Shown in pieces: positions 1 through 64,000 of a stretch of DNA of 64,000 nt. The notes beneath the pieces were generated by a model. That model was not told the DNA's origin. It saw only the letters and a list, made by a program, of their open reading frames with translations, and did not search any database. Positions within the stretch are counted from its first letter, which is position 1, and each line of letters starts with the position of its first letter. Position numbers and translations under genes: made by a program. The stretch covers positions 1,798,001 to 1,862,000 of the forward strand of contig JAGTPG010000002.1 of assembly GCA_018195615.1 (NCBI GenBank). The letters are read 5' to 3'. This DNA is from Streptomyces tuirus (GTDB lineage: Bacteria > Actinomycetota > Actinomycetes > Streptomycetales > Streptomycetaceae).

Positions 1-698
1 CTCGACGGCGATCCGGGCGCCCTCGGTGCCCCGGACCAGGGCCACGAGCGCCTCGGTGAGCTCATGGCTCACTCCTGCCTCGACCGCGGCGTCGAAGGCG
101 TCCATGCCGCCGGTGGCGCGCTGGTAGTCGATGGCCTCGCGGGCGGCGTACAGGGCCTGGTGGAGGCGTACGGCGAGCGGGCGGCCACCGGCGACGGGCA
201 CGAAGGCCGTGAGCCGGCCGTCGGTGGCGGAGCCGACGAGGACGTGTTCCAGGGCCGCGGCGGCGGAGCGGCGGTGGCGGGCGCCGTGGTAGCCGGCCCG
301 CGCGCGGGTGGCGAGGGCGGCGGCGAGGAGCATCCGGCGGGCGGCGCCGCGCAGCCGGTCCTCGACGGTCCAGGGCGCCGCGCCGGCGGGCCCGGCGGGG
401 ACGTCGTGCCACCAGCGGATCTCGTCGCTGGGCACGGCGAGGGAGACGAGCACCTCGCGTGCGGAGGCCGAGCCGCTGCGGGACAGGGCGAGCAGGGCCT
501 CGCCGAGCAGGTCGTCGCTGTCGGGGAAGGCGCGGCTCTCGGGACCAGCAGGCTGGTGCCGCTGCCGCCGGGGCCGGGCGGCGTCCAGCGGCCGTAGCGC
601 CCCGGGGCGCCGCCGCGCCGCTGCCAGCCGTGCCGGCGCAGCAGGGCGCTGAGGACGGCCGGGTCGACCTCCCCGGGCTCGGGCGGGGGCCGCCCCAT
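1..698 (-). CDS. Conserved hypothetical protein, partial and frameshifted
   Basis: The gene starts at an ATG at 698 and runs off the left edge of the window, so at least 232 residues are visible. I do not recognise a domain. The N-terminal 50 residues are Pro/Gly-rich. The rest reads as a soluble helical protein (segments such as LLGEALLALSRSGSASA and HRRSAAAALEHVLVG). The continuous frame breaks near 545, where one G/C appears to be missing. Shifting by one base restores a plausible protein that continues to position 1. It lies 58 bp downstream of the DUF4365 gene on the same strand and may be co-transcribed with it. That the break is a sequence error rather than a mutation is inferred from the many similar breaks in this window. 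Confidence 0.55.
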
Positions 699-756
699 GT
701 GGTGTCGACCGGGTGGGGCCGCACGGGCCTCAGGGGCTCTTCGGTCGGGCGGTGCG

Positions 757-1320
757 TCACGGTCTGCCTCCGGTCCCGACCCGCGTCATGATCTCGCACA
801 GCGCCCGGTCGTCGAAGATGCGTGAGGTCGGTATGCGCACGGTGGTGCGGCGGCGGCCGGTGATCGGATGGCCGGCGAGGTTGGTCCAGTAGCAGCAGTG
901 CCTGAGGTCGAGCCGGTCGTGGCTGGCGCGCAGCCAGTCGTCCTGGGAGCGCGGCACCAGCATCACCACGAGGATCTTGTGCACGGAGACGGGGTGCGGG
1001 CGAGCTTCGCCAGGTGGGCGTTGTCGAGCGTGAAGGAGAAGGTGCGGCCCGGGGGTCGGGCGGCACCTGGTAGGTGGCCTTGAGCTGCACCTTGATGGTG
1101 ACCTCGTCGTCGACCGTGTGCCCGGGGCGCTGTGGCTGACGTGCCAGTCGATGCCGTTGTCGGGAAAGGGCTGGGACAGCGAGCAGCCGGCGGCCGCCGC
1201 GACGGCGTGCAGATACCCGACCTGCAGTGTCTCCATGCAGGCGGTGGTGGCGAGAGTGCCGCGAGAGGGAGCCGTGCGCTCGGGCAGCAGCCCGCCCCGT
1301 TCGGGCTGCGCTATGGCCAT
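757..1320 (-). CDS. DUF4365 domain-containing protein (nuclease-fold-like)
   Basis: The reconstructed protein is about 188 residues from an ATG at 1320 to a TGA at 757. It begins with MAIAQPERGG and contains the segment TACMETLQVGYLHAVAAAAG followed by a GIDWHV and VQLKATYQ region. That is the layout of DUF4365, a family related to the PD-(D/E)XK nuclease fold, in which the D and QxK positions resemble the catalytic core. The frame is broken three times, near 1125, 1045 and 1000. Each break is a single missing base in a C or G run, so the frame returns to register for the last 80 residues (VHKILVVMLVPRSQDDW onward). No substrate is known. Nuclease activity is only a fold-level inference. Confidence 0.75.
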   Translation of the reverse strand: MAIAQPERGGLLPERTAPSRGTLATTACMETLQVGYLHAVAAAAGCSLSQPFPDNGIDWHVSHSAPGTRSTTRSPSRCSSRPPTRCRPTPGPHLLLHARQRPPGEARPHPVSVHKILVVMLVPRSQDDWLRASHDRLDLRHCCYWTNLAGHPITGRRRTTVRIPTSRIFDDRALCEIMTRVGTGGRP

Positions 1321-1489
1321 GGCCAACAGCCTTCCAGAACAAGTGAGTCCCCGCTGCGGGCCGCTGAACTGCAACAACCCGTACTCCTGTTGTCTCCTTC
1401 CGGCGTACGGCGCAAACAGCCCGGGTATCACCGAATCGGGCAGCGGACGGTGCGTCAACTGCCGAAGGTGAACGAGGGGTTGTGTGGCT

Positions 1490-2217
1490 ATGACGACGAG
1501 CTGGTACGAAGGACCGCTGGCCGCCTTCGACACGGAGACGACGGGCGTGGACGTCGAGACCGACCGGATCGTGTCGGCCGCCGTGGTCGTCCAGGACGCC
1601 CGGGCATCCGGCCGCGGGTCAGCCGCTGGCTGGTGAACCCGGGGGTGCCGGTGCCCGCGGAGGCGACGGCGGTGCACGGGCTGACCGAGGAACACCTGCA
1701 GCGCAACGGCCGTTGGCCGGCGCCGGTGATGTACGAGATAGCGGAGGCGCTGGCCGAGCAGGCCCACGTCGGCCGTCCGGTGGTGGTGATGAACGCGCCG
1801 TTCGATCTGACGCTGCTGGACCGGGAGTTGCGCCGCCATCGGGCCTCGGCCCTCGGCCGCTGGTTCGAGTCGGCGCCCCTGTACGTGCTCGACCCGAGGG
1901 TCCTGGACAAGCACCTGGACCGGTACCGCAAGGGCCGCCGCACGCTGACGGACCTGTGCGCGCACTACGGCGTCGCCCTGGAGGGCGCGCACGACGCGGC
2001 GGCCGACGCCGTGGCGGCGCTGGAGGTCACCCGGGCGGTGGGCCGCCGTTTCGCGTCCCGGCTGGAGCGGCTCGCTCCGGGTGAGTTGCACACGCTCCAG
2101 GCGGTGTGGCACGCGGCGCAGGCTCGGGGGCTGCAGGCGTGGTTCGCGCGCAGCGGCGTGGAGGAGGCGGTGGATCCGGCCTGGCCGCTGCGTCCGGACC
2201 TGCCGGCGGCGGCCTGA
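1490..2217 (+). CDS. DEDDh-type 3'-5' exonuclease (DnaQ/RNase T-like)
   Basis: The protein is about 242 residues and matches the DnaQ-like exonuclease family. Motif I is FDTETTG near residue 15, with the metal-binding D and E. A VHGLTEEH segment follows near residue 65. Motif II is NAPFDLTLLD near residue 103. Motif III is the HDAAAD segment near residue 165, giving the DEDDh class. There is no polymerase or helicase domain, so it is a stand-alone exonuclease. The chosen ATG at 1490 is preceded by a GAGGGG-like ribosome site. One base is missing near 1603 in a CCCGGG run, which splits the frame between VVVQD and the IRPRVSRW region. It is followed by a convergent tRNA gene. Confidence 0.85.
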
Positions 2218-2237
2218 GCGCCCCGGCCCGGGGCATG

Positions 2238-2266
2238 AAAAAACCGGTCCGTCTGAGACGGACCGG
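2238..2266 (-). terminator. Rho-independent terminator of tRNA-Val
   Basis: On the minus strand an 11-bp perfect stem (2244-2266, arms CCGGTCCGTC/GACGGACCGG) is followed immediately by a run of six T residues. It sits 10 bp downstream of the tRNA-Val gene, so it most likely ends that transcript. It also lies just past the end of the convergent exonuclease gene. Confidence 0.75.
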
Positions 2267-2276
2267 CTGTTTCCGG

Positions 2277-2348
2277 TGGGCGATACTGGGTTCGAACCAG
2301 TGACCTCTTCGGTGTGAACGAAGCGCTCTCCCACTGAGCTAATCGCCC
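2277..2348 (-). tRNA. tRNA-Val (anticodon CAC)
   Basis: This is a 72-nt cloverleaf. The acceptor stem is GGGCGAT/ATCGCCC with discriminator A. The D arm is GCTC/GAGC. The anticodon stem CTTCG/CGAAG encloses the loop TTCACAC, giving anticodon CAC (reads GUG). The T arm is ACTGG-TTCGAAC-CCAGT. CCA is not fully encoded. An identical copy lies at 12352-12423 in the same orientation. Confidence 0.96.
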
Positions 2349-2387
2349 GGGAACGCACTGAACAATACAGGTCCCGGCACGTTTCCT

Positions 2388-2832
2388 TCAAACCGCTTGG
2401 AGATGCCTGGCCAGTCCCTGCGCTCCCGCCCGCATCATCAGCCGGTGATTGGCCCTGAAGACGGGCCGGCACGGCACGGCGAGCCGGCGCAGCAGCGGCT
2501 TGCGGACGTCGACGACCTGTTCGTACCGCGCGCGAGTGCCCGCCCCGTGCGACGTGACCGTCCAGCGTGCCCAGCCTTCGATGTCGCCGGACAGGGCGGT
2601 CTCGAGCACACCGCCCGCGGGTCGCGCCGCACCTCGCGCGCCGTGAAGGTCATGTCGTACGGCAGGACGGAGCGGATCCGGATCACCCCGGTCCTGTCGT
2701 CGAGCCGCGTCACCTCCCTCACCTGGTGCCACCACCGGGGTAGTCCTCGGCGCGTTCCAGCACCTCGTACACGGTCGCGGGCGGCGCGGGCAGGGTCCAC
2801 AGGCTGCGGAAGCGGTAGTGGTTCCAGTCCAT
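2388..2832 (-). CDS. SRPBCC family protein (polyketide cyclase/START-like)
   Basis: The reconstructed protein has 148 residues from ATG 2832. The opening MDWNHYRFRSLWTLPAPPATVYEVLE and the DYPGWWHQVREV segment are typical of SRPBCC proteins: beta strand, helix, then the helix-grip cavity. A long C-terminal helix (LMMRAGAQGLARHLQAV) closes the fold. The family binds hydrophobic ligands, and no specific ligand can be assigned. Two single-base deletions break the frame, near 2742 (within the WW codons) and near 2615. It is divergent from the membrane protein gene that begins around 2930. Confidence 0.75.
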
Positions 2833-2929
2833 GACGGCAGTCTGCCCACTCACGGCGGGGGCCGTCTGAGTACGCGCCTGAGTATCCGCACTCATGCCGT
2901 ACGAGGTGACGCGCACCACACTGCGGAGC

Positions 2930-5285
2930 ATGACGCACCTTCCGCCCCGGCCGAGGAGTTGCGGCTCCTCGACGCCGAACTCTGGCAACTGGAGGCCCGA
3001 CGCACCCAGTTGCTGGCCCGTCGCGCCTGGCTGGTCGCGACCCTGAACCGGACGCGGCAGCAGCCGTCGCCGGCGGCCCCGCCGCGCCCGGAGACCGCCG
3101 CGCCCCACGTACAGAACGTGCTGCTGGTGCTAGGCGGTGTCCTGCTCACTCTCGCCGCAGCGGTCTTCACGCTGGTCAGCTGGGGTCACATGGGGATCAC
3201 CGGGCGGGCGCTGGTGCTCGGTGTGATCACGTCGGCCACGCTCGCCGCGCCGGTGGTGCTGCTGAAGCGGGGACTGCGGTCGACGGCCGAGTCCGTGGCG
3301 GGGCTCGGGCTGGCGCTGACCGTCCTGGACGCCTACGCGCTGCACGCGGCCGCCCTCGCCGGGACGGACGGCACGGGGTACGCGGCGGCCGCGTCGGCGG
3401 CGCTGGCGGCGGTCTGGTCGGCGTACGGTCTGCTGCCCGCCACGGCCGCGCTGCGGCTGCCCGTGCCCTGCGCCCTGGCGGCGGCCCAGTTCCCGCTGCT
3501 GCTGTGGGCCCTGGCCGCCGACGCGGGTCCGTACCTGATCACGGCGGCGCTGCTGGTGACGGCCGGGCTCGACGCGGCGGTGGCGCTGCGCGGGACGACC
3601 GGGTCCGTACGGATCACCGCCATGGTCGCCGCGTACTGCGTGGGCGGCTGGGGCGTGCCGGCCGCCGGCTGGCTGTCCCTGGCGGCCGACGGCCCGGGCG
3701 AGGCCGCCCGGGCCGGGGCGCTCCTGCTGTTCGCGGCGGCGATCGCGCTGGGCGCGGCCTGGCTGGGCAGCCCGGGCGAGAAGCACGCCCTCGGCCTCAC
3801 GATCGCGTCGGGGTTGCTGGCGGTCGGTGCGCTCGGCGGGGTGGCCCGGTCCTGGCTGCCGGAGACATGGGCGGTTCCGGCTTGTCTGGTCTTCGGCATC
3901 GCCCTGTTGGCGGCGGTGCGCGCCCGGCGGTTGCCGGACTCGGTGCGGGCGGGCTTCGCCTGGGCTTCCGGTGTCGTACAGGCGCTGGCCCTGGTGTGGG
4001 CGCTGCCCGTCGTCACCGTGGCGGTGCTGGGGCCGGCCGGCTGGCTGGGCCGGGCGTGGAGCGGTGCACCGGCGGACGCGCGTGCCGCGGTGACCGTCGA
4101 GGTCCCCTGGCCGCCGGATCAGGCGGGAGCCCCCGTCGTGCTGGTGGCCGTAGCGGTGGTTCTCGCACTGGCGGTCCGCGCGGAGACGTGGCGGGTGCGG
4201 GCGCGGATCGGCGCGCTGGGCCTGGTGTCGGCCATGGTGCTGGTCCTTCCGGCGGTCCTCGGGATCCCGTACGTCGCGGGGATGTCGGTTGCGGGAGTGG
4301 TGACAGCGGTTGCCCTGTACCTGTGCCGGACCGCGGTGGCCGCCGTACAGCCCGCCGCCCTCGTCCTCGCCCTGGTCACCTCCGTCAGCCTGGCCCTGAC
4401 CTCCCTCGCCTCGCAGACCGCGACCCTCGTCACGCTGCCGGCGCTGATCGCGATGTTCGCGGCGGCCTCGTGGCGGGCGCGCCCGGCCGCCGTCACGGCC
4501 CCGGCCGCCCTGGTGTACGCCGCCGCCCTGGCCGCCGCGACGGGGGCCGCCGCGGACTGGCCGCCGGCCCGCACCGCCCTGCTGGTCCTGGTCGTCCCCA
4601 CGGCCGCCGCCCTGCTCGCGGCGCGTCCGGGTGAGTCCCGGACGACGGTGCCGGTCGAGACCGTGGGAGCCGCCACCGGCCTGCTCGCCGTGGGCCTCGC
4701 TGTCACGGACCCTCCGCTGCTCGCCCTGGTGCTGGCTCTGTGCGGGGTGATCAGCGCGGGCACGGCGCTGCGTCCGGGACGTCGCTCCGCAGGCTACGCG
4801 GCCGCGGCCCTGTTCGTGCTGGCCGCCTGGGTGCGCCTGGCCGCCTGGGAGGTCGGCGCGACCGAGGCGTACACGCTCCCGGTGACCGTACCCGCACTGC
4901 TCGTCGGCGTCCTGCGCCGGCGGCGCGACCCGCGGAGCTCCTCCTGGACGGCGTACGCCCCGGGGCTCGCGGCCACGTTCGTACCGAGTCTCGTCGCGGC
5001 CTGGGGCGACCCGCACTGGACGCGACCGCTGCTGCTGGGCACGGCCGCCCTGCTGGTGACCCTGCTGGGGGCCCGGCACCACCTCCAGGCCCCACTGGTG
5101 CTCGGCGGCTCGGTGCTGGCCCTGGTCACGCTGCACGAACTCGCCCCTACGTCGTGCAGGTGACCGGGGCACTCCCCCGCTGGGCGCCTCCCGCCCTCGC
5201 CGGACTCCTGCTGCTCGCGCTGGGGGCGACGTACGAGCAGCGGATCCGGGATGTCCGGCGGGTGCGGGAGGTCCTGGGAGGATGA
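2930..5285 (+). CDS. Large multi-pass membrane protein (SCO7613 C-terminal-domain type)
   Basis: The reconstructed protein is about 785 residues. Residues 8-45 form a charged helical, probably coiled-coil head (LLDAELWQLEARRTQLL). This is followed by some twenty hydrophobic segments rich in Ala, Leu and Val, and a short cytoplasmic tail ending YEQRIRDVRRVREVLGG. This layout matches the streptomycete membrane proteins named after the SCO7613 C-terminal domain, whose function is unknown. The start is uncertain. ATG 2930 needs one missing base near 2938, and otherwise the frame is open upstream to 2818. A second missing base near 5148 separates the last 45 residues. It converges with the lyase gene, with only 12 bp between the stop codons. 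Confidence 0.72.
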
Positions 5286-5297
5286 ACTAGCCGCCGG

Positions 5298-8038
5298 TTA
5301 CGGCATCTTGTCGCCCACCAGCGCCAGGTTCTGGATGGCCGCCAGGCCGTACAGCGCCGTGGCGTTGGTGGAGACCCAGGCCGCCTCGCTGCCCGGTACC
5401 AGGCCGGTCGGGCCCTCGACCTTCTTCGTCGACCAGTCGGTGGACTCCTTGTAGTCCCAGGTGTCCCGGCTGTTGTAGAACTGCTGCCACGCCCGGGCGG
5501 CCAGCTCCGCATCGCCCGTCTGGGCAGCCGCGTAGGCGTCTTGCCGGGAGTGGCCCTGGAAGAGCAGCAGGCTGCCGAAGTCGGAGCCGTAGCGGGCTTT
5601 CTGCTCGGCCTTGGTGGCGTTGTAGTAACGGCAGTAGTCGAGCCACGCCTCCTTGAACTTCGGCATGTCGACCTGGTCGATGAGTTCCGCGCACATCTCG
5701 ACCAGGCCGAACATCGCCGACAGGTGCGAGACCCCGACCACGGGCTTGTCCGCGACGGCGAACTTCCCGGTGTCCAGGTCGTACAGCCCGGTGCCCTGGA
5801 CGAAACCGTTGGGCTGGGCGGCGATGGTCTCCATAGTGGACAAGACCCGTGCCTTGGCCTTCTCCCACTTGGGGCCGCGCCGCTCCCACTCGGTGAGCCA
5901 GGCGGAGACCAGACCGCTCCAGTCGGTGCCGAAGCCGATGGACAGGGCGTTGCGGTCGGGCGTGTAGGGCTCGGTGCGGATCTTGCGGATGGGGTCGAGG
6001 ACGAGGAACGTCTCGTCGGAGTCGACGTTGGCGTGCATGAGGTCGCCGACGCGTTCGTCCGCCGTGAGGAAGTAGTAGTAGCGGCGGTACGTGGTGTTGG
6101 CGATGCGCTGCTGCTTGGCGCTGTCGGCGTAGTGCTGGACGCCGTGCCGGGTGCCGAGGCCCGCCCACTTGCCGAGGTGGTAGACGTCGACCTCGCCGGT
6201 GTGCCGGGTCATGGCCTCGGCGAAGCGGAAGACGTCGGCGCGGCCGGAGCGCATGTACGCGAACCAGAGCCACAGGTCGGGCGAGAGCTCGGAGTTGTCC
6301 CAGGCGTAGCCGCCGACGTCGTAGCACCACTGGTGACGGCTCGGGTCGTAGCTGTGCATGATGTCGCCGTAGTCCCAGAAGCCGTACCAGCGGCGTTGCT
6401 CCACCTGGTCCTTGTAGTAGGTGAAGAGGAAGTCGAGGTGGTCCTCGATCTTCGCCTTGGCGGCGGTGGAGCGGTCGGGCTCGGAGAAGAGCTTGCCGAA
6501 GACGCCCGCCCTGATGAGCTGCTGGGGTGGGGCGGCGAGCTGCGGCGGGGTGCGTACGGCCTCCACCTGACGGGCCATCTGCTCGGCGCCGGGCGTGGAC
6601 TCGTGGGCCCAGAACAGGAGTTCGCTGGTGCGGGCGATGCCGTAGGGGGTGCCGAACTCGGGCTCGTAGTCCTCGTAGGTGATGTTGAGGCCTTCGAGCT
6701 GCTCGGGATAGGTGTCCTGGCGCATGCCGTCGTGGTAGAAGCGCAGGTCCATGGGCTGCGCCTCGGGCGACCAGAGCCAGAGGGTGACCTCGGCGGTGTC
6801 GGTCTGGGCGTCGCGGATGTCGAGCTGGGCGGGGAACTTCTCCCAGAAGTCCCTCAGGCCGAAGGCGAATCCGCCGCTCGCGCCGCCGACGTACCCGAAG
6901 CCGCTGGCCCGCCGTCCGCCGCCGGCGCCGATCCAGCCGTGTCCCTTCTTGGTGCGCTTGCGGAGCGTGAAGCCGTCGGCGGACAGTTGGGAGAGGGTGT
7001 AGTCGCCCCACTCGGGATGTACTGCAGGCGCGTGGTGACGCGCTGGTCCCAGGTGGACGGGTCGGGCAGCTTCTTGCCCTCGAACTGGGCCGTGCGCACG
7101 GCCGCTCCCGGGTCGCGGCGCAGACCGGTGATGCCCTTGACCGCCTCGCGGAGCAGGCCGGTGCCGTCGCCGCCGATGCGGATGTGCCGGTCGTAGGCGG
7201 CGTCGCGCATCGGCACCTGGAAGCGCACACCGAGCCCGCGGATGAAGTCGCCGCTCGCCTTTCCGGGCTCCTGCGTGCCGTCGAAGGTGAGGGTGTGGAC
7301 CATGCGGAACGACTCGGCGCCCGCGTAGAAGTAGAGCCGGATGGAGAACGGCAGCCAGCTGCGGCCGCCCTTGCGGTGCTTGCCGTCGATCCGGACGACC
7401 GCGCGGACCGGGCCCTCCTGCTCGACCTCGACCTTGCTGATGGCACCGTCGAAGCGCTCGGTCTTGACCGCGCCCTGGTCCTCGTCCTCGATCTCGGGCT
7501 GGCGGATCAGCACGAGCCGGCCGTTCTTGGCGATCTCGGTCGAGCCCCGGCTGACCGACTTGACGATCGTGGAGCCGGACGTGCCGATCTTCGCGGTGAT
7601 GACGCCGGTCGAGATGTCGATGGTGCCGCCGCGCTTGCCGACGGTGACCTTCTTCTCGGGGGCGGCGGCCGTCCCGGCCTTGAGGGTGAGCTTGCCGGTG
7701 CCCGAACCGACCGCGTGCGCGGTCCACTTGAGGGAGCCGTCGGGCCAGTAGGCGATCGGCCACGACTGCACGGGTACGGCCTTGCCGTCCGCGTCCGTCA
7801 ACGCGAAGGTCTGGTCCTTCTGGTAGGCGCCCTTCGGCCAGGGCACGCCGACGGTGGAGCCGGGGGCCGCGCCGAGGCCGTCGTCCTCCAGCCAGTCCAG
7901 GGTCACCGGGTCGGGCTCGGCGGTCTCGGGTCTGGGGGCGGCCTGCGCGTCCTGCGCTCCCAGCGCCCAGCTGAACTGGGCGGCGGCTCCGGTGACGGCG
8001 GCTGCCTTCAGGAGGGACCTGCGGGGGATGGGAGACAT
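5298..8038 (-). CDS. Tat-exported exo-rhamnogalacturonan lyase-family protein
   Basis: The reconstructed protein has 913 residues. It starts at ATG 8038 with RRSLLKAAAVTGAAAQFSWA, a twin-arginine signal peptide. After this come two beta-rich domains (to about residue 330) and a large alpha/alpha-type domain containing the WYGFWDYGDIMHSYD and NVDSDET segments. The three-part layout and length match the PcRGLX/YetA-like exo-rhamnogalacturonan lyase family (polysaccharide lyase family 26 type). The enzyme would release disaccharides from the pectin rhamnogalacturonan backbone outside the cell. One base is missing near 7018. It is the last gene of a transport operon, which supports a role in plant polysaccharide use. 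Substrate is inferred from family only. Confidence 0.78.
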
Positions 8039-8152
8039 AGAGATGCTGCCTTTCCTTGTCCGTGCGGGAAGCGATTCCGTGCGCTGGTCAGGGGCATGAC
8101 AGAGGGAGGCGCGGGTGCCCGGGGCGCCGACCCGGTATGAGGGCACCGCGGG

Positions 8153-8742
8153 TCAGCGGTGACGGTACCGCTCCTCCACGGCGACGGCCGCCGCCGCGAC
8201 GGCCCCGAGGACGGGAACCGCCAGCGGCGCGGCGAACCAGGCGGACAGGGCCACGACGGCCAGGCCGGCGATGACGAGGAAGGACCCGGCCGGGTCGAGG
8301 ACGGTCCGGCGCCAGGCGTCCGCGACCAGCGTGCGCCAGCGGGCGTCCGGCTCCCAGACCGCCGCCGCGCGCAGCCCGGCGACGACGAGGCCCAGCAGCG
8401 CGACCAGCCCTACGGCCCCACGAGCGGCCCACCGGGAATCCCCGCCCGGGCCGCCTGGACGTCGACCCAGACGACCGCCGCGGCGGCCCATCCGGCGAGC
8501 CCGGCGAGCCATCCGCCGCGCAGGGCCGTACGGAAGTCGGCGACGAACTCCCGCCATCCCCCGCCCTCGTGCGCGGTACGCCGCCTCAGGTGCCGCGCCC
8601 CGGCGGCGAACGCCGCCGGGTAGGTCACGACGCCCAGCGAGGCCACCGCGATCCACACCCCGGTGAGCAGACACTCGGCGAACACCGCGAAGCGCTCGGC
8701 CGGCACCGACCCACCACGTGCCTTCACCCGCGTCCCGGCCAT
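8153..8742 (-). CDS. YesL-like small membrane protein (DUF624-like)
   Basis: The reconstructed protein is 196 residues with five or so hydrophobic segments, separated by a charged stretch (FRTALRGGWLAGLAGW) and ending EERYRHR. The topology and its place between sugar ABC permeases and a pectin-type lyase match YesL/DUF624 proteins, which accompany rhamnogalacturonan transport genes in many bacteria. I choose ATG 8742, preceded by GAGGTGAGC and located 7 bp after the permease stop. GTG 8748 is an alternative. One base is missing near 8415, in the middle of the protein. Role unknown; probably an accessory to the transporter. Confidence 0.6.
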
Positions 8743-8749
8743 GCTCACC

Positions 8750-9637
8750 TCAGCCCTTCAGACCCGACGTGGCCATGCCGTCGATCAGATACCGCTGGAA
8801 GGCCAGGAAGAAGGCGAGGACCGGCAGCAGCGCGACGAGCGACATGGCGATCATGCCGCCGTAGTTGGCGAGGCCTTCCTGGTCGACGAACATCTTCAGG
8901 CCGAGCGAGACCGTGTACTTGTCGGGCTCGTTGAGGTAGATCAGCGGCCCCATGAAGTCGTTCCAGGAGTTGATGAAGGTGAAGATCGCGCTGGTGATCA
9001 GGGCCGGCCGGCTCAGCGGCAGCACGATCGACCAGTAGATCCGGAAGTGCCCGCAGCCGTCGAGGCGAGCCGCCTCGTCCAGTTCCCTGGGCATGTTGCG
9101 CATGAACTGCACCATCAGGAAGACGAAGAACGCCTCGATGGCCAGGTACTTCCCGAGCAGCAGCGGGGTGTAGGTGTTGATCATCCCCATGTTGCGGAAC
9201 AGCACGTACTGCGGGATCAGCAGCACGTGGTACGGCAGCAGGAGCGTGCCGATCATCAGCGTGAAGAGCAGGTTACGGCCCGTGAACCGGATCTTCGCGA
9301 AGGCGTAGGCCGTCAGCGAGCAGGACACCAGGATGCCGATCACGGAACCGACCGCGAGGAAGAGCGAGTTGAAGAAGAACGTGGAGATCGAGATGTCGGC
9401 GATGCCGTCGGCGAGGCTCGTGTAGTTGCCGATGGTCGGGTCGCCCGGGAAGAGGTCCAGGCTGCCGACGATGTCCCCGCTCTTCTTGAAGGATCCGCCG
9501 ACGACCCAGATCACCGGGTAGAGGATCACCGCGAGGATCAGCAGCGAGCCGATGTGCCAGGCGACCGAACCGGGCAGCTTGTGCCGCAGCGCGCCGGAGC
9601 CGGCGGGCGGCTTGATGTCGGTAGCGGGTGCGCTCAT
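8750..9637 (-). CDS. Carbohydrate ABC transporter permease (second subunit)
   Basis: This intact 295-residue protein has six membrane segments. The cytoplasmic EAA loop (ELDEAARLDGCGHFRIYWSIVLPL, near residue 195) contacts the ATPase. The C-terminal ending FQRYLIDGMATSGLKG is typical of MalG/LacG-type CUT1 permeases. Its ATG overlaps the stop of the partner permease (ATGA), so the two are translationally coupled. No ATPase gene is present in the operon. In Streptomyces such CUT1 systems usually share the ATPase MsiK encoded elsewhere, which is inferred here. Confidence 0.93.
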   Translation of the reverse strand: MSAPATDIKPPAGSGALRHKLPGSVAWHIGSLLILAVILYPVIWVVGGSFKKSGDIVGSLDLFPGDPTIGNYTSLADGIADISISTFFFNSLFLAVGSVIGILVSCSLTAYAFAKIRFTGRNLLFTLMIGTLLLPYHVLLIPQYVLFRNMGMINTYTPLLLGKYLAIEAFFVFLMVQFMRNMPRELDEAARLDGCGHFRIYWSIVLPLSRPALITSAIFTFINSWNDFMGPLIYLNEPDKYTVSLGLKMFVDQEGLANYGGMIAMSLVALLPVLAFFLAFQRYLIDGMATSGLKG

Positions 9638-10638
9638 CGGGCGCCCTCCTCGTAGTGCACCCAGCGCTTCTGGGACCAGAACAGCACCGCCGTCACCAGG
9701 GCGACCGCGACCAGCAGCATCCAGGCCATGGCGGAGGCCAGGCCCATCCGGCTGTTCTCGAAGCCCTGGACGTAGAGGTAACAGGTGTAAACCATGGAGC
9801 CGTCCGCCGGGCCGCAGGCGTTGCCTCCGGCGCCACCGCCGACGATGTACGCCGAGCTGAAGATCTGGAAGGAGTGGATCGTCTCCAGCAGGACGTTGAA
9901 GAAGAGCACCGGGGAGATCATCGGCAGTGTGATGTTCCAAAACCGCCGCAGCTTGCCCGCGCCATCGACCTCGGCCGCCTCGTAGAGCTCGCGCGGGACC
10001 TGCTTGAGGCCGGCCAGGAAGATGACCATGGGGGCGCCGAACTGCCAGACGGTGAGCGCCACCAGGCTGTAGATGATCATGTCCGGGTCGCCGGTCCAGC
10101 CGCCGACGTCGATCCCGAAGATCTTCTGCGTACGGTCGACGATCGCGTCGTCCGAGAAGATCGCCTTCCAGACGATCGCTACGGAGACGCTCGCGCCGAT
10201 CAGCGACGGCGCGTAGAAGGCGGCCCGGTAGAACGCCTGCCCGCGCCGGCTCTGGGCGAGAAGCAGCGCCACCCCGAGGGCCGCGATCAGCTTCAGCGGC
10301 GTACCCACGACGACGTACCACAGCGTCACCTGCACCGAGTGGCGCCAGCGCGGGTCGCCGAACATCTCGGAGAAGTTGTCGAGGCCGATCCACTTGGGCG
10401 CGTCGAACAGGTTGTAGTCGGTGAACGCGAAGTAGAGCGAGGCGACCATCGGGCCCGCCGTGAGCAGCAGGAACCCGGCGATCCACGGGGACATGAAGAG
10501 ATAGCCGGCCAGGTTCTCCCGGCGCCGCCGCTTGAGGGCGGCGGGGCGCTCGGGCTTCACCGGACCGTGCCGCGGCTCGGAGCCCTTGTCCTCGGACAGG
10601 CCCTCCATCGCAGGGGCGTGTGTCACGGTGGTTCCCAT
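9634..10638 (-). CDS. Carbohydrate ABC transporter permease (first subunit)
   Basis: The protein has 334 residues. It has a cytoplasmic basic N-terminus (KRRRRENLAGYLF) and six membrane segments. The EAA loop is ELYEAAEVDGAGKLRRFWNI near residue 225, as in MalF/LacF/UgpA-type permeases. A loop near residue 275, GGGAGGNACGPADGS, contains one Cys and is longer than in many relatives. Its ATG shares one base with the stop codon of the binding-protein gene. It forms a heterodimeric channel with the product of 8750-9637. Confidence 0.93.
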   Translation of the reverse strand: MGTTVTHAPAMEGLSEDKGSEPRHGPVKPERPAALKRRRRENLAGYLFMSPWIAGFLLLTAGPMVASLYFAFTDYNLFDAPKWIGLDNFSEMFGDPRWRHSVQVTLWYVVVGTPLKLIAALGVALLLAQSRRGQAFYRAAFYAPSLIGASVSVAIVWKAIFSDDAIVDRTQKIFGIDVGGWTGDPDMIIYSLVALTVWQFGAPMVIFLAGLKQVPRELYEAAEVDGAGKLRRFWNITLPMISPVLFFNVLLETIHSFQIFSSAYIVGGGAGGNACGPADGSMVYTCYLYVQGFENSRMGLASAMAWMLLVAVALVTAVLFWSQKRWVHYEEGAR

Positions 10639-11927
10639 CAGGTGCCGAGAGCCGTCTTCGACTCGGTGAAGAACTGCTTGACGGCCTCGCCCACCGACCG
10701 CTTGCCCAGGGCGAGTTCCTCGGCGATGCGCAGGAACGCGGACTCGCAGATGTCCGCGCCGTTCGGGTGCGGCGTGATGGGCTCCAGGACCCCGGCTTCG
10801 ACGAGGGACTCCTCGTAGGCGGCGATCGCCTTGTTGACCTCGTCGGTGGGCTTGTACGCGTCGTACTGGGCCTGCGTCGCGGGCACGCCGCGGTCGTAGC
10901 CCATGATCTTGGCGACCTCGGGGTCGTGGACCATGAAGTCGATGAACTGGGCGACTTCCTTGGGGTGCTGGGTGCGCTTGGAGGCGCTCAGCATGAGCGA
11001 ACCGAGGTACTGACCGGTCTTCTTGCCGTCCGTGGTCGGGATGGGAGCCAGGCCGTACTCGCTCTTGCCCTCCGCGGTGTACCGGACGGTGAAGTTGTCC
11101 CAGGTGAACTCGCCACCGGCGAGCTCGGCGGCGACCGCCGACTTGGGCTTGATCTGGGCGACCTTCTTGGCGTCGGTGTAGATGCCGTCCTTGACGCCCT
11201 TCTCGGCCTTCGTCCACCAGTCCGTCAGATCGGCCTCGTCGAAGCCGAGTCCGTCCTCCGTGAAGAACGCCTTGCCGTTCTGACGCAGGTACAGGTCGTA
11301 GAGGTACATGACGCCGTACATGCCGCTGTCGCCGGCGCGGCCCGTCCTGTCGCGGATCTTCTTCATCGCCGCGTCGAAGTCGTCCCAGGTCCAGCCCATC
11401 TCCGGCTTCACACCGGCCCGCGTGTAGACGGGCTTGTCGATGACCAGGGCCATGGAGTTCGATCCGACCGGAACTCCGAGGAGCTTGCCGTCGATCTCGC
11501 CGAACTTCTCGAGTCCGGCGCGGAATCCCTCCATCCGGAGGTTGCCGGCCTTGGCCTGCTCGCTGAGATCGAGCAGCACGTTCTTCGCGTCGTATTTGCG
11601 CAGGAACCCGATGGCATTCTGGAAGACGTCCGGCGGATTTCCGCCGGAAGCCTGGGTGTTGAACTTCTTCCAGAAGTCGAGATAGGGCTGGAAGTCCGTT
11701 TTCACCTTGATCTTCGGGTACTTCTTCTCGAAGAGCGCGATGGTCTTGTTGATGCGCTGGGCGCGGTCCTCGGCACCCCACCACGCGTAACGGATCGTCA
11801 CCGTCCCGTCCGCGGAAGCCCCTCCGTCGCCACCGCAGCCGGTGGTCGCCGCCAGCCCCAGCGTGGCCGCCGTGGCACCGGCCGCCTTCAGGATCGTACG
11901 TCTCTCAACATTCCTGCCGTTCACCAC
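10638..11927 (-). CDS. Extracellular sugar-binding lipoprotein (CUT1 family)
   Basis: From GTG 11927 the protein is 429 residues. The N-terminus carries an RR pair (VERRTILKAAG) and a lipobox-like TTGCGG, so it is probably a Tat-exported lipoprotein. The rest is a family 1 solute-binding protein with the opening VTIRYAWWG, the GNPPDVFQN segment near residue 90 and the late helical pair common to the class. GTG 11927 is preferred over the upstream ATG 11945 because GGGAGG lies 7 bp upstream of it. It is the first gene of the operon. With the downstream lyase, it probably binds rhamnogalacturonan-derived oligosaccharides. This is inferred. Confidence 0.92.
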   Translation of the reverse strand: MVNGRNVERRTILKAAGATAATLGLAATTGCGGDGGASADGTVTIRYAWWGAEDRAQRINKTIALFEKKYPKIKVKTDFQPYLDFWKKFNTQASGGNPPDVFQNAIGFLRKYDAKNVLLDLSEQAKAGNLRMEGFRAGLEKFGEIDGKLLGVPVGSNSMALVIDKPVYTRAGVKPEMGWTWDDFDAAMKKIRDRTGRAGDSGMYGVMYLYDLYLRQNGKAFFTEDGLGFDEADLTDWWTKAEKGVKDGIYTDAKKVAQIKPKSAVAAELAGGEFTWDNFTVRYTAEGKSEYGLAPIPTTDGKKTGQYLGSLMLSASKRTQHPKEVAQFIDFMVHDPEVAKIMGYDRGVPATQAQYDAYKPTDEVNKAIAAYEESLVEAGVLEPITPHPNGADICESAFLRIAEELALGKRSVGEAVKQFFTESKTALGT

Positions 11928-11960
11928 GGTTGGACCTCCCCGCACGTCGTCCCGCTTGCA

Positions 11961-11984
11961 TGAATCGTTTCAAGTAAGCGCTTG
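11961..11984. promoter_or_regulatory. Candidate LacI-type operator pair upstream of the sugar operon
   Basis: Two adjacent palindromic sequences lie 34-60 bp upstream of the binding-protein start: TGAATCGTTTCA (11961-11972) and AAGCGCTT (11976-11983). Palindromes centred on CG with A/T-rich flanks are typical of LacI-family sugar repressors. No LacI gene is in the window, so the regulator would be encoded elsewhere. Confidence 0.4.
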
Positions 11985-11999
11985 CTGGCACAAGTTACG

Positions 12000-12351
12000 G
12001 AGGGGCTGAGAGTGCGTCAATGTTTCGGGCAAGAATTTCTTACCGAGGGCCCGAAGGGCGGGGCGGAGCAGCGCCCGCCCGGCGGGGGCACGGCGTGGTG
12101 ACGTCACTGGTGAGACGGGTGCGACCGGAGGGTCGAACGGGGCCCGACGCGTCGCGACGATTTCGGTCGCGACCGAAAGGCGACGGCGGGGCGAGGACGC
12201 GGGGCGGGCCGGACGGTGTCCGGTTTCCGGCAGGCGCTGTCGGCCGGCATCGAGATCGAGACCCCGCCGACGGGCACCCGCAGAGCCCCGTCTGGCAGAC
12301 AACGACGGCGGCCCACCTGCACAGTGTGTGCAGGTGGGCTGCCGATCCGGG
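12000..12351. other. Intergenic region upstream of the sugar operon, with 18-bp palindrome
   Basis: These 350 bp hold no convincing gene. They contain a perfect 18-bp palindrome at 12161-12178 (TTTCGGTCG/CGACCGAAA), a possible distal operator, and the hairpin at 12311-12339 that follows the tRNA. The remainder is GC-rich without recognisable structure. Confidence 0.45.
12311..12339 (-). terminator. Hairpin downstream of tRNA-Val (second copy)
   Basis: A perfect 12-bp stem, GCCCACCTGCAC/GTGCAGGTGGGC with a 5-nt loop, starts 12 bp beyond the tRNA 3' end. It has no T-run, which is common for streptomycete terminators. It probably ends the tRNA transcript. Confidence 0.55.
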
Positions 12352-12423
12352 TGGGCGATACTGGGTTCGAACCAGTGACCTCTTCGGTGTGAACGAAGCG
12401 CTCTCCCACTGAGCTAATCGCCC
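12352..12423 (-). tRNA. tRNA-Val (anticodon CAC), second copy
   Basis: This is identical over all 72 nt to the tRNA at 2277-2348, including the TTCACAC anticodon loop. The immediate flanks differ apart from a few bases, so the repeat is the tRNA itself. Confidence 0.96.
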
Positions 12424-12499
12424 GGGCGCAGGAAGAAGATTACCCCATGTCAGCGGGTGCCAGTGACCGGACGGCCGGCATCGGCACCCCCGCCACGGA

Positions 12500-12958
12500 T
12501 CACTGGTTCTTGATCTTCCACGGCATGACTATGCCGAACTTCCACAGGTAGATACCGGCCAGTACGGCCACGATCACCAGCCCGATCGACGTCAGGATGA
12601 TGTTCCGGCGCCGCACCTTGGGGTCGAGGGCACGCTGTGCCGCTTCCGTCACCTTCCGCTTGGTCCAGCGGAGCACCAGCTGGGCCCAGACGAACTCGGT
12701 GGCCCAGATCGCCATGCCACCGAAGATCACGACCCAGCCCGGTCCGGGCAGGGGCAGCATGATGATGCCCGCCACAACGACCGCGAGCCCGATGATGAAG
12801 ACGCCGACCTGCCAGCTCACGTGCAGCACACGGCGCGCCTTGATGAATTCCGGAGCACGCGAGCCGAGCCCCCGCTCCTGCTCGCTGTGCACCTCGTCCG
12901 TCCCCGTCTCGTCCGACGCCACGGCCACCTCGCCCGGCTCGTTACTCCCCGTATTCAT
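12500..12958 (-). CDS. PGPGW/TIGR02611 family membrane protein
   Basis: The protein has 152 residues. It has a charged N-terminus of about 45 residues, two close membrane segments flanking the motif LPLPGPGWVV near residue 70, a cytoplasmic basic helix (RWTKRKVTEAAQRALDPKVRRR), and a third membrane segment near the C-terminus. The PGPGW motif defines TIGR02611/PF09656, a family of unknown function common in actinobacteria. ATG 12958 is taken as the start; an upstream in-frame ATG at 12991 lacks support. It is divergent from ssgB with about 190 bp between them. Confidence 0.85.
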   Translation of the reverse strand: MNTGSNEPGEVAVASDETGTDEVHSEQERGLGSRAPEFIKARRVLHVSWQVGVFIIGLAVVVAGIIMLPLPGPGWVVIFGGMAIWATEFVWAQLVLRWTKRKVTEAAQRALDPKVRRRNIILTSIGLVIVAVLAGIYLWKFGIVMPWKIKNQ

Positions 12959-13149
12959 ACGGGCAAACACTACCCGAGCGAAACCAGTCACCGGAATGGA
13001 CGCATGACGCGAACGATCTCTCGGCCGGAAGAGTTACGTAAAGGCACGCAAAACACTCAGAGGGGTTTACAACGGCACCGTAGGTGGCATGTCGATTTCG
13101 CCGACGTGCGAATCCCCGAGCGCACACTGAGCGAAAGGCCCTGGCGCTT

Positions 13150-13563
13150 ATGAACACCACGGTCAGCTGCGAGCTGCACCTGCGCCTCGTTGTGTCGAGC
13201 GAGTCCTCCCTGCCTGTCCCCGCAGGCCTGCGGTACGACACGGCCGACCCCTACGCCGTGCACGCCACCTTCCACACCGGAGCCGAGGAGACCGTCGAGT
13301 GGGTGTTCGCCCGCGACCTCCTCGCCGAGGGACTTCACCGCCCTACGGGCACCGGAGACGTCCGCGTCTGGCCGTCGCGCAGCCACGGTCAGGGCGTCGT
13401 GTGCATCGCCCTGAGCTCACCGGAGGGCGAGGCCCTGCTCGAGGCCCCGGCAAGGGCCCTGGAGTCCTTCCTGAAGCGCACCGACGCCGCCGTGCCGCCC
13501 GGCACGGAGCACCGGCATTTCGATCTCGATCAGGAGCTCTCGCACATCCTGGCGGAAAGCTAG
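13150..13563 (+). CDS. ssgB: Sporulation-specific cell division protein SsgB
   Basis: This intact 137-residue SALP-family protein begins MNTTVSCELHLRLVVSSES. It carries the conserved segments YDTADPYAVHATFHTG and VEWVFARDLL expected of SsgB, with the usual length. In Streptomyces SsgB is recruited by SsgA and in turn positions FtsZ at future septa of sporulating aerial hyphae. This is established for the family. ssgB is required for sporulation and its transcription is developmentally controlled. The upstream 190 bp form a divergent promoter region with the PGPGW gene. A purine-rich GAAAGG about 11 bp upstream may act as the ribosome site. Confidence 0.96.
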   Translation: MNTTVSCELHLRLVVSSESSLPVPAGLRYDTADPYAVHATFHTGAEETVEWVFARDLLAEGLHRPTGTGDVRVWPSRSHGQGVVCIALSSPEGEALLEAPARALESFLKRTDAAVPPGTEHRHFDLDQELSHILAES

Positions 13564-13854
13564 GGCGAGGCCCTCACAAAGCCGCCCGGCGCCGTCGACT
13601 CGGGGAGACGGCTCGGGCCCGGACAACCGCATACGGGATACACCGGCGTCGGCACCGCGCGTCTCGCGGGGCGGCGCCGGTTCGCGTGTGCCACGGCCTG
13701 CACGTCGTCGGCCCGGGCGGGGAACCATGGTGAGCCGGGCTGCGTTGTATTCGAAGCCATGTGCGGGCATGAGGGCGGTCCGGCGGTGGTGGAGCCGTTA
13801 CCATCGGCCAGCATCGGCGGGCGCCTGCCCGACCCCCAGGCCAGGGAGCGAATC

Positions 13855-14415
13855 GTGCTGATCACCCACGACACCCGGTGCGCCCTCGACACCGTGGTCG
13901 ATCTGGTGAACACCGCACCGGAGGACGACACGGCACCGGACGGGCTGCCGGACGTGGCGACACTCGCGGATTTCGTACGAAACCACGAAATCAGCGATGT
14001 CGGAGTGCTCTCGGAGTTCGATCTCTCGGCGGTGCGGAAGATCCGCGGGCGGTTCACCTCCGTCTTCGCCGCCCCCGACGCCCGGACCGCCGCGAGCATG
14101 ATCAACGAACTGGTCGCGGCCGCCGGCACCACCCCCCGGCTCACGGACCACGACGGCTACGACTGGCATGTGCACTACTTCGCGCCCGGCGCCTCCGTCG
14201 CCGACCACCTGGCCGCCGACTGCGGGATGGCGCTGGCCTTCTTCGTGGTCGCCGGGGAGCAGGAGCGGCTGCGGCGGTGCGAGGCGCCCGACTGCCGACG
14301 GGCCTTCGTCGACCTGTCCCGCAACCGCTCGCGCCGCTACTGCGACAGCCGCACCTGCGGAAACCGCCTGCACGTGGCCGCCTACCGGGCACGCCGCAAG
14401 GAAGCCGCGAGCTGA
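13855..14415 (+). CDS. ABATE/CGNR zinc-finger protein
   Basis: The protein has 186 residues from GTG 13855, with AGGGAG eight bases upstream. The N-terminal ABATE-type domain includes ALDTVVDLVNTA and is followed by helices. The C-terminal CGNR zinc finger comprises CEAPDCRRAF, then RRYCDSRTCGNR near residue 165, giving four Cys ligands, with basic residues after it. Such proteins are probably transcriptional regulators related to stress or antibiotic resistance. No target is visible. It follows ssgB after a 290-bp gap on the same strand. Confidence 0.9.
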   Translation: MLITHDTRCALDTVVDLVNTAPEDDTAPDGLPDVATLADFVRNHEISDVGVLSEFDLSAVRKIRGRFTSVFAAPDARTAASMINELVAAAGTTPRLTDHDGYDWHVHYFAPGASVADHLAADCGMALAFFVVAGEQERLRRCEAPDCRRAFVDLSRNRSRRYCDSRTCGNRLHVAAYRARRKEAAS

Positions 14416-14487
14416 CGGACCGATCTGCGCGAGGTCATCGATGCCGACGCGGTCCCGGCGGGTGGCGCCGGGCACCGCGGGTACGGC

Positions 14488-14640
14488 TCACAGCAGCAGC
14501 AGGTCGTGCAACGAGGCCATGAGCAGCAGACTCCCGATCACCGCAAGGAAGATCATCAGCGGTGGCTGGGAAAGGGCGAAGAGGCAGCCGCGTGGCTCGT
14601 CCTGCGGCGGCGCGGGGTCGCTCTGTGTCGTGTCCAGCAT
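14488..14640 (-). CDS. Small single-pass membrane protein (50 residues)
   Basis: From ATG 14640 a 50-residue protein reads MLDTTQSDPAPPQDEPRG, then one strongly hydrophobic segment (PPLMIFLAVIGSLLLMASLH) and ends DLLLL. The polar, Pro-rich N-terminus followed by a single membrane span is a typical small membrane protein, and a clean stop follows. It matches no family known to me. The coding strand shows the expected third-position G/C bias. It is antisense to nothing else convincing. Confidence 0.65.
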   Translation of the reverse strand: MLDTTQSDPAPPQDEPRGCLFALSQPPLMIFLAVIGSLLLMASLHDLLLL

Positions 14641-14791
14641 CTCGCGGCGATGATGACGCAGTCGGCCGACCGGACGCGATCAGCGCCCCTGTTCGGAGCG
14701 GGAGTGCGCCGATTCCGCGAGGTCCGGTTCAGGTTGTGATCACTTCCGCGCGCCCTCGGACCCCCTGTGACGATTCAGCCCGCGCGTACCG

Positions 14792-15228
14792 TCAGATGCC
14801 GTGCTTCTTGAGGATGGCCTCGATGTCGCTGAAGTCGTCGTCTCCCCGGGGGCCGTCGTGGGTCGGGTCGCCGGGCGGGAGCCCTGGCCCAGTGAGGGCG
14901 CCGAGGCCGCCGGGGCCGCCGCGTCGGGTCGGGCCGCCGCGCGGGCCTCCCTGCGCTCCTTGCGGGTACCACCGCGGCGGCGCTCCACGACGCGAGTGGT
15001 CGCGAACAGCGCCCATGCGACGCCGAGCACCCCGAAGCCCACCCAGGCCGTCGGGCTGAATGCGGTGTCGGCCAGCCACTCGACGACTCCGGTCATCACC
15101 AGGCCGATCGGCACGAGGGAGTAGGCGGCGATACGGGTCGCCGCGAGGAAGCGCTTGCGGTACGCCGTGACGACCGCAATGCCCAGGCCTGCCGCGGACA
15201 CGGCGGAGCAGACTGTCTCGGCAATCAT
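14792..15228 (-). CDS. Hypothetical membrane protein with acidic C-terminal tail
   Basis: The reconstructed protein has 145 residues from ATG 15228. That start has a perfect GGAGG five bases upstream, better than the in-frame ATG at 15243. Two or three membrane segments (IAVVTAYRKRFLAATRIAAYSLVPIGLV and WVGFGVLGVAWALFATT) precede a basic stretch (VERRRGGTRKERREARAAAR), a Pro/Ala linker and an acidic tail ending DIEAILKKHGI. One base is missing near 14865, which hides the tail in the raw frame. I do not recognise the family. It is divergent from the DsbA-like gene. Confidence 0.65.
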
Positions 15229-15443
15229 CCGGTCCTCCAGCATGGCGCGGTCGAGCAGGGGCTTCGTCCCTTCCATCCTGCACCCGCCGCGGCCCGGCGG
15301 GCCATGCCCCGGCCGGACATCAGGGACATCTCCGGGTCGTCTCCTCCCCAGGTGCCGGTGCGGGCCGCACCCTCCAGGGCCGGGCGGCTCCGGCCCCACG
15401 GTCCGATTGGGGCCGGAGCCGTGAGGGCTGGAAGACTGTCGGT

Positions 15444-15980
15444 ATGAGCGACACCTCTCCCGCCGGTCCCGCCGCCCCTGTTCTCGAGATCTGGTGCGAC
15501 CTCCAGTGCCCGGACTGCCGCACCGCGCTCGCCGACCTCGGCGCCCTGCGCGCCCGCTACGGCGACCGTCTGGAGCTGCGGCTGCGGCACTTCCCCCTGG
15601 AGAAGAACAAGCACGCCTTCGCCGCCGCACAGGCCGCGGAGGAGGCGTGGGCACAGGGCCGGGGATGGCCGTACGTCGAGGCCCTGCTCGGGCGGGTCGA
15701 GGAGCTGGGCCGTGAGGGAGAACCCTTCCTGGTCGAGCTGGCCCGCGAACTCGATCTGGACGCCGAGGAGTTCGACACCGCGCTGATCGACGGCCGGCAC
15801 ATCCTGTTCGTGGACGCCGACCAGGCCGAGGGCAAGGCGATCGGCGTGACCGGCACCCCGACGTACGTCATCGGCGGTGAGCGGCTCGACGGGGGCAAGA
15901 GCCAGGAGGGGCTGCGCGAGCGGATCGAGGAGATCGCGGACCGGCTGCTGGCGGGGCAGGAGAAGGAGCAGCAGGGCTGA
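15444..15980 (+). CDS. DsbA-family thioredoxin-fold protein
   Basis: The protein has 178 residues with no signal peptide, so it is probably cytoplasmic. The active-site motif CPDC lies near residue 22 (IWCDLQCPDC), followed by a helical insertion with the HFPLEKNKHAF segment. The cis-Pro loop TGTPTYVIGG lies near residue 137. This is the FrnE/DsbA-like 2-hydroxychromene-2-carboxylate isomerase or disulfide isomerase type of fold. Substrate unknown. The CxxC suggests thiol-disulfide exchange or mycothiol-related chemistry, which is inferred. Confidence 0.88.
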   Translation: MSDTSPAGPAAPVLEIWCDLQCPDCRTALADLGALRARYGDRLELRLRHFPLEKNKHAFAAAQAAEEAWAQGRGWPYVEALLGRVEELGREGEPFLVELARELDLDAEEFDTALIDGRHILFVDADQAEGKAIGVTGTPTYVIGGERLDGGKSQEGLRERIEEIADRLLAGQEKEQQG

Positions 15981-16005
15981 GGCACCGGCCCCTGGCCCCT
16001 GGCCC

Positions 16006-16830
16006 CTACAACAGCGGCTTGTACATGGCGTACCGCTCGGTCTCGTAGCCGAGTGACGCGTACAGCCGCTCCGCCGGGTCGTTGCCCGCGAAGACGTTGA
16101 GGCCGATGGTCCGCCTGCCCTCGACGATCGTCTGGGCCTCCGCCAGCAGCATGAGGGTACGGCCGTGTCCCTTGCCCCGGTGGGCGGCGTGGGTCTCGAC
16201 ATCGAAGACGAAGGCGTTGTCCCGGCGCAGCGCGAGCCACAGGGCTCCCACCGGTGTCCCCTCGTGTTCCACGACGCTGATGAGCATGCCGGGGGTGGCG
16301 AGGCCCTCGGGCAGCAGGGTGGCATGGTCACGCTCGGACTTGGCCCGGGCCTCGGCCTCCGGGACACCCCGCTCGATCCAGCTCTGCGCGTAGTCCTCCT
16401 CGCCCTTCTCCAGCCAGGGGCCGAACTCCGCCTCCGTCATGGGCCGGGCGCGGCTGCCCTCCGGCAGGGCCGGCGGGGTGTCACCGAGCGCTTTCACCAT
16501 GCCGCGGTTGCGCACGACGTAGCCGAGCGCCGTGGCCAGCCGGAACGCCGGCTCGGCGTCGGCGGGCACCGCCACCTCGATACGACGGCACCCCCAGCCG
16601 CGCGCCACCTCCTCCGCGGCGAGCGCGGCCACCGTGCCCCGGCCACGCCGGCGGTCCGGTTCCTCGATGCGCAGGTTCATGATCCGGGCCACGGCGTCGC
16701 CGAACACGGGGTGCGTGCCGAGGTGTATCGCCCCTACGGGACGGCTGTTCACGCACACCTGGTAGCGGCGTGAGCGCGTCCCGTCGGCGTTCTGCTGAAG
16801 CGGCTCGGTCGGCCGCAGGGTCGTGGTCAT
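16006..16830 (-). CDS. Two-domain GNAT N-acetyltransferase
   Basis: The protein has 274 residues and contains two GNAT folds. The N-terminal domain has the acetyl-CoA loop RRRGRGTVAALAAEEVA near residue 60. The C-terminal domain has HRGKGHGRTLMLLAEA near residue 215 and the late motif NDPAERLYASLGYE. The second domain has the better Q/RxxGxG/A motif and is probably the active one. The start at ATG 16830 follows a weak ribosome site. Substrate unknown. It converges with the DsbA-like gene. Confidence 0.85.
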   Translation of the reverse strand: MTTTLRPTEPLQQNADGTRSRRYQVCVNSRPVGAIHLGTHPVFGDAVARIMNLRIEEPDRRRGRGTVAALAAEEVARGWGCRRIEVAVPADAEPAFRLATALGYVVRNRGMVKALGDTPPALPEGSRARPMTEAEFGPWLEKGEEDYAQSWIERGVPEAEARAKSERDHATLLPEGLATPGMLISVVEHEGTPVGALWLALRRDNAFVFDVETHAAHRGKGHGRTLMLLAEAQTIVEGRRTIGLNVFAGNDPAERLYASLGYETERYAMYKPLL

Positions 16831-16899
16831 CAGGGGTGTTCTACCCGCAACCACGGCCCTGTTCAGCCGAATATCCGAGGCCTGCCGGTCCGAGGCCGG

Positions 16900-17721
16900 T
16901 CAGGGGTCGAGGTCGTTCCCGGACCGCTCCTCGAAGTTCCGCATGGCCTTGGCGGTCACCGGGCCCGGCGCGCCCGGCAGCTCACGGTCGTCGACCCGGT
17001 GCACGGCCTGCACGTCCCGCAGCGTGGACGTCAGGAAGACCTCGTCGGCCCGCTCCAGGACGTCCAGCGGCAGGTCGGTCTCCGTGGCGCCGGTCCAGTC
17101 GATCGCCAGCGCCCGCGTGATGCCGGCGAGGCAGCCCGAGGCGAGCGGCGGCGTGTGGATCTCACCGTCGAGGACGACGAAGACGTTGGACCCGGTGCCC
17201 TCGCAGAGCTGTCCCACGGTGTTGGCGAACAGGGCCTCGGAGGCGCCCTGTTCGCGGGCCCGGGCGAGGGCGACGACGTTCTCGGCGTACGAGGTGGTCT
17301 TCAGGCCGGTGAGCGCGCCGCGCTCGTTGCGGGTCCAGGGGACCGTGATCACGGCGGTGGAGTCGGGGCGGCGGGTGGTCCCGCCGAGGGCGACGACGAG
17401 CGTGGGGCCGTGTTCGCCGCGGTCGGAACCGAGCGGGCCGTGGCCGCCGGTGTAGGTGATGCGGAGGCGGCCGAGCGGCACGGGGTTGGCCTCGAGGACG
17501 GCGGCGCAGGCGCGACGCACCTCGTCGTGGTCCGGGTCCGGCAGTCCGAGGCCGCGTGCCGACCGGGTCAGCCGGTCGAGGTGCCGGGTGAGGGCGAAGG
17601 CCCGGCCGTCCACGGCCTTCACCGTCTCGAAGATGCCGTCGCCCACGGTCAGGCCGTGGTCGAAGACGGAGACACGGGCGGACTCGATGTCCTGCAGTCC
17701 GCCGTCGAGCCAGATCTTCAC
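16900..17721 (-). CDS. Aminotransferase class IV, probable aminodeoxychorismate lyase
   Basis: The protein has 273 residues of the fold-type IV PLP enzyme family. It has SVFDHGLTVGDGIFET near residue 20, the Lys-bearing LKTTSYAENVVA segment near residue 145 and the EGTGSNVFVV motif near residue 180. Its GTG start overlaps the stop of the chorismate-binding gene (GTGA), so the two are translationally coupled. This pairing points to 4-amino-4-deoxychorismate lyase (PabC), which yields p-aminobenzoate for folate. Branched-chain or D-amino-acid transaminase activity cannot be excluded from sequence alone. Confidence 0.85.
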   Translation of the reverse strand: MKIWLDGGLQDIESARVSVFDHGLTVGDGIFETVKAVDGRAFALTRHLDRLTRSARGLGLPDPDHDEVRRACAAVLEANPVPLGRLRITYTGGHGPLGSDRGEHGPTLVVALGGTTRRPDSTAVITVPWTRNERGALTGLKTTSYAENVVALARAREQGASEALFANTVGQLCEGTGSNVFVVLDGEIHTPPLASGCLAGITRALAIDWTGATETDLPLDVLERADEVFLTSTLRDVQAVHRVDDRELPGAPGPVTAKAMRNFEERSGNDLDP

Positions 17722-18803
17722 GTCAGGTCCTCTCCACTCACCTCGTACGCTCCCGACGCTATCGCGAGCAGCCGGGCCGCCTTCAGCTCGGTCTCCCGCC
17801 ACTCCCTCTCGGGATCCGAGCCCCAGGTGATGCCGGCGCCGGTGCCGAAGCGCAGCAGGCCGTCGGCCCGGTCGATCCAGAAGGTACGGATGCCGACGGC
17901 CAGCTCACCGGCCCGCCGATCCGCGTCGACCCAGCCGATGCCCCCGCAGTACGGCCCTCTGGGCGCCGTCTCCAGGGCGTCGATGATCCGCAGGGCGCTC
18001 GACTTGGGCGCGCCCGTGACCGAGCCGGGCGGGAAGGCGGCGGCGAGCAGCTCGGCCCAGCCGGCACCGGCCCGCAGCTCGCCTCGGACCGTCGAGACGA
18101 GATGGACCAGCCCCGGGTGCTTCTCGACGGCGCACAGGTCGGGCACCGTCACACTGCCGGTGGCGCAGACCCGCCCGATGTCGTTGCGGACCAGGTCCAC
18201 GATCATCACGTTCTCGGCGTGGTCCTTCTCCAGCAGGTCCGCCTCGGTACGGCCGGTCCCCTTGATCGGCCCGGACTCGACGACCCGCCCCTCGCGCCGC
18301 AGGAACAGCTCGGGGGACGCGGTGGCGATCTCCACGCCGTGACCGGGCAGGCGGATCGTTCCTGCAAAGGGTGCCGGGTTGCCTCGGGCCAGCAGTGCGG
18401 TGAGGGCGTCCACGTCGGCGCCGGGCGCGACGGGCGCGGACAGGACCCGGCACAGGTTGGCCTGGTAGACCTCGCCGGCCGCGATGTGCTCGCGGATCCG
18501 CCGTACCGCCCTGGTGTACGCGGCGCGGTCGAGCGAGGACGTCCAGTCACCGGCGGCGGGTCCACGCCATGCGCCGGGCACCGGAGCGGGCACGGGCGTC
18601 TGGTGCACCTCCCGGAAGCGGGCGCAGGTCAGACGGCCCTCGAAGTCGGCGCAGACAGCCCAGAAACCGCTGGATTCCAGGGCCTCGGGGTCGTCGGTGA
18701 CGTCGAGGAGCCCGGTGGCGACGCGGTCACCGAAGCGGGCGAGAGGAGGGTGGTCGAGCACGCAGTCGAGTCTATGGCGGTGTCCTGCGGGTGACCGGGG
18801 CAT
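17718..18803 (-). CDS. pabB: Aminodeoxychorismate synthase component I / chorismate-binding enzyme
   Basis: The protein has up to 361 residues. The C-terminal 250 form the chorismate-binding domain, with the segments YTRAVRRIREHIAAGEVYQANLCR, SPELFLRREG, PIKGTGRTE, DLVRNDIGRV and PGSVTGAPK in order. This is the PabB/TrpE pattern, and the PIKGT motif points to PabB. The N-terminal domain is short. GTG 18761 is an alternative start that gives 347 residues beginning at LDHPPLARFGD, the more usual start in relatives. No glutamine amidotransferase gene lies nearby, so PabA would be encoded elsewhere. Confidence 0.88.
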   Translation of the reverse strand: MPRSPAGHRHRLDCVLDHPPLARFGDRVATGLLDVTDDPEALESSGFWAVCADFEGRLTCARFREVHQTPVPAPVPGAWRGPAAGDWTSSLDRAAYTRAVRRIREHIAAGEVYQANLCRVLSAPVAPGADVDALTALLARGNPAPFAGTIRLPGHGVEIATASPELFLRREGRVVESGPIKGTGRTEADLLEKDHAENVMIVDLVRNDIGRVCATGSVTVPDLCAVEKHPGLVHLVSTVRGELRAGAGWAELLAAAFPPGSVTGAPKSSALRIIDALETAPRGPYCGGIGWVDADRRAGELAVGIRTFWIDRADGLLRFGTGAGITWGSDPEREWRETELKAARLLAIASGAYEVSGEDLT

Positions 18804-18938
18804 GTCCCCTCAGGGGCCACTGCGACGTCCCTGAGCAGGGGAAGCGCAGCACGCTGCACAAACGGGTTTTTGTGCTGGCCCGGGAATCCGCTAGAGTTCA
18901 ACTCGTCGCCGGGCCGCGAGAGCGGACCGAAACGACAA

Positions 18939-19011
18939 GCGGACGTAGCTCAGTTGGTAGAGCGCAACCTTGCCAAGGTTGAGGTCGCGAGTTCGAGCCT
19001 CGTCGTCCGCT
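18939..19011 (+). tRNA. tRNA-Gly (anticodon GCC)
   Basis: This is a 73-nt cloverleaf with acceptor GCGGACG/CGTCCGC and discriminator T. The anticodon stem CAACC/GGTTG surrounds the loop TTGCCAA, so the anticodon is GCC. It is the first gene of a five-tRNA cluster on the plus strand. Confidence 0.96.
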
Positions 19012-19048
19012 CGAAGGAAGAGGGGGCTTCCCGGTCCCCTACACTCCT

Positions 19049-19120
19049 GGTGGAGTGGCCGAGAGGCGAGGCAACGGCCTGCAAAGCCGTCTACACGGGT
19101 TCAAATCCCGTCTCCACCTC
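19049..19120 (+). tRNA. tRNA-Cys (anticodon GCA)
   Basis: This is a 72-nt cloverleaf with acceptor GGTGGAG/CTCCACC, an anticodon arm with loop CTGCAAA (anticodon GCA), and T arm CGGG-TTCAAAT-CCCG. It is second in the tRNA cluster. Confidence 0.95.
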
Positions 19121-19123
19121 CAA

Positions 19124-19195
19124 GGACGATTAGCTCAGCGGGAGAGCGCTTCCCTGACACGGAAGAGGTCACTGGTTCAATCCCAGTATCGTCCA
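19124..19195 (+). tRNA. tRNA-Val (anticodon GAC), copy 1
   Basis: The acceptor is GGACGAT/ATCGTCC with discriminator A. The anticodon stem CTTCC/GGAAG has loop CTGACAC, so the anticodon is GAC (reads GUC and GUU). It begins only a few bases after tRNA-Cys. Coordinates may be off by one base. Confidence 0.94.
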
Positions 19196-19221
19196 CTGGA
19201 TCTGCTCGACGATCCGAACCC

Positions 19222-19293
19222 GCGCGATTAGCTCAGCGGGAGAGCGCTTCCCTGACACGGAAGAGGTCACTGGTTCAATCCCAGTATCGCGCA
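19222..19293 (+). tRNA. tRNA-Val (anticodon GAC), copy 2 with altered acceptor stem
   Basis: The body is identical to copies 1 and 3, but the acceptor stem is GCGCGAT/ATCGCGC. Base pairs 2-71 and 3-70 are both exchanged in a compensated way, so the stem stays paired. Confidence 0.95.
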
Positions 19294-19336
19294 CGCAGTG
19301 CCCATGATCCGCTGCACTGAGTGGTCATGGTCCGGA

Positions 19337-19408
19337 GGACGATTAGCTCAGCGGGAGAGCGCTTCCCTGACACGGAAGAGGTCACTGGTTCAATCCCAGT
19401 ATCGTCCA
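19337..19408 (+). tRNA. tRNA-Val (anticodon GAC), copy 3
   Basis: The sequence matches copy 1, with acceptor GGACGAT/ATCGTCC and anticodon loop CTGACAC. It is the last gene of the cluster and is followed by a strong hairpin. Confidence 0.96.
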
Positions 19409-19420
19409 CACCGCACCGGA

Positions 19421-19448
19421 GCCCCCGGCCGACGAATCGGCCGGGGGC
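19421..19448 (+). terminator. Terminator of the tRNA cluster
   Basis: A perfect 12-bp GC-rich stem (GCCCCCGGCCGA/TCGGCCGGGGGC) with loop CGAA lies 12 bp past the last tRNA and is followed by CTTCGTCG. It also lies downstream of the convergent zinc-ribbon gene and may serve both. Confidence 0.75.
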
Positions 19449-19495
19449 TTCGTCGTGTGCCCCGCCTGGTGCTCATCGCGTCGCCCCTCAGCGCG

Positions 19496-19786
19496 TCACG
19501 ACGAGAACAGCATGTGCCCGAAGCTCTTGTGGCGGTGGTGACCGTGGTGGCCGTGGTGACCATGGCCACCGTGCGGGGCGCCCCAGGCGGGGGCGGGAGG
19601 AGCGGGGTAGGCCTGCGGGGCCGGCGGTGGCGGCGGGGCGGCCTGGGACCACTGGACCTCCAGACGGGTCAGCGACTCCAGCTCTCCGTAGTCGAGAAAG
19701 ATCCCGCGGCAGCCGCTGCACTGCTCGATCTGGACACCATTGCGGTTGTACGTGTGCATCGGCGCACGGCACTTCGGACACTGCAT
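19496..19786 (-). CDS. Zinc-ribbon (TFIIB-type) protein with His-rich tail
   Basis: The protein has 96 residues. Residues 1-40 form a zinc ribbon with CPKC near residue 3 and CSGC near residue 23, followed by RGIFLDYGELESL, which matches the zf-TFIIB family. A Pro/Ala-rich linker follows. The tail is an unusual His/Gly cluster with about a dozen His residues (GGHGHHGHHGHHRHK), then KSFGHMLFSS. The family is of unknown function. The His-rich tail suggests metal binding, which is an inference. Confidence 0.88.
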   Translation of the reverse strand: MQCPKCRAPMHTYNRNGVQIEQCSGCRGIFLDYGELESLTRLEVQWSQAAPPPPPAPQAYPAPPAPAWGAPHGGHGHHGHHGHHRHKSFGHMLFSS

Positions 19787-19865
19787 GGTCGTTCAACTCC
19801 TCGCCGGTCGGTCCTGCTTCGTGTGTCGCCAGGACAGACTCTGTCCCGCCGTGGTCGGTTGCACC

Positions 19866-20801
19866 CTACTTCGGGTGCTCCTGCGTCAACTCAGGCGGGA
19901 CGGCAGCCATTCGGTCACAGGCGTCCACGACCGACTGCTCCACCTCGTCCAGGGGCCGTCCGGCCACGACCGCCTTGGCGACGGCCCGGGCCGCGGTCTG
20001 CACGGTGAGGGCCCGGGCGGGGACGTCCAGAGCGGGCCAGGGGTCGCCGTCTGCGGGCACGGCCGGGCCCCCGGCCTCCCGGTAGGCGGCGAGGAAACGG
20101 ACCCAGGCGTCCGACGGGAGCAGTCCGCAGGCGTACCAGGCGGCGGGGCGGGCGAGATCCCAGGCCGGGACGCCGACGCCGAGGTCGTCCACGTCGATCA
20201 GCAGCCAGGGGCCTTCGGGGGCGGGGTGGCGTATGAGCTGGCCGAGGTGGAGGTCGCCATGGCACAGCGTGGTGGTGTCCGGCATCGGGGCCTCGGCGCG
20301 AGCCCAGCCGGGGAGGGTGTCCCAGGCCCGGTGGACGGAGGCGGCAGCGGGATGCCGACCGGCCTCTGCGAGCCGGGCGATGGCTCGGGCCGCCTTGGCG
20401 GGGCCTCGCATGGTGGGCAGGGTGTGCGGGGCCGGGGTGCGGTGCAGCCGGGCGAGGAGTGTGGCGGCGGCTTCCCAGGGGACGGCGTCGGGGGTGTCCG
20501 GGTCCACGGGGGATCCGTACGGCCAGAAGGTGACGAGCCGGCCGTGCAGGTCGGCAGGGGTCGGGACAAGCGGGGGCAGCAGGATGTCGGGGTGGCGGGT
20601 GGCGACGGCGAGGCGGCTGGCCAGTTCGGCGGGGTCGGTGTCCGCGGGGTGGGCCTTCGCGACGGTGTCCCCGTGGCGGACGACGGTTCCGTCCGGGCGG
20701 TCCGCCAGGGTTTCCGCTCCGCAGGGGCATGCTGATGAGCGGGCGTGGGCGGTGGCTCGGGCCTGGGTGGTGAGGTCTTGCAGGAGCCGGGCGGGGGTCA
20801 C
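19866..20801 (-). CDS. Aminoglycoside phosphotransferase-family protein
   Basis: The protein has 311 residues from GTG 20801. It has the choline/aminoglycoside kinase fold: a P-loop-like N-lobe with VVRHGDTVAKAH near residue 45, the Brenner catalytic motif LCHGDLHLGQLI near residue 190 and the metal-binding LLIDVDDLGVG near residue 213. The substrate is unknown. Most chromosomal members in Streptomyces are not proven resistance enzymes. It lies 64 bp beyond a terminator-like hairpin and downstream of nothing obviously linked. Confidence 0.85.
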   Translation of the reverse strand: MTPARLLQDLTTQARATAHARSSACPCGAETLADRPDGTVVRHGDTVAKAHPADTDPAELASRLAVATRHPDILLPPLVPTPADLHGRLVTFWPYGSPVDPDTPDAVPWEAAATLLARLHRTPAPHTLPTMRGPAKAARAIARLAEAGRHPAAASVHRAWDTLPGWARAEAPMPDTTTLCHGDLHLGQLIRHPAPEGPWLLIDVDDLGVGVPAWDLARPAAWYACGLLPSDAWVRFLAAYREAGGPAVPADGDPWPALDVPARALTVQTAARAVAKAVVAGRPLDEVEQSVVDACDRMAAVPPELTQEHPK

Positions 20802-20944
20802 GGGGGTGAGGGTAGCCGGGCGGGTGTCAGGTGCCCGGCGTAGGTCTTGAGCAGAGGCGTTGCGCAGCCCGGCGCAGCGGCGGCCTGCGTCAGCTGAGCG
20901 GGAGCGCACCCCCGGCACGACCCCGACCGCCTGAGGCAAAAGCA

Positions 20945-20976
20945 ATGCCGGCGCAGCTCCCCAGCTGCGCCGGCAT
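20945..20976 (-). terminator. Terminator downstream of the 69-residue membrane protein gene
   Basis: A perfect 14-bp stem (ATGCCGGCGCAGCT/AGCTGCGCCGGCAT) with a 4-nt loop is followed on the minus strand by TGCTTTTGCC. It lies 90 bp after the stop at 21065 and before the phosphotransferase gene. Confidence 0.7.
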
Positions 20977-21064
20977 TTGTGCCGTCCGCCGCACCCCCGT
21001 CCCCACGGGGTTTCATGGGTGGATGTCCCCGCCCGGACCGCTCTTCCGGGCCTGGGGTCGCCGC

Positions 21065-21274
21065 TCAGCGCCCCAGCATCTCTCCCACGGACGACGCCTG
21101 TGTGGCCACTGTCTCCCACCCGTCGAAGACGAGGAGGAGCAGGACCGCCAGGGGAAGGGCCATCAGCGTCGCCACCACGGGGTGGCGACGGCCCTGGCGG
21201 CGGGGGTGGAACGCGGCGGCGTACGCCTTGCGTCCCTCCTCGCGGATCACCGTCCGCGGCGCCGTGTGGGCCAT
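21065..21274 (-). CDS. Small membrane protein (69 residues)
   Basis: The protein begins MAHTAPRTVIREEGRKAYAA, has a basic stretch (HPRRQGRRHP), one hydrophobic segment (VVATLMALPLAVLLLLVF) and a polar end with GWETVATQASSVGEML. It has clean third-position GC bias and a terminator behind it. I do not know the family. Confidence 0.6.
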   Translation of the reverse strand: MAHTAPRTVIREEGRKAYAAAFHPRRQGRRHPVVATLMALPLAVLLLLVFDGWETVATQASSVGEMLGR

Positions 21275-21509
21275 GGTCCCTCTCCTGACCGTTCTCAGTT
21301 GTCATGGGCAGCGGCGGGTGTCTGACCTCGGGGGACGAGTGCTGCCACCCGCCGCTTGACCTCAAATCTAGGCGTCCGGCCCTCCTCGGGCGTCATGCCC
21401 TCGTACCGATTGCCGGGCCTCCCGGAGGATGAGCCGTCACCCGCGATGTACTCCCCTGGGTGGAGACGAAGACTCCGGTCTCAGGGTCTTCCCCGAGGGG
21501 ACTGCCGGC

Positions 21510-21749
21510 TCACCCCGCTTTGTCGGAGTTCTCCTCCCTTGGGATCGGCTGTTCCACCAGGGCCAGCACCCGATTCGCCATGAAGCGGGCCGTACGCACC
21601 ACAGTTCCGCTCCGCGTGACTTCGCTCACTTCCACGACACCTCGACGTACCGCCGTCTCCACCCTGCGGCCCGCCCTGCTCGCCACCACCTCGTACGTGC
21701 GCGTCGTGTCGCCCGCGTCCACGACTATCTCCACACGATCACCCTTCAC
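21510..21749 (-). CDS. Small conserved hypothetical protein (about 79 residues)
   Basis: From GTG 21749 the reading frame encodes a basic, beta-rich small protein (VEIVVDAGDTTRTYEVVASRAGRRVE, then VVRTARFMANRVLALVEQP). It looks like one small domain with alternating hydrophobic positions. A longer reading up to 21863 is possible but its extra residues look non-coding. It is divergent from the kinase gene. The function is unknown. Confidence 0.55.
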   Translation of the reverse strand: MKGDRVEIVVDAGDTTRTYEVVASRAGRRVETAVRRGVVEVSEVTRSGTVVRTARFMANRVLALVEQPIPREENSDKAG

Positions 21750-21944
21750 GGGTCCAATCCCCCTTCCGCGGCAGGAGGTTGGGGTGCACCCCCGCGTGAA
21801 CACGGCCTGTTCGCACGCCCCCTGACCACCCTTCAAGTCTCCCACCCAGCACTGACAATCCATCGCCCCGAGAGGGCGCGGCCTCTGCGCGCGGGCGGCT
21901 GTGGAAACGTAAGCTGTGGCTCGTCACAGGACCGGGCAGCGGGG

Positions 21945-23389
21945 ATGAACATGGCGATGATGCGCCTGAGGCGCGAGGACCCGCGCGTCGTCGGCTCGTT
22001 CAGGCTTCACAGACGGCTCGGCGCGGGCGGGATGGGCGTGGTCTACCTGGGCTCCGACAAGAAGGGGCAGCGGGTCGCGCTCAAGGTCATCCGGCCCGAC
22101 CTCGCGGAGGATCAGGAGTTCCGCTCGCGGTTCGCCCGTGAGGTCTCGGCGGCGCGACGGATCCGCGGCGGATGCACGGCCCGCCTCGTGGCCGCCGACC
22201 TCGACGCGGACCGGCCCTGGTTCGCCACGCAGTACGTACCCGGCCCCTCCCTGCACGACAAGGTCGCCGCCGAGGGCCCCCTCGGCGCGGCCGACGTGGC
22301 GGCCGTCGGTGCCGCCCTGTCGGAGGGCCTGGTCGCCGTGCACGAGGCCGGGGTCGTGCACCGGGACCTGAAGCCGTCCAACATCCTGCTGTCCCCGAAG
22401 GGGCCGCGGATCATCGACTTCGGCATCGCCTGGGCCACCGGCGCGTCGACGCTCACCCACGTCGGTACGGCGGTCGGCTCGCCCGGTTTCCTCGCACCGG
22501 AGCAGGTGCGCGGGGCGGCCGTCACCCCGGCCACGGACGTGTTCTCGCTCGGTGCGACGCTCGCCTATTGCTCGATGGGCGACTCGCCGTTCGGGCACGG
22601 CAGTTCCGAGGTGATGCTGTACCGCGTCGTGCACGAGGAACCGCAGCTGAACGGCGTACCCGACGCGCTGGCCCCGCTCGTCCGGGCCTGCCTCGCCAAG
22701 GACCCCGAGGAGCGGCCCAGCACGCTCCAACTGTCACTGCGGCTCAAGGAGATCGCCGCCCGTGAGGCGCAGGACCTCGCCGGTGTCCGGCCGCCCGCGC
22801 CGCGCGGCGCCGAGACCGAGCGGCATGCCGAGACCTACCCCGAGCGCACCCGGCGTCCGCAGGGACAGCAGAGCGCGGGGGCGGCCGGCGCGCAGCGGGG
22901 CCGTGGTACTCCCCGCCCCGGGGCTCCTCCCCCGTGGGCGACGGCGTTCCCCGGCGCGGGAACGGTACGCAAGCCAGTGGCAAGCCCCAGGGGCGCGGAA
23001 CCCGCGGTGGTGCTCCGGCGGGTGGCGGCGCCGCTCGCGGCGGCGCCCCGTCACCCCGATCCGGATCGCGGCCGACGCCCACCGCGCGCAACGGGACACG
23101 TTCGGGCAGCGGCAACCGCCCCGCCCCGCACAGCGGTACCGGGCGCCCGGCGGCCAGGAACACGGGGACGCGGCTGCGGCCGGCCAATCCGCGGCTGCTG
23201 CGGCAGCGGCTGTTCGTGTTCGTCGTGGTCACGCTGCTGGTGGCAGTGGGCATCGCCCTGGTCCAGGGCTGCCAGGGCCCGGCGCGGGGGCTCGGCGGCG
23301 ACGGAGACGGCGTACGGGAGCGGCAGGTCCACCGCTCGCAGCAACTGGACGACGCGGCTTCCCTGCCGGGCGACCCGGGTCGGAGCTGA
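21945..23389 (+). CDS. Membrane-anchored Ser/Thr protein kinase (Hanks type)
   Basis: The reconstructed protein has 481 residues. The kinase domain occupies about residues 15-275, with the glycine loop LGAGGMGVVY, the Lys in VALKVI, the catalytic loop HRDLKPSN and DFG in IIDFGIAWA, followed by the APEQ segment. A long Pro/Gly/Arg-rich linker leads to one membrane segment (LFVFVVVTLLVAVGIALV) near residue 430 and a short outer tail of about 35 residues without PASTA domains. One base is missing near 22928 in a run of C, which shifts the linker and the membrane part. The ATG at 21945 has a weak GGGG site. Confidence 0.88.
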
Positions 23390-23398
23390 GCCGGGGCC

Positions 23399-23791
23399 TC
23401 ACGACGCCGGCAGGATCCGCTCGAAGAACTCGCGGTCGCCGTCGAACACCGGGTCCAGGACGAGGAACTCCTCCGGCGTGACCCAGCGGGTCTCGGCCAC
23501 CTCGTCCGGGTCGGGGACCACCTCCCCGGTGTCCGCACGGGCGGTCCACCAGTGGAGGCGGAACCGGCGATCGTCGGTCTCCGACTCCCAGACCTTCGCC
23601 AGCGGCACGACGGTGAGGCCGACCTCCTCGCGGACCTCACGGACGACCGCCTGCTCCTGGGTCTCCCCCGGCTCGATCTTGCCGCTGAGCGGTTGCCAGT
23701 AGCCGGGGCGGGCGACGGCCGGGCCGCGCCGGACGGCGAGGACTCGCTCACCGCGCAGGAGCACGGCGACGATCGCCTCGCGCTGCTCCAT
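23399..23791 (-). CDS. NUDIX hydrolase
   Basis: The protein has 130 residues. The Nudix box is complete near residues 38-60: GKIEPGETQEQAVVREVREE followed by VGL, with the REVREE metal ligands. It would hydrolyse a nucleoside diphosphate linked to another group. The substrate cannot be predicted, and MutT-like or ADP-ribose-type substrates are possible. It lies 10 bp downstream of the SpoU methyltransferase gene on the same strand, so the two are probably co-transcribed. Confidence 0.92.
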   Translation of the reverse strand: MEQREAIVAVLLRGERVLAVRRGPAVARPGYWQPLSGKIEPGETQEQAVVREVREEVGLTVVPLAKVWESETDDRRFRLHWWTARADTGEVVPDPDEVAETRWVTPEEFLVLDPVFDGDREFFERILPAS

Positions 23792-23801
23792 CAGCAGCCC
23801 C

Positions 23802-24620
23802 CTAGGGGTGAGGGCGGCCGGTGGCCACGGCGTAGAAGGCCACCGCGGCCGCCGCGCCCACGTTGAGGGAGTCGACGCCGTGGGACATGGGGATGCGGAC
23901 CCACTCGTCGGCGGCTACCAGGGCCTGGGTGGACAGGCCGTCGCCCTCGGCGCCGAGCATGAGGGCCACGCGGTCCATGGTGTGCGGGGCGGCCTCGTCG
24001 AGAGGGCGGGCCTTCTCGTCGGGGGTGAGGGCGAGGAGCGTGAAGCCCGCCTCGCGGACCGACTCCAGGCCCTTGGGCCAGGTGTCCAGCCGGGCGTACG
24101 GCACGGAGAAGACCGCGCCCATGGAGACCTTCACGCTGCGGCGGTACAGGGGGTCGGCGCAGTCCGGGGAGAGCAGGACCGCGTCCATGCCGAGGGCGGC
24201 GGCCGAGCGGAAGATCGCGCCGATGTTGGTGTGGTCGTTGACCGACTCCATGATCACGACCCGGCGGGCGGTCCGGAGGAGGTCGGCCGCCGTGGGCAGG
24301 GGCTTGCGCTGCATGGAGGCGAGCGCGCCGCGGTGCACGTGGTAGCCGGTGACCCGCTCGGCGAGCTCCGGGCTGACGGCGTAGACCGGGGCGGGGAGCT
24401 CGTCGATGACGTCGCGCATGACGTCGACCCACTTGGCCGAGAGCAGCATGGACCGCATCTCGTAGCCGGCTTCCTTGGCCCTTCTGATGACCTTCTCGCC
24501 CTCGGCGATGAACAGGCCCTCGGCGGGTTCGCGCTTGCGGCGCAGCTCCACGTCGGTCAGGCCGGTGTAGTCGTGCAGGCGCGGGTCGTCGGGATCCTCG
24601 ACGGTGATGAGATCGGCCAC
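23802..24620 (-). CDS. TrmH/SpoU-family RNA 2'-O-methyltransferase
   Basis: The protein has 272 residues. The N-terminal substrate-binding part includes EGLFIAEGEKVIRRA. The C-terminal SPOUT knot has motif 1 NDHTNIGAIFRSAAALG near residue 130, motif 2 LMLGAEGDGLS near residue 218 and motif 3 IPMSHGVDSLNVGAAAAVAFY near residue 240. The family methylates ribose in rRNA or tRNA with S-adenosylmethionine. Target RNA unknown. Confidence 0.93.
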   Translation of the reverse strand: MADLITVEDPDDPRLHDYTGLTDVELRRKREPAEGLFIAEGEKVIRRAKEAGYEMRSMLLSAKWVDVMRDVIDELPAPVYAVSPELAERVTGYHVHRGALASMQRKPLPTAADLLRTARRVVIMESVNDHTNIGAIFRSAAALGMDAVLLSPDCADPLYRRSVKVSMGAVFSVPYARLDTWPKGLESVREAGFTLLALTPDEKARPLDEAAPHTMDRVALMLGAEGDGLSTQALVAADEWVRIPMSHGVDSLNVGAAAAVAFYAVATGRPHP

Positions 24621-24683
24621 AGGGTGATACTGCCTTGTCCTGGGTACGGTGCCAACGGCTTGGGACGGGTTGGGTTACCCGGG

Positions 24684-25924
24684 TTACTCGCTTGTCGCCG
24701 CGACCGTGGGACCGACCCTCACGACCTCGCCGATGACGATGACCGCGGGGGCTTCACGTCCTCGGTTCGGACCGTCTCCGCGACCGTCGCGAGCGTCGCG
24801 TCGACTCGGCGCTGAGCCGCCGTCGTGCCCTCCTGAACGAGGGCGACGGGGGTGTCGGCCGGCTTTCCGTGCGCGACGAGCGTCTCAGCGATCTTTCCGA
24901 TCTTGTCGACGCCCATGAGGACCACCAGTGTGCCGGTCAGCCTGGCCAGGGACGGCCAGTCGACCAGGGAGCGCTCGTCATCCGGCGCGACATGGCCGCT
25001 GACCACGGTGAACTCGTGGGCGACGCCGCGGTGGGTGACCGGGATACCGGCCGCGCTCGGGACCGAGATCGAGCTGGAGATCCCGGGGACGACCGTGCAG
25101 GGGATGCCGACCTCGGCAAGGGCCTGGAGTTCCTCCATGCCGCGGCCGAAGACATATGGGTCGCCACCCTTCAGGCGGACCACCGACTTGCCCTGCTTCG
25201 CGTGCTCGATCAGCGCGTTGTTGATGGCCTCCTGGGCCATGAAGCGACCGTAGGGGATCTTCGCCGCGTCGATCACCTCGACATGGGGCGGGAGTTCGGC
25301 GAGGAGGTCGCGCGGGCCGAGGCGGTCCGCGATGACGACGTCCGCCTCGGCGAGCAGGCGGCGTCCGCGCACGGTGATCAGGTCCGGGTCGCCGGGGCCG
25401 CCGCCGACCAGGGCGACACCGGGCGTACGGGTGCGGTGGTGCGGGGCGACGAGCGTGCCGTCGCGCAGGCCCTCGACGACGGCGTCGCGGATGGCGGCGG
25501 TGTGGCGGGGGTCGCGGCCGCGGGCGTCCGTGGTCAGCACGGCGACGGTGACGCCCTCGCTGTGGCCGGTGGCCGGGGTCCAGGCCGTCGCCTCGTCGGC
25601 GTCGTCCGAGCGGACGCACCAGACGCGGTGGCGCTCCGCTTCGGCGGAGGCCCGGGTGTTCGCTTCCGTGTCGCCGGTGGCGATGAGGGCGTACCAGGCG
25701 TCGGCGAGGTCGCCTTCCTCGTAGGCGCGCGGGCGCCAGGTGATCTCGCCGGCGTCCGCCATCGCCTGTACGGAGGGGGTGACCTCGGGCGATACGAGGA
25801 AGATGTCCGCGCCCGCCGCGATGAGGGCCGGGAGGCGGCGCTGCGCGACCTGGCCGCCGCCGAGGACGACCACGCGGCGGCCGGTGAGGCGGAGGCCTAC
25901 GGGGTAGGCGGGGTGTTCGGCCAT
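24684..25924 (-). CDS. cysG: Bifunctional precorrin-2 dehydrogenase / uroporphyrinogen-III C-methyltransferase
   Basis: The reconstructed protein has about 413 residues. The N-terminal 150 form an NAD-binding precorrin-2 dehydrogenase domain (VVVLGGGQVAQRRLPALIAAGA). Residues 165-400 form the SUMT domain with VALVGGGPGDPDLITVRG, LKGGDPYVFGRG and PGISSSISVPSAAGIPVTHRG. It makes precorrin-2 from uroporphyrinogen III and links to siroheme and cobalamin. One base is missing near 24752. Restoring it adds a C-terminus ending VGPTVAATSE with a TAA at 24684. It is separated from the upstream cobT by a strong hairpin, so it probably has its own promoter. Confidence 0.9.
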
Positions 25925-26047
25925 GAGGGTGCGGCTCCTGTTGCGGCGGTGGTTCGGTAGCCCTGACGTGCGGATTTTACGGCGCGGGGTTTCGGGGCGG
26001 CACGGGTGTCCGGTGGCTGGGCGTCGTCGCCGGGCGCGGGTGAGGGT

Positions 26048-26075
26048 GCGTGGGTCCGTGCCCACGGACCCACGC
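26048..26075 (-). terminator. Terminator between cobT and cysG
   Basis: A perfect 12-bp stem (GCGTGGGTCCGT/ACGGACCCACGC) with a 4-nt loop lies 15 bp after the cobT stop. There is no T-run. It separates the giant cobT transcript from cysG. Confidence 0.65.
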
Positions 26076-26089
26076 GGACCACAGGAGCC

Positions 26090-29000
26090 TTACTTCTCAG
26101 TCACTCCCGCCGAATCGAACGTCGCCACCTCGTGCATCGCCCGGGCCGTGCTCTGGACCAGGGGAGGGCCAGGAGGGCACCTGTGCCCTCGCCCAGGCGG
26201 AGGTCGAGGTCGACCAAGGGGCGCAGGCCGAGCTTGTTGAGGGCGGCCACGTGGCCCGGTTCGGCGCTGCGGTGACCCGCGATGCACGCGGCCAGGACCT
26301 CCGGGGCGATGGCGCGGGCGACCAGGGCGGCGGCGCCGGCGCTGACGCCGTCCAGGATGACCGGCGTCCGCAGGGACGCGCCGCCGAGCAGGAGCCCGAC
26401 GGTGGCGGCGTGTTCGAAGCCGCCGATCGCGGCGAGCACGCCGATCGGGTCGGCCGGGTCCGGCTGGTGGAGTTCCAGGGCACGGCGGACGACCTCGGTC
26501 TTGCGGGCGAGGGTCTCGTCGTTGATGCCGGTCCCCCGGCCCGTGACCTCGGCCGGGTCCGCACCCGTGAAGACGGAGATCAGGGCGGCCGACGCGGTCG
26601 TGTTCCCGATGCCCATCTCACCGGTGAGCAGCGCCTTGTTGCCGGCGGCGACCAGGTCGCGAGCGGTCTCGATGCCCACCTCTATGGCCTGCTTGGCCTC
26701 CTCGCGGGTCATCGCGGGGCCGGTGGTCATGTCGGACGTACCGGCCCGGACCTTGCGGGGCAGCAGACCCGGGGTGGCCGGGAGGTCGGCGGCCACGCCC
26801 ACGTCGATGATGCAGACCTCGGCGCCCACCTGGGTGGCGAAGGCGTTGCAGACGGCTCCGCCGCCGAGGAAGTTGGCCACCATCTGGGCCGTGACCTCCT
26901 GCGGCCAGGGGGTGACGCCCTGCGCGTGCACGCCGTGGTCGCCGGCGAAGATCGCGACGGCGGCGGGCTCCGGGATGGGCGGCGGGCACTGGCGGGACAG
27001 GCCCGACAGCTGGGCGGAGATGATCTCCAGCATGCCCAGCGCTCCGGCCGGCTTGGTCATACGCTTCTGGCGCTCCCACGCCTCGCCCAGCGCCTTGGCG
27101 TCGAGCGGGCGGATCTGCGACACGGTCTCGGCGAGCAGGTCGTGCGGTTCCTCTCCGGGCAGGGCGCGGCGGCCGTACGTCTCCTCGTGCACGACCCAGG
27201 ACAGCGGGCGGCGCTTGGACCAGCCCGCCTGCAGCAGCTCGGGCTCGTCCGGGAACTCGTCGACGTATCCGACGCACAGGTAGGCGATGACTTCGAGGTG
27301 CTCGGGCAGGCCCAGGGCACGGACCATTTCGCGCTCGTCGAAGAAGCTGACCCAGCCGACGCCGAGGCCTTCGGCGCGGGCGGCCAGCCACAGGTTCTCC
27401 ACGGCCAGGGCGGCCGAGTACGGCGCCATCTGGGGCTGGGTGTGGCGGCCGAGGGTGTGGCGGCCGCCGCGGGTCGGGTCGGCGGTGACGACGATGTTCA
27501 CCGGGGTGTCGAGGATGGCCTCGATCTTCAGTTCCTTGAACTGCTTCGCCCGGCCCTTGGGGAGGGACTTCGCGTACGCGTCGCGCTGGCGCATGGCCAG
27601 TTCGTGCATCGCGCGCCGGGTGTCGGCGGAGCGGATGACGACGAAGTCCCAGGGCTGCGAGTGGCCCACGGAGGGCGCGTGGTGGGCGGCCTCCAGGACG
27701 CGGAGCAGTACCTCGTGCGGGATGGGGTCGCTGCGGAAGCCGTTGCGGATGTCGCGGCGTTCGCGCATGACCTTGAGCACGGCCTCGCGCTCGGCGGGGT
27801 CGTAGCCGGGTGCGGCGGGGCCGGTGGACTGTCGTGCTTCCGGCACCGCGGCCGCGCTCTCTGCCTCGTGGCGTTCCTGGTCCGCCAGGTCTTCCTGTTC
27901 GGCGGCCCGGGTGTCCAGGTCGTCGGCGTTCTGTACGAGTTCGGCGTCGCCCTCGCGGGGGGCGGGGACGATGACCACGGTTTCCGCCTCTGGGTGTGCC
28001 GGCTGAGCGACGGTGGGTTGGGTCTGCTGCGGGCCCTGCGGGACGGGCTGTGCGCTCTGCTCGTCGGCGATCGGCGCGGTGGCGTCCTCCTCGGCAGGGG
28101 GCGACGTGGGGGCGGCCGGTTCGGGTGCGGGCGGTGCCGCCTCCACGGCTGCCTCGGCTGCCTCAGCGGTCACGGCTGTCACGGCTGCCGGGTCGGGGCG
28201 GCCGTCTCGGTGGGCTGTGCGGGGGCGGTCGCGGCAACGGGCTGAGCCGGAACGTCGGCGGGTGCCTCGGGGTTGGGGGCGTCGGCGGGCACCTCGGGGG
28301 CGGGTGCGTCGGCGGGCGCGGCCGGGCCCATCGTCTCCGCGGCCGGGGCGGCGGAGACGGGGGCTTCGGGGGCGGCGGGGGCTTCGGGCTGAGGAGCCGT
28401 CACCTCGGGGCCGGCGCGGCTGTCTGGGCATCAGTTGCCTCAGGGGCCGGGGAGCCTGCCTGTGGGGCGCTCGGCTCAGCGTGAAGTGCGGCGGGCTCGA
28501 CGCCGATGGCATCCGGCGTCGGGGCGTCGGCCTCGGGAGCGACGGCCTCAGGGCCGACGGCCTCAGGGCCGACGGCCTCAGGGGCGGCAACCTCGGCAGC
28601 GACGGCCTCGGAAGCTACGGCTTCGGGGCCGACGGCCTCAGGGGCGGCAACCTCGGCAGCGACGGCCTCGGAAGCTACGGCTTCGGGGCCGATGGCCTCT
28701 GAGGCAGTCGCGGTCACGCCGGGGCAGTGGTCTCCGGGCCGGCCTCTGTTGCCTGGGCCTGCGCAGCAGTTCCGGCGCCCGCCGCGTCGGGCTGTACGGC
28801 GGTGTCGAGGCCCACGGCGTCCGGCGCGGGCGCGGCGGATCCGGGATCGGTAACCGCCTCTCCGGCACTGGCCTCGGGCGGAGCCGTGACGGCGTGCTCG
28901 GGCGTGACGGGCGCCGCCGGGAAGGCATGTGCTCCGGGGGCCGGTGCGGCCTCGGGGACAGGAGCGGCCTCGGGAGCAGGAGCAGCGGCCTCGGGGGCCG

Positions 29001-30069
29001 GTGTGGCCTCCGGGGCCGGAGCGGGTGCCATGTTCTGCTGAGCAGCCGCCGGGCTTGGTTCGCCGCCGTCGGCCGAGTCGCCGACCACGGCCGACCCGGA
29101 GGTCTCGGGAACAGCAGCGGCACCGCCCTGCTCACCGTCCGGAACAGCACCGTCCATGACCGGCTCCGGCGTCTCGGCCTGCGCGGGCACGTCCCCGGGC
29201 TCGCCGGTCACCGATGCATCCGCCTCCGGAACGACACCCGTTCCGGCGACATCAGCCGTGCCGGGCGCGGGAACGGCCTGGTCGGCATCCGGACCGACAC
29301 CCGCCCGGAGCTCACCCGGCTCACCGGCAACCTCCGCACCCTGCACAGGCGCCGCCTGGCCCGCGTCCGGGCCGGGCTCGGCCGCAGGCTCCGGGTTCGG
29401 CGCGGTCGCGGTCGCGGGCAATTGTTCGGCGTCGGCCGGGTGCGTCGGCGTCGGCTCGCTCGTCTCCGTCGCCGCGTGCGTGGCGACGGCCTGGGCCGTG
29501 CCCGCCGGCTGCTGGGCCGGAACAACCGTTTCCGCAGGTGCCGCCCCGGCGCTCACCGGGGCCTGGGGCGTGGGCTGTGCGCCCCAGGGAGCCGCCGGGG
29601 GCGAGAGCGGCTCGGGGGCGCGCGGGGCGTCCAGGTACTCGGGGCCGGCCGACCCGGGGGCGGGCTGACGTACCGGCGCGTCCGCGGGGCCGCGGTCGGC
29701 GAGCGAACGGACCGGGCTGGCGGAGCTGTCGGGCAGGGGCGGGCCGAGGTGCAGGGGCCTGCGCGGAGTGATGGGCGGGATCGGCGGGGGGTCGGGCAGG
29801 CGGACGCCGCCGAGGTCGACCGAGCCGCTGTCGCGGCCGGAGATCTCGTGCGGGCCCGGCTGGTGCACGGCCTCGACGACCGGCTCCGGCGCGGGCGGGG
29901 CGACCTCGTTGCCCCAGGCGCCGTGGGAGCCGGGCAACAGCAGGTCTTCGTCCTCGGCGGTGTTCTCGGAGAGGTAGGCGTACGCACCGGGCGCGGGGGC
30001 GCCCGGCTGCTCCACCATGCCTGCGCTCTCCGGCAGTCCCTCGCCCGGGACCTGGCCGGTGTCGGTCAT
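26090..30069 (-). CDS. cobT: Giant fusion: disordered N-terminus + BluB + CobT
   Basis: The reconstructed protein has about 1,327 residues from ATG 30069. Residues 1 to about 730 are low-complexity, rich in Ala, Pro and Glu, and include a 20-residue tandem repeat. Residues about 745-970 form a BluB/nitroreductase domain (RRDIRNGFRSDPIP and GLGVGWVSFFDEREM), which would make 5,6-dimethylbenzimidazole from FMN. Residues about 975-1327 are CobT, with AIFAGDHGVHAQGVTPWP, TGEMGIGNTTASAAL and EGTGALLALP. CobT converts dimethylbenzimidazole to alpha-ribazole phosphate for the lower ligand of cobalamin. Four single-base deletions break the frame, near 28717, 28403, 28190 and 26162. It lies downstream of cobL. 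Confidence 0.86.
28571..28690. repeat. 60-bp exact tandem duplication inside cobT
   Basis: Positions 28571-28630 are repeated without change at 28631-28690, apart from the final boundary base. The unit is 60 bp, so it encodes 20 residues (pattern VASEAVAAEVAAPEAVGPEA) and keeps the frame. It lies within the disordered N-terminal part of the BluB-CobT fusion. Confidence 0.9.
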
Positions 30070-30436
30070 GCGTACCCCTCGCCCATCGGTTAGTGCTCCT
30101 ACGACCAGCTCACCCGGAACGGCGCACCGACCGCCCCACAGTGAAGAACGAGCGTGCGTCCCCAGCGGCACGAACGGCCCGCCCGGAAAAGGCGACAAAG
30201 CCACTCACTGGCATTGTTGCGGCCGAACCACCGCCACGGCACCTTGATCCGCGACGGTTCCGCTGTGGACTGCGCCACGTTGCGCGTCCTCCGGTTGTGC
30301 CGTACCACACCCGCCCCAAATCGGGCGGGTTTTCCGGACATTGACCGACGAACTGCCGGGCGTCCTGGTGCGGTGCAGCGATCGGCCACCCTACCGCGCG
30401 CAGTACGACAACCCGATCACGGGGACGGCGGCGGGG
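30070..30436 (-). other. Intergenic region between cobL and cobT
   Basis: About 370 bp separate the cobL stop from the cobT start on the same strand. I see an 8-bp inverted repeat with a 6-nt loop at 30309-30330 (ACCCGCCC/GGGCGGGT), flanked by TTTT on the plus side. I looked for a cobalamin riboswitch and found no convincing B12 box. The region probably carries a promoter for cobT. Confidence 0.45.
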
Positions 30437-31657
30437 TCAGGCGCTGCGCCGGGGCAGCACGCCGCTGAGCAGGAACGCGACGCTCCGTTCCTTCTCCGTC
30501 CAGGCCCGGGTGTCGAGTTCGACGGACTGGAGCAGGGCGCACTCGACGCCGTACCCGTGCTCGGTCAGGTCCCGGCCGATGAGTTCGGCGGCGTCGCGGG
30601 TGGCGGCGTGGGTGACGATGCGCTGCGGGCGGCGGTCGGCGACGGCCGAGACCACGGCCGCTCCCCCGCCGCCGACGCGGACGACGTCGGGTTCGGGGAG
30701 GTTCTCCAGGATGTGCGGGGCGGTGCCGTGCACGATCTGGAGCTGGACGCCGAGGCGGCGGGCGGTCGCGTCGGTGCGGGCGCAGGCCGTCCGGTCGCTG
30801 TCGACGGCGATGACGGCGGCGCCGGCGCGTGCGGCCTCGATGGCGAAGGCACCGCTGCCGCAGCCGATGTCCCACACGAGGTCGCCGACGCGCGGTCCTA
30901 GACGGGCGAGTTGGGAGTCGCGCAGCAGCTGGTTCTCGCCCTCGCCGAGGTCGCCGCCGTACGCCTCGGCGGGCAGGGTCCAGCCGCGTGGCCCGGCGGA
31001 CGGATCGCGGCCGGCGATCCAGCCGCCGGTCTCCCCCGCGGTACCGGGGCGGGCCGGGCCGCCGAGGACGATGACGACATTGGGGTCGCGCCAGGTGTGG
31101 TCGGCGGCCTTGTCGGAGGTGACGACGGTGACCCGCTCGCGTTCGGTGCCGAGTTCCTCGCAGATGACGAAGGAGCGGTGGACTCCTTCGAGGAGCAGGC
31201 CGAGTTCGGCGGGGCCGGCGCCGGGTGAGGTGAGTACGGCCACCTTGGTGTGGGCTCGGCACACGTTGACCGCGCGGCGCAGGGTGCGACGGTGTGCGAC
31301 GACCACCTGGGCGTCGTCCCAGGGCATGCCGGCGCGGGCGAAGGCTGCGGCGACCGAGGAGACGGCGGGGACGACTTCGACCTCGAGGCCGAACTCGGGA
31401 GCGCGCAGGGTGCGGACGACGCCGAAGAAGCCTGGGTCGCCGTCGGCGAGCACGACGGCCGTGCCGCGGTGGGCGGCGATGCGGCGGGCGGCGAGGGCGA
31501 CGCTGCCGAGGCGGATGCGCTCGGCGCCGGCGGGGACCTCCGGGAGCGCCAGGTGGTGGGCGGCACCCGCAACGAGCGTGGCGGCGCCCAGGGCGGCGCG
31601 CGCCGCGGCGGTCAGCGGCGAACCGTCCCAGCCGATCACCGTGACCCGGTCGGCCAT
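30437..31657 (-). CDS. cobL: Precorrin-6Y C5,15-methyltransferase (decarboxylating)
   Basis: This intact 406-residue bifunctional enzyme has an N-terminal CbiE-like methyltransferase domain (VTVIGWDGSPLT, then DGDPGFFGV near residue 72, then AVSSVAAAFARAG near residue 98). The C-terminal CbiT-like domain carries the SAM motif VWDIGCGSGAFAIEAARAGA near residue 265. It methylates C5 and C15 and removes the C12 acetate carboxyl during cobalamin synthesis. It is the first of three corrinoid genes on this strand, followed by the BluB-CobT fusion and cysG. Confidence 0.95.
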   Translation of the reverse strand: MADRVTVIGWDGSPLTAAARAALGAATLVAGAAHHLALPEVPAGAERIRLGSVALAARRIAAHRGTAVVLADGDPGFFGVVRTLRAPEFGLEVEVVPAVSSVAAAFARAGMPWDDAQVVVAHRRTLRRAVNVCRAHTKVAVLTSPGAGPAELGLLLEGVHRSFVICEELGTERERVTVVTSDKAADHTWRDPNVVIVLGGPARPGTAGETGGWIAGRDPSAGPRGWTLPAEAYGGDLGEGENQLLRDSQLARLGPRVGDLVWDIGCGSGAFAIEAARAGAAVIAVDSDRTACARTDATARRLGVQLQIVHGTAPHILENLPEPDVVRVGGGGAAVVSAVADRRPQRIVTHAATRDAAELIGRDLTEHGYGVECALLQSVELDTRAWTEKERSVAFLLSGVLPRRSA

Positions 31658-31790
31658 CGTCGTCAGTCTCCAGGGGTTCTCGCAGGTCGTCTGCGTGTCG
31701 TCGGGTGAGCGGCCCGCAGGCGGGCTCCGTGAGAGTACCCGGTGAAGGCGGCGGAGGGGGCGGCGGTGCCGTCGCGCGGTGCCCGTCCGG

Positions 31791-32423
31791 TCAGTTCCAG
31801 TCGCCGTAGGAGGTGAAGCCGCCGGGCAGCTGCTCGCCGACGCCGTCGAGGTCCTCGGGGAGCAGGCTCCAGACGATGAGGTCGGTGCGTACGTCGGTCC
31901 ACTCGTCGTTGTCCGTCCGGGTCCGCGCTATCCAGGCGCCGCGCAGCACTCCCTCGCTGATGCAGCCGATCTTCTGCGCCACCTGCTGGGAGGCGGTGTT
32001 GTCGGCGGCGGTGCGCAGTTCCAGGCGCTCGAACTTCTGGTCGTTGAAGAGCCACCGCGCCGTGACGAGCGCCGCCTCGGAGGCGTAGCCCTCACCTCGG
32101 GCCCAGGGGGCGATGACGTAGGAGATCTCGCTGGAGCGGATCCGCCAGTCGGTGTTCTGGAGGTGGACGACGCCGACGAGGCGCTGGGTGAGGAACTCGG
32201 TGACGGCGAACACGATGCCGCGTCCCTCGGCCCGTTCGGCGGGGGCCTGTTGGGTGATCCAGGCGCGGGCGTGCGCCTCGGTGTAGGGCTGCGGGACGGA
32301 GGTCCAGGCGGTGACGAGTTCGTCGTTCATCATGTCGGCGAACGCCTGGATGTCCGGCTCCTCAAGAGGGCGCAGTACCAACCGCTCCGTGCTGATGGAG
32401 ACGTTGGGGAAGGTGCTCGTCAT
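31791..32423 (-). CDS. GNAT N-acetyltransferase (RimJ/RimL type)
   Basis: The protein has 210 residues from ATG 32423, with GGAG six bases upstream. It opens with TERLVLRPLEEPDIQAF, has the core IAPWARGEGYASEAALVTARWLF near residue 115 and NTASQQVAQKIGCISEGVLRG near residue 155. These are features of acetyltransferase_3 proteins that modify N-terminal amino groups or small amines. Substrate unknown. It lies 130 bp upstream of cobL on the same strand. Confidence 0.88.
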   Translation of the reverse strand: MTSTFPNVSISTERLVLRPLEEPDIQAFADMMNDELVTAWTSVPQPYTEAHARAWITQQAPAERAEGRGIVFAVTEFLTQRLVGVVHLQNTDWRIRSSEISYVIAPWARGEGYASEAALVTARWLFNDQKFERLELRTAADNTASQQVAQKIGCISEGVLRGAWIARTRTDNDEWTDVRTDLIVWSLLPEDLDGVGEQLPGGFTSYGDWN

Positions 32424-32502
32424 GCGCCGCTCCGTAACCTTCGGTGAACCTTCAGGGCCTGCTGAACTGCCCAGCATGCAGCATGAACGCACTGATTCGC
32501 AC

Positions 32503-32553
32503 CACGGGGTCCTCCCCCGTCCGGTGAGCTGTCCGGTAAGGGAGGACCCCGTG
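32503..32553 (-). terminator. Terminator of the metNIQ operon
   Basis: A perfect 14-bp stem (CACGGGGTCCTCCC/GGGAGGACCCCGTG) with a 23-nt loop lies 24 bp after the metQ stop. It separates metQ from the acetyltransferase gene. Confidence 0.7.
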
Positions 32554-32576
32554 CGCGGCGGGTGCCGGGCGTGGGC

Positions 32577-33395
32577 TCAGAAGGAGGCGAGCACGGAGCC
32601 GGCGTACTTGTCCTGGATGAACTTCTTCACCTCGGGCGAGGTGAGGAGCTTCGCGAGCTTCTTCACGCGCGGGTCGTCCTCGTTGCCCTTCTTCACGGCG
32701 AGGAAGTTGCCGTAGGGGTTGTTCTTCGGGGACTCCAGGACGAGGGCGTCCTTCGACGGCTTGAGGTCGGACTCGATGGCGTAGTTGCCGTTGACGACGG
32801 CGGCGTCCACGTCGTCGAGGGAGCGCGGGGTCTGGGCCGCCTCCAGCTCCTTGAACTCGAGCTTCTTAGGGTTCTCGGTGATGTCGGACGGGGTCGCCTC
32901 GTTGCCGACGCCCGCCTTGAGGGTGATCAGCCCGTTGGCGGCCAGGAGCTTCAGGGCGCGGGCCTCGTTGACGGTGTCGTTGGGGACGGCGACGGTCGCA
33001 CCGCTCTTCAGGTCGTCGGCCTTCTTGACCTTGTGGGAGTAGAGGCCGAGCGGTTCCAGGTGGACCGTGACGACGGGCACGATGTCGGTGCCGTTCTTCT
33101 TGTTGTAGTCGTCGAGGTACGGCTTGTTCTGGAAGTAGTTGGCGCCCACGGAGCCGTCCTGCGTCGCGGGGTTCTGCGACGTGTAGTCGGTGAACTCCTT
33201 GACCTCCAGGTCGAGGCCCTCCTTCTTCGCCAGGTTGTCCTTGACGTAGGTGAGGATCTCGGCGTGCGGGACGGGGCTCGCGGCGACGATCAGGGGTCCG
33301 TCGGAACCGGAGTTGCCCGCGCCGCAGGCGCCGAGCCCGAGGGTGAGGGCTCCGGCGGCGAGGACGGCGGTGGTGATCTTGGCGGTGTTACGCAC
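32577..33395 (-). CDS. metQ: Methionine ABC transporter substrate-binding lipoprotein
   Basis: The protein has 272 residues starting at GTG 33395. It has a Sec signal with lipobox LGACGAG near residue 23 and the NlpA/MetQ family fold: IVAASPVPHAEIL, YTSQNPATQDGSVGANYFQNKPYLDDYN, HLEPLGLYS and VAVPNDTVNEARAL in order. It would deliver D/L-methionine to the MetNI complex on the outer face of the membrane. It is the third gene of metNIQ, with a 63-bp gap after metI. Confidence 0.95.
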   Translation of the reverse strand: MRNTAKITTAVLAAGALTLGLGACGAGNSGSDGPLIVAASPVPHAEILTYVKDNLAKKEGLDLEVKEFTDYTSQNPATQDGSVGANYFQNKPYLDDYNKKNGTDIVPVVTVHLEPLGLYSHKVKKADDLKSGATVAVPNDTVNEARALKLLAANGLITLKAGVGNEATPSDITENPKKLEFKELEAAQTPRSLDDVDAAVVNGNYAIESDLKPSKDALVLESPKNNPYGNFLAVKKGNEDDPRVKKLAKLLTSPEVKKFIQDKYAGSVLASF

Positions 33396-33458
33396 GAAAA
33401 GTGCCTTTCCTTATGGGCCTTGCGAGTGGTGCGACCCCGTCGTGGGTGAACGGGGAGT

Positions 33459-34166
33459 TCAGGAAGCGGCCTTGAGCAGCCGCAGTTTCGGGGCGGGGCC
33501 CGAGTGGGCGCCGCGGCGGTGCAGGGAGCGGGCCGCGTAGTCGCCGGCGAACTGGATGAGGGAGATGACGACGGCGAGGATCGCGACGGTGATCCACATC
33601 AGCTGGGTCTCGAAGCGCTGGTAGCCGTAGCGGATGGCGATGTCTCCGAGCCCGCCGGCGCCGACCGTGCCCGCCATGGCCGAGTAGCCGATGAGTGCGA
33701 CGATCGTGGTGGTGGTGCTGGAGATCAGCGACGGCAGGGACTCGGGCACGAGAACCTTGCGGACGATGGTCCAGGTGTTGCCGCCCATGGACTGCACGGC
33801 CTCGACGAGCCCGTGGTCCACTTCGCGTACGGCCGTCTCGACCAGGCGCGCGAAGAAGGGGATGGCTCCGACGGCGAGCGGCACGATGGCGGCCTCGCGG
33901 CCGATGGTCGTGCCCGTGATCCAGCGGGTGAAGGTCATCAGCGCGACCATCAGGATGATGAACGGCAGGGAGCGGGCGATGTTCACGACCTGCCCGATGA
34001 CCTTGTTGGCGACGACGTTCTGCAGGAGACCGCCGCGGTCGGTGAGGACCAGCAGGATGCCGAGCGGAAGTCCGCCGAGGACGGCGATGAGCGTGGACCA
34101 GCCGACCATGTAGAGCGTGTCCCAACACGCCTGTTCCAGCAGGGGCCGCATCTCGGACCAGGTCAC
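33459..34166 (-). CDS. metI: Methionine ABC transporter permease
   Basis: The protein has 235 residues from GTG 34166, with five membrane segments. The EAA motif is LVEAVQSMGGNTWTIVRKVLVPE near residue 140, and the MetI-specific segment IGYSAMAGTVGAGGLGDIAIRYGYQRF follows. Its GTG overlaps the metN stop (GTGA), so translation is coupled. It pairs as a homodimer with MetN. Confidence 0.95.
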   Translation of the reverse strand: MTWSEMRPLLEQACWDTLYMVGWSTLIAVLGGLPLGILLVLTDRGGLLQNVVANKVIGQVVNIARSLPFIILMVALMTFTRWITGTTIGREAAIVPLAVGAIPFFARLVETAVREVDHGLVEAVQSMGGNTWTIVRKVLVPESLPSLISSTTTTIVALIGYSAMAGTVGAGGLGDIAIRYGYQRFETQLMWITVAILAVVISLIQFAGDYAARSLHRRGAHSGPAPKLRLLKAAS

Positions 34167-35197
34167 TTGGCACCTTCCTTCACCAGTACGGACTCGTGGC
34201 CCGGGACGTCGATCTGGAGGCCCTGTTCGCGCAGGAAGCCGATCGGCACGACGTTGTCCTCGTAGCGGCCGGGCAGTTCGATGCGCATCCGGCCGACCTG
34301 GAGGCCGCCGACGGTGTCGATGGCGGCGCCGAGGATCGATATGTCGATGTTGTAGGTGCGGGCGAGCTGGGAGATGACGGGCTGGGTCGCACTCTCGCCC
34401 TGGAAGGTGACGTCGACGACGGTGCGGTCCTCGCCGGAGGCCTCGCCGTCGAGCGGGAACAGGGCGGCGGCCAGTTCGGAGCCGGGGGTGGCCAGGAGCT
34501 CGCTGACGGTGCCCGACTCGACGATGCGCCCGTTCTCCATGAGCGCGGCCGAGTCGCAGACCGACTTCACGACGTCCATCTCGTGGGTGATGAGCAGGAC
34601 AGTCAGGCCGAGCTGCCGGTTCAGGTCGCGCAGCAGCGCCAGGATCGAGCGGGTGGTCTCCGGGTCGAGGGCGCTGGTGGCCTCGTCGGAGAGCAGCACC
34701 TTGGGGTCGCCGGCCAGGGCGCGGGCGATGCCGACGCGCTGCTTCTGGCCGCCGGAGAGCTGGGCGGGGTAGGCGCCCGCCTTGTCGGCGAGGCCGACCA
34801 GGTCGAGCAGCTCCAGGGCCTTGCGGGAGCGTTCCTTGCCGGACTTGCCGAGGATCTCCAGCGGCAGTTCGACGTTGTCCTGGACGGTCCGCGAGGACAG
34901 CAGGTTGAAGTGCTGGAAGACCATGCCGATCCGGCTGCGCGCCTGCCGCAGTTCCTTCCCGGCGCGCGGGCCACTGCCCGCCAGGGCGGTGAGGTCCTGT
35001 CCGGCGACGCTCACGGTGCCGGAGGTGGGGCGCTCCAGCAGGTTGACGCAGCGGATGAGCGAGGACTTGCCGGCGCCGGACTGGCCGATGACGCCGTACA
35101 CCTCGCCTTCGCGGACGTGCAGGTCGACGCCGTCCAGGGCGGTGACCTCGCGGCCGCGCGAACGGTAGACCTTGGTCAGGTCCGTTGTGGTGATCAC
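34163..35197 (-). CDS. metN: Methionine ABC transporter ATP-binding protein with NIL domain
   Basis: The protein has 344 residues from GTG 35197. It has Walker A GQSGAGKSS near residue 39, signature LSGGQKQRVGIARAL near residue 143 and Walker B VLLSDEATSALD near residue 165. The C-terminal 80 residues form the NIL regulatory domain (VVDVTFQGESATQPVISQLARTYNIDISIL), which in this family binds methionine and inhibits transport. I choose GTG 35197 because GGAAA lies six bases upstream. GTG 35212 and ATG 35254 are alternatives. A Cys-rich leader ORF lies about 210 bp upstream. Confidence 0.94.
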   Translation of the reverse strand: MITTTDLTKVYRSRGREVTALDGVDLHVREGEVYGVIGQSGAGKSSLIRCVNLLERPTSGTVSVAGQDLTALAGSGPRAGKELRQARSRIGMVFQHFNLLSSRTVQDNVELPLEILGKSGKERSRKALELLDLVGLADKAGAYPAQLSGGQKQRVGIARALAGDPKVLLSDEATSALDPETTRSILALLRDLNRQLGLTVLLITHEMDVVKSVCDSAALMENGRIVESGTVSELLATPGSELAAALFPLDGEASGEDRTVVDVTFQGESATQPVISQLARTYNIDISILGAAIDTVGGLQVGRMRIELPGRYEDNVVPIGFLREQGLQIDVPGHESVLVKEGAK

Positions 35198-35405
35198 GTG
35201 GGTTTCCGTCACTGTCGAGTGCGCGGGCGTGGGTGTGCCCGGGCACAGGTGCATTCGTTCAGGGACGCGACACGGTTCTCGCGGGGGCGGGGAACCGGAG
35301 AGAACTTGTGCGCGGGCGGCTCGGCGTCACGCACCGCTCGGGGCGTGCGGACATGCCGCGGGTCTCGCTTCGGGGCGCGAGCTCAGGGGGTGGTGCGGGG
35401 GCCCT

Positions 35406-35492
35406 CTAGAAGGCGCACATTCGACACGTACAACGAGCACCGGGCGTCATGGTCGCCTCGGTCGCGGGGATGCGGTCGCTCGTCGTGGTCAT
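35406..35492 (-). CDS. Cys-rich leader peptide upstream of metNIQ
   Basis: A 28-residue ORF from ATG 35492 to TAG 35406 ends GARCTCRMCAF, so three Cys occur in its last seven residues. An internal ATG at 35450 would give a 14-residue version. A promoter-like sequence lies just upstream and would place the transcript start close to the first ATG, making it leaderless. Short uORFs ending in Cys clusters upstream of sulfur genes act as cysteine-responsive attenuators in actinobacteria. That role is inferred here. About 208 bp, including small hairpins, separate it from metN. Confidence 0.6.
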   Translation of the reverse strand: MTTTSDRIPATEATMTPGARCTCRMCAF

Positions 35493-35496
35493 GCCG

Positions 35497-35525
35497 CAAG
35501 TAAAACACGCGTACGGTCCTGACAA
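35497..35525 (-). promoter_or_regulatory. Sigma-70-type promoter of leader peptide and metNIQ
   Basis: On the minus strand TTGTCA (35520-35525) and TACTTG (35497-35502) are separated by exactly 17 bp. The leader ATG at 35492 is 4 bp beyond the -10 hexamer, which fits a leaderless transcript. Confidence 0.5.
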
Positions 35526-35575
35526 GCCGACGCTGTCCGGATGCTGGACAGCGGTGGACAGGGCGCCGGGGCTCG

Positions 35576-36226
35576 TCAGCCGCGGCGGGAGATCTCCACT
35601 CCCCGCTCGGTGACCAGTGCGGACAGGGCCGACAGGTCCTCGACCACCAGATCGGCGTGGAGCTCGTGGGCTCGGTGCGTTGTGGTCAATGCCACGGTGG
35701 TCATACCGGCGGCACGCCCGGCCGCGAGGCCCGCCGGGGCGTCCTCGAAGACGACGCAGTGGGCGGGGTCGACGCCGAGGGTGCGGGCGGCGAGCAGGTA
35801 GGGCTCGGGGTCCGGCTTGCCCCGGGTGACGTCGTCCGCGCAGACGAGCGTCTTGGGCAGGATGCCGACGGCGTCGAGCCGGGCCTCGGCCAGCCGCCGG
35901 GTGGCGGAGGTGACGACGGCCCAGCGCTCGGAGGGCAGGGCGTCGAGGAAGGTGCGGGTCCCCGGCAGCAGACGCACCCCGCCGTTGGGTACGTCCTCCA
36001 CCTCGAGGTCCTCGATCCGCGCGACCGCCTCCGGCACCACGCCGGCGGGCAGCAGGTCGGCGGCTATCTCGACGGCCGGCCGGCCGTGCAGCTCGACCCG
36101 GGCGAACTCCTCGGCCGTGATCCCGTACTCCGTGGCCCACCGCGCCCAGCAGCGGTCCACCGAGGCGAGGGAGGAGACCAGGGTTCCGTCGTTGTCGAAC
36201 AGCAGGGCGTGCGCGTGGATCTTCAT
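35576..36226 (-). CDS. HAD-superfamily hydrolase (beta-phosphoglucomutase-like)
   Basis: The protein has 216 residues. Motif I is LLFDNDGTLV near residue 10, with Asn replacing the usual residue between the two Asp. Motif II is VTSATRRLAEARL near residue 107. Motif III is the Lys in TRGKPDPEPYLLAA near residue 138. Motif IV is VVFEDAPAGLAAGRAAGM near residue 160. The cap is of the small helical type. It is probably a sugar-phosphate phosphatase. The substrate is not predictable. Confidence 0.9.
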   Translation of the reverse strand: MKIHAHALLFDNDGTLVSSLASVDRCWARWATEYGITAEEFARVELHGRPAVEIAADLLPAGVVPEAVARIEDLEVEDVPNGGVRLLPGTRTFLDALPSERWAVVTSATRRLAEARLDAVGILPKTLVCADDVTRGKPDPEPYLLAARTLGVDPAHCVVFEDAPAGLAAGRAAGMTTVALTTTHRAHELHADLVVEDLSALSALVTERGVEISRRG

Positions 36227-36295
36227 GCCCTCGACCCTACGGTGCAGGCCAGGGCCGGAAGCACCGGGCCTTTTCGGCCGTAATAAGGTCGCAGC

Positions 36296-36655
36296 ATGCT
36301 TGATGCCCTGACGCTGGTGACCGGCGTCGCCGCGCTGCTGCTCGCCGCCTGGTGCGGCTGGGCGGCCTACCGGGACCAGCCGACGAAGGACTGGCACTTC
36401 ATCGGGATGGCCGTGGTCACGCTGCTGTCGGTGATCCAGCTGGTGGTCGGGATCGTGCTGCTGGCGCAGGGCGAGAAGCCGGAGCAGGGCACGACGATCT
36501 TCGTGGCTTATCTGCTGGGGGCGTTCGCGTGTGTCCCGGCGGCGGGGTTCATGTCGTTGGCCGAGCGCACGCGGTGGGGCTCTGTGACGGTCGCCGCGGG
36601 TGGCGTGGTGCTGGCGGTGCTGGAGGTGCGGCTCTATGACATCTGGGGAGGCTGA
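36296..36655 (+). CDS. Hypothetical membrane protein (119 residues)
   Basis: The protein has four predicted membrane segments: LTLVTGVAALLLAAWCGWAAY, then FIGMAVVTLLSVIQLVVGIVLL, IFVAYLLGAFACVPAAGF and VTVAAGGVVLAVLEVRLYDIW. The stop lies one base before the next GTG, so it forms a two-gene unit with the following membrane protein. I do not know the family. Its small four-helix form is common in Streptomyces membrane proteins annotated as integral membrane proteins. Confidence 0.75.
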   Translation: MLDALTLVTGVAALLLAAWCGWAAYRDQPTKDWHFIGMAVVTLLSVIQLVVGIVLLAQGEKPEQGTTIFVAYLLGAFACVPAAGFMSLAERTRWGSVTVAAGGVVLAVLEVRLYDIWGG

Positions 36656-36656
36656 C

Positions 36657-37124
36657 GTGAGCCGGCGGCGGCTGACCAGCGGGCCGGGGACGCTGCTGGT
36701 GTGGCTGTACGGCGTGATGGTCGTCGGGGCGGTGTCGCGGTCGGCGTATCAGATCGCGACGGAGTTCGACCGGGCGCCGCTCGCCTATTCGCTGTCGGCC
36801 GTGGCCGGTGTCGTGTACGGGTTCATCACGTACTCGCTGGTGCGGGGTGGGGAGACTGCTCGGCGGGCGGCGCTGGTGTGTTGTGTCGCCGAGTTGGTGG
36901 GTGTGCTGACGGTCGGGACCTGGACGTTGATCGAGCCGTCGGCGTTTCCTGATGCGACCGTGTGGTCGGACTTCGGGATGGGGTATGTGTTCATCCCGAT
37001 TCTGTTGCCGGTGTCGGCGATTTACTGGCTGCGGAAGTCGCGTTCGCGGGAGGGGATGCGGGCTGAGGGGCGCCGGCGACTGCGGGTGCGTCGTGGTTGT
37101 TCGCGCAGTTCCCCGCGCCCCTGA
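36657..37124 (+). CDS. Hypothetical membrane protein, C-terminus formed by a dispersed repeat
   Basis: From GTG 36657 the protein has 155 residues with four membrane segments (LLVWLYGVMVVGAV, then LSAVAGVVYGFITYSLV, AALVCCVAELVGVLTVGTWTL and FIPILLPVSAIYWL). The last 17 residues (basic, RRGCSRSSPRP) and the stop codon come from a copy of the streptomycete dispersed repeat at 37081-37124, so the original C-terminus was probably shorter. It starts one base after the stop of the preceding membrane protein. Confidence 0.75.
   Translation: MSRRRLTSGPGTLLVWLYGVMVVGAVSRSAYQIATEFDRAPLAYSLSAVAGVVYGFITYSLVRGGETARRAALVCCVAELVGVLTVGTWTLIEPSAFPDATVWSDFGMGYVFIPILLPVSAIYWLRKSRSREGMRAEGRRRLRVRRGCSRSSPRP
37081..37124 (+). 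repeat. Streptomycete dispersed GC repeat, copy 1
   Basis: The sequence contains the core GCGCAGTTCCCCGCGCCCC preceded by a GGGTGCG-CGTCGT-like segment. The same element occurs at 43763-43808 in the same orientation and at 52614-52663 inverted. Confidence 0.75.
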
Positions 37125-37127
37125 CCA

Positions 37128-37625
37128 TCACGCCGTCGCCGCGTAGGTACCCGCCGGCTTCTCCAGGACGATCATCGGTACGCCGTCCGCGCCCTGGGAC
37201 GTGCCCACCGTTTCGTAGCCGACCTTGCGGTAGAGGCGGAGGTTGCCTTCGCTGCGGTGGCCCGTGTGGAGGCGGAAGCGGGTGGCGCCGTGCTGGTCGG
37301 CGAGGGCCGACTCGGCCGCGTGGAGGAGGCGGGCGCCGATGCCGTGGCCCTGGAGGCGGGGGTGGACGCAGAGCTTGCCGATGGCGGCCGCCCCGCCCTC
37401 GGTGACCGAGCCGCGGACCGAGCCCACGACCTCGTCGCCGAGCCGGGCCACGAAGACGCAGTCCCGGGCGACCTCCTCGCGGACCGAGTCGAGTGTTTGG
37501 ACGAGCGGGTCGATGCGGTAGTTCCCGTACAGCGCCGCCTCCGTCTGGAAGCACAGGTACTGCAGCCTGAAGATCTGCTCCGCGTCCTGCTCGGTCGCCG
37601 CAGAGATGGTCACGCTCATGCCCAT
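37128..37625 (-). CDS. GNAT N-acetyltransferase
   Basis: The protein has about 165 residues from ATG 37625, with GGGAGG nine bases upstream. The acetyl-CoA motif is VHPRLQGHGIGARLLHAAES near residue 92, and the ending NLRLYRKVGYETVG is typical for the family. The substrate is unknown. It lies directly downstream of the sigma factor gene on the same strand and converges with the membrane protein gene, 3 bp away. Confidence 0.88.
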   Translation of the reverse strand: MGMSVTISAATEQDAEQIFRLQYLCFQTEAALYGNYRIDPLVQTLDSVREEVARDCVFVARLGDEVVGSVRGSVTEGGAAAIGKLCVHPRLQGHGIGARLLHAAESALADQHGATRFRLHTGHRSEGNLRLYRKVGYETVGTSQGADGVPMIVLEKPAGTYAATA

Positions 37626-37682
37626 GTGCGCACGCCTCCCGCTCATCTGATCACCTGTCGTTCCTCACTCCTATCCCCGTCC

Positions 37683-38175
37683 TCAGCGGGCCGCAACCTC
37701 CGGCGTGAGCAATCTGCGCAGACATCCCAGGCATCTGGAACGTTCCGGGCCAAGACTCCCCTGTGAGATACCCAACTCCCCTGCGATTTCCCGGTATGTC
37801 AGGTCCTCGGCGAGAGCAGGGCCTCCATGAGCCGGGGGCAGCGACCCGGGAGGCGGCGCACGGCCTCGCGCAGGGCACGGCCGCGGGCCGCGGCGAGGGC
37901 GAGCTGCTCGGGGTCGCGGTCACCGTCGTCCACCGGTTCCACGGCGTACGGCCGTTCGAGGCGGTTGGTACGGCGGGTACGGCGAGCCTCCGAACGGACG
38001 GCCCGGCGGAGCCATTCCGCGGGTCGAGCGGCGGGTCCTCGGCGTCGAGGCGCTCCAGCAGGCGGAGCCAGACCGCCTGTTCCAGGTCACCTGGTTCGAC
38101 TCCGGCGGCATATGCCTCCGCGGAGGCCTCAGCGGTGAGCAGCGGGCGCAGGGCGGTGACCAGGTCGTGCGTCAT
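37683..38175 (-). CDS. ECF-like RNA polymerase sigma factor
   Basis: The reconstructed protein has 164 residues. The N-terminal part (VEPGDLEQAVWLRLLERL, then LRRAVRSEARRTRRTNRLE) resembles a shortened sigma region 2. The C-terminal part (LREAVRRLPGRCPRLMEALLS, then LTYREIAGELGISQGSLGPERSRCLGCLRRLL) is sigma region 4 with its helix-turn-helix. Two single-base deletions, near 38018 and 37805, hide most of the protein in the raw frame. No anti-sigma gene is adjacent. Target promoters are unknown. Confidence 0.72.
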
Positions 38176-38249
38176 ATGCGGAGCGACGCGGCCACCCGGG
38201 CGACAGGTTGCCCGGGCGGCCGAAGCTCACTCCACCGAGGGGTGTGAGT

Positions 38250-39422
38250 TCAGTTGTTGACGAAGCCCTCGCGGGCCAGCACGCCCGTGTCGGGCTGGTC
38301 GGTGAAGACGCCGTCGATGCCGGTCGCGAAGTATGCCTGGTACGCCCCGAAGACGTCACCGTAGGCGTCCGCGTCCGTTCCCTTGCGGAAGTTCGCGGGG
38401 AGGAAGGGGTTCTCGTTGCGCATGGTCCACGGGTGCAGGATCAGGCCCACCTTGTGCGCGTCCGAGACGAGCGTCGTCGGCTCGGTGAGGTTGCCCTTGG
38501 CGTCGCGCGGGATCACCAGGTCCAGGGTCGGGCCGATGCCCTGCGCGTAGGAGGCGATCTCCCGCAGGCCAGCCGGCTTGACCAGGTCGGCGACGGTGCG
38601 CGGGTCGCCCGACTCGACGAAGTCCCAGGGGCGGGTGTTCGCCGAGGACAGCAGGACGACCAGAGGGTTGTCGACGAGCTTGTTGAGGCGTTCGATGCTG
38701 GTCGGCTCGAAGGACTGGATGACGACCGGGGAGGTCCGCCGGTCCCTGCGGTACTTGCGCAGCAGCTTGGCGATCCGCTCCTCCAGCGGCAGGCCCTGCT
38801 TGCGGAAGTAGGTGGGGTGCTTGAGCTCGGGGTAGACCCACACCTGCTTGCCTCGCTCGCGGGACTGCTCGTCCTGCCACTGCAGGACCTCTTCGAAGGT
38901 GGGGATCTCCCAGCGGCCGTCGTACAGGGTGTTGTGCGGACGGTTGGCCGGGATGCGCTCGATCGCCCGCAGGGTCTTGAGTTCGGCGAGGGTGAAGTCC
39001 TCGGTGAACCAGCCGGTGGTGGAGACACCGTCGAGGAGCTTGGTCTTCTTGCGGTCGGCGAACTCGGGGTGGTCGGCGACGTCCGTGGTGCCGCCGATCT
39101 CCGGCTCGTGACGGCAGACGAGGTGTCCGTCCTTCGTCGGCACCAGGTCACCGGCCTCGACGATGTCAGCGCCCATGTCGAGAGCGAGCTGGTACGCGCC
39201 CATGGTGTGCTCCGGGCGGTAGCCGCTGGCCCCGCGGTGGCCGACGATGGTCGGCTTGGGCAGGCTCTTCAGCCCACCCTGTCCGCCGCCGTGCCGGGCG
39301 CTTTCGGCTCTCGCCGTACCGGTCACGCCGAGGACCGCTCCACCGGCGCCGAGCACCGCGGCGCCGAGCAGGGCCCGCCGCCCGGTCCCGCTCTTTCCCT
39401 CGTTCGACCTCTGCGTTCCCAT
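38250..39422 (-). CDS. glpQ: Secreted glycerophosphodiester phosphodiesterase
   Basis: The protein has 390 residues with a Tat signal (GTGRRALLGAAVLGAGGAVL). The mature enzyme has the GDPD motif HRGASGYRPEHTMGAYQLALDMGAD near residue 62, with the catalytic His pair in HRG and in the later VCRHEPE, and ends in the FTDQPD metal-binding segment. It hydrolyses glycerophosphodiesters to glycerol-3-phosphate outside the cell. Family members in Streptomyces are often phosphate-regulated. I did not find a convincing PHO box upstream. Confidence 0.94.
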   Translation of the reverse strand: MGTQRSNEGKSGTGRRALLGAAVLGAGGAVLGVTGTARAESARHGGGQGGLKSLPKPTIVGHRGASGYRPEHTMGAYQLALDMGADIVEAGDLVPTKDGHLVCRHEPEIGGTTDVADHPEFADRKKTKLLDGVSTTGWFTEDFTLAELKTLRAIERIPANRPHNTLYDGRWEIPTFEEVLQWQDEQSRERGKQVWVYPELKHPTYFRKQGLPLEERIAKLLRKYRRDRRTSPVVIQSFEPTSIERLNKLVDNPLVVLLSSANTRPWDFVESGDPRTVADLVKPAGLREIASYAQGIGPTLDLVIPRDAKGNLTEPTTLVSDAHKVGLILHPWTMRNENPFLPANFRKGTDADAYGDVFGAYQAYFATGIDGVFTDQPDTGVLAREGFVNN

Positions 39423-39826
39423 CAGCGCCCTCCCTGCCGTCGGCTCGTCAGTGCGCGCCGATCGTACGGGCGCGTACATGACGAGTGGGAGACGCCGCGC
39501 GGAACACCCGGGTGACGACGGATGTCACCGTGGCTGGTGTGGACGACGAACTGACGGCTTGTCGAGTTCGGCGCGTTCCCGTCGATTCGGGACGGCGGTT
39601 CTGGGAACGCGTGCGAGGCCCGCACCGGCGCGCCGAGGCGATGTCCGTCACATTGTGGCGACCGGGTTACACACGGCCGGAGGTGCGTCACCACAGGTAA
39701 ACACGCGTCAACAGTGCGTAAGGCCTCGGTTAAGTCGCCGTGCCCGATGTGCGCGACCCCGGGGGCCACGAGTATCGTCCTCACCTGCACAGACTCATAC
39801 AGATTCCCTTGACACCGGAGGGTCCG
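39423..39826. other. Divergent intergenic region glpQ / plsC
   Basis: About 400 bp with no convincing gene, between divergent glpQ and plsC. It should hold both promoters. I see no clear direct repeats of the PHO-box type and no strong hairpin. Confidence 0.5.
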
Positions 39827-40500
39827 TTGTCCCGCTTCGCGCTCATCAAGGCAGTGCTCGGCCCGACCATGCGCCTGATGTTCCGCCCACAGGTGGAAGG
39901 TGCGGAGCACATTCCCGGGGACGGTCCGGTCATCCTGGCCGGCAACCACCTGACGTTCATCGACTCGATGATCCTGCCGCTGGTCTGCGACCGGCAGGTC
40001 TTCTTCATCGGCAAGGACGAGTACGTGACCGGGAAGGGCCTCAAGGGCCGGCTGATGGCCTGGTTCTTCACCGGCGTCGGCATGATCCCCGTCGACCGCG
40101 ACGGCGGCCGGGGCGGCGTGGCCGCGCTGATGACCGGGCGACGGGTGCTGGACGAGGGCCGGGTCTTCGGTATCTACCCCGAGGGCACGCGGTCGCCCGA
40201 CGGGCGTCTGTACCGGGGGCGTACCGGCATCGCGCGGCTCACGCTGATGACGGGAGCGCCGGTGGTGCCGTTCGCGATGATCGGTACGGACCGGATCCAG
40301 CCCGGTGGGGCGGGCCTGCCCGACCGGGCAAGGTCACCGTGCGGTTCGGTGAGGCGATGGAGTTCTCCCGGTACGAGGGGATGGACCGGGACCGCTATGT
40401 GCTGCGGGCCGTGACCGACTCGGTGATGAGTGAGGTCATGCGGCTGTCCGGGCAGGAGTACGTGGACATGTACGCGAGCAAGGCGAAGGAAGCCGCGTAA
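39827..40500 (+). CDS. plsC: 1-acyl-sn-glycerol-3-phosphate acyltransferase
   Basis: The reconstructed protein has 224 residues. I choose TTG 39827 because GGAGGG lies six bases upstream. The family motifs are NHLTFID near residue 39 (the HX4D catalytic site), GVGMIPVDRDGG near residue 82 and YPEGTRSPDG near residue 113. It adds the second fatty acid to lysophosphatidic acid in membrane lipid synthesis. One base is missing near 40318 (within a G/C run after GGAGLP), which shifts the last 60 residues. Confidence 0.92.
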
Positions 40501-42060
40501 CTCTCCGGGGTGGAGTCGTGGGTGCTTGTCGCTCAGTGGTCCGCCCGCTCTCCAGCCGCTGCCCCCGCAGCAGGAACCACGCCGCCACCGCCGCGGCCAG
40601 CAGGACCGCCGCGCCGACGCCCGCCGCGAGCGCCAGCCCGTCGACGAAGGACGTGCGGGCCGCGTCCAGCATCACCGCGGCGCTGTGCGCGGGCATGCCC
40701 GCGGCCGCCTCGACCGCGCCGCCCAGTGACTCGTGCGCCGCGGCCGGTGTGCCCGCCGGCCCGTTGAAGTCGCGGTAGACGCCGGTCACGATCGAGCCGA
40801 GCACGGCGATGCCGAGGGCGGCGCCGAGCTCGTAGGCCGTCTCGGACACCGCGGAGGCGGAGCCCGCCTGCTCCTTGGGCACGCTGGAGAGGATCACGTC
40901 GGCGGTGACGGTGAACGAGAAGCCGGCGCCGACGCCGACCACCAGGAGCGCGGCCCCGAGCAGCGGGTATCCGGTGGACTGGCCGATCACCGTGAGCGCG
41001 GCCAGCGCGAGGCCGATCGCCGCGAGACCGCCGGAGACCACGGCCCGCACCGAGAAGCGGCGGGCGGCACGCCCGCGACGAGACCGGCCACCACCGCCCC
41101 GATCGCGGCGGGCAGTTCGGCCAGACCCGCCTCGAACGGGCGCCTGCCCTGCACGAGTTGCAGGTACTGGGAGAGGAAGAACACCAGCCCGGACAGGCCG
41201 AGGATGGTGAGCAGGTCGGCCAGCACCGCCCCGCTGAAGCCACGGTTGCGGAACAGCCGCATGTCCAGCAGCGGGGCCGGGAGCCGGAGCTGACGGCGGA
41301 CGAACCCGTACAGCGCGGCGACGCCCAGCAGGCCGGCGGCCGACGTGGTCGAGGCGAAACCGTGCGTGGCGGTCTCCTTGATCGCGTACACGACACCGAC
41401 CATGCCGACCAGCGACAGCAGCACGCTGACCAGGTCCCAGGGGCCCGGGTTCGCGGTGCGCGACTCGGGCAGCAGCTTGATGCCGACGAGGACCAGCACG
41501 GCCATCACGGGCAGGTTGATCAGGAAGACCGAGCCCCACCAGAAGTGCTCCAGCAGGAACCCGCCGACGATGGGGCCGACGGCCGTACCCGCGGAGGCGG
41601 TGGCTCCCCAGATGCCGACGGCCAGGCTGCGTTCCCGCGCGTCGTGGAAGAGGTTGCGGATCAGGGCGAGGGTGGCCGGCATCAGGGTCGCGCCGGCGAC
41701 GCCGAGCAGCGCCCGCGCGACGATCATCATCTCGGGCGTGGTGGCGTAGGCGTTGAACACGGATATCGCGCCGAACGCCGTGGCACCGACCAGCAGGATC
41801 CGCTTGCGGCCGATACGGTCGCCGAGGCTGCCCATGGAGACGAGCAGACCGGCGATGACGAACGAGTAGACGTCGCCGATCCACAGCAGCTGGGTCCCCG
41901 AGGGCTTCAGGTCCTCACTGATGTAGGGGGTCGCGAGACCGAGGACGGTCGCGTCGACGGCCACCAGCAGCACGGCGAGCACGAGAACGCCGAGGGCGAG
42001 CCAGCGGCCCGGGCGCTTCACCGCCTCGGTCGTCGTCGCCGTCTGCAGGGTGCTGGTCAT
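40436..42060 (-). CDS. MFS drug transporter, DHA2 family (14 TM)
   Basis: The reconstructed protein is about 541 residues with fourteen membrane segments. The motif A region is GSLGDRIGRKRILLVGATAFG near residue 78 and the motif C region is TASAGTAVGPIVGG near residue 155, typical of EmrB/QacA exporters. One base is missing near 41070. The ATG overlaps the TetR stop (ATGA), so it is probably repressed by that TetR. The C-terminal end is uncertain, because the open frame runs 65 bp into the convergent plsC gene. Confidence 0.87.
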
Positions 42061-42608
42061 GATTCCTCTCTCCGTAGTGCGCCGCCGAGCAGCAGCTCGA
42101 CGATCATGTGCTGGAAGTCCTTGGGTGCGCCCTTGCCGCTGTGCACCATCCAGGCGCCGGAGGCCAGCAGGCCGTAGAGCGCCTCGGTGAGCCAGGCCGG
42201 CGTGAGGTCGATGCGGAATTCGCCGCTGAGCTGGCCGCGCCGGAACAGGGCGGAGATCCGGTCGTCGATCCGGGTCCAGCCCGGGTTCTGCTCCTCGCCC
42301 TCGAACAGCTGGTTCTCGGTGTAGAGGAAGGCGAGCAGCCCGGCGGCGGGCTCGATGGCCCTGACCAGCCGGCGGACGGCCTCGCTCGCCGTGCCTTCGT
42401 CGAGCCGGGCGGCGTCCAGCGCGGCCTCGCACTCCGCGATGCCGAGCGACTCCAGCGCGCGGACGAGGGCGTCACGTCCGGCGAAAAGGCGGTGCAGCGT
42501 GGCGCGGCTGATCCCGGCGGCCTTGGCGACCTCATCCATCGTCGCGGTGGACTTGCGGGTCAGCAGGGCCGCGGCGGAGCGCAGCACGTGATCAGGGTCG
42601 ACAGCCAT
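42057..42608 (-). CDS. TetR-family repressor of the adjacent exporter
   Basis: The protein has 183 residues from ATG 42608. The helix-turn-helix is MDEVAKAAGISRATLHRLFAGRDALVRAL near residues 24-50. The C-terminal ligand-binding part is helical. Its start has no Shine-Dalgarno sequence, and a TATGCT lies six bases upstream, so the mRNA may be leaderless. An 18-bp palindrome 20 bp upstream is its probable operator, so it likely represses itself and the coupled exporter until a ligand binds. Confidence 0.9.
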   Translation of the reverse strand: MAVDPDHVLRSAAALLTRKSTATMDEVAKAAGISRATLHRLFAGRDALVRALESLGIAECEAALDAARLDEGTASEAVRRLVRAIEPAAGLLAFLYTENQLFEGEEQNPGWTRIDDRISALFRRGQLSGEFRIDLTPAWLTEALYGLLASGAWMVHSGKGAPKDFQHMIVELLLGGALRREES

Positions 42609-42627
42609 GAGACAAGCATAGACCATA

Positions 42628-42645
42628 TGAGACATTGATGTCTCA
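42628..42645. promoter_or_regulatory. TetR operator palindrome
   Basis: TGAGACAT-TG-ATGTCTCA is a perfect 8+8 palindrome around a 2-bp centre. It lies 20 bp upstream of the TetR start, across the expected -35/spacer region. A further TGAGACA half-site occurs at the start codon. Confidence 0.75.
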
Positions 42646-42696
42646 CACGGGTCATGCGTGACTCACGGTCGGTCGAACCACGGGAGAAAGGGGTGA

Positions 42697-43668
42697 TCAG
42701 TGCCAGGGCAACTGCCCGCGCCGCTCCCAGTATGCGTGCGGTTCCTCGACCAGCGTGGCGAGGCGGGTCAGCTGGTCGTCGTCGAGGTCGACGACCGCGG
42801 CGTGCAGGTTCGAGGCGAGCTGGTTGGTGGTGGCGGCGCCGGAGAGGACCACACCGGCCCAGGGCTGGCGCAGGATCACGGCCAGGGCCACGGCGTCGCA
42901 GCCCAGTCCGGTCTGTTCGGCGACCTCCTTCATGACGTCCGGCGCATGCGGGCCGGCCAGTCGGCCGTTGGCCATGCCCTCCTTGACGATCACGGTGAGA
43001 CCGGCGTCGCAGGCCTCGGTGAGGGCGGGAGCGGCGGAGGTCTCCAGCGCGTTGTACGTGGACTGCACGGTACGGAAGAGGGGTTCGCCGTCGACCGTCA
43101 CGGCCAGGGCGGCGCGGATCGCGTCCGCCTGGGCGGGGCCGCTGGTGGAGAAGCCGACGGTGAGGCCCTGGGCGGCGGCCTCCGCGAGCTTCGCGTGGAG
43201 CTCCTTGTCGGTGAGGGCCGGACTGTCCGGGGTCACCGAGTGGATCTGGTAGAGGTCGAGCCGGTCGCCGAGCAGGGCGTGGCTCTCCGCGCGCTGCCGC
43301 TCGTAGGTGGGCAGGGTGTGGTCCTTGACCTCGTGCGTCTCGGCGTCGGTGGACCAGTCGGCGGTGTAGGTGTAGCCCCACTTGCTGCCGATGACGATGT
43401 CGTCGAGGCCGGGCCTGTCCTTCAGCCAGTCGGCGAGGAACTCCTCGGAGCGGCCGTAGGAGCGGGCGGCGTCGAAGTAGCGGACGCCCTGGGCGTAGGC
43501 GGCGTCGAGGAGTTCGTGGGTGCGGGTGCGCAGCGTCTCGACGCTGCGGTCGTCCCCCAGGTCTTCTTCCCGACCGAGGTTGATGTAGCCGGGGCGTCCG
43601 ACGGCGGCGAGGCCGAGGCCGATGTGGCAGGTGGGGGTTGTCGCTGTGGCCAGGCGGGCGAAGGGCAT
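42697..43668 (-). CDS. Aldo/keto reductase
   Basis: The protein has 323 residues. It has the catalytic tetrad region YFDAARSYGRSEEFLADWL near residue 65 (Asp and Tyr), the Lys in IGSKWGY near residue 92 and the His in DLYQIHSV near residue 140. The late segment AVILRQPWAGVVLSGAATTNQLASNL forms the NADPH cofactor site. The substrate is unknown. It stands alone on the minus strand between the TetR gene and argH. Confidence 0.9.
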   Translation of the reverse strand: MPFARLATATTPTCHIGLGLAAVGRPGYINLGREEDLGDDRSVETLRTRTHELLDAAYAQGVRYFDAARSYGRSEEFLADWLKDRPGLDDIVIGSKWGYTYTADWSTDAETHEVKDHTLPTYERQRAESHALLGDRLDLYQIHSVTPDSPALTDKELHAKLAEAAAQGLTVGFSTSGPAQADAIRAALAVTVDGEPLFRTVQSTYNALETSAAPALTEACDAGLTVIVKEGMANGRLAGPHAPDVMKEVAEQTGLGCDAVALAVILRQPWAGVVLSGAATTNQLASNLHAAVVDLDDDQLTRLATLVEEPHAYWERRGQLPWH

Positions 43669-43762
43669 CGTCGGCTCCGTTCGGTCGGCTCACGGTGGCT
43701 TCCGAACAACGTAACCTGCGATGACCTTCGCCTCGGAGCTCGGCTCTCGCTGTGTTTCGGCG

Positions 43763-43808
43763 GGTGCGGGCCGTCGTCGCTTGCTCGCGCAGTTCCCCGC
43801 GCCCCTGA
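43763..43808 (+). repeat. Streptomycete dispersed GC repeat, copy 2
   Basis: The same GCGCAGTTCCCCGCGCCCC core as at 37081-37124, preceded by GGGTGCGG and a GTCGTCGCT stretch. It lies between the aldo/keto reductase promoter and the argH stop. Confidence 0.75.
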
Positions 43809-43822
43809 CGGGGCGTTCCGTC

Positions 43823-45268
<1,446 letters not shown>

Positions 45269-45288
45269 TCAATGGATGTGGATGTGCC

Positions 45289-45320
45289 ACCGCCTCCCCA
45301 CATGTGGGTGAGGAGGCGGT
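45289..45320 (-). terminator. Hairpin between argG and argH
   Basis: The outer stem is ACCGCCTCC/GGAGGCGGT (9 bp), and the loop itself contains the palindrome CCACATGTGG. It starts 15 bp after the argG stop and may lower argH transcription relative to argG. Confidence 0.5.
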
Positions 45321-45334
45321 CATCACGCTACTGC

Positions 45335-46528
45335 TTACGCGAGGTCCCGCCGGGCCGCGATCTTCGACGACAGGCTGTAGATGTCGATGAAGCCCTTGGC
45401 CGCGGACTGGTCGAACGTGTCGCCCGTGTCATAGGTCGCGAGGTTGAAGTCGTACAGCGACTGCGCCGAGCGCCGGCCGGTGACCACCGCGCGGCCGCCG
45501 TGCAGGGTCATCCGGATGTCGCCGGTGACGTGCTGGTTCGCCTCGTTGACGAAACCGTCCAGGGCACGCTTGAGCGGGGAGAACCACTGGCCGTCGTAGA
45601 CGAGCTCGCCCCAGCGCTGCTCGACCTGCCGCTTGTAGCGGGCGAGTTCGCGCTCGACGGTGACGTTCTCCAGCTCCTGATGGGCGGTGATCAGGGCGAT
45701 CGCGCCCGGAGCCTCGTACACCTCGCGCGACTTGATGCCGACGAGCCGGTCCTCGACCATGTCGATCCGGCCGACACCCTGGGCGCCGGCGCGCTCGTTG
45801 AGCTGCTGGATGGCCTGGAGGACGGTGACGGGCTCGCCGTCGACGGCGACCGGGACGCCCTGCTCGAAGGTGATGACCACCTCGTCGGGCTCGCGCGCGA
45901 GGGCCGGGTTCTCGGTGTACTCGTAGACGTCCTCGACCGGCGCGTTCCAGATGTCCTCCAGGAACCCGGTCTCGACGGCGCGGCCGAAGACGTTCTGGTC
46001 GATGGAGTACGGCGACTTCTTGGTGGTCGCGATCGGCAGGCCCTTCTCCTCGCAGAAGGCGATGGCCTTGTCGCGGGTCATGGCGTAGTCGCGGACCGGG
46101 GCGATGCACGTCAGGGCGGGCGCGAGGGCGACGATGCCGGCCTCGAAGCGGACCTGGTCGTTGCCCTTGCCGGTGCAGCCGTGGGCGACCGTGCCGGCGC
46201 CGTGCTTCCGGGCCGCGGCGACCAGGTGCTTGACGATCGTCGGCCGGGAGAGGGCGGAGACGAGCGGGTAGCGGTCCATGTAGAGGGCGTTGGCCTTGAT
46301 CGCCGGAAGGCAGTACTCCTCGGCGAACTCGTCCCTGGCGTCGGCGACTTCGGCCTCGACCGCGCCGCACGCGAGAGCTCGCTTGCGGATGACGTCCAGG
46401 TCCTCGCCGCCCTGGCCGACGTCCACCGCTACCGCGATGACCTCGGCGCCCGTCTCCTCGGCGATCCAGCCGATGGCGACGGAGGTGTCAAGACCGCCCG
46501 AGTAGGCGAGTACGACGCGCTCGGTCAC
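45335..46528 (-). CDS. argG: Argininosuccinate synthase
   Basis: This intact 397-residue protein has the ATP-binding P-loop [15 protein letters not shown] near residue 8. The citrulline/aspartate-binding segments follow: [15 protein letters not shown] near residue 115 and [16 protein letters not shown] near residue 175. It joins citrulline and aspartate. It is the first gene of argGH. Its promoter is overlapped by an ARG-box-like palindrome, so ArgR regulation is expected. Confidence 0.98.
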
Positions 46529-46560
46529 GGGTTCTTCCCCTCATACTGCGATGACTGACA

Positions 46561-46595
46561 TGCATGAGTATGCAGAGGTCCGCATGATTCGTCAA
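46561..46595 (-). promoter_or_regulatory. argG promoter overlapped by ARG box
   Basis: On the minus strand TTGACG (46590-46595) and CATACT (46567-46572) are 17 bp apart. The palindrome TGCAT-ACTC-ATGCA (46561-46574) covers the -10 hexamer and has the spacing of the ArgR half-sites TGAAT-N4-ATTCA known in enteric bacteria. A weaker second site (TTGAC-GAAT-CATGC) covers the -35. Confidence 0.65.
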
Positions 46596-46746
46596 TCTGC
46601 CGTGGGGTGGGGGACTGATTCCGGCCATGCCGAGAGGAATTTGAAGATCCTTTGAACGCGGGAAACCGCTTACCCGTACCTCTCGCCGAACGCAGGCGCC
46701 GCGTTGCACCACCACGACACCCCCCGACCCCGAGTGAGGCATCCGC

Positions 46747-47673
46747 ATGTCCAGGGCTCTTCCGAAGTACAACAAGCGTCGCGTCACGTTCATCGGCGGC
46801 GCCGCCGCGGTGGCACTGTCCGGCACGGTGATCGCCGGCTTCGCGCTCGCCGGGGAGACGCCCGAGAGCGGCGGCACGAACGCGCGGACGCTGGCCGGTC
46901 CCGGCACCATCTCGTGCCCGGACGTCACCGGCCAGCTGCCGGAGATCCCCGCCTCGGCGCAGGCGGAGGTCGACCGCAACCTGAACGATCTGAACACCCA
47001 GATCGAGGAGGCCAACAAGCGCCTCGTCGACACCGTCGGCCAGGGCGGACCCAACTTCGTCCAGAACGCCATCCTCGGCCCGCTCGAGGACAAGCGCGTC
47101 GCCGCCCTGAACCGCATCGAGACCGCCATCGGGCGGGCCGCCGAGAAGCCGGAGGGCCTCGAGGCCTTCGCCGCCTGCCAGCTCAACGCCGACGGTGGGG
47201 CCGGAGCGGGCGAGGCCGCGGGTGGCGAGGCGGGCGCCGGTGGGGACGCCGGCGCCGAGGCGGGAGCGGGTGCCGAGGCGGGAGACGGCGCCGAAGCCGG
47301 AGCGGGCGCGGAAGCCGGGGCCGGGGAGGACGCGGGCGCGGGTGCGGGTGCGGGTGCGGGCGAGGCGGGGAACGCCGGGGCCGGCACGATCAGCTGCCCG
47401 GACGTCACCGGCCAGCTGCCGGAGATCCCCGCCTCGGCGCAGGCGGAGGTCGACCGCAACCTGGGCGATCTGGACACTCAGATCGAGGAGGCCAACAAGC
47501 GCCTCGTCGACACCGTCGGCCAGGGCGGACCCAACTTCGTCCAGAACGCCATCCTCGGCCCGCTCGAGGACAAGCGCGTCGCCGCGATCAACCGCATCGC
47601 CACTGCCATCGGCCGCACGGCCGAGCGTCCGGCGGGTCTCGACTCCCTGGCCGCCTGCACGCTCACCAAGTGA
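46747..47673 (+). CDS. Secreted protein with two near-identical domains joined by an acidic Gly/Ala linker
   Basis: The protein has 308 residues. Residues 1-38 form a signal peptide or membrane anchor (RRVTFIGGAAAVALSGTVIAGFALA). Two copies of a 90-residue helical domain follow, at about 55-145 and 215-305. Each starts ISCPDVTGQLPEIPASAQAE and ends in a second Cys (FAACQL, LAACTL), so each may hold one disulfide. The 65-residue linker is almost only Gly, Ala, Glu and Asp. I do not recognise the domain. It is divergent from argG and followed by two hairpins. Confidence 0.8.
   Translation: MSRALPKYNKRRVTFIGGAAAVALSGTVIAGFALAGETPESGGTNARTLAGPGTISCPDVTGQLPEIPASAQAEVDRNLNDLNTQIEEANKRLVDTVGQGGPNFVQNAILGPLEDKRVAALNRIETAIGRAAEKPEGLEAFAACQLNADGGAGAGEAAGGEAGAGGDAGAEAGAGAEAGDGAEAGAGAEAGAGEDAGAGAGAGAGEAGNAGAGTISCPDVTGQLPEIPASAQAEVDRNLGDLDTQIEEANKRLVDTVGQGGPNFVQNAILGPLEDKRVAAINRIATAIGRTAERPAGLDSLAACTLTK
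46915..47584 (+). repeat. 480-bp-spaced internal duplication
   Basis: 46915-47104 and 47395-47584 are nearly identical at the nucleotide level. The line-length blocks 46921-46980 and 47041-47100 match their partners base for base, and the block between them has four differences. This encodes the duplicated secreted domain. Confidence 0.9.
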
Positions 47674-47686
47674 GGTGACAGGCGCT

Positions 47687-47769
47687 GTGGCCGCCCCGTG
47701 TGAGCGCCGGCCGGGGCGGCCACGGGCAGGCGCCGGGGGCGGGATCCGGCAGAGGTGACCGGATCCCGC
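47687..47769 (+). terminator. Two tandem hairpins after the duplicated-domain gene
   Basis: The first is an 11-bp stem GTGGCCGCCCC/GGGGCGGCCAC at 47687-47723. The second is an 11-bp stem GCGGGATCCGG/CCGGATCCCGC at 47739-47769, followed by AATTCCTT. Both lie between the stop codon and the next gene. Confidence 0.6.
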
Positions 47770-47813
47770 AATTCCTTAGACGGGCGAATGATCTGCACCC
47801 ATAATCCTTAGGC

Positions 47814-48401
47814 ATGGGAAAGATTCATGAGGGCATAGAAGGCCGGCTGCGCTCGTTCATCGAGGCGCAGCCGGTCTTCTTCACCGCCACCGCTCCCCTG
47901 TCCGCCGACGGCACGGTCAACCTCTCCCCCAAGGGCCTCAAGGGCTCCTTCGCGGTGCTCGACGAGCACACCGTGGCCTACCTCGACTTCGCCGGCTCCA
48001 ACGCCGAGACCATCGCCCACCTACGGGAGAACGGTCGGATCACCCTGATGTGGTGCGCCTTCCAGGGGCCGCCGAACATCGTGCGCGTGCACGGCAAGGG
48101 CGAGCCGGTCTTCCGGGACGACCCCCGGTTCGGGGAACTGCTCGCGCACTTCCCGGACATCGACCCGGCGCAGCACGGCCTGCGCGCGATCATCGTCGTC
48201 ACCGCGGAACTCGTCCGTGACACCTGCGGCTACGCGGTGCCCTTCATGGCGTACGAGGCGGAGCGCGATCTGCACGGCAAGCGTTTCGCCCGCGAGGACG
48301 ACGCCTCGCTCAGCGCCTACTTCACCAAGAAGGAGCACATCGCGACCAGCCTGGACGGACTGCCCGGGCTGCCGTTGCCCCTGCCGCCCTCTACGGTCTG
48401 A
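47814..48401 (+). CDS. Pyridoxamine 5'-phosphate oxidase-family protein
   Basis: The protein has 195 residues. It has the flavin-binding split barrel with VFFTATAPLSADGTVNLSPKG near residue 20, YLDFAGSNAETIAHLRENGRITLMW near residue 56 and IVRVHGKGEPV near residue 89. The C-terminal part is extended and contains DTCGYAVPFMAYEAERD. This fits FMN- or F420-binding PPOX-type oxidoreductases rather than true PdxH. The substrate is unknown. Confidence 0.9.
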   Translation: MGKIHEGIEGRLRSFIEAQPVFFTATAPLSADGTVNLSPKGLKGSFAVLDEHTVAYLDFAGSNAETIAHLRENGRITLMWCAFQGPPNIVRVHGKGEPVFRDDPRFGELLAHFPDIDPAQHGLRAIIVVTAELVRDTCGYAVPFMAYEAERDLHGKRFAREDDASLSAYFTKKEHIATSLDGLPGLPLPLPPSTV

Positions 48402-48404
48402 GGC

Positions 48405-49103
48405 ATGCGCCCCGGTGCCGTCGTCCTCGCCGTCTCCTCCCTCGTCGTGCTCGGCGCCGGGCCGCCCACCCCCTCGTCGCCGCTGCCGGCCCGGATGGCG
48501 GACACCGGCGGCGGCACCCAGCTGATCACCGCCGTGGCGCCGAAATCCGCCTCGACGACGGGCACGGTCACCTGGTGGGACCGCCGGGGCGGGCGGTGGG
48601 TGAAGGTGGGCTCCGCGCGCGCCCGCTTCGGGGCGAAGGGACTGGCCGAGGGCGTCTCCCGCAAGCAGGGCACGAACACCACACCCACGGGCCTGTACGG
48701 CCTGCCGTACGCCTTCGGCATCAAGGCGGCGCCGCGCGGGACCTCGTACTCGTACCGCCGGGTGCACCGGGACTCCTGGTGGTGCCAGGACAACGAATCC
48801 CGCTCCTACAACCGCTGGACCGAGCCCCGGGCCGCCGACTGCCGGGCATCCGAGTCCGAGCACCTGATCACCTATCGGGAGCAGTACGCGCACGCGCTCG
48901 TCATCGGCTTCAACTACCGGCGTCCCGTACGGGGGCGCGGGGCCGGCATCTTCCTGCACGTCCACGGGCGCGGGGCGACGGCCGGTTGCGTGTCCGTGCC
49001 GAAGGACGCCATGCGGCGGATCCTGACCTGGGCCGACCCCGCGAAGCGCCCCCACATCGCGGTGGGGACGGCGAGCGGGCCCACGGCCGTCACCCGGTAC
49101 TAG
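48405..49103 (+). CDS. Secreted L,D-transpeptidase (YkuD-like)
   Basis: The protein has 232 residues with a Sec signal at residues 1-24 (VVLAVSSLVVLGAG). The C-terminal catalytic motif IFLHVHGRGATAGCVSVP near residue 183 has the His and Cys of YkuD-type L,D-transpeptidases. The Cys would attack tetrapeptide stems to form 3-3 cross-links in peptidoglycan. It starts 3 bp after the stop of the oxidoreductase gene, so the two may be co-transcribed. Confidence 0.88.
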   Translation: MRPGAVVLAVSSLVVLGAGPPTPSSPLPARMADTGGGTQLITAVAPKSASTTGTVTWWDRRGGRWVKVGSARARFGAKGLAEGVSRKQGTNTTPTGLYGLPYAFGIKAAPRGTSYSYRRVHRDSWWCQDNESRSYNRWTEPRAADCRASESEHLITYREQYAHALVIGFNYRRPVRGRGAGIFLHVHGRGATAGCVSVPKDAMRRILTWADPAKRPHIAVGTASGPTAVTRY

Positions 49104-49240
49104 GGGCCGGGAGGCCGCCCGGGCACCGGGATGTGTTACCACCGGTCACTCCTGGCCGCACAAGACACGCCAGGTGGCTGAACACTCCCGTGTCCCGGCA
49201 CGTATCTGTGGGCCAAGGGTCAAGTCCCCACGGAGGAACC

Positions 49241-50623
49241 GTGACCACCACGCTCGCAGGCGGACGTGCCGCCCGCCGCCAGACGATGCGCCGCATCCGC
49301 CCGCGCCGCTCCCCGGCCGTCCCGCTGCTGATCGCCCTGTGGGCGGGTGCGGCGGCCGTGCTGTGGCTGTGGTGGGACAACACACCGTCCCTCGCGGACA
49401 CCACGAGCAAGATCCTGGCCGCGGGCCGGATCACCGGTCTGCTCGCCGGCTACCTCATGGCGCTCGTGGTCCTCCAGATGGCCCGGGTGCCGGCGCTGGA
49501 GCGGCGGGTGGGCACCGACCGGGTCGCGCGCTGGCACGCCATGACCGGCCGCTACACGCTCTGCCTGGTCCTCGCCCATGTCTTCCTCACCATGTGGGGC
49601 TACGCCCTCCAGGCGGGCAAGGGGCTCGGCGACATCGTCCAGCAGACGATGGACTCCATCAACCAGCTGCCGGACATGGGCAAGGCCGCCATCGGCACGG
49701 GCCTGCTGTTCGTCATCGGGATCCTCTCGATCGGCGGTGTCCGTCGCCTGATCGGCTACGACACCTGGTACCACGTGCACCTGCTCACGTACGCGTCGGT
49801 GTACATGACGTTCTGGCACCAGATCACGACCGGCAACGAATTCGCCGTCGAGCCCGCCGCGAAGACCTTCTGGTACGCGCTGTACGGCGTGGTGACCGCG
49901 CTGGTGGTCTGGTACCGGATCTTCACCCCGGTCCGGCTGAACCTGCGACACCGCATGCGCGTCGCGGCGGTCATCGAGGAAACCCCGGGCATCGTGTCCG
50001 TGCTGATCAGCGGGCGCAAGCTGCACCGGATGGGTGCGGAGCCCGGGCACTTCTTCCGCTGGCGGTTCAAGGCGCCGGGCATGCGCTTCAGTTCTCACCC
50101 TTACTCGCTGTCGGCGGCGCCCCGCCCGGACATGCTGCGGATCACGGTCAAGGCGATCGGTGACCACACCTCCCGGCTGCGTGAGCTCCAGCCCGGCACC
50201 AAGGTGTGGGCCGAGGGCCCGTACGGCGCGATGACCGCGCAGCGCCGCAGCCGCGGCAAGGTCCTGCTGGTCGCGGGTGGTGTCGGCATCACGCCGATGC
50301 GGGCGCTGTTCGAGACGCTGCCGGGCGCGTCCGGCGACATCACCCTGCTCTATCGGGCCAACAGCACCCAGGACCTGGCGCTGTGGGGCGAACTGGCCAA
50401 GATCGCCGACGAGCGCGGCGCCCGGCTGATGTACGCCGTCAACAGTCCGGACGGGGAGCGCCCCGACATCTCCGCGGAGTCCCTCCAGCGGAAGATCCCG
50501 GACATCGGCAACCACGACGTCTTCATGTGCGGGCCGCCCGGCTTCGCGCAGTCGGTGTACGAGGCACTGCGCGGCGCGGGAGTCCCCGCCCGCCGTATCC
50601 ATCACGAGTCGTTCGAGATGTGA
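49241..50623 (+). CDS. Ferric-reductase-like transmembrane / ferredoxin-NADP reductase fusion
   Basis: The protein has 460 residues from GTG 49241 with GGAGG six bases upstream. Residues 28-230 form six membrane segments with paired His in RWHAMTGRYTLCLVLAHV and YHVHLLTYASVYMTFWHQ, consistent with two b-type hemes. Residues 240-460 form an FNR module: HPYSLSA (FAD), VAGGVGITPMRALFE (NAD(P)H) and CGPPGFAQSVYEAL. It would carry electrons from NAD(P)H across the membrane. It is the first gene of an operon with an FMN-carrier and ApbE. Confidence 0.93.
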   Translation: MTTTLAGGRAARRQTMRRIRPRRSPAVPLLIALWAGAAAVLWLWWDNTPSLADTTSKILAAGRITGLLAGYLMALVVLQMARVPALERRVGTDRVARWHAMTGRYTLCLVLAHVFLTMWGYALQAGKGLGDIVQQTMDSINQLPDMGKAAIGTGLLFVIGILSIGGVRRLIGYDTWYHVHLLTYASVYMTFWHQITTGNEFAVEPAAKTFWYALYGVVTALVVWYRIFTPVRLNLRHRMRVAAVIEETPGIVSVLISGRKLHRMGAEPGHFFRWRFKAPGMRFSSHPYSLSAAPRPDMLRITVKAIGDHTSRLRELQPGTKVWAEGPYGAMTAQRRSRGKVLLVAGGVGITPMRALFETLPGASGDITLLYRANSTQDLALWGELAKIADERGARLMYAVNSPDGERPDISAESLQRKIPDIGNHDVFMCGPPGFAQSVYEALRGAGVPARRIHHESFEM

Positions 50624-50662
50624 GCGACGGGACATCAACGGCCCTTCAGGAGCTTGAGGAAC

Positions 50663-51715
50663 ATGAAGAAGAGTCACCCCGTCCGGCGTGCCGTGCTCGC
50701 CGGCGCAGCCACCGTCTCCGGCATCGTGCTGCTGCTGTCCATGAAGCCGGCCTCCGACCCGGGCGGCGCCCAGGCCGCGGGCGGTCAGCTCCCGCCCGCG
50801 GCGGCGGGGCAGGCCCCGCAGGGCGGCGTGAACGGCGCGGTCACCGGTGACGCGGCGCAGACGCAGTACGGCGCGGTGCAGGTCCGCCTGACCATGAGCA
50901 ACGGCAAGATCACCCAGGCCGAGGCGGTGCAGGCGCCCAAGGGCGGACGCAGCGACCAGATCACCTCCAACTCGGTGCCCCGCCTCAACCAGGCGGCGGT
51001 CGCCGCGCAGAGCGCGGAGATCGACGCCGTCTCCGGGGCGACGTACACCAGCGCGGGCTACAAGAAGTCCCTGCAGTCCGCCCTGGACAAGGCCAAGGCC
51101 TCGGCAGGCGCGTCGCAGGGCTCGGGCAACGCCCAGACCGTGACGGGCGATGTGGCGCAGACGCAGTACGGGCCGGTGCAGGTCCGTATCACCGTCGCCG
51201 GCGGAAAGATCACCAAGGCCGAAGCCCTCCAGGCCCCCAAGGGCGGACGCAGCGACCAGATCACCTCCAACTCGGTGCCCCGCCTCAACCAGGCGGCGGT
51301 CGCGGCCGGCAACGCCCAGATCGACGCCGTCTCCGGAGCCACCTACACCAGCGCCGGCTACAAGCAATCCCTCCAGTCCGCCCTCGACAAGGCCCCGGCA
51401 GGGGGCGGCTCCTCACAGGCCGCGGGCTCGGGCAGCACCCAGGCCAAGACGGTCACGGGCAGTGCCGCGCAGACGCAGTACGGGCCGGTGCAGGTCCGGA
51501 TCACCGTCGCCGGCGGAAAGATCACCAAGGCCGAAGCCGTCCAGGCCCCCAAGGGCGGACGCAGCGACCAGATCACCTCCAACTCGGTGCCCCGCCTCAA
51601 CCAGGCGGCGGTCGCGGCCGGCAACGCCCAGATCGACGCCGTCTCCGGAGCCACCTACACCAGCGCCGGCTACAAGCAGTCCCTCCAGTCCGCACTGGAC
51701 CAGGCCGGTGGCTGA
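50663..51715 (+). CDS. Secreted protein with three FMN-binding domains
   Basis: The protein has 350 residues from ATG 50663, with GAGG close upstream. A signal or anchor (VRRAVLAGAATVSGIVLLLSM) leads to three copies of the FMN-binding domain, at about 62-148, 162-248 and 265-350. Each ends DAVSGATYTSAGYKxSLQSALD. The SGATYTS motif is the site where ApbE attaches FMN covalently to Thr, so three FMNs are expected. The product could carry electrons outside the membrane. The second and third copies are almost identical. Confidence 0.93.
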   Translation: MKKSHPVRRAVLAGAATVSGIVLLLSMKPASDPGGAQAAGGQLPPAAAGQAPQGGVNGAVTGDAAQTQYGAVQVRLTMSNGKITQAEAVQAPKGGRSDQITSNSVPRLNQAAVAAQSAEIDAVSGATYTSAGYKKSLQSALDKAKASAGASQGSGNAQTVTGDVAQTQYGPVQVRITVAGGKITKAEALQAPKGGRSDQITSNSVPRLNQAAVAAGNAQIDAVSGATYTSAGYKQSLQSALDKAPAGGGSSQAAGSGSTQAKTVTGSAAQTQYGPVQVRITVAGGKITKAEAVQAPKGGRSDQITSNSVPRLNQAAVAAGNAQIDAVSGATYTSAGYKQSLQSALDQAGG

Positions 51716-52508
51716 CACCGTGGCCGACTCCGCACAGGCTCCCGCCGCGGTGCGTCATGCGGAGGAGACGATGGGGACCGTCTTCTCCCTCGACGTCCGC
51801 GGCGGGGAACCCGCCGTCGTACGCGCGGCGGTGGACGAGGCCGTCGCCGGGCTGCACCGGGTCGACGAGGTGTTCAGCACCTACCGCGAGGACAGCCAGA
51901 TCTCCCGGCTGCAGCGCGGTGAACTGACCGTCGAGGAATGCGACGCCGAGGTCGCGGAGGTACTGGAGCTGGCCGCCGAGGCGGAGCGGCTGAGCGGCGG
52001 CTGGTTCAGCACGTCCTACCAGGGCCGCCTCGACCCGACCGGCATCGTGAAGGGCTGGGCGGTCGAGCGGGCGGCGCGGCGGCTGGCGGCGACGCCCGGG
52101 TGAGCGGGGTGAGCGTCAACGGCGGCGGGGACGTGCAGATGCTCGGGGCGCCGGAGGCGCAGCGGCCGTGGCGGGTCGGGGTGTCGGACCCACTGCGTCC
52201 GGGGGTCTCGCGGCGGTCATCTCGGCAGCCGGGGAGGACGAGTTGGCGGTGGCCACGTCCGGTACGGCGGAACGGGGTGCGCACATCCTCGACCCGCGGA
52301 CGGGGCGTTCGGCTGTGACCGACCTGGTCGCTGTGACCGTGGTGGGCCGCGGCTGACGTGGGCGGACTGCTGGGCGACGGCGGCGTTCGCGATGGGGTCG
52401 CGGGAGGGGTTGGCGTGGTTGGAGTCGCTGCCTGGGGTTGAAGCGTTACTCATTACGGCTGGTGATGAGGTGCGCTGTACCGGGGGGTTGGCGGCGAGGC
52501 TGGGCTAG
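51708..52508 (+). CDS. apbE: FAD:protein FMN transferase (ApbE)
   Basis: The reconstructed protein has 267 residues from GTG 51708, which overlaps the stop of the FMN-binding gene. It has ETMGTVFSLDV near residue 22, VDEVFSTYREDSQISRL near residue 51, LDPTGIVKGWAVERAA near residue 107 and VSVNGGGDVQ near residue 130, all ApbE features. The C-terminus has LTWADCWATAAFAMG near residue 218. It transfers FMN from FAD to Thr of the upstream protein. Three single-base deletions interrupt the frame, near 52095, 52205 and 52352. The raw frame ends early. Confidence 0.87.
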
Positions 52509-52613
52509 GGCGGGTGGGATCGCTCACCCGCGTCGGCGGGGTGCCGCTGCGCCCACCCTCCCCCATCGCCCCAGCGGCACGACTGCCCGCAGCTGGGCGG
52601 AACCGGCCTTCTT

Positions 52614-52663
52614 GGGGCGCGGGGAACTGCGCGACCAGCCACAGCCCACCCGCACACGACCAC
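52614..52663 (-). repeat. Streptomycete dispersed GC repeat, copy 3 (inverted)
   Basis: The complement of the core seen at 37081 and 43763 occurs here as GGGGCGCGGGGAACTGCGCG, followed by the CAGCCACAGCCCACCCGCA tail. It lies between the apbE stop and the argR stop. Confidence 0.75.
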
Positions 52664-52668
52664 GGCGC

Positions 52669-53212
52669 TCAGTGCCCGTTCTGCGCCAGCCTCAGCAAGT
52701 GATCGGCCAGCGCCTGCCCCCGTCAGGCTCCCGGCTGATCAACAGCAACGTGTCGTCACCGGCGATCGTCCCCAGGATGTCGTGCAGCTCGGCCTGATCG
52801 ATCGCCGAGGCCAAGAACTGCGCCGCCCCGGAGGGGTGCGCAGGACCACGAGATTCGCCGAAGCCTCCGCGGAGATCAGCAGCTCCTGCGAGAGCCGCCG
52901 CATCCGCTCCTCCTTCGCCGACCCGCCGAGCGGCGCCCGCGGCGTACGGAAACCGCCCTCGCTCGGCACCGCGTAGATCAGGTCACCGTCGGCGTTGCGG
53001 ATCTTCACCGCGTTCAGCTCGTCCAGGTCCCGGGAGAGCGTCGCCTGCGTGACGCTCAGCCCGTCGTCGGCGAGCAGCTTCGCCAGCTGGCTCTGCGACC
53101 GCACCGGCTGCCGGTTGAGGATGTCCACGATCCGGCGGTGGCGTGCGGTGCGGGTCTGCGGCACGGCGGGCCCGTTCGCCCCCGGCTGCTCGTGGTCCTG
53201 CGCCTGGCTCAT
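52669..53212 (-). CDS. argR: Arginine repressor
   Basis: The reconstructed protein has 181 residues from ATG 53212. The N-terminal winged helix has [24 protein letters not shown] and [18 protein letters not shown]. The C-terminal arginine-binding hexamer domain has [26 protein letters not shown]. It binds ARG boxes in the presence of arginine. Two bases are missing, near 52826 and near 52708. It is the last gene of argCJBDR, 7 bp after argD. Confidence 0.92.
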
Positions 53213-53219
53213 CGTCGTC

Positions 53220-54444
53220 TCATTCCCCGGATCGTCCATCCCCGTCGGCTGCGCTTGCGTCGAGGACGCCGGCAGCGCCCGGAGGAAGGCGTCCACCTCG
53301 GCGTCGCCGATGTTCAGCGGCGGCATGAGCCGTACGACATCGGGGCGGGCGCGTTCACCAGGAGACCGGCGTCCTGAGCCGCCTGCTGCACCTGGGGCGC
53401 GAGCGGCTCGGTGAGCACGATACCCAGGAGGAGACCCGCGCCCCGGACGAAATCGATCAACTGGTGGCCGAGGCCCTCGATTCCGTCCCGCAACTTCTCG
53501 CTCTGCCGCTTGACGTTCTCCAGCAACCCCTCGTTCTCGATGGTGTCGAGGACGGCGAGTCCGGCGGCGCAGGCGACGGGGTTGCCGCCGAAGGTCGTGC
53601 CGTGGTGTCCGGGCTGGAGCAGCTCGGCGGCCCGCCCGAAGGCGACGGTCGCACCGAGCGGCAGGCCGCCGCCGAGACCCTTGGCGAGGGTGACGACATC
53701 GGGCAGCACGCCCTCGTGGGCCTGGTACTCGAACCACTGCCCGGTCCGGCCGACGCCGGTCTGCACCTCGTCGAGGACGAGCAGCGCCCCGGTCGCGGCG
53801 GTGATCGCACGAGCGGCCTTGAGGTACCCGGCAGGCGGGACCACGACCCCGTTCTCGCCCTGGACCGGCTCGATGACGACGAGGGCCGTCTCCTGCGTCA
53901 CCGCGGCGGCCAGCGCCTGCGCGTCGCCGTACGGCACGTGCGTCACGTCGCCGGGCAGCGGCAGGAAGGGCTCCTGCTTGCCGGGCTGGCCGGTGAGCGC
54001 GAGGGCGCCCATGGTGCGGCCGTGGAAGCCGCCCTGGGTGGCGACCATGTGGGTCCGGCCGGTGAGCCGGCCGATCTTGAAGGCGCCCTCGTTGGCCTCG
54101 GCGCCGGAGTTGCAGAAGTAGACCTTGCCGTCGCGGCCGAAGAGCTGGAGCAGCCGCTCGGCGAGCGCGACCGGCGGCTCGGCGACGAACAGGTTGGAGA
54201 CGTGGCCGAGGGAGGCGATCTGCCGGCTCACGGCCTCGACGATCGACGGGTGGGCGTGGCCGAGCGCGTTGACCGCGATGCCGCCGACGAAGTCCAGGTA
54301 CTGGTTGCCGTCGGCGTCCCACAGCTTGGTTCCCTCACCGCGGACGAGCGGGAGCCTCGGGGTGCCGTAGTTGTTCATGAGCGCGCCCTGCCACCGCGCG
54401 GTCAGTTCCTGATTGCCCGCGACGTTGTTCACGACGTTGTTCAC
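53220..54444 (-). CDS. argD: Acetylornithine aminotransferase
   Basis: The reconstructed protein has 408 residues from GTG 54444, which overlaps the argB stop (GTGA). It has the class III aminotransferase pattern: [18 protein letters not shown] near residue 45, [13 protein letters not shown] near residue 103, [15 protein letters not shown] near residue 220 and the PLP Lys in [15 protein letters not shown] near residue 250. Two bases are missing, near 53341 and 53270. The second removes the true stop at 53220, so the raw frame runs into argR. Confidence 0.93.
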
Positions 54445-55363
54445 GACTCCCCCTGTTCGCCCGTTCCCCCGGGCTTCTCGTCGGCCACGACCATCGTGCC
54501 GATCCCCTCGTCGGTGAAGATCTCCAGAAGGATCGAGTGCTGAACCCGGCCGTCGATGACGCGGGCGGTGGTGACGCCGCCCCGTACGGCATGCAGACAG
54601 CCCTCCATCTTCGGCACCATGCCGGAGGACAGGTCCGGCAGCAGTCGCTCCAGCTCGGAGGCGGTGAGGCGGCTGATCACCTCGTCGCTGTTCGGCCAGT
54701 CCTCGTAGAGTCCCTCGACGTCCGTGAGGACCATGAGGGTCTCGGCGTCCAGTGCAGCAGCGAGTGCCGCAGCCGCCGTATCAGCATTGACGTTGTAGAC
54801 ATGTCCGTCGTCCTGGGAGCGGGCGATGGAGGAGACGACCGGGATGCGGCCGTCGGCGAGCAGGGCCTCGATCGCGCCCGTGTCGATCGCGGTGATCTCG
54901 CCCACCCGCCCGATGTCGACGAGTTCGCCGTCGATCTCGGGCTGGTGCTTGGTGGCGGTGATGGTGTGCGCGTCCTCGCCCGTCAGGCCGACGGCGAGCG
55001 GCCCGTGCTGGTTGAGCAGCCCGACCAGTTCGCGCTGCACCTGGCCGGCCAGCACCATCCGTACGACGTCCATGGCGTCCTCGGTGGTGACCCTCAGGCC
55101 CGCCTTGAACTCGCTGACGATGCCGTGCTGGTCGAGGGCGGCGCTGATCTGCGGACCGCCGCCGTGCACGACGACGGGCTTCAGCCCGGCGTGGTGCAGG
55201 AACACCACGTCCTGGGCGAAGGCGGCCTTGAGGTCCTCGTCGACCATGGCGTTGCCGCCGAACTTGATCACGACGGTCTTGCCGTTGTGCCGGACCAGCC
55301 AGGGCAGCGCCTCGATGAGGATCTGGGCCTTGGGGAGGGCGGTGTGTTTCCGCGTCGGACTGC

Positions 55364-55367
<4 letters not shown>
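54441..55367 (-). CDS. argB: Acetylglutamate kinase
   Basis: This intact 308-residue protein has the phosphate-binding [12 protein letters not shown] near residue 32, [15 protein letters not shown] near residue 65 and the [18 protein letters not shown] segment near residue 195. It phosphorylates N-acetylglutamate, usually the arginine-sensitive step. ATG 55367 overlaps the argJ stop (ATGA), and the stop overlaps the argD start. Confidence 0.98.
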
Positions 55368-57590
<2,223 letters not shown>

Positions 57591-57875
57591 TCCAGTGGTC
57601 GGTACGTCGCACTCCCCCACCGTCGTGGGCTTACCGACCTGCGGCGGGGTGAGGATCAGCAGCCGGTCATGCTCACCGCCGCCAACCTCGGCCAGGGCCT
57701 CGCCGGTGATCCGCAGATGCGGGCGCATCCTGAAGTTCCGTTCGAGGCCACGAGCGAGCGTCACCGGACCCCGCAGAAGGTCCGCGCCCATCGCCCGACG
57801 CGCCGCCTCCAACTGCCGATGGACCTCCTCGTCGGGTGCCGATCGCCGCGTACAAGTCGACCTTGCCCTTCCCAC
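57591..57875 (-). pseudogene. N-terminal fragment of a phage terminase-like ATPase
   Basis: The minus-strand frame reads a helical segment (EEVHRQLEAARRAMGADLL), then RMRPHLRITGEALAEVGGG, HDRLLILTPPQVGKPTTVGE. The order, a basic helix, PHLRI segment and a P-loop following LLILTPP, is that of the N-terminal part of tailed-phage large terminase subunits. Here the P-loop ends GKP instead of GKS. The homology stops at about 57600 where the argC promoter begins, so most of the ATPase and the nuclease domain are absent. It is read as a remnant. Confidence 0.5.
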
Positions 57876-58050
57876 ACCGGGTGCGGCCCTTCTTCATGGC
57901 CGTATCACTTCGTCTCGGCCTGTCAGTTCAGTAAAGCGAGGAGTTTTATTTCAAAAATAAAGTCATCCGGCGCAACGTCAATAGGAGGGAAAGCCTGCAC
58001 CGCTAAGCGTTGAGATGCAAGCCGCTGCGAACAGGATTAGCATTAAAGCC

Positions 58051-58482
58051 ATGACCACAACACAGACACGAGATGCCATCTACTACGTCGTAGAAGGCGA
58101 CACTCTCTCCGAGATAGCCGAGTTTTTCGGGACCACGGTCGCGAAGCTCCAGCAGCTGAACGACATTCCGGACCCCGACGTGATCCGCGTCGGGCAGCGC
58201 CTGGTCATCTCCCATTCGGGAAACGGCTTCGTGCCGTTCCCCGGAAAGCGATGGTTCCACCATAACCCGAACAACAAGGTCGTCCTCGCGATGGCTCGTC
58301 GCCTGCAACAGGAAGACTGTGGCACGTATCATCCGCCGGAGCCGGACATGAAGTGGTCGTCGGCGGACAAGGCCTCGTACAAAAAGTGGCAGGAAAAGAA
58401 TGGGTTCAGTGGCCCCGATGCGGACGGTTTCCCGGGGAAGCTCACCTGGGACAGGCTTAAGGTTCCCACGCCTTCCGCCTGA
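58051..58482 (+). CDS. LysM / peptidoglycan-binding protein, phage-lysin-like
   Basis: The protein has about 143 residues from ATG 58051 (ATG 58015 is also in frame; neither has a good ribosome site). Residues 8-55 form a LysM domain (YYVVEGDTLSEIAEFFGTTVAKLQQLND). The C-terminal 90 residues (FPGKRWFHHNPNNKVVLAMARRL, then WQEKNGFSGPDADGFPGKLTWDRLK) match the peptidoglycan-binding module found in Streptomyces phage lysins and related secreted proteins. No signal peptide or catalytic domain is present. The upstream 100 bp are unusually AT-rich, and a terminase-like remnant adjoins. Confidence 0.8.
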   Translation: MTTTQTRDAIYYVVEGDTLSEIAEFFGTTVAKLQQLNDIPDPDVIRVGQRLVISHSGNGFVPFPGKRWFHHNPNNKVVLAMARRLQQEDCGTYHPPEPDMKWSSADKASYKKWQEKNGFSGPDADGFPGKLTWDRLKVPTPSA

Positions 58483-58516
58483 CCTCGACAGCGTGAATTC
58501 ACCGAGAAGAAGCCAG

Positions 58517-58553
58517 AACAAGGCCGGTCGACTCATAGTCGACCGGCCTTGTT
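58517..58553 (+). terminator. Strong terminator after the LysM gene
   Basis: A perfect 17-bp stem (arms 517-533 and 537-553 of this kilobase, AACAAGGCCGGTCGACT and its complement) with the loop CAT lies 35 bp after the stop, and is followed by GAGTCTC. Confidence 0.8.
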
Positions 58554-58563
58554 GAGTCTCATA

Positions 58564-58800
58564 AACGTGAGGTTCGGCATGTACGCCCAGAACTTCCTGC
58601 TCTCGCTGACCGCACGCGGATACCGCGGTATCCCACAGGCCGTCCTCGGCGTCTACGCCGGCACGGTCCGCAGGTCCCTCGGCGTCCCGAGGAGCTCAAG
58701 CTGGTGTTCGGTATCGCCTTCGGCATCGGCGATCAGACATCACCCATGCATGACATCAGCATGGGACGCATCCGTCCTCGACAAGCGCTAGGTCCAAGGG
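58564..58800 (+). pseudogene. C-terminal fragment of a nitroreductase-family gene
   Basis: The plus frame reads AQNFLLSLTARGYRGIPQAVLG, then VYAGTVRRSLGVP, and after a one-base shift near 58690 EELKLVFGIAFGIGD and a short end. This corresponds to the last third of nitroreductase-family flavoproteins. The N-terminal FMN-binding part and a start codon are absent, since the fragment begins directly after the terminator. It appears to be a truncated remnant. Confidence 0.55.
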
Positions 58801-58839
58801 CGCCGGGCGCTCCTGCGGGAATTGACGATTTCACCACTG

Positions 58840-59858
58840 TCACGGGCGTGGAAGCACGGAGGCCCAGCGGGCTGATTCGACGGCTACAGCATGATGAGCG
58901 CGCACGGCGATGACTCTCCGCGCGATGCTCTTACCCCTGGCCGAGGGCCGCCGACGGCCCGGGGCCCCGGCGCGTCCCCGGACCCCGTTGCGGAAGTCGA
59001 TCGGGGAACGGCCCGTGCGTTGCATGAAGTACTTGCTGAACTGGGAGGGCGTGACGAAGCCGAGGCGGTCCGAGATCTGGGCGGCGGTCTCGTCGCCGTG
59101 CGCCAGCAGACGCTTCGCCTCCAGCACGACCCGGCTGTCGATGAACTCCTTCGCGCTGAGCCCGGCGCCCGCCAGGGTCGCCCGGGCGAGGGTGCGCCCC
59201 GAGTAGCCGAGCATGCGGGCGTAGTCCTCCACCCGTCGGGTGGCGGTGAAGTGCCGTTCGACGGCGTCCCGGAAGCGCAGGTAGGTCTCATCCGGCTCCG
59301 GAGCGGCACTGCCGACCGGGACGGTGAGATGGGCCAGGCGCAGCAGGAGGACGGCCAGGAGGTGACGCAGGGCCGCCTTGTGCATCTCGAGAGGCAGTTG
59401 ACCGAGCGCCTGGAACTCGCGGCTCAAGTGTTCCGCGGCCATGGTCACGGCCTCGGCGTCGGCGGCGACGGGGGTGATGACGACCGGTGCGTGGGGTCGT
59501 CGACCCGGGCGGCCGTAGCCGTGGCCGGATCCAGCACGTCCTGCTGGAAGAGGATCAGCGTGCCCTCGGCCTTGGTGAGGTCGCCCCACTGGTGCACCTG
59601 CCCGGGGCGCACCCACAGCCAGGAGCCCGGCCGCAGGGCGTAGCCGTTGAAGTCGACGACATGCCGGAGGTCGCCCGCGGTGAGCGTGAGCAGATGATGG
59701 AAGTCGGGGCGCTGGGGCCGGGCAAGGGTCTGCTCTGAGACGCGCCGCCGAAGTTCCGCCAGCGACATGACCTCCACACCGGCGGGAGTGCCCGCAGGCG
59801 CGGCGAACGCGACTTCGGGGATCTCGCGCGCCGAGTCGTGTCGGTTTTTGGCCATCAT
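58840..59858 (-). CDS. AraC-family transcriptional regulator
   Basis: The reconstructed protein has 339 residues. The N-terminal cupin-like sensor has HHLLTLTAGDLRHVVDFNGYALRPGSWLWVRPGQVHQW near residue 52. The C-terminal domain has two helix-turn-helix motifs, ARMLGYSGRTLARATLAGAG near residue 215 and QISDRLGFVTPSQFSKYFMQRTGRSPIDFR near residue 260. One base is missing near 59495. The last 40 residues are basic and longer than usual. It is divergent from the SirTM locus, with 100 bp between starts, so it probably controls that locus. Confidence 0.88.
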
Positions 59859-59958
59859 CAGTCGGACTTTATCCGGTTTTCCGTGCGCCCTCTTCGTACG
59901 TTGGTCGTGCCGCTGCGGAAACGGAACGTCTCCTGGCAGAAACCGGAAAGGACGACAC

Positions 59959-60065
59959 ATGGCCACCTGGTGCGCGAGAGCGTCCGCGTCGCGGAACTGA
60001 CCACGGCCTTCGACGAGTACACGCACCGGATGTGCGCGGCACTGGAAGGAACCTGCGCGTTGTGA
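59959..60065 (+). CDS. Possible small ORF coupled to the SirTM gene
   Basis: An ATG at 59959 with GGAAAGG upstream opens a frame that stops after 13 codons. With a one-base correction near 59968 it continues as a 35-residue peptide (LVRESVRVAELTTAFDEYTHRMCAALEGTCAL) whose TGA overlaps the SirTM GTG (GTGA). The overlap and the frequency of single-base deletions here favour the longer reading. I do not recognise the peptide. Confidence 0.35.
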
Positions 60066-60972
60066 GCACCATGAACAACACTCCCGTCTCGACCGCACCG
60101 CCACGCGAGACGATCCGTGCCTGGGTGGATGAGGCCGACCGGGTCCTGATCGCGGCCGGCGCGGGTCTGAGCGCGGCCGCCGGCTACGACTACGGCGACA
60201 CCGAACGCTTCAGCGAACTGTTCCCGGCGCTGTACCGGCTCGGGCTGCGTTCGCGCTACCTGCTCGGCGTGCCCCTGCCGCGGGACATGATGTGGGGCTA
60301 CTGGGCCGTCCACATCGACGACATCCGCTACGGCCCCGAACCCAATCCTCTCTACCGCAAGCTGAGGGAGCTGGTCGGCGACCGCGACCACTGGGTGATG
60401 ACGTCCAACGTCGACGCCCTCTTCGCCCGCAACGGCTTCGAGGCGGACTCGGTCTTCACCCCGCAGGGCGACTACGGCCGTCTCCAGTGCACGGTCCCCT
60501 GCTCGCGGGACACCTGGCCCAGCAGACCGTTCCTCGACACGATCCTCGCCGCGTACGACCGCGACACCGGCCGGGTGACCGACCCTCGGGCCCTGCCGTG
60601 CTGCCCCGCTGCGGCGCCGACGTCTTCCCCAACGTCCGTGTCGGCCCGAGTTCATCGACGACGCCTACCTGCCCGCCGGGCGGCGGCTGGCCCGATGGCT
60701 CGACGACGCGCCCAGGGACAGCGCCTTGCTCGTGCTGGAGATCGGTGCCGGATTCAATACTCCCGGCGTGATCCGCCGGCCCATGGAGCACCTGGTGCGC
60801 CAGACCCCTCGGGCCCGCCTCGTCCGGATCAATCCCGCCCATCCCGACATCCCTCGGACCTCGGCGAGCGAGCGCTGTCCGTTCCCTTCGGAGCGGACCG
60901 GCTCCTCGAGGGCTCGATCCCTGACATCCGGCGGCAGCGCGCCTCCGCCACCACAGGAAGAGAAGTCACGAC
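60062..60972 (+). CDS. SirTM-type sirtuin (predicted protein ADP-ribosyltransferase)
   Basis: The protein is about 300 residues from GTG 60062. It has the NAD loop IAAGAGLSAAAGYDYGD near residue 31, the VMTSNVDALFARNGF motif near residue 112 and FTPQGDYGRLQC near residue 132. In this last motif Gln replaces the His used by deacetylase sirtuins. Cys pairs at QCTVPC and in CCPRCGADVFPNVR probably bind zinc. These are features of SirTM enzymes, which ADP-ribosylate proteins. Three bases are missing, near 60603, 60645 and 60850. The exact C-terminus, somewhere before 60973, cannot be fixed because no stop is seen in the corrected frame. Confidence 0.8.
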
Positions 60973-61839
60973 ATGTCCCACGTACCCGAGGCATCCGTCC
61001 CCACGACCGTCGTCACCGGCTCCACCGGGCGGCTCGGTGGGCGCGTCGCACGGCGACTGGCCGAGCGGGGCGTTCCGCAGAAACTCCTGGCCCGCGACCC
61101 GGCACGCGCTCCACGGTTCGCCGGCGCGGTGGCGGTGCGTGGCGACTACGCCGACCAGGACGCCGTGCGGGAGGCCCTCGCCGGCACCCGCACCGTCTTC
61201 ATGGTCTCCGCCTCCGAGAGCGCCGACCGGCTCGCCCACCACAAGGCATTCGTGGACGCCGCCGCGCAGGCCGGCGTCCGGCATCTGGTGTACGTCTCCT
61301 TCTACGGCGCGGCACCCGACGCCACCTTCACCCTGGCGCGCGATCACTTCCACACCGAGCAGCACATCCGCGCGAGCGGCCTGGCCTACACCTTCCTCCG
61401 GGACAACTTCTACGCGGAGTTCGTCCCCGACCTCGTCGGCGAGGACGGCGTCATCCGCGGCCCGGCCGGACGCGGACGTGCCGCGTTCGTCGGCCAGGAC
61501 GACATCGCCGACGCCGCCGCCGCGGTGCTGTACCGGCCGGATGACCACGCAGGCGTGGCGTACGACCTGACCGGGCCCGAGTCGCTCACGCTGGACGAAG
61601 CGGCCGCCATCCTGTCCGCGCAGCTCGGACGCGCCGTCACCTACCAGCAGGAGACGGTCGAGGAGGCCTACGCCTCCCGCGCCTCCTACGGAGCTCCGCC
61701 CTGGCAACTGGACGCCTGGGTATCCACCTACACGGCCATCGCCTCCGGCGAACTCGACGGTGTCAGCGACGCCGTCCCCCGCCTCACCGGCCACCCCGCC
61801 ACGCCCCTCGCCGACGTCGTCCGCGCCACAAGGGGCTGA
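60973..61839 (+). CDS. NmrA-like NAD(P)-binding oxidoreductase
   Basis: This intact 288-residue protein has the Rossmann motif VVTGSTGRLGGRVARRLAERG near residue 13. It has the NmrA/QOR2 pattern DYADQDAVREALAGTRTVFMVS near residue 58 and FTEQHIRASGLAYTFLRDNFYAEFVPD-like segments near residue 135. It lacks the YxxxK of classical short-chain dehydrogenases, as is usual in NmrA-type proteins that act as NADPH-dependent quinone reductases or redox sensors. It follows the SirTM gene directly on the same strand. Confidence 0.9.
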   Translation: MSHVPEASVPTTVVTGSTGRLGGRVARRLAERGVPQKLLARDPARAPRFAGAVAVRGDYADQDAVREALAGTRTVFMVSASESADRLAHHKAFVDAAAQAGVRHLVYVSFYGAAPDATFTLARDHFHTEQHIRASGLAYTFLRDNFYAEFVPDLVGEDGVIRGPAGRGRAAFVGQDDIADAAAAVLYRPDDHAGVAYDLTGPESLTLDEAAAILSAQLGRAVTYQQETVEEAYASRASYGAPPWQLDAWVSTYTAIASGELDGVSDAVPRLTGHPATPLADVVRATRG

Positions 61840-61973
61840 CCGACTGTCGCTTTTTGACCATCACGCGTCGCTGTTTCTGCCGATCCATCGGGGCTCGACG
61901 GCATAGTTTGAACACATCCCCCGCTGGACCACCGGCCCGTCCCGGACAGGTCCCCCGAGCAAGGAAGACAGTC

Positions 61974-62735
61974 ATGAGCAACGCGAAGAACACCGTCCTT
62001 CAGGCCGCCTCCGAGCTGTTCGGCGACAAGGACCCCTCCGCCGTGGACCGCTGGGTGGCCGCGGACTACAAGCAGCACAGCGCGCTCGCCGCCGACGGCC
62101 CCGAGGCCCTGCGCGGGCTCGTCGCCGGCCTGGGTGACGACTTCCGCTACGAGGGCGCCCGAGTCGTCGCCGATGGTGACCTCGTCGTCCTGCACGGCAC
62201 CTACCACGGCTTCGGTCCGGACCCGCTCGTCGGGTTCGACATCTTTCGGGTCGACGCCGACGGCAAGCTGGCCGAGCACTGGGACGCCCTGACCCCACTG
62301 GTCAAGGACACCCTCTCCGGCCGCTCCCAGACCGACGGCCCCGCAGAGATCACCGAGATCGACAAGACCGACGCCAACCGTGCCCTGGTGAGCGAGTTCG
62401 CCGAGAAGGTCCTCGTCGGCGCCGACTACTCGGTCCTCACCGACTACATCTCCACCGAGACCTACCACCAGCACAACACCGACGCCGCCGACGGCCTCGA
62501 CGGCTTCGGAGCGGCCGCCGCCAAGTGGGCCGAGCAGGGCAAGAACCTCGTCTACAAGAAGGTCCACAAGGTCATCGCCGAGGGCGAGTTCGTCCTGACC
62601 CAGTCCGAAGGCGAGTTCGGCGTGCCCGTCGCCTACTACGACCTCTTCCGTGTCGCGGACGGCGAGATCGTCGAGCACTGGGACGTCATCGCCCCCGCCC
62701 CGGCCGAACTGCCGCACGGCAACGGCCTGTTCTGA
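61974..62735 (+). CDS. Double SnoaL-like (NTF2-fold) protein
   Basis: This intact 253-residue protein, ATG 61974 with AAGGAAG upstream, has two copies of the SnoaL-like ester cyclase fold. The first has VDRWVAADYKQHSALAADGPEALRG and ends GFDIFRVDADGKLAEHWDAL. The second has LTDYISTETYHQHNTDAADGLDGFG and ends YYDLFRVADGEIVEHWDVI. The conserved YxQH and EHWD positions are present in both. The function is unknown. The 134-bp gap upstream may hold its own promoter. Confidence 0.9.
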   Translation: MSNAKNTVLQAASELFGDKDPSAVDRWVAADYKQHSALAADGPEALRGLVAGLGDDFRYEGARVVADGDLVVLHGTYHGFGPDPLVGFDIFRVDADGKLAEHWDALTPLVKDTLSGRSQTDGPAEITEIDKTDANRALVSEFAEKVLVGADYSVLTDYISTETYHQHNTDAADGLDGFGAAAAKWAEQGKNLVYKKVHKVIAEGEFVLTQSEGEFGVPVAYYDLFRVADGEIVEHWDVIAPAPAELPHGNGLF

Positions 62736-62886
62736 CCGGCCGCACGCCACGCTCGACCAACGACAACGGCGTCGAGATCTGATCCACGCCTGATCCACCG
62801 GCCGATGGCCCGGGCCCGGCACGCGCCGACGTGCGGGGCCCGGGCCATCGGCACACCTCGTTCACCCGCCTCCCCCGGAGCCCTCG

Positions 62887-63891
62887 ATGATGCCGATCCG
62901 CGCCGAGTCCGACGCCGTCGCCGGGACGAAGACCCAGTTCTCCGCGCTGCCCCTGGCCGCCTACCGATCGGCCGTCGCCCTCGACGAGCCCTTCCGCCCG
63001 ACCGTGGCCCCCGCCCCGGCCGCTCGGCTGGACGCCCATGTGCGCTCGGCCCTGCGCCTGCTCGGCGCCGATCCGTCCGTATCCCGGCTCGGACTGCGGC
63101 CCGACTCGCTGAACCGCCTCGCCGATGCCGACACCCGCGCCGGCGTCGACGCCGCCACGGCCCGTCAAGTGCTGCGCGCCCTGCTGACTGTCCGTGATCC
63201 CGGCCCGCTGCCGGAGGGAGCGGACCGGGAGCTGGACGCGCTCCTCGGCGCGGAGCGGCAGCTACGGCCCACCGTCTCGGCACTCGAACTGCCCACGATC
63301 CACGAGGAATTCCCCGGCACGACCTTCCGGGCCGCGGCCGAGGCCGTGCTGTGGCGGGGAGACATCACGACGCTGGCCGCCGACGCCGTGGTCAACGCCG
63401 CCAACAGCCAACTGCTCGGCTGCTTCCGCCCCCGGCACCCCTGTATCGACAACGCCCTCCACAACGCCGCCGGGCCGCGCCTGCGCGACGACTGCCACAC
63501 GATCGTCACGGCGCAAGGAACCCCCGAACCCACCGGCACAGCCAAGATCACCCGGGGCTACCACCTGCCGGCCCGATACGTCCTGCACACCGTCGGCCCG
63601 ATCCTCCAGGGCCGTCCGCACCGGCAGGACGCACAGGCGCTCGCCTCCTCCTACCAGGCATGCCTGGACCTCGCCGCCGAGGTGAAGACCATCCGCACCC
63701 TCGGCTTCTGCGCCGTCAGCACCGGCGTCTTCGGCTATCCCAAGGAAGAAGCCGCACCCATCGCGCTGCACACCGTCGCCGACTGGATCGCAGCACATCC
63801 CGGCCGGTTCGACCGTGTGATCTTCACCGTCTTCGAAGACGACGACGAACGGGCCTACCACAACGTCCTCGGCACAGGCGCCCACCCCTGA
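62887..63891 (+). CDS. Zinc-type macrodomain protein-ADP-ribose hydrolase
   Basis: This intact 334-residue protein has a helical N-terminal extension of about 140 residues and then a macrodomain. WRGDITTLAADAVVNAANSQLLG (residues 156-178) holds the ADP-ribose-binding Asn. The next loop carries Cys179, His184 and Cys186 (GCFRPRHPCIDNALH), the zinc site that marks the macrodomains linked to SirTM. STGVFGYPKEEAA near residue 280 binds the phosphates. It would remove the ADP-ribose that SirTM attaches. It ends in a strong hairpin. Confidence 0.92.
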   Translation: MMPIRAESDAVAGTKTQFSALPLAAYRSAVALDEPFRPTVAPAPAARLDAHVRSALRLLGADPSVSRLGLRPDSLNRLADADTRAGVDAATARQVLRALLTVRDPGPLPEGADRELDALLGAERQLRPTVSALELPTIHEEFPGTTFRAAAEAVLWRGDITTLAADAVVNAANSQLLGCFRPRHPCIDNALHNAAGPRLRDDCHTIVTAQGTPEPTGTAKITRGYHLPARYVLHTVGPILQGRPHRQDAQALASSYQACLDLAAEVKTIRTLGFCAVSTGVFGYPKEEAAPIALHTVADWIAAHPGRFDRVIFTVFEDDDERAYHNVLGTGAHP

Positions 63892-63924
63892 CACGAAAGA
63901 GGGCCGCCCCGCGTACGCACGCGC

Positions 63925-63955
63925 GTGGGCCGCTGCCCACCGGACAGCGGCCCAC
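63925..63955 (+). terminator. Terminator after the macrodomain gene
   Basis: An 11-bp perfect stem (GTGGGCCGCTG/CAGCGGCCCAC) with a 9-nt loop begins 34 bp after the stop. It closes the SirTM-macro locus at the right edge of the window. Confidence 0.7.
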
Positions 63956-64000
63956 TCAGGGGTGGTGCTCAGAGGTGGGTACTACCTCTGCTTGATCCTC

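Follow-up and report, generated by a model that had tools for sequence, protein, structure and literature searches.

Does the short reading frame upstream of metNIQ in Streptomyces tuirus act as a regulatory leader of the methionine importer, and if so, which amino acid would it sense? In the window, which is the whole 64,000-nucleotide stretch of DNA that was analysed, this upstream ORF (uORF) is located on the minus strand (35406-35492) and runs from an ATG at 35492-35490 to a TAG at 35408-35406. Its 28 codons encode the peptide MTTTSDRIPATEATMTPGARCTCRMCAF, with the C-terminus CTCRMCAF. The end of a HAD-hydrolase gene (35576) is found 83 nt 5′ of the ATG, and the GTG start codon of metN (35197-35195) follows 208 nt 3′ of the stop codon. 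The metN gene (34163-35197, minus strand) was best matched by the NCBIfam model TIGR02314 with 385.1 bits, which is under the cutoff of that model (499.7); metQ, which encodes an NlpA lipoprotein (PF03180), is found later in the operon (32577-33395, minus strand). We placed the metN start at GTG 35197 because the reading frame 5′ of this codon is not kept among relatives, and the alternative start ATG 35254 was rejected for that reason. The motif ACGGAA and the block GCACTCGACAGTGACGGAA before the GTG recur in most leaders of the same genus. An earlier note on this DNA had described a 28-codon ORF ending in CTCRMCAF ahead of metNIQ, and such an ORF is indeed present; homologous leader DNA in 56 of 60 other genomes of the genus (E≤0.001) indicates that it is more than a chance ORF. 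Elsewhere in the window, a cluster of five tRNA genes (18939-19408) and two further tRNAs (2277-2348 and 12352-12423) were observed.

The peptide itself is not new, since metL (SLIV_29928) of Streptomyces lividans TK24, encoding MSTTSDRTPATEATTTPGARCMCRRMCAF upstream of metNIQ, has already been published (PMC8079986). According to the available text of that report, translation of metL has a leaderless start, as concluded from RNA-seq, termination is unclear, with no typical terminator found by the authors, and the peptide is read as a methionine/threonine leader with several Met and Thr residues (PMC8079986). The uORF described here resembles S. lividans metL in its location upstream of metNIQ, near-identical peptide, predicted leaderless start and lack of a typical terminator, and as a homologous peptide directly 5′ of metNIQ it has the defining property of a metL leader. 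Whereas metL was described as Met/Thr-rich, the present analysis adds Cys codons, an RNA fold and a promoter dyad; an RNA alignment, family-wide conservation, covariation, a promoter dyad or a link to cysteine do not appear in the available part of the S. lividans account (PMC8079986). A literature search on metL/metNIQ leader peptides in Streptomyces gave no further title on a Streptomyces metN leader among the matches listed. New here are the family-wide occurrence, the kept frame, the covarying fold without Rfam match, and the dyad common to sir and leuB.

Distribution and reading frame

A DNA search at E≤0.001 identified the leader in 63 of 100 genomes, the own genome included, with the highest match density over positions 35507-35361. 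Covariance model R1 gave matches in 197 of 297 genomes of the family, representing 12 of 17 genera. In an order-wide draw 176 of 197 genomes were matched; these all belong to the same genus, since only one of the six genera in the draw gave matches. When the nine same-genus genomes that had been missed were searched again at E≤1, six stayed without a match and three gave matches (E 0.11 to 0.95) at loci without metN. Two weak matches from a further genus (L120 and L121, E 0.09) both lie upstream of metN and have tails with CRMC. The sole match in the own genome at E≤1 was the element itself, so a second copy was not found there. An exact-pattern scan of named genomes yielded at least 119 loci. 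In 115 of them metN follows within 700 nt, and the remaining four are too close to the end of the fetched sequence (less than 280 nt). Among the 80 loci listed, 78 are from Streptomyces and two from Actinomadura (L242 and L271). The Actinomadura leaders have the tail CRMCDR and keep the GGGCCC sequence and hairpin P4 described below; their N-terminus differs, and the predicted folds include a helix that takes in GGGGTGT shortly 5′ of the tail. All conservation counts given here are conditional on loci fetched by similarity.

The spacing of the elements points to translation of the uORF. When the ATG was positioned from the −10 element, without requiring an ORF, 127 distinct leaders showed 11 different distances between 66 and 99 nt from ATG to tail motif. 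The distance is divisible by 3 in 126 of these leaders, and reading is open to the tail in all 127. The sole frame exception (L057, distance 70) is explained by its diverged tail, for which a substitute pattern shifted by one base was used, and in the −10 count a start at distance 45 (L153) is an internal ATG. The distance from stop codon to P4 takes 17 values in which every phase is represented. On the evidence of frame, the uORF is thus probably translated.

Promoter and a predicted NdgR operator

According to the earlier note, a promoter with 17-bp spacing would put the transcript start almost on the ATG. The hexamers TTGTCA (35525-35520) and TACTTG (35502-35497) are indeed present on the minus strand with a 17-nt spacer, but TTGTCA occurs in the upstream 50 nt of only 2 of 124 distinct leaders and was rejected as −35 element. 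A sigma-70 scan at 9-of-12 found no promoter-like site in 35150-35700. The leaderless reading is still the probable one, not because of the proposed −35 sequence but because an extended −10 element (TGT-TTTACT, 35499-35507, minus strand, 6 nt 5′ of the ATG) is conserved: 123 of 127 leaders have the pattern TGnTT[TA]A[CA]T at a distance of 6-7 nt from the ATG. The reported leaderless ortholog of S. lividans agrees with this (PMC8079986, as far as its available text goes).

Further upstream, centered at −50 from the uORF ATG, lies the dyad TGTCC-AGC-ATCC-GGACA (35534-35550, minus strand), a predicted operator of the NdgR type. The available text of the NdgR ChIP-seq study describes the motif as a 15-bp palindrome of the form GTCC-N7-GGAC, names leuB (SCO5522) and cysI (SCO6102) as targets, and gives sites that include GTCCGCCATGCGGAC (PMC4340878). 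Within 90 nt upstream, GTCC-N7-GGAC is present exactly in 102 of 124 distinct leaders and with at most one mismatch in 119, as compared to 0 and 2 of 124 for the reversed control. The fuller dyad TGTCC-NNN-ATNN-GGACA was found with at most two mismatches in 98 of 124 leaders, and the reversed control in none. Of the 61 such leaders from L001 to L079, 60 have this dyad 40-43 nt from the ATG, whereas the distance is 50-52 nt in 28 of the 37 from L080 onward.

In the own genome, 26 matches to the fuller dyad were obtained when one mismatch was allowed (one place being counted on both strands), versus 10 for the reversed pattern, and one of the 26 is located 305 nt before the nitrite/sulfite reductase gene sir. 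In the leaders of sir, GTCC-N7-GGAC occupies a constant position whose end is 41 nt 5′ of the ATG; 15 of 26 cases are exact and 25 have at most one mismatch. Compared to the fuller metL form, these sites differ at 2-4 positions in the 18 of 26 leaders where they are the top match. Of 25 same-genus genomes, 22 have the dyad upstream of leuB at a distance of 39-40 nt from its ATG; scored in that orientation, it departs from the fuller form by 2-4 mismatches. A dyad some 50 bp upstream of the start is thus seen with metL (35534-35550), the sir leader (L176:1501-1517) and leuB (L155:1501-1517). A one-mismatch dyad also occurs about 300 nt 5′ of a gene for an OppA-like solute-binding protein (L170:1501-1517).

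A site of the GTCC-N7-GGAC type, by which members of the NdgR regulon can be recognized, lies upstream of the metL leader, and metNIQ is predicted to belong to this regulon. None of the names metN, SCO1559, SCO1557 and SCO1558 occurs in the available text of the ChIP-seq paper, and its Table 2 has no methionine importer (PMC4340878); the assignment of metNIQ as NdgR target is a prediction for this reason.

Sensor codons near the stop

The candidate sensor is the codon tract TGT-ACG-TGT-CGA-ATG-TGC (35415-35432, minus strand), encoding C-T-C-R-M-C and overlapping the end of helix P1 (see below). The earlier note proposed that the terminal Cys codons tie methionine uptake to the supply of cysteine or Cys-tRNA. 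Conservation of these codons was found for the larger part: in 107 distinct tail-filtered uORFs, the residue directly 5′ of Arg-Met is Cys in 82, encoded by TGT in 74 of them, and the residue directly after Arg-Met is Cys in 91 and His in 1, but Arg replaces the last Cys in 15; as the tail filter demands R-M followed by C, R or H, the latter positions are not independent counts. Leaders L057 and L058 fall outside the filtered set although both carry the uORF. Three codons before Arg-Met, Cys is found in 53 and Arg in 27 of the 107. The last ten residues contain at least one Cys in 106 uORFs, with 2-4 Cys in 95, one Cys in 7 and none in 1.

The same stretch also has conserved methionine codons, and the end-product reading, in which Met codons act in the tract and the importer is controlled by methionine rather than by cysteine, has a minority share of the probability, perhaps one chance in four. 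It agrees with the published interpretation of S. lividans metL as given in the available text (PMC8079986), and metN is the downstream gene. Met is found two codons before Arg in 61 of 107 uORFs, and after Arg in all 107, as the filter demands. On the other hand, this first tract Met is Thr in the window, initiator supply would confound sensing by an ORF that itself starts with Met, and two Met are present in 76 of 107 tails as compared to 2-4 Cys in 95; the presence of one or more Met among the last ten residues in all 107 again follows from the filter. The dyad common to sir, and a leader of the NF042934 family on sir, also favor cysteine, and the cysteine link of the earlier note, plausible in itself, gains further strength from the shared NdgR-type site, whereas the conserved Met codons and the published Met/Thr reading weaken it. 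The data support a tract for sulfur amino acids rather than for cysteine alone. As to the amino acid sensed, cysteine appears favored, with a chance slightly above even, methionine would come second at under one chance in three, and what is left goes to neither or both.

Another explanation is that the C-terminal (C)RMC sequence arrests the ribosome as nascent peptide in response to a small molecule, with tRNA charging playing no role. R-M-C is the most constant part of the peptide and length changes fall 5′ of it, but variation is seen at the final one or two positions (AF, DR, DC, HC, EL, A, D), and conservation extends beyond Arg to the codon CGA, kept in 104 of 107 uORFs. Because the codon and not just the residue is kept, a constraint on RNA or codon choice is indicated, and we consider peptide arrest improbable. 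In metN, metQ and the HAD gene, serving as background in the window, CGA is used for 1 of 47 Arg codons and TGT for 0 of 6 Cys codons.

RNA fold of the leader

The uORF codons also appear to specify an RNA structure, a three-way junction that lies wholly inside the reading frame with codons 3-5 and 19-21 forming P1, codons 7-10 P2, and codons 11-13 and 16-18 P3; codons 14-15 make up the loop of P3 and vary freely. All positions given here are on the minus strand. The 5′ strand of P1, ACGACGAGC (35478-35486), pairs with the 3′ strand GCTCGTTGT (35430-35438), as predicted from the alignments and by RNAalifold. P2 (35463-35474) is the weakest helix, with 70.5% of cells paired in 61 diverse leaders, and P3 (35439-35462) consists of ACCG-A-GGCG and CGCC-CGGT around the variable loop. 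RNAalifold unaided recovered most of P1, P2 and P4 and all 8 pairs of P3. Hairpin P4, CTCGC-GCCCCGAA-GCGAG (35364-35381), was seen in the alignments 3′ of the ORF and has a near-invariant loop. The sequence AGGGC immediately 3′ of the stop codon (35401-35405) could pair with this loop.

Covariation supports the helices to different degrees in the three alignments. In the MAFFT alignment of same-genus leaders (A1, 56 of 57 distinct leaders, L059 left out), 95.4% of cells are paired and 12 double-change cells were counted versus 2.7 after shuffling (0/500), in counts that also take in four hypothetical pairs between GGGC and loop; these and the following shuffle figures are not probabilities because the shuffles ignore relatedness. 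The structure-blind alignment (A3, 61 diverse leaders picked by hand) has 82.8% of cells paired, 76 double-change cells versus 31.3 (0/500) and a covariation score of 0.134 versus 0.093 (0/500), with 41 cells and 0.074 for the best slid controls. No excess was found in this alignment in the number of double-changed pairs (12 versus 9.2 shuffled, 36/500, one slid control reaching 16) or of pair types (34 versus 32.8, 201/500). In the model-fitted alignment, which leans to the structure, 142 double-change cells compare to 45.4 after shuffling and 42 in the best slid control, and all five measures gave 0/500. Alignment A2 includes weak rows, for example L123, which is without metN.

The clearest covarying pair, in P1, occurs as GC 23, AU 21 and CG 6 times: AGC-GCT (Ser-Ala) and AAC-GTT (Asn-Val) switch together such that P1 is preserved. 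Another P1 pair is AU in 35 and GC in 13 cases, and replacement of Cys 21 by Arg (TGT to CGT) changes a G-U pair of P1 to G-C. The putative pairing with the P4 loop is nearly without variation and thereby outside the reach of covariation. Its two partners mostly are kept or lost jointly, in part through shared descent: 110 of 124 leaders have both GAGGGY and the P4 loop motif, 10 have neither, 4 have GAGGGY only and none has the loop only. In L087, L089, L092, L096 and L102, as well as in L090, L091 and L094, the P4 stem and loop are replaced jointly with the GGGC after the stop, and in the last three leaders GGGC-TCA-GCCC could form a direct hairpin. A stop-codon hairpin, GCCTT-CTAG-AGGGC, was dropped because tails ending with CDR, CHC or CD lose it.

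A three-way junction and a near-invariant P4 loop would fit a riboswitch that binds a ligand such as SAM, in which case the uORF would be no more than incidental. We regard this as very improbable, since the frame is kept in the uORF, conserved unpaired bases are few in the junction apart from a bulged A, and no Rfam 15 family matches the leader at its gathering score or even at E≤1. Instead, the approximately 60 nt may be a dual-coded RNA switch that combines the coding sequence of a leaderless uORF with a covarying three-way junction and is possibly followed by a GGGC/P4-loop pseudoknot. The ribosome on Cys/Met codons, rather than a ligand, would then adjust methionine import to the supply of cysteine, under NdgR as for cysteine synthesis, and the leader would be a family-wide structured RNA without Rfam match. 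We put forward this combined proposal tentatively, with a probability of about one in three.

Region between the uORF and metN

In 35150-35700 no terminator-like sites were found, so the intrinsic terminator of a classical attenuator is missing from this region. The RNA 3′ of the uORF stop is rich in C (C 0.46, G 0.30), with C exceeding G in 127 of 127 leaders, while the upstream 140 nt are balanced. Because of this C-richness, Rho may act between stop codon and metN: a finished uORF would leave C-rich RNA to Rho, and a stalled ribosome would alter access. Rho was also proposed by Seliverstov et al. for mycobacterial cys leaders (PMC1262725, available text), and a typical terminator was likewise not found by the S. 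lividans authors (PMC8079986, available text). C-richness is weak evidence in a G+C-rich genome, and we see Rho-dependent transcription attenuation as possible but rather doubtful; it is compatible with the leader-peptide attenuator as its output step.

Masking of the metN ribosome site is attractive for Streptomyces. Just 5′ of this site lies CGCGCACTCGACA (35213-35225, minus strand), which pairs with the tract TGTCGAATGTGCG of the window at 12 of 13 positions. Only 0.09% of 10,662 background pieces are as complementary when ungapped, and 0.54% by duplex energy. Complementarity of tract and ribosome site with p<0.05 against shuffles was found in 40 of 68 Streptomyces-like leaders and in 4 of 23 and 7 of 23 leaders of other groups, where CGCGCACTCGACA is mostly absent; one A·C mismatch position of the duplex is unpaired in 121 of 122 leaders. 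There was no clear excess of double changes (10 versus 6.5 shuffled, 41/500), with higher numbers for slid controls (16 at +2 and 12 at −1), and duplex energies did not discriminate native from partner-swapped combinations (−21.5 versus −21.3 kcal/mol, 118 leaders). Folding of whole leaders gave a mean probability of 0.32 for the pairing (122 leaders). Because the complementarity is rare beyond Streptomyces-like leaders and its covariation unclear, masking does not belong to the common ground of the family, which judged from the alignments is P1, the tract, GGGC and P4. A second CGAATGC 5′ of metN (35257-35251), present in many relatives, could compete with the uORF tail for GCACTCGACA.

Comparison with known cysteine leaders

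Polycysteine leaderless short ORFs of mycobacteria reportedly attenuate translation through pairing that hides the downstream ribosome site (a 2020 study by Canestrari et al.). The metL leader was expected in the earlier note to be the same device, which holds only in part: the tail of the window, C-T-C-R-M-C, has interspersed Cys codons rather than a run, and the uORF is also a structured RNA. In common with the mycobacterial ORFs, metL has a predicted leaderless start, Cys codons and an association with sulfur genes (PMC13236596, available text). It differs in having C-M-C-R-M-C instead of a Cys run, a fold inside the ORF, and methionine import as the downstream function, and masking of the ribosome site, a property of the polycysteine ORFs, is suggested for metL in Streptomyces. 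The cysteine leader peptides of Mycobacterium, P. acnes and B. longum described by Seliverstov et al. in 2005 share with metL the short ORF, the Cys codons near the stop and the lack of a terminator, but have runs of Cys codons, which metL has not; according to the available text, those authors did not find RNA structure to be conserved ahead of the methionine operons of the actinobacteria that they studied (PMC1262725).

Within the same genome, the leader of sir encodes MSGTGIALVSRRHVDLGRMSSAICPAH (L176:1558-1641) and matches NF042934, an attenuator family already known, with 32.9 bits (cutoff 27); its score for NF042936, the Ms4527A Cys-rich leader, is 28.2 bits and below the cutoff of 45. 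The sir leader and metL have in common the type and spacing of the dyad and Cys near the stop. Unlike the sir leader, metL matches neither family: three metL peptides searched against NCBIfam gave no families at E≤1, NF042934 and NF042936 included. Weaker look-alikes of the sir leader peptide occur at L180, L181 and L182.

Proposed mechanism and implications

On balance we favor, with somewhat better than even confidence, a leaderless leader-peptide attenuator of metNIQ in which the position of the ribosome gauges the supply of sulfur amino acids. Transcription would start at or beside the AUG from the extended −10 promoter with its predicted NdgR operator, and the ribosome would have to unfold the three-way junction in the uORF codons before reaching the C-M-C-R-M-C-like tract near the stop. 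If cysteinyl-tRNA (or methionyl-tRNA) is scarce, the ribosome would stall on the tract; with ample supply it would reach the stop codon and depart. Its position would set the folding 3′ of the stop, presumably by deciding whether GGGC and the P4 loop come together, and in Streptomyces also the pairing of the tract with the sequence before the metN ribosome site. A stalled ribosome would leave metN open and a finished one would allow it to be shut, at the level of translation or via Rho. We infer that the ribosome halts, which amino acid it senses, and in which direction and at what level metN is controlled.

If this mechanism is correct, a large group of antibiotic producers would gate methionine uptake by the supply of sulfur amino acids through a leader in which codons and fold are the same letters. 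Attenuation by ribosome position would no longer be confined to cysteine genes with polycysteine leaders but would include a methionine importer, with metNIQ predicted in the NdgR regulon, and the leader would offer a compact model of how selection fits a peptide and an RNA structure into one sequence.
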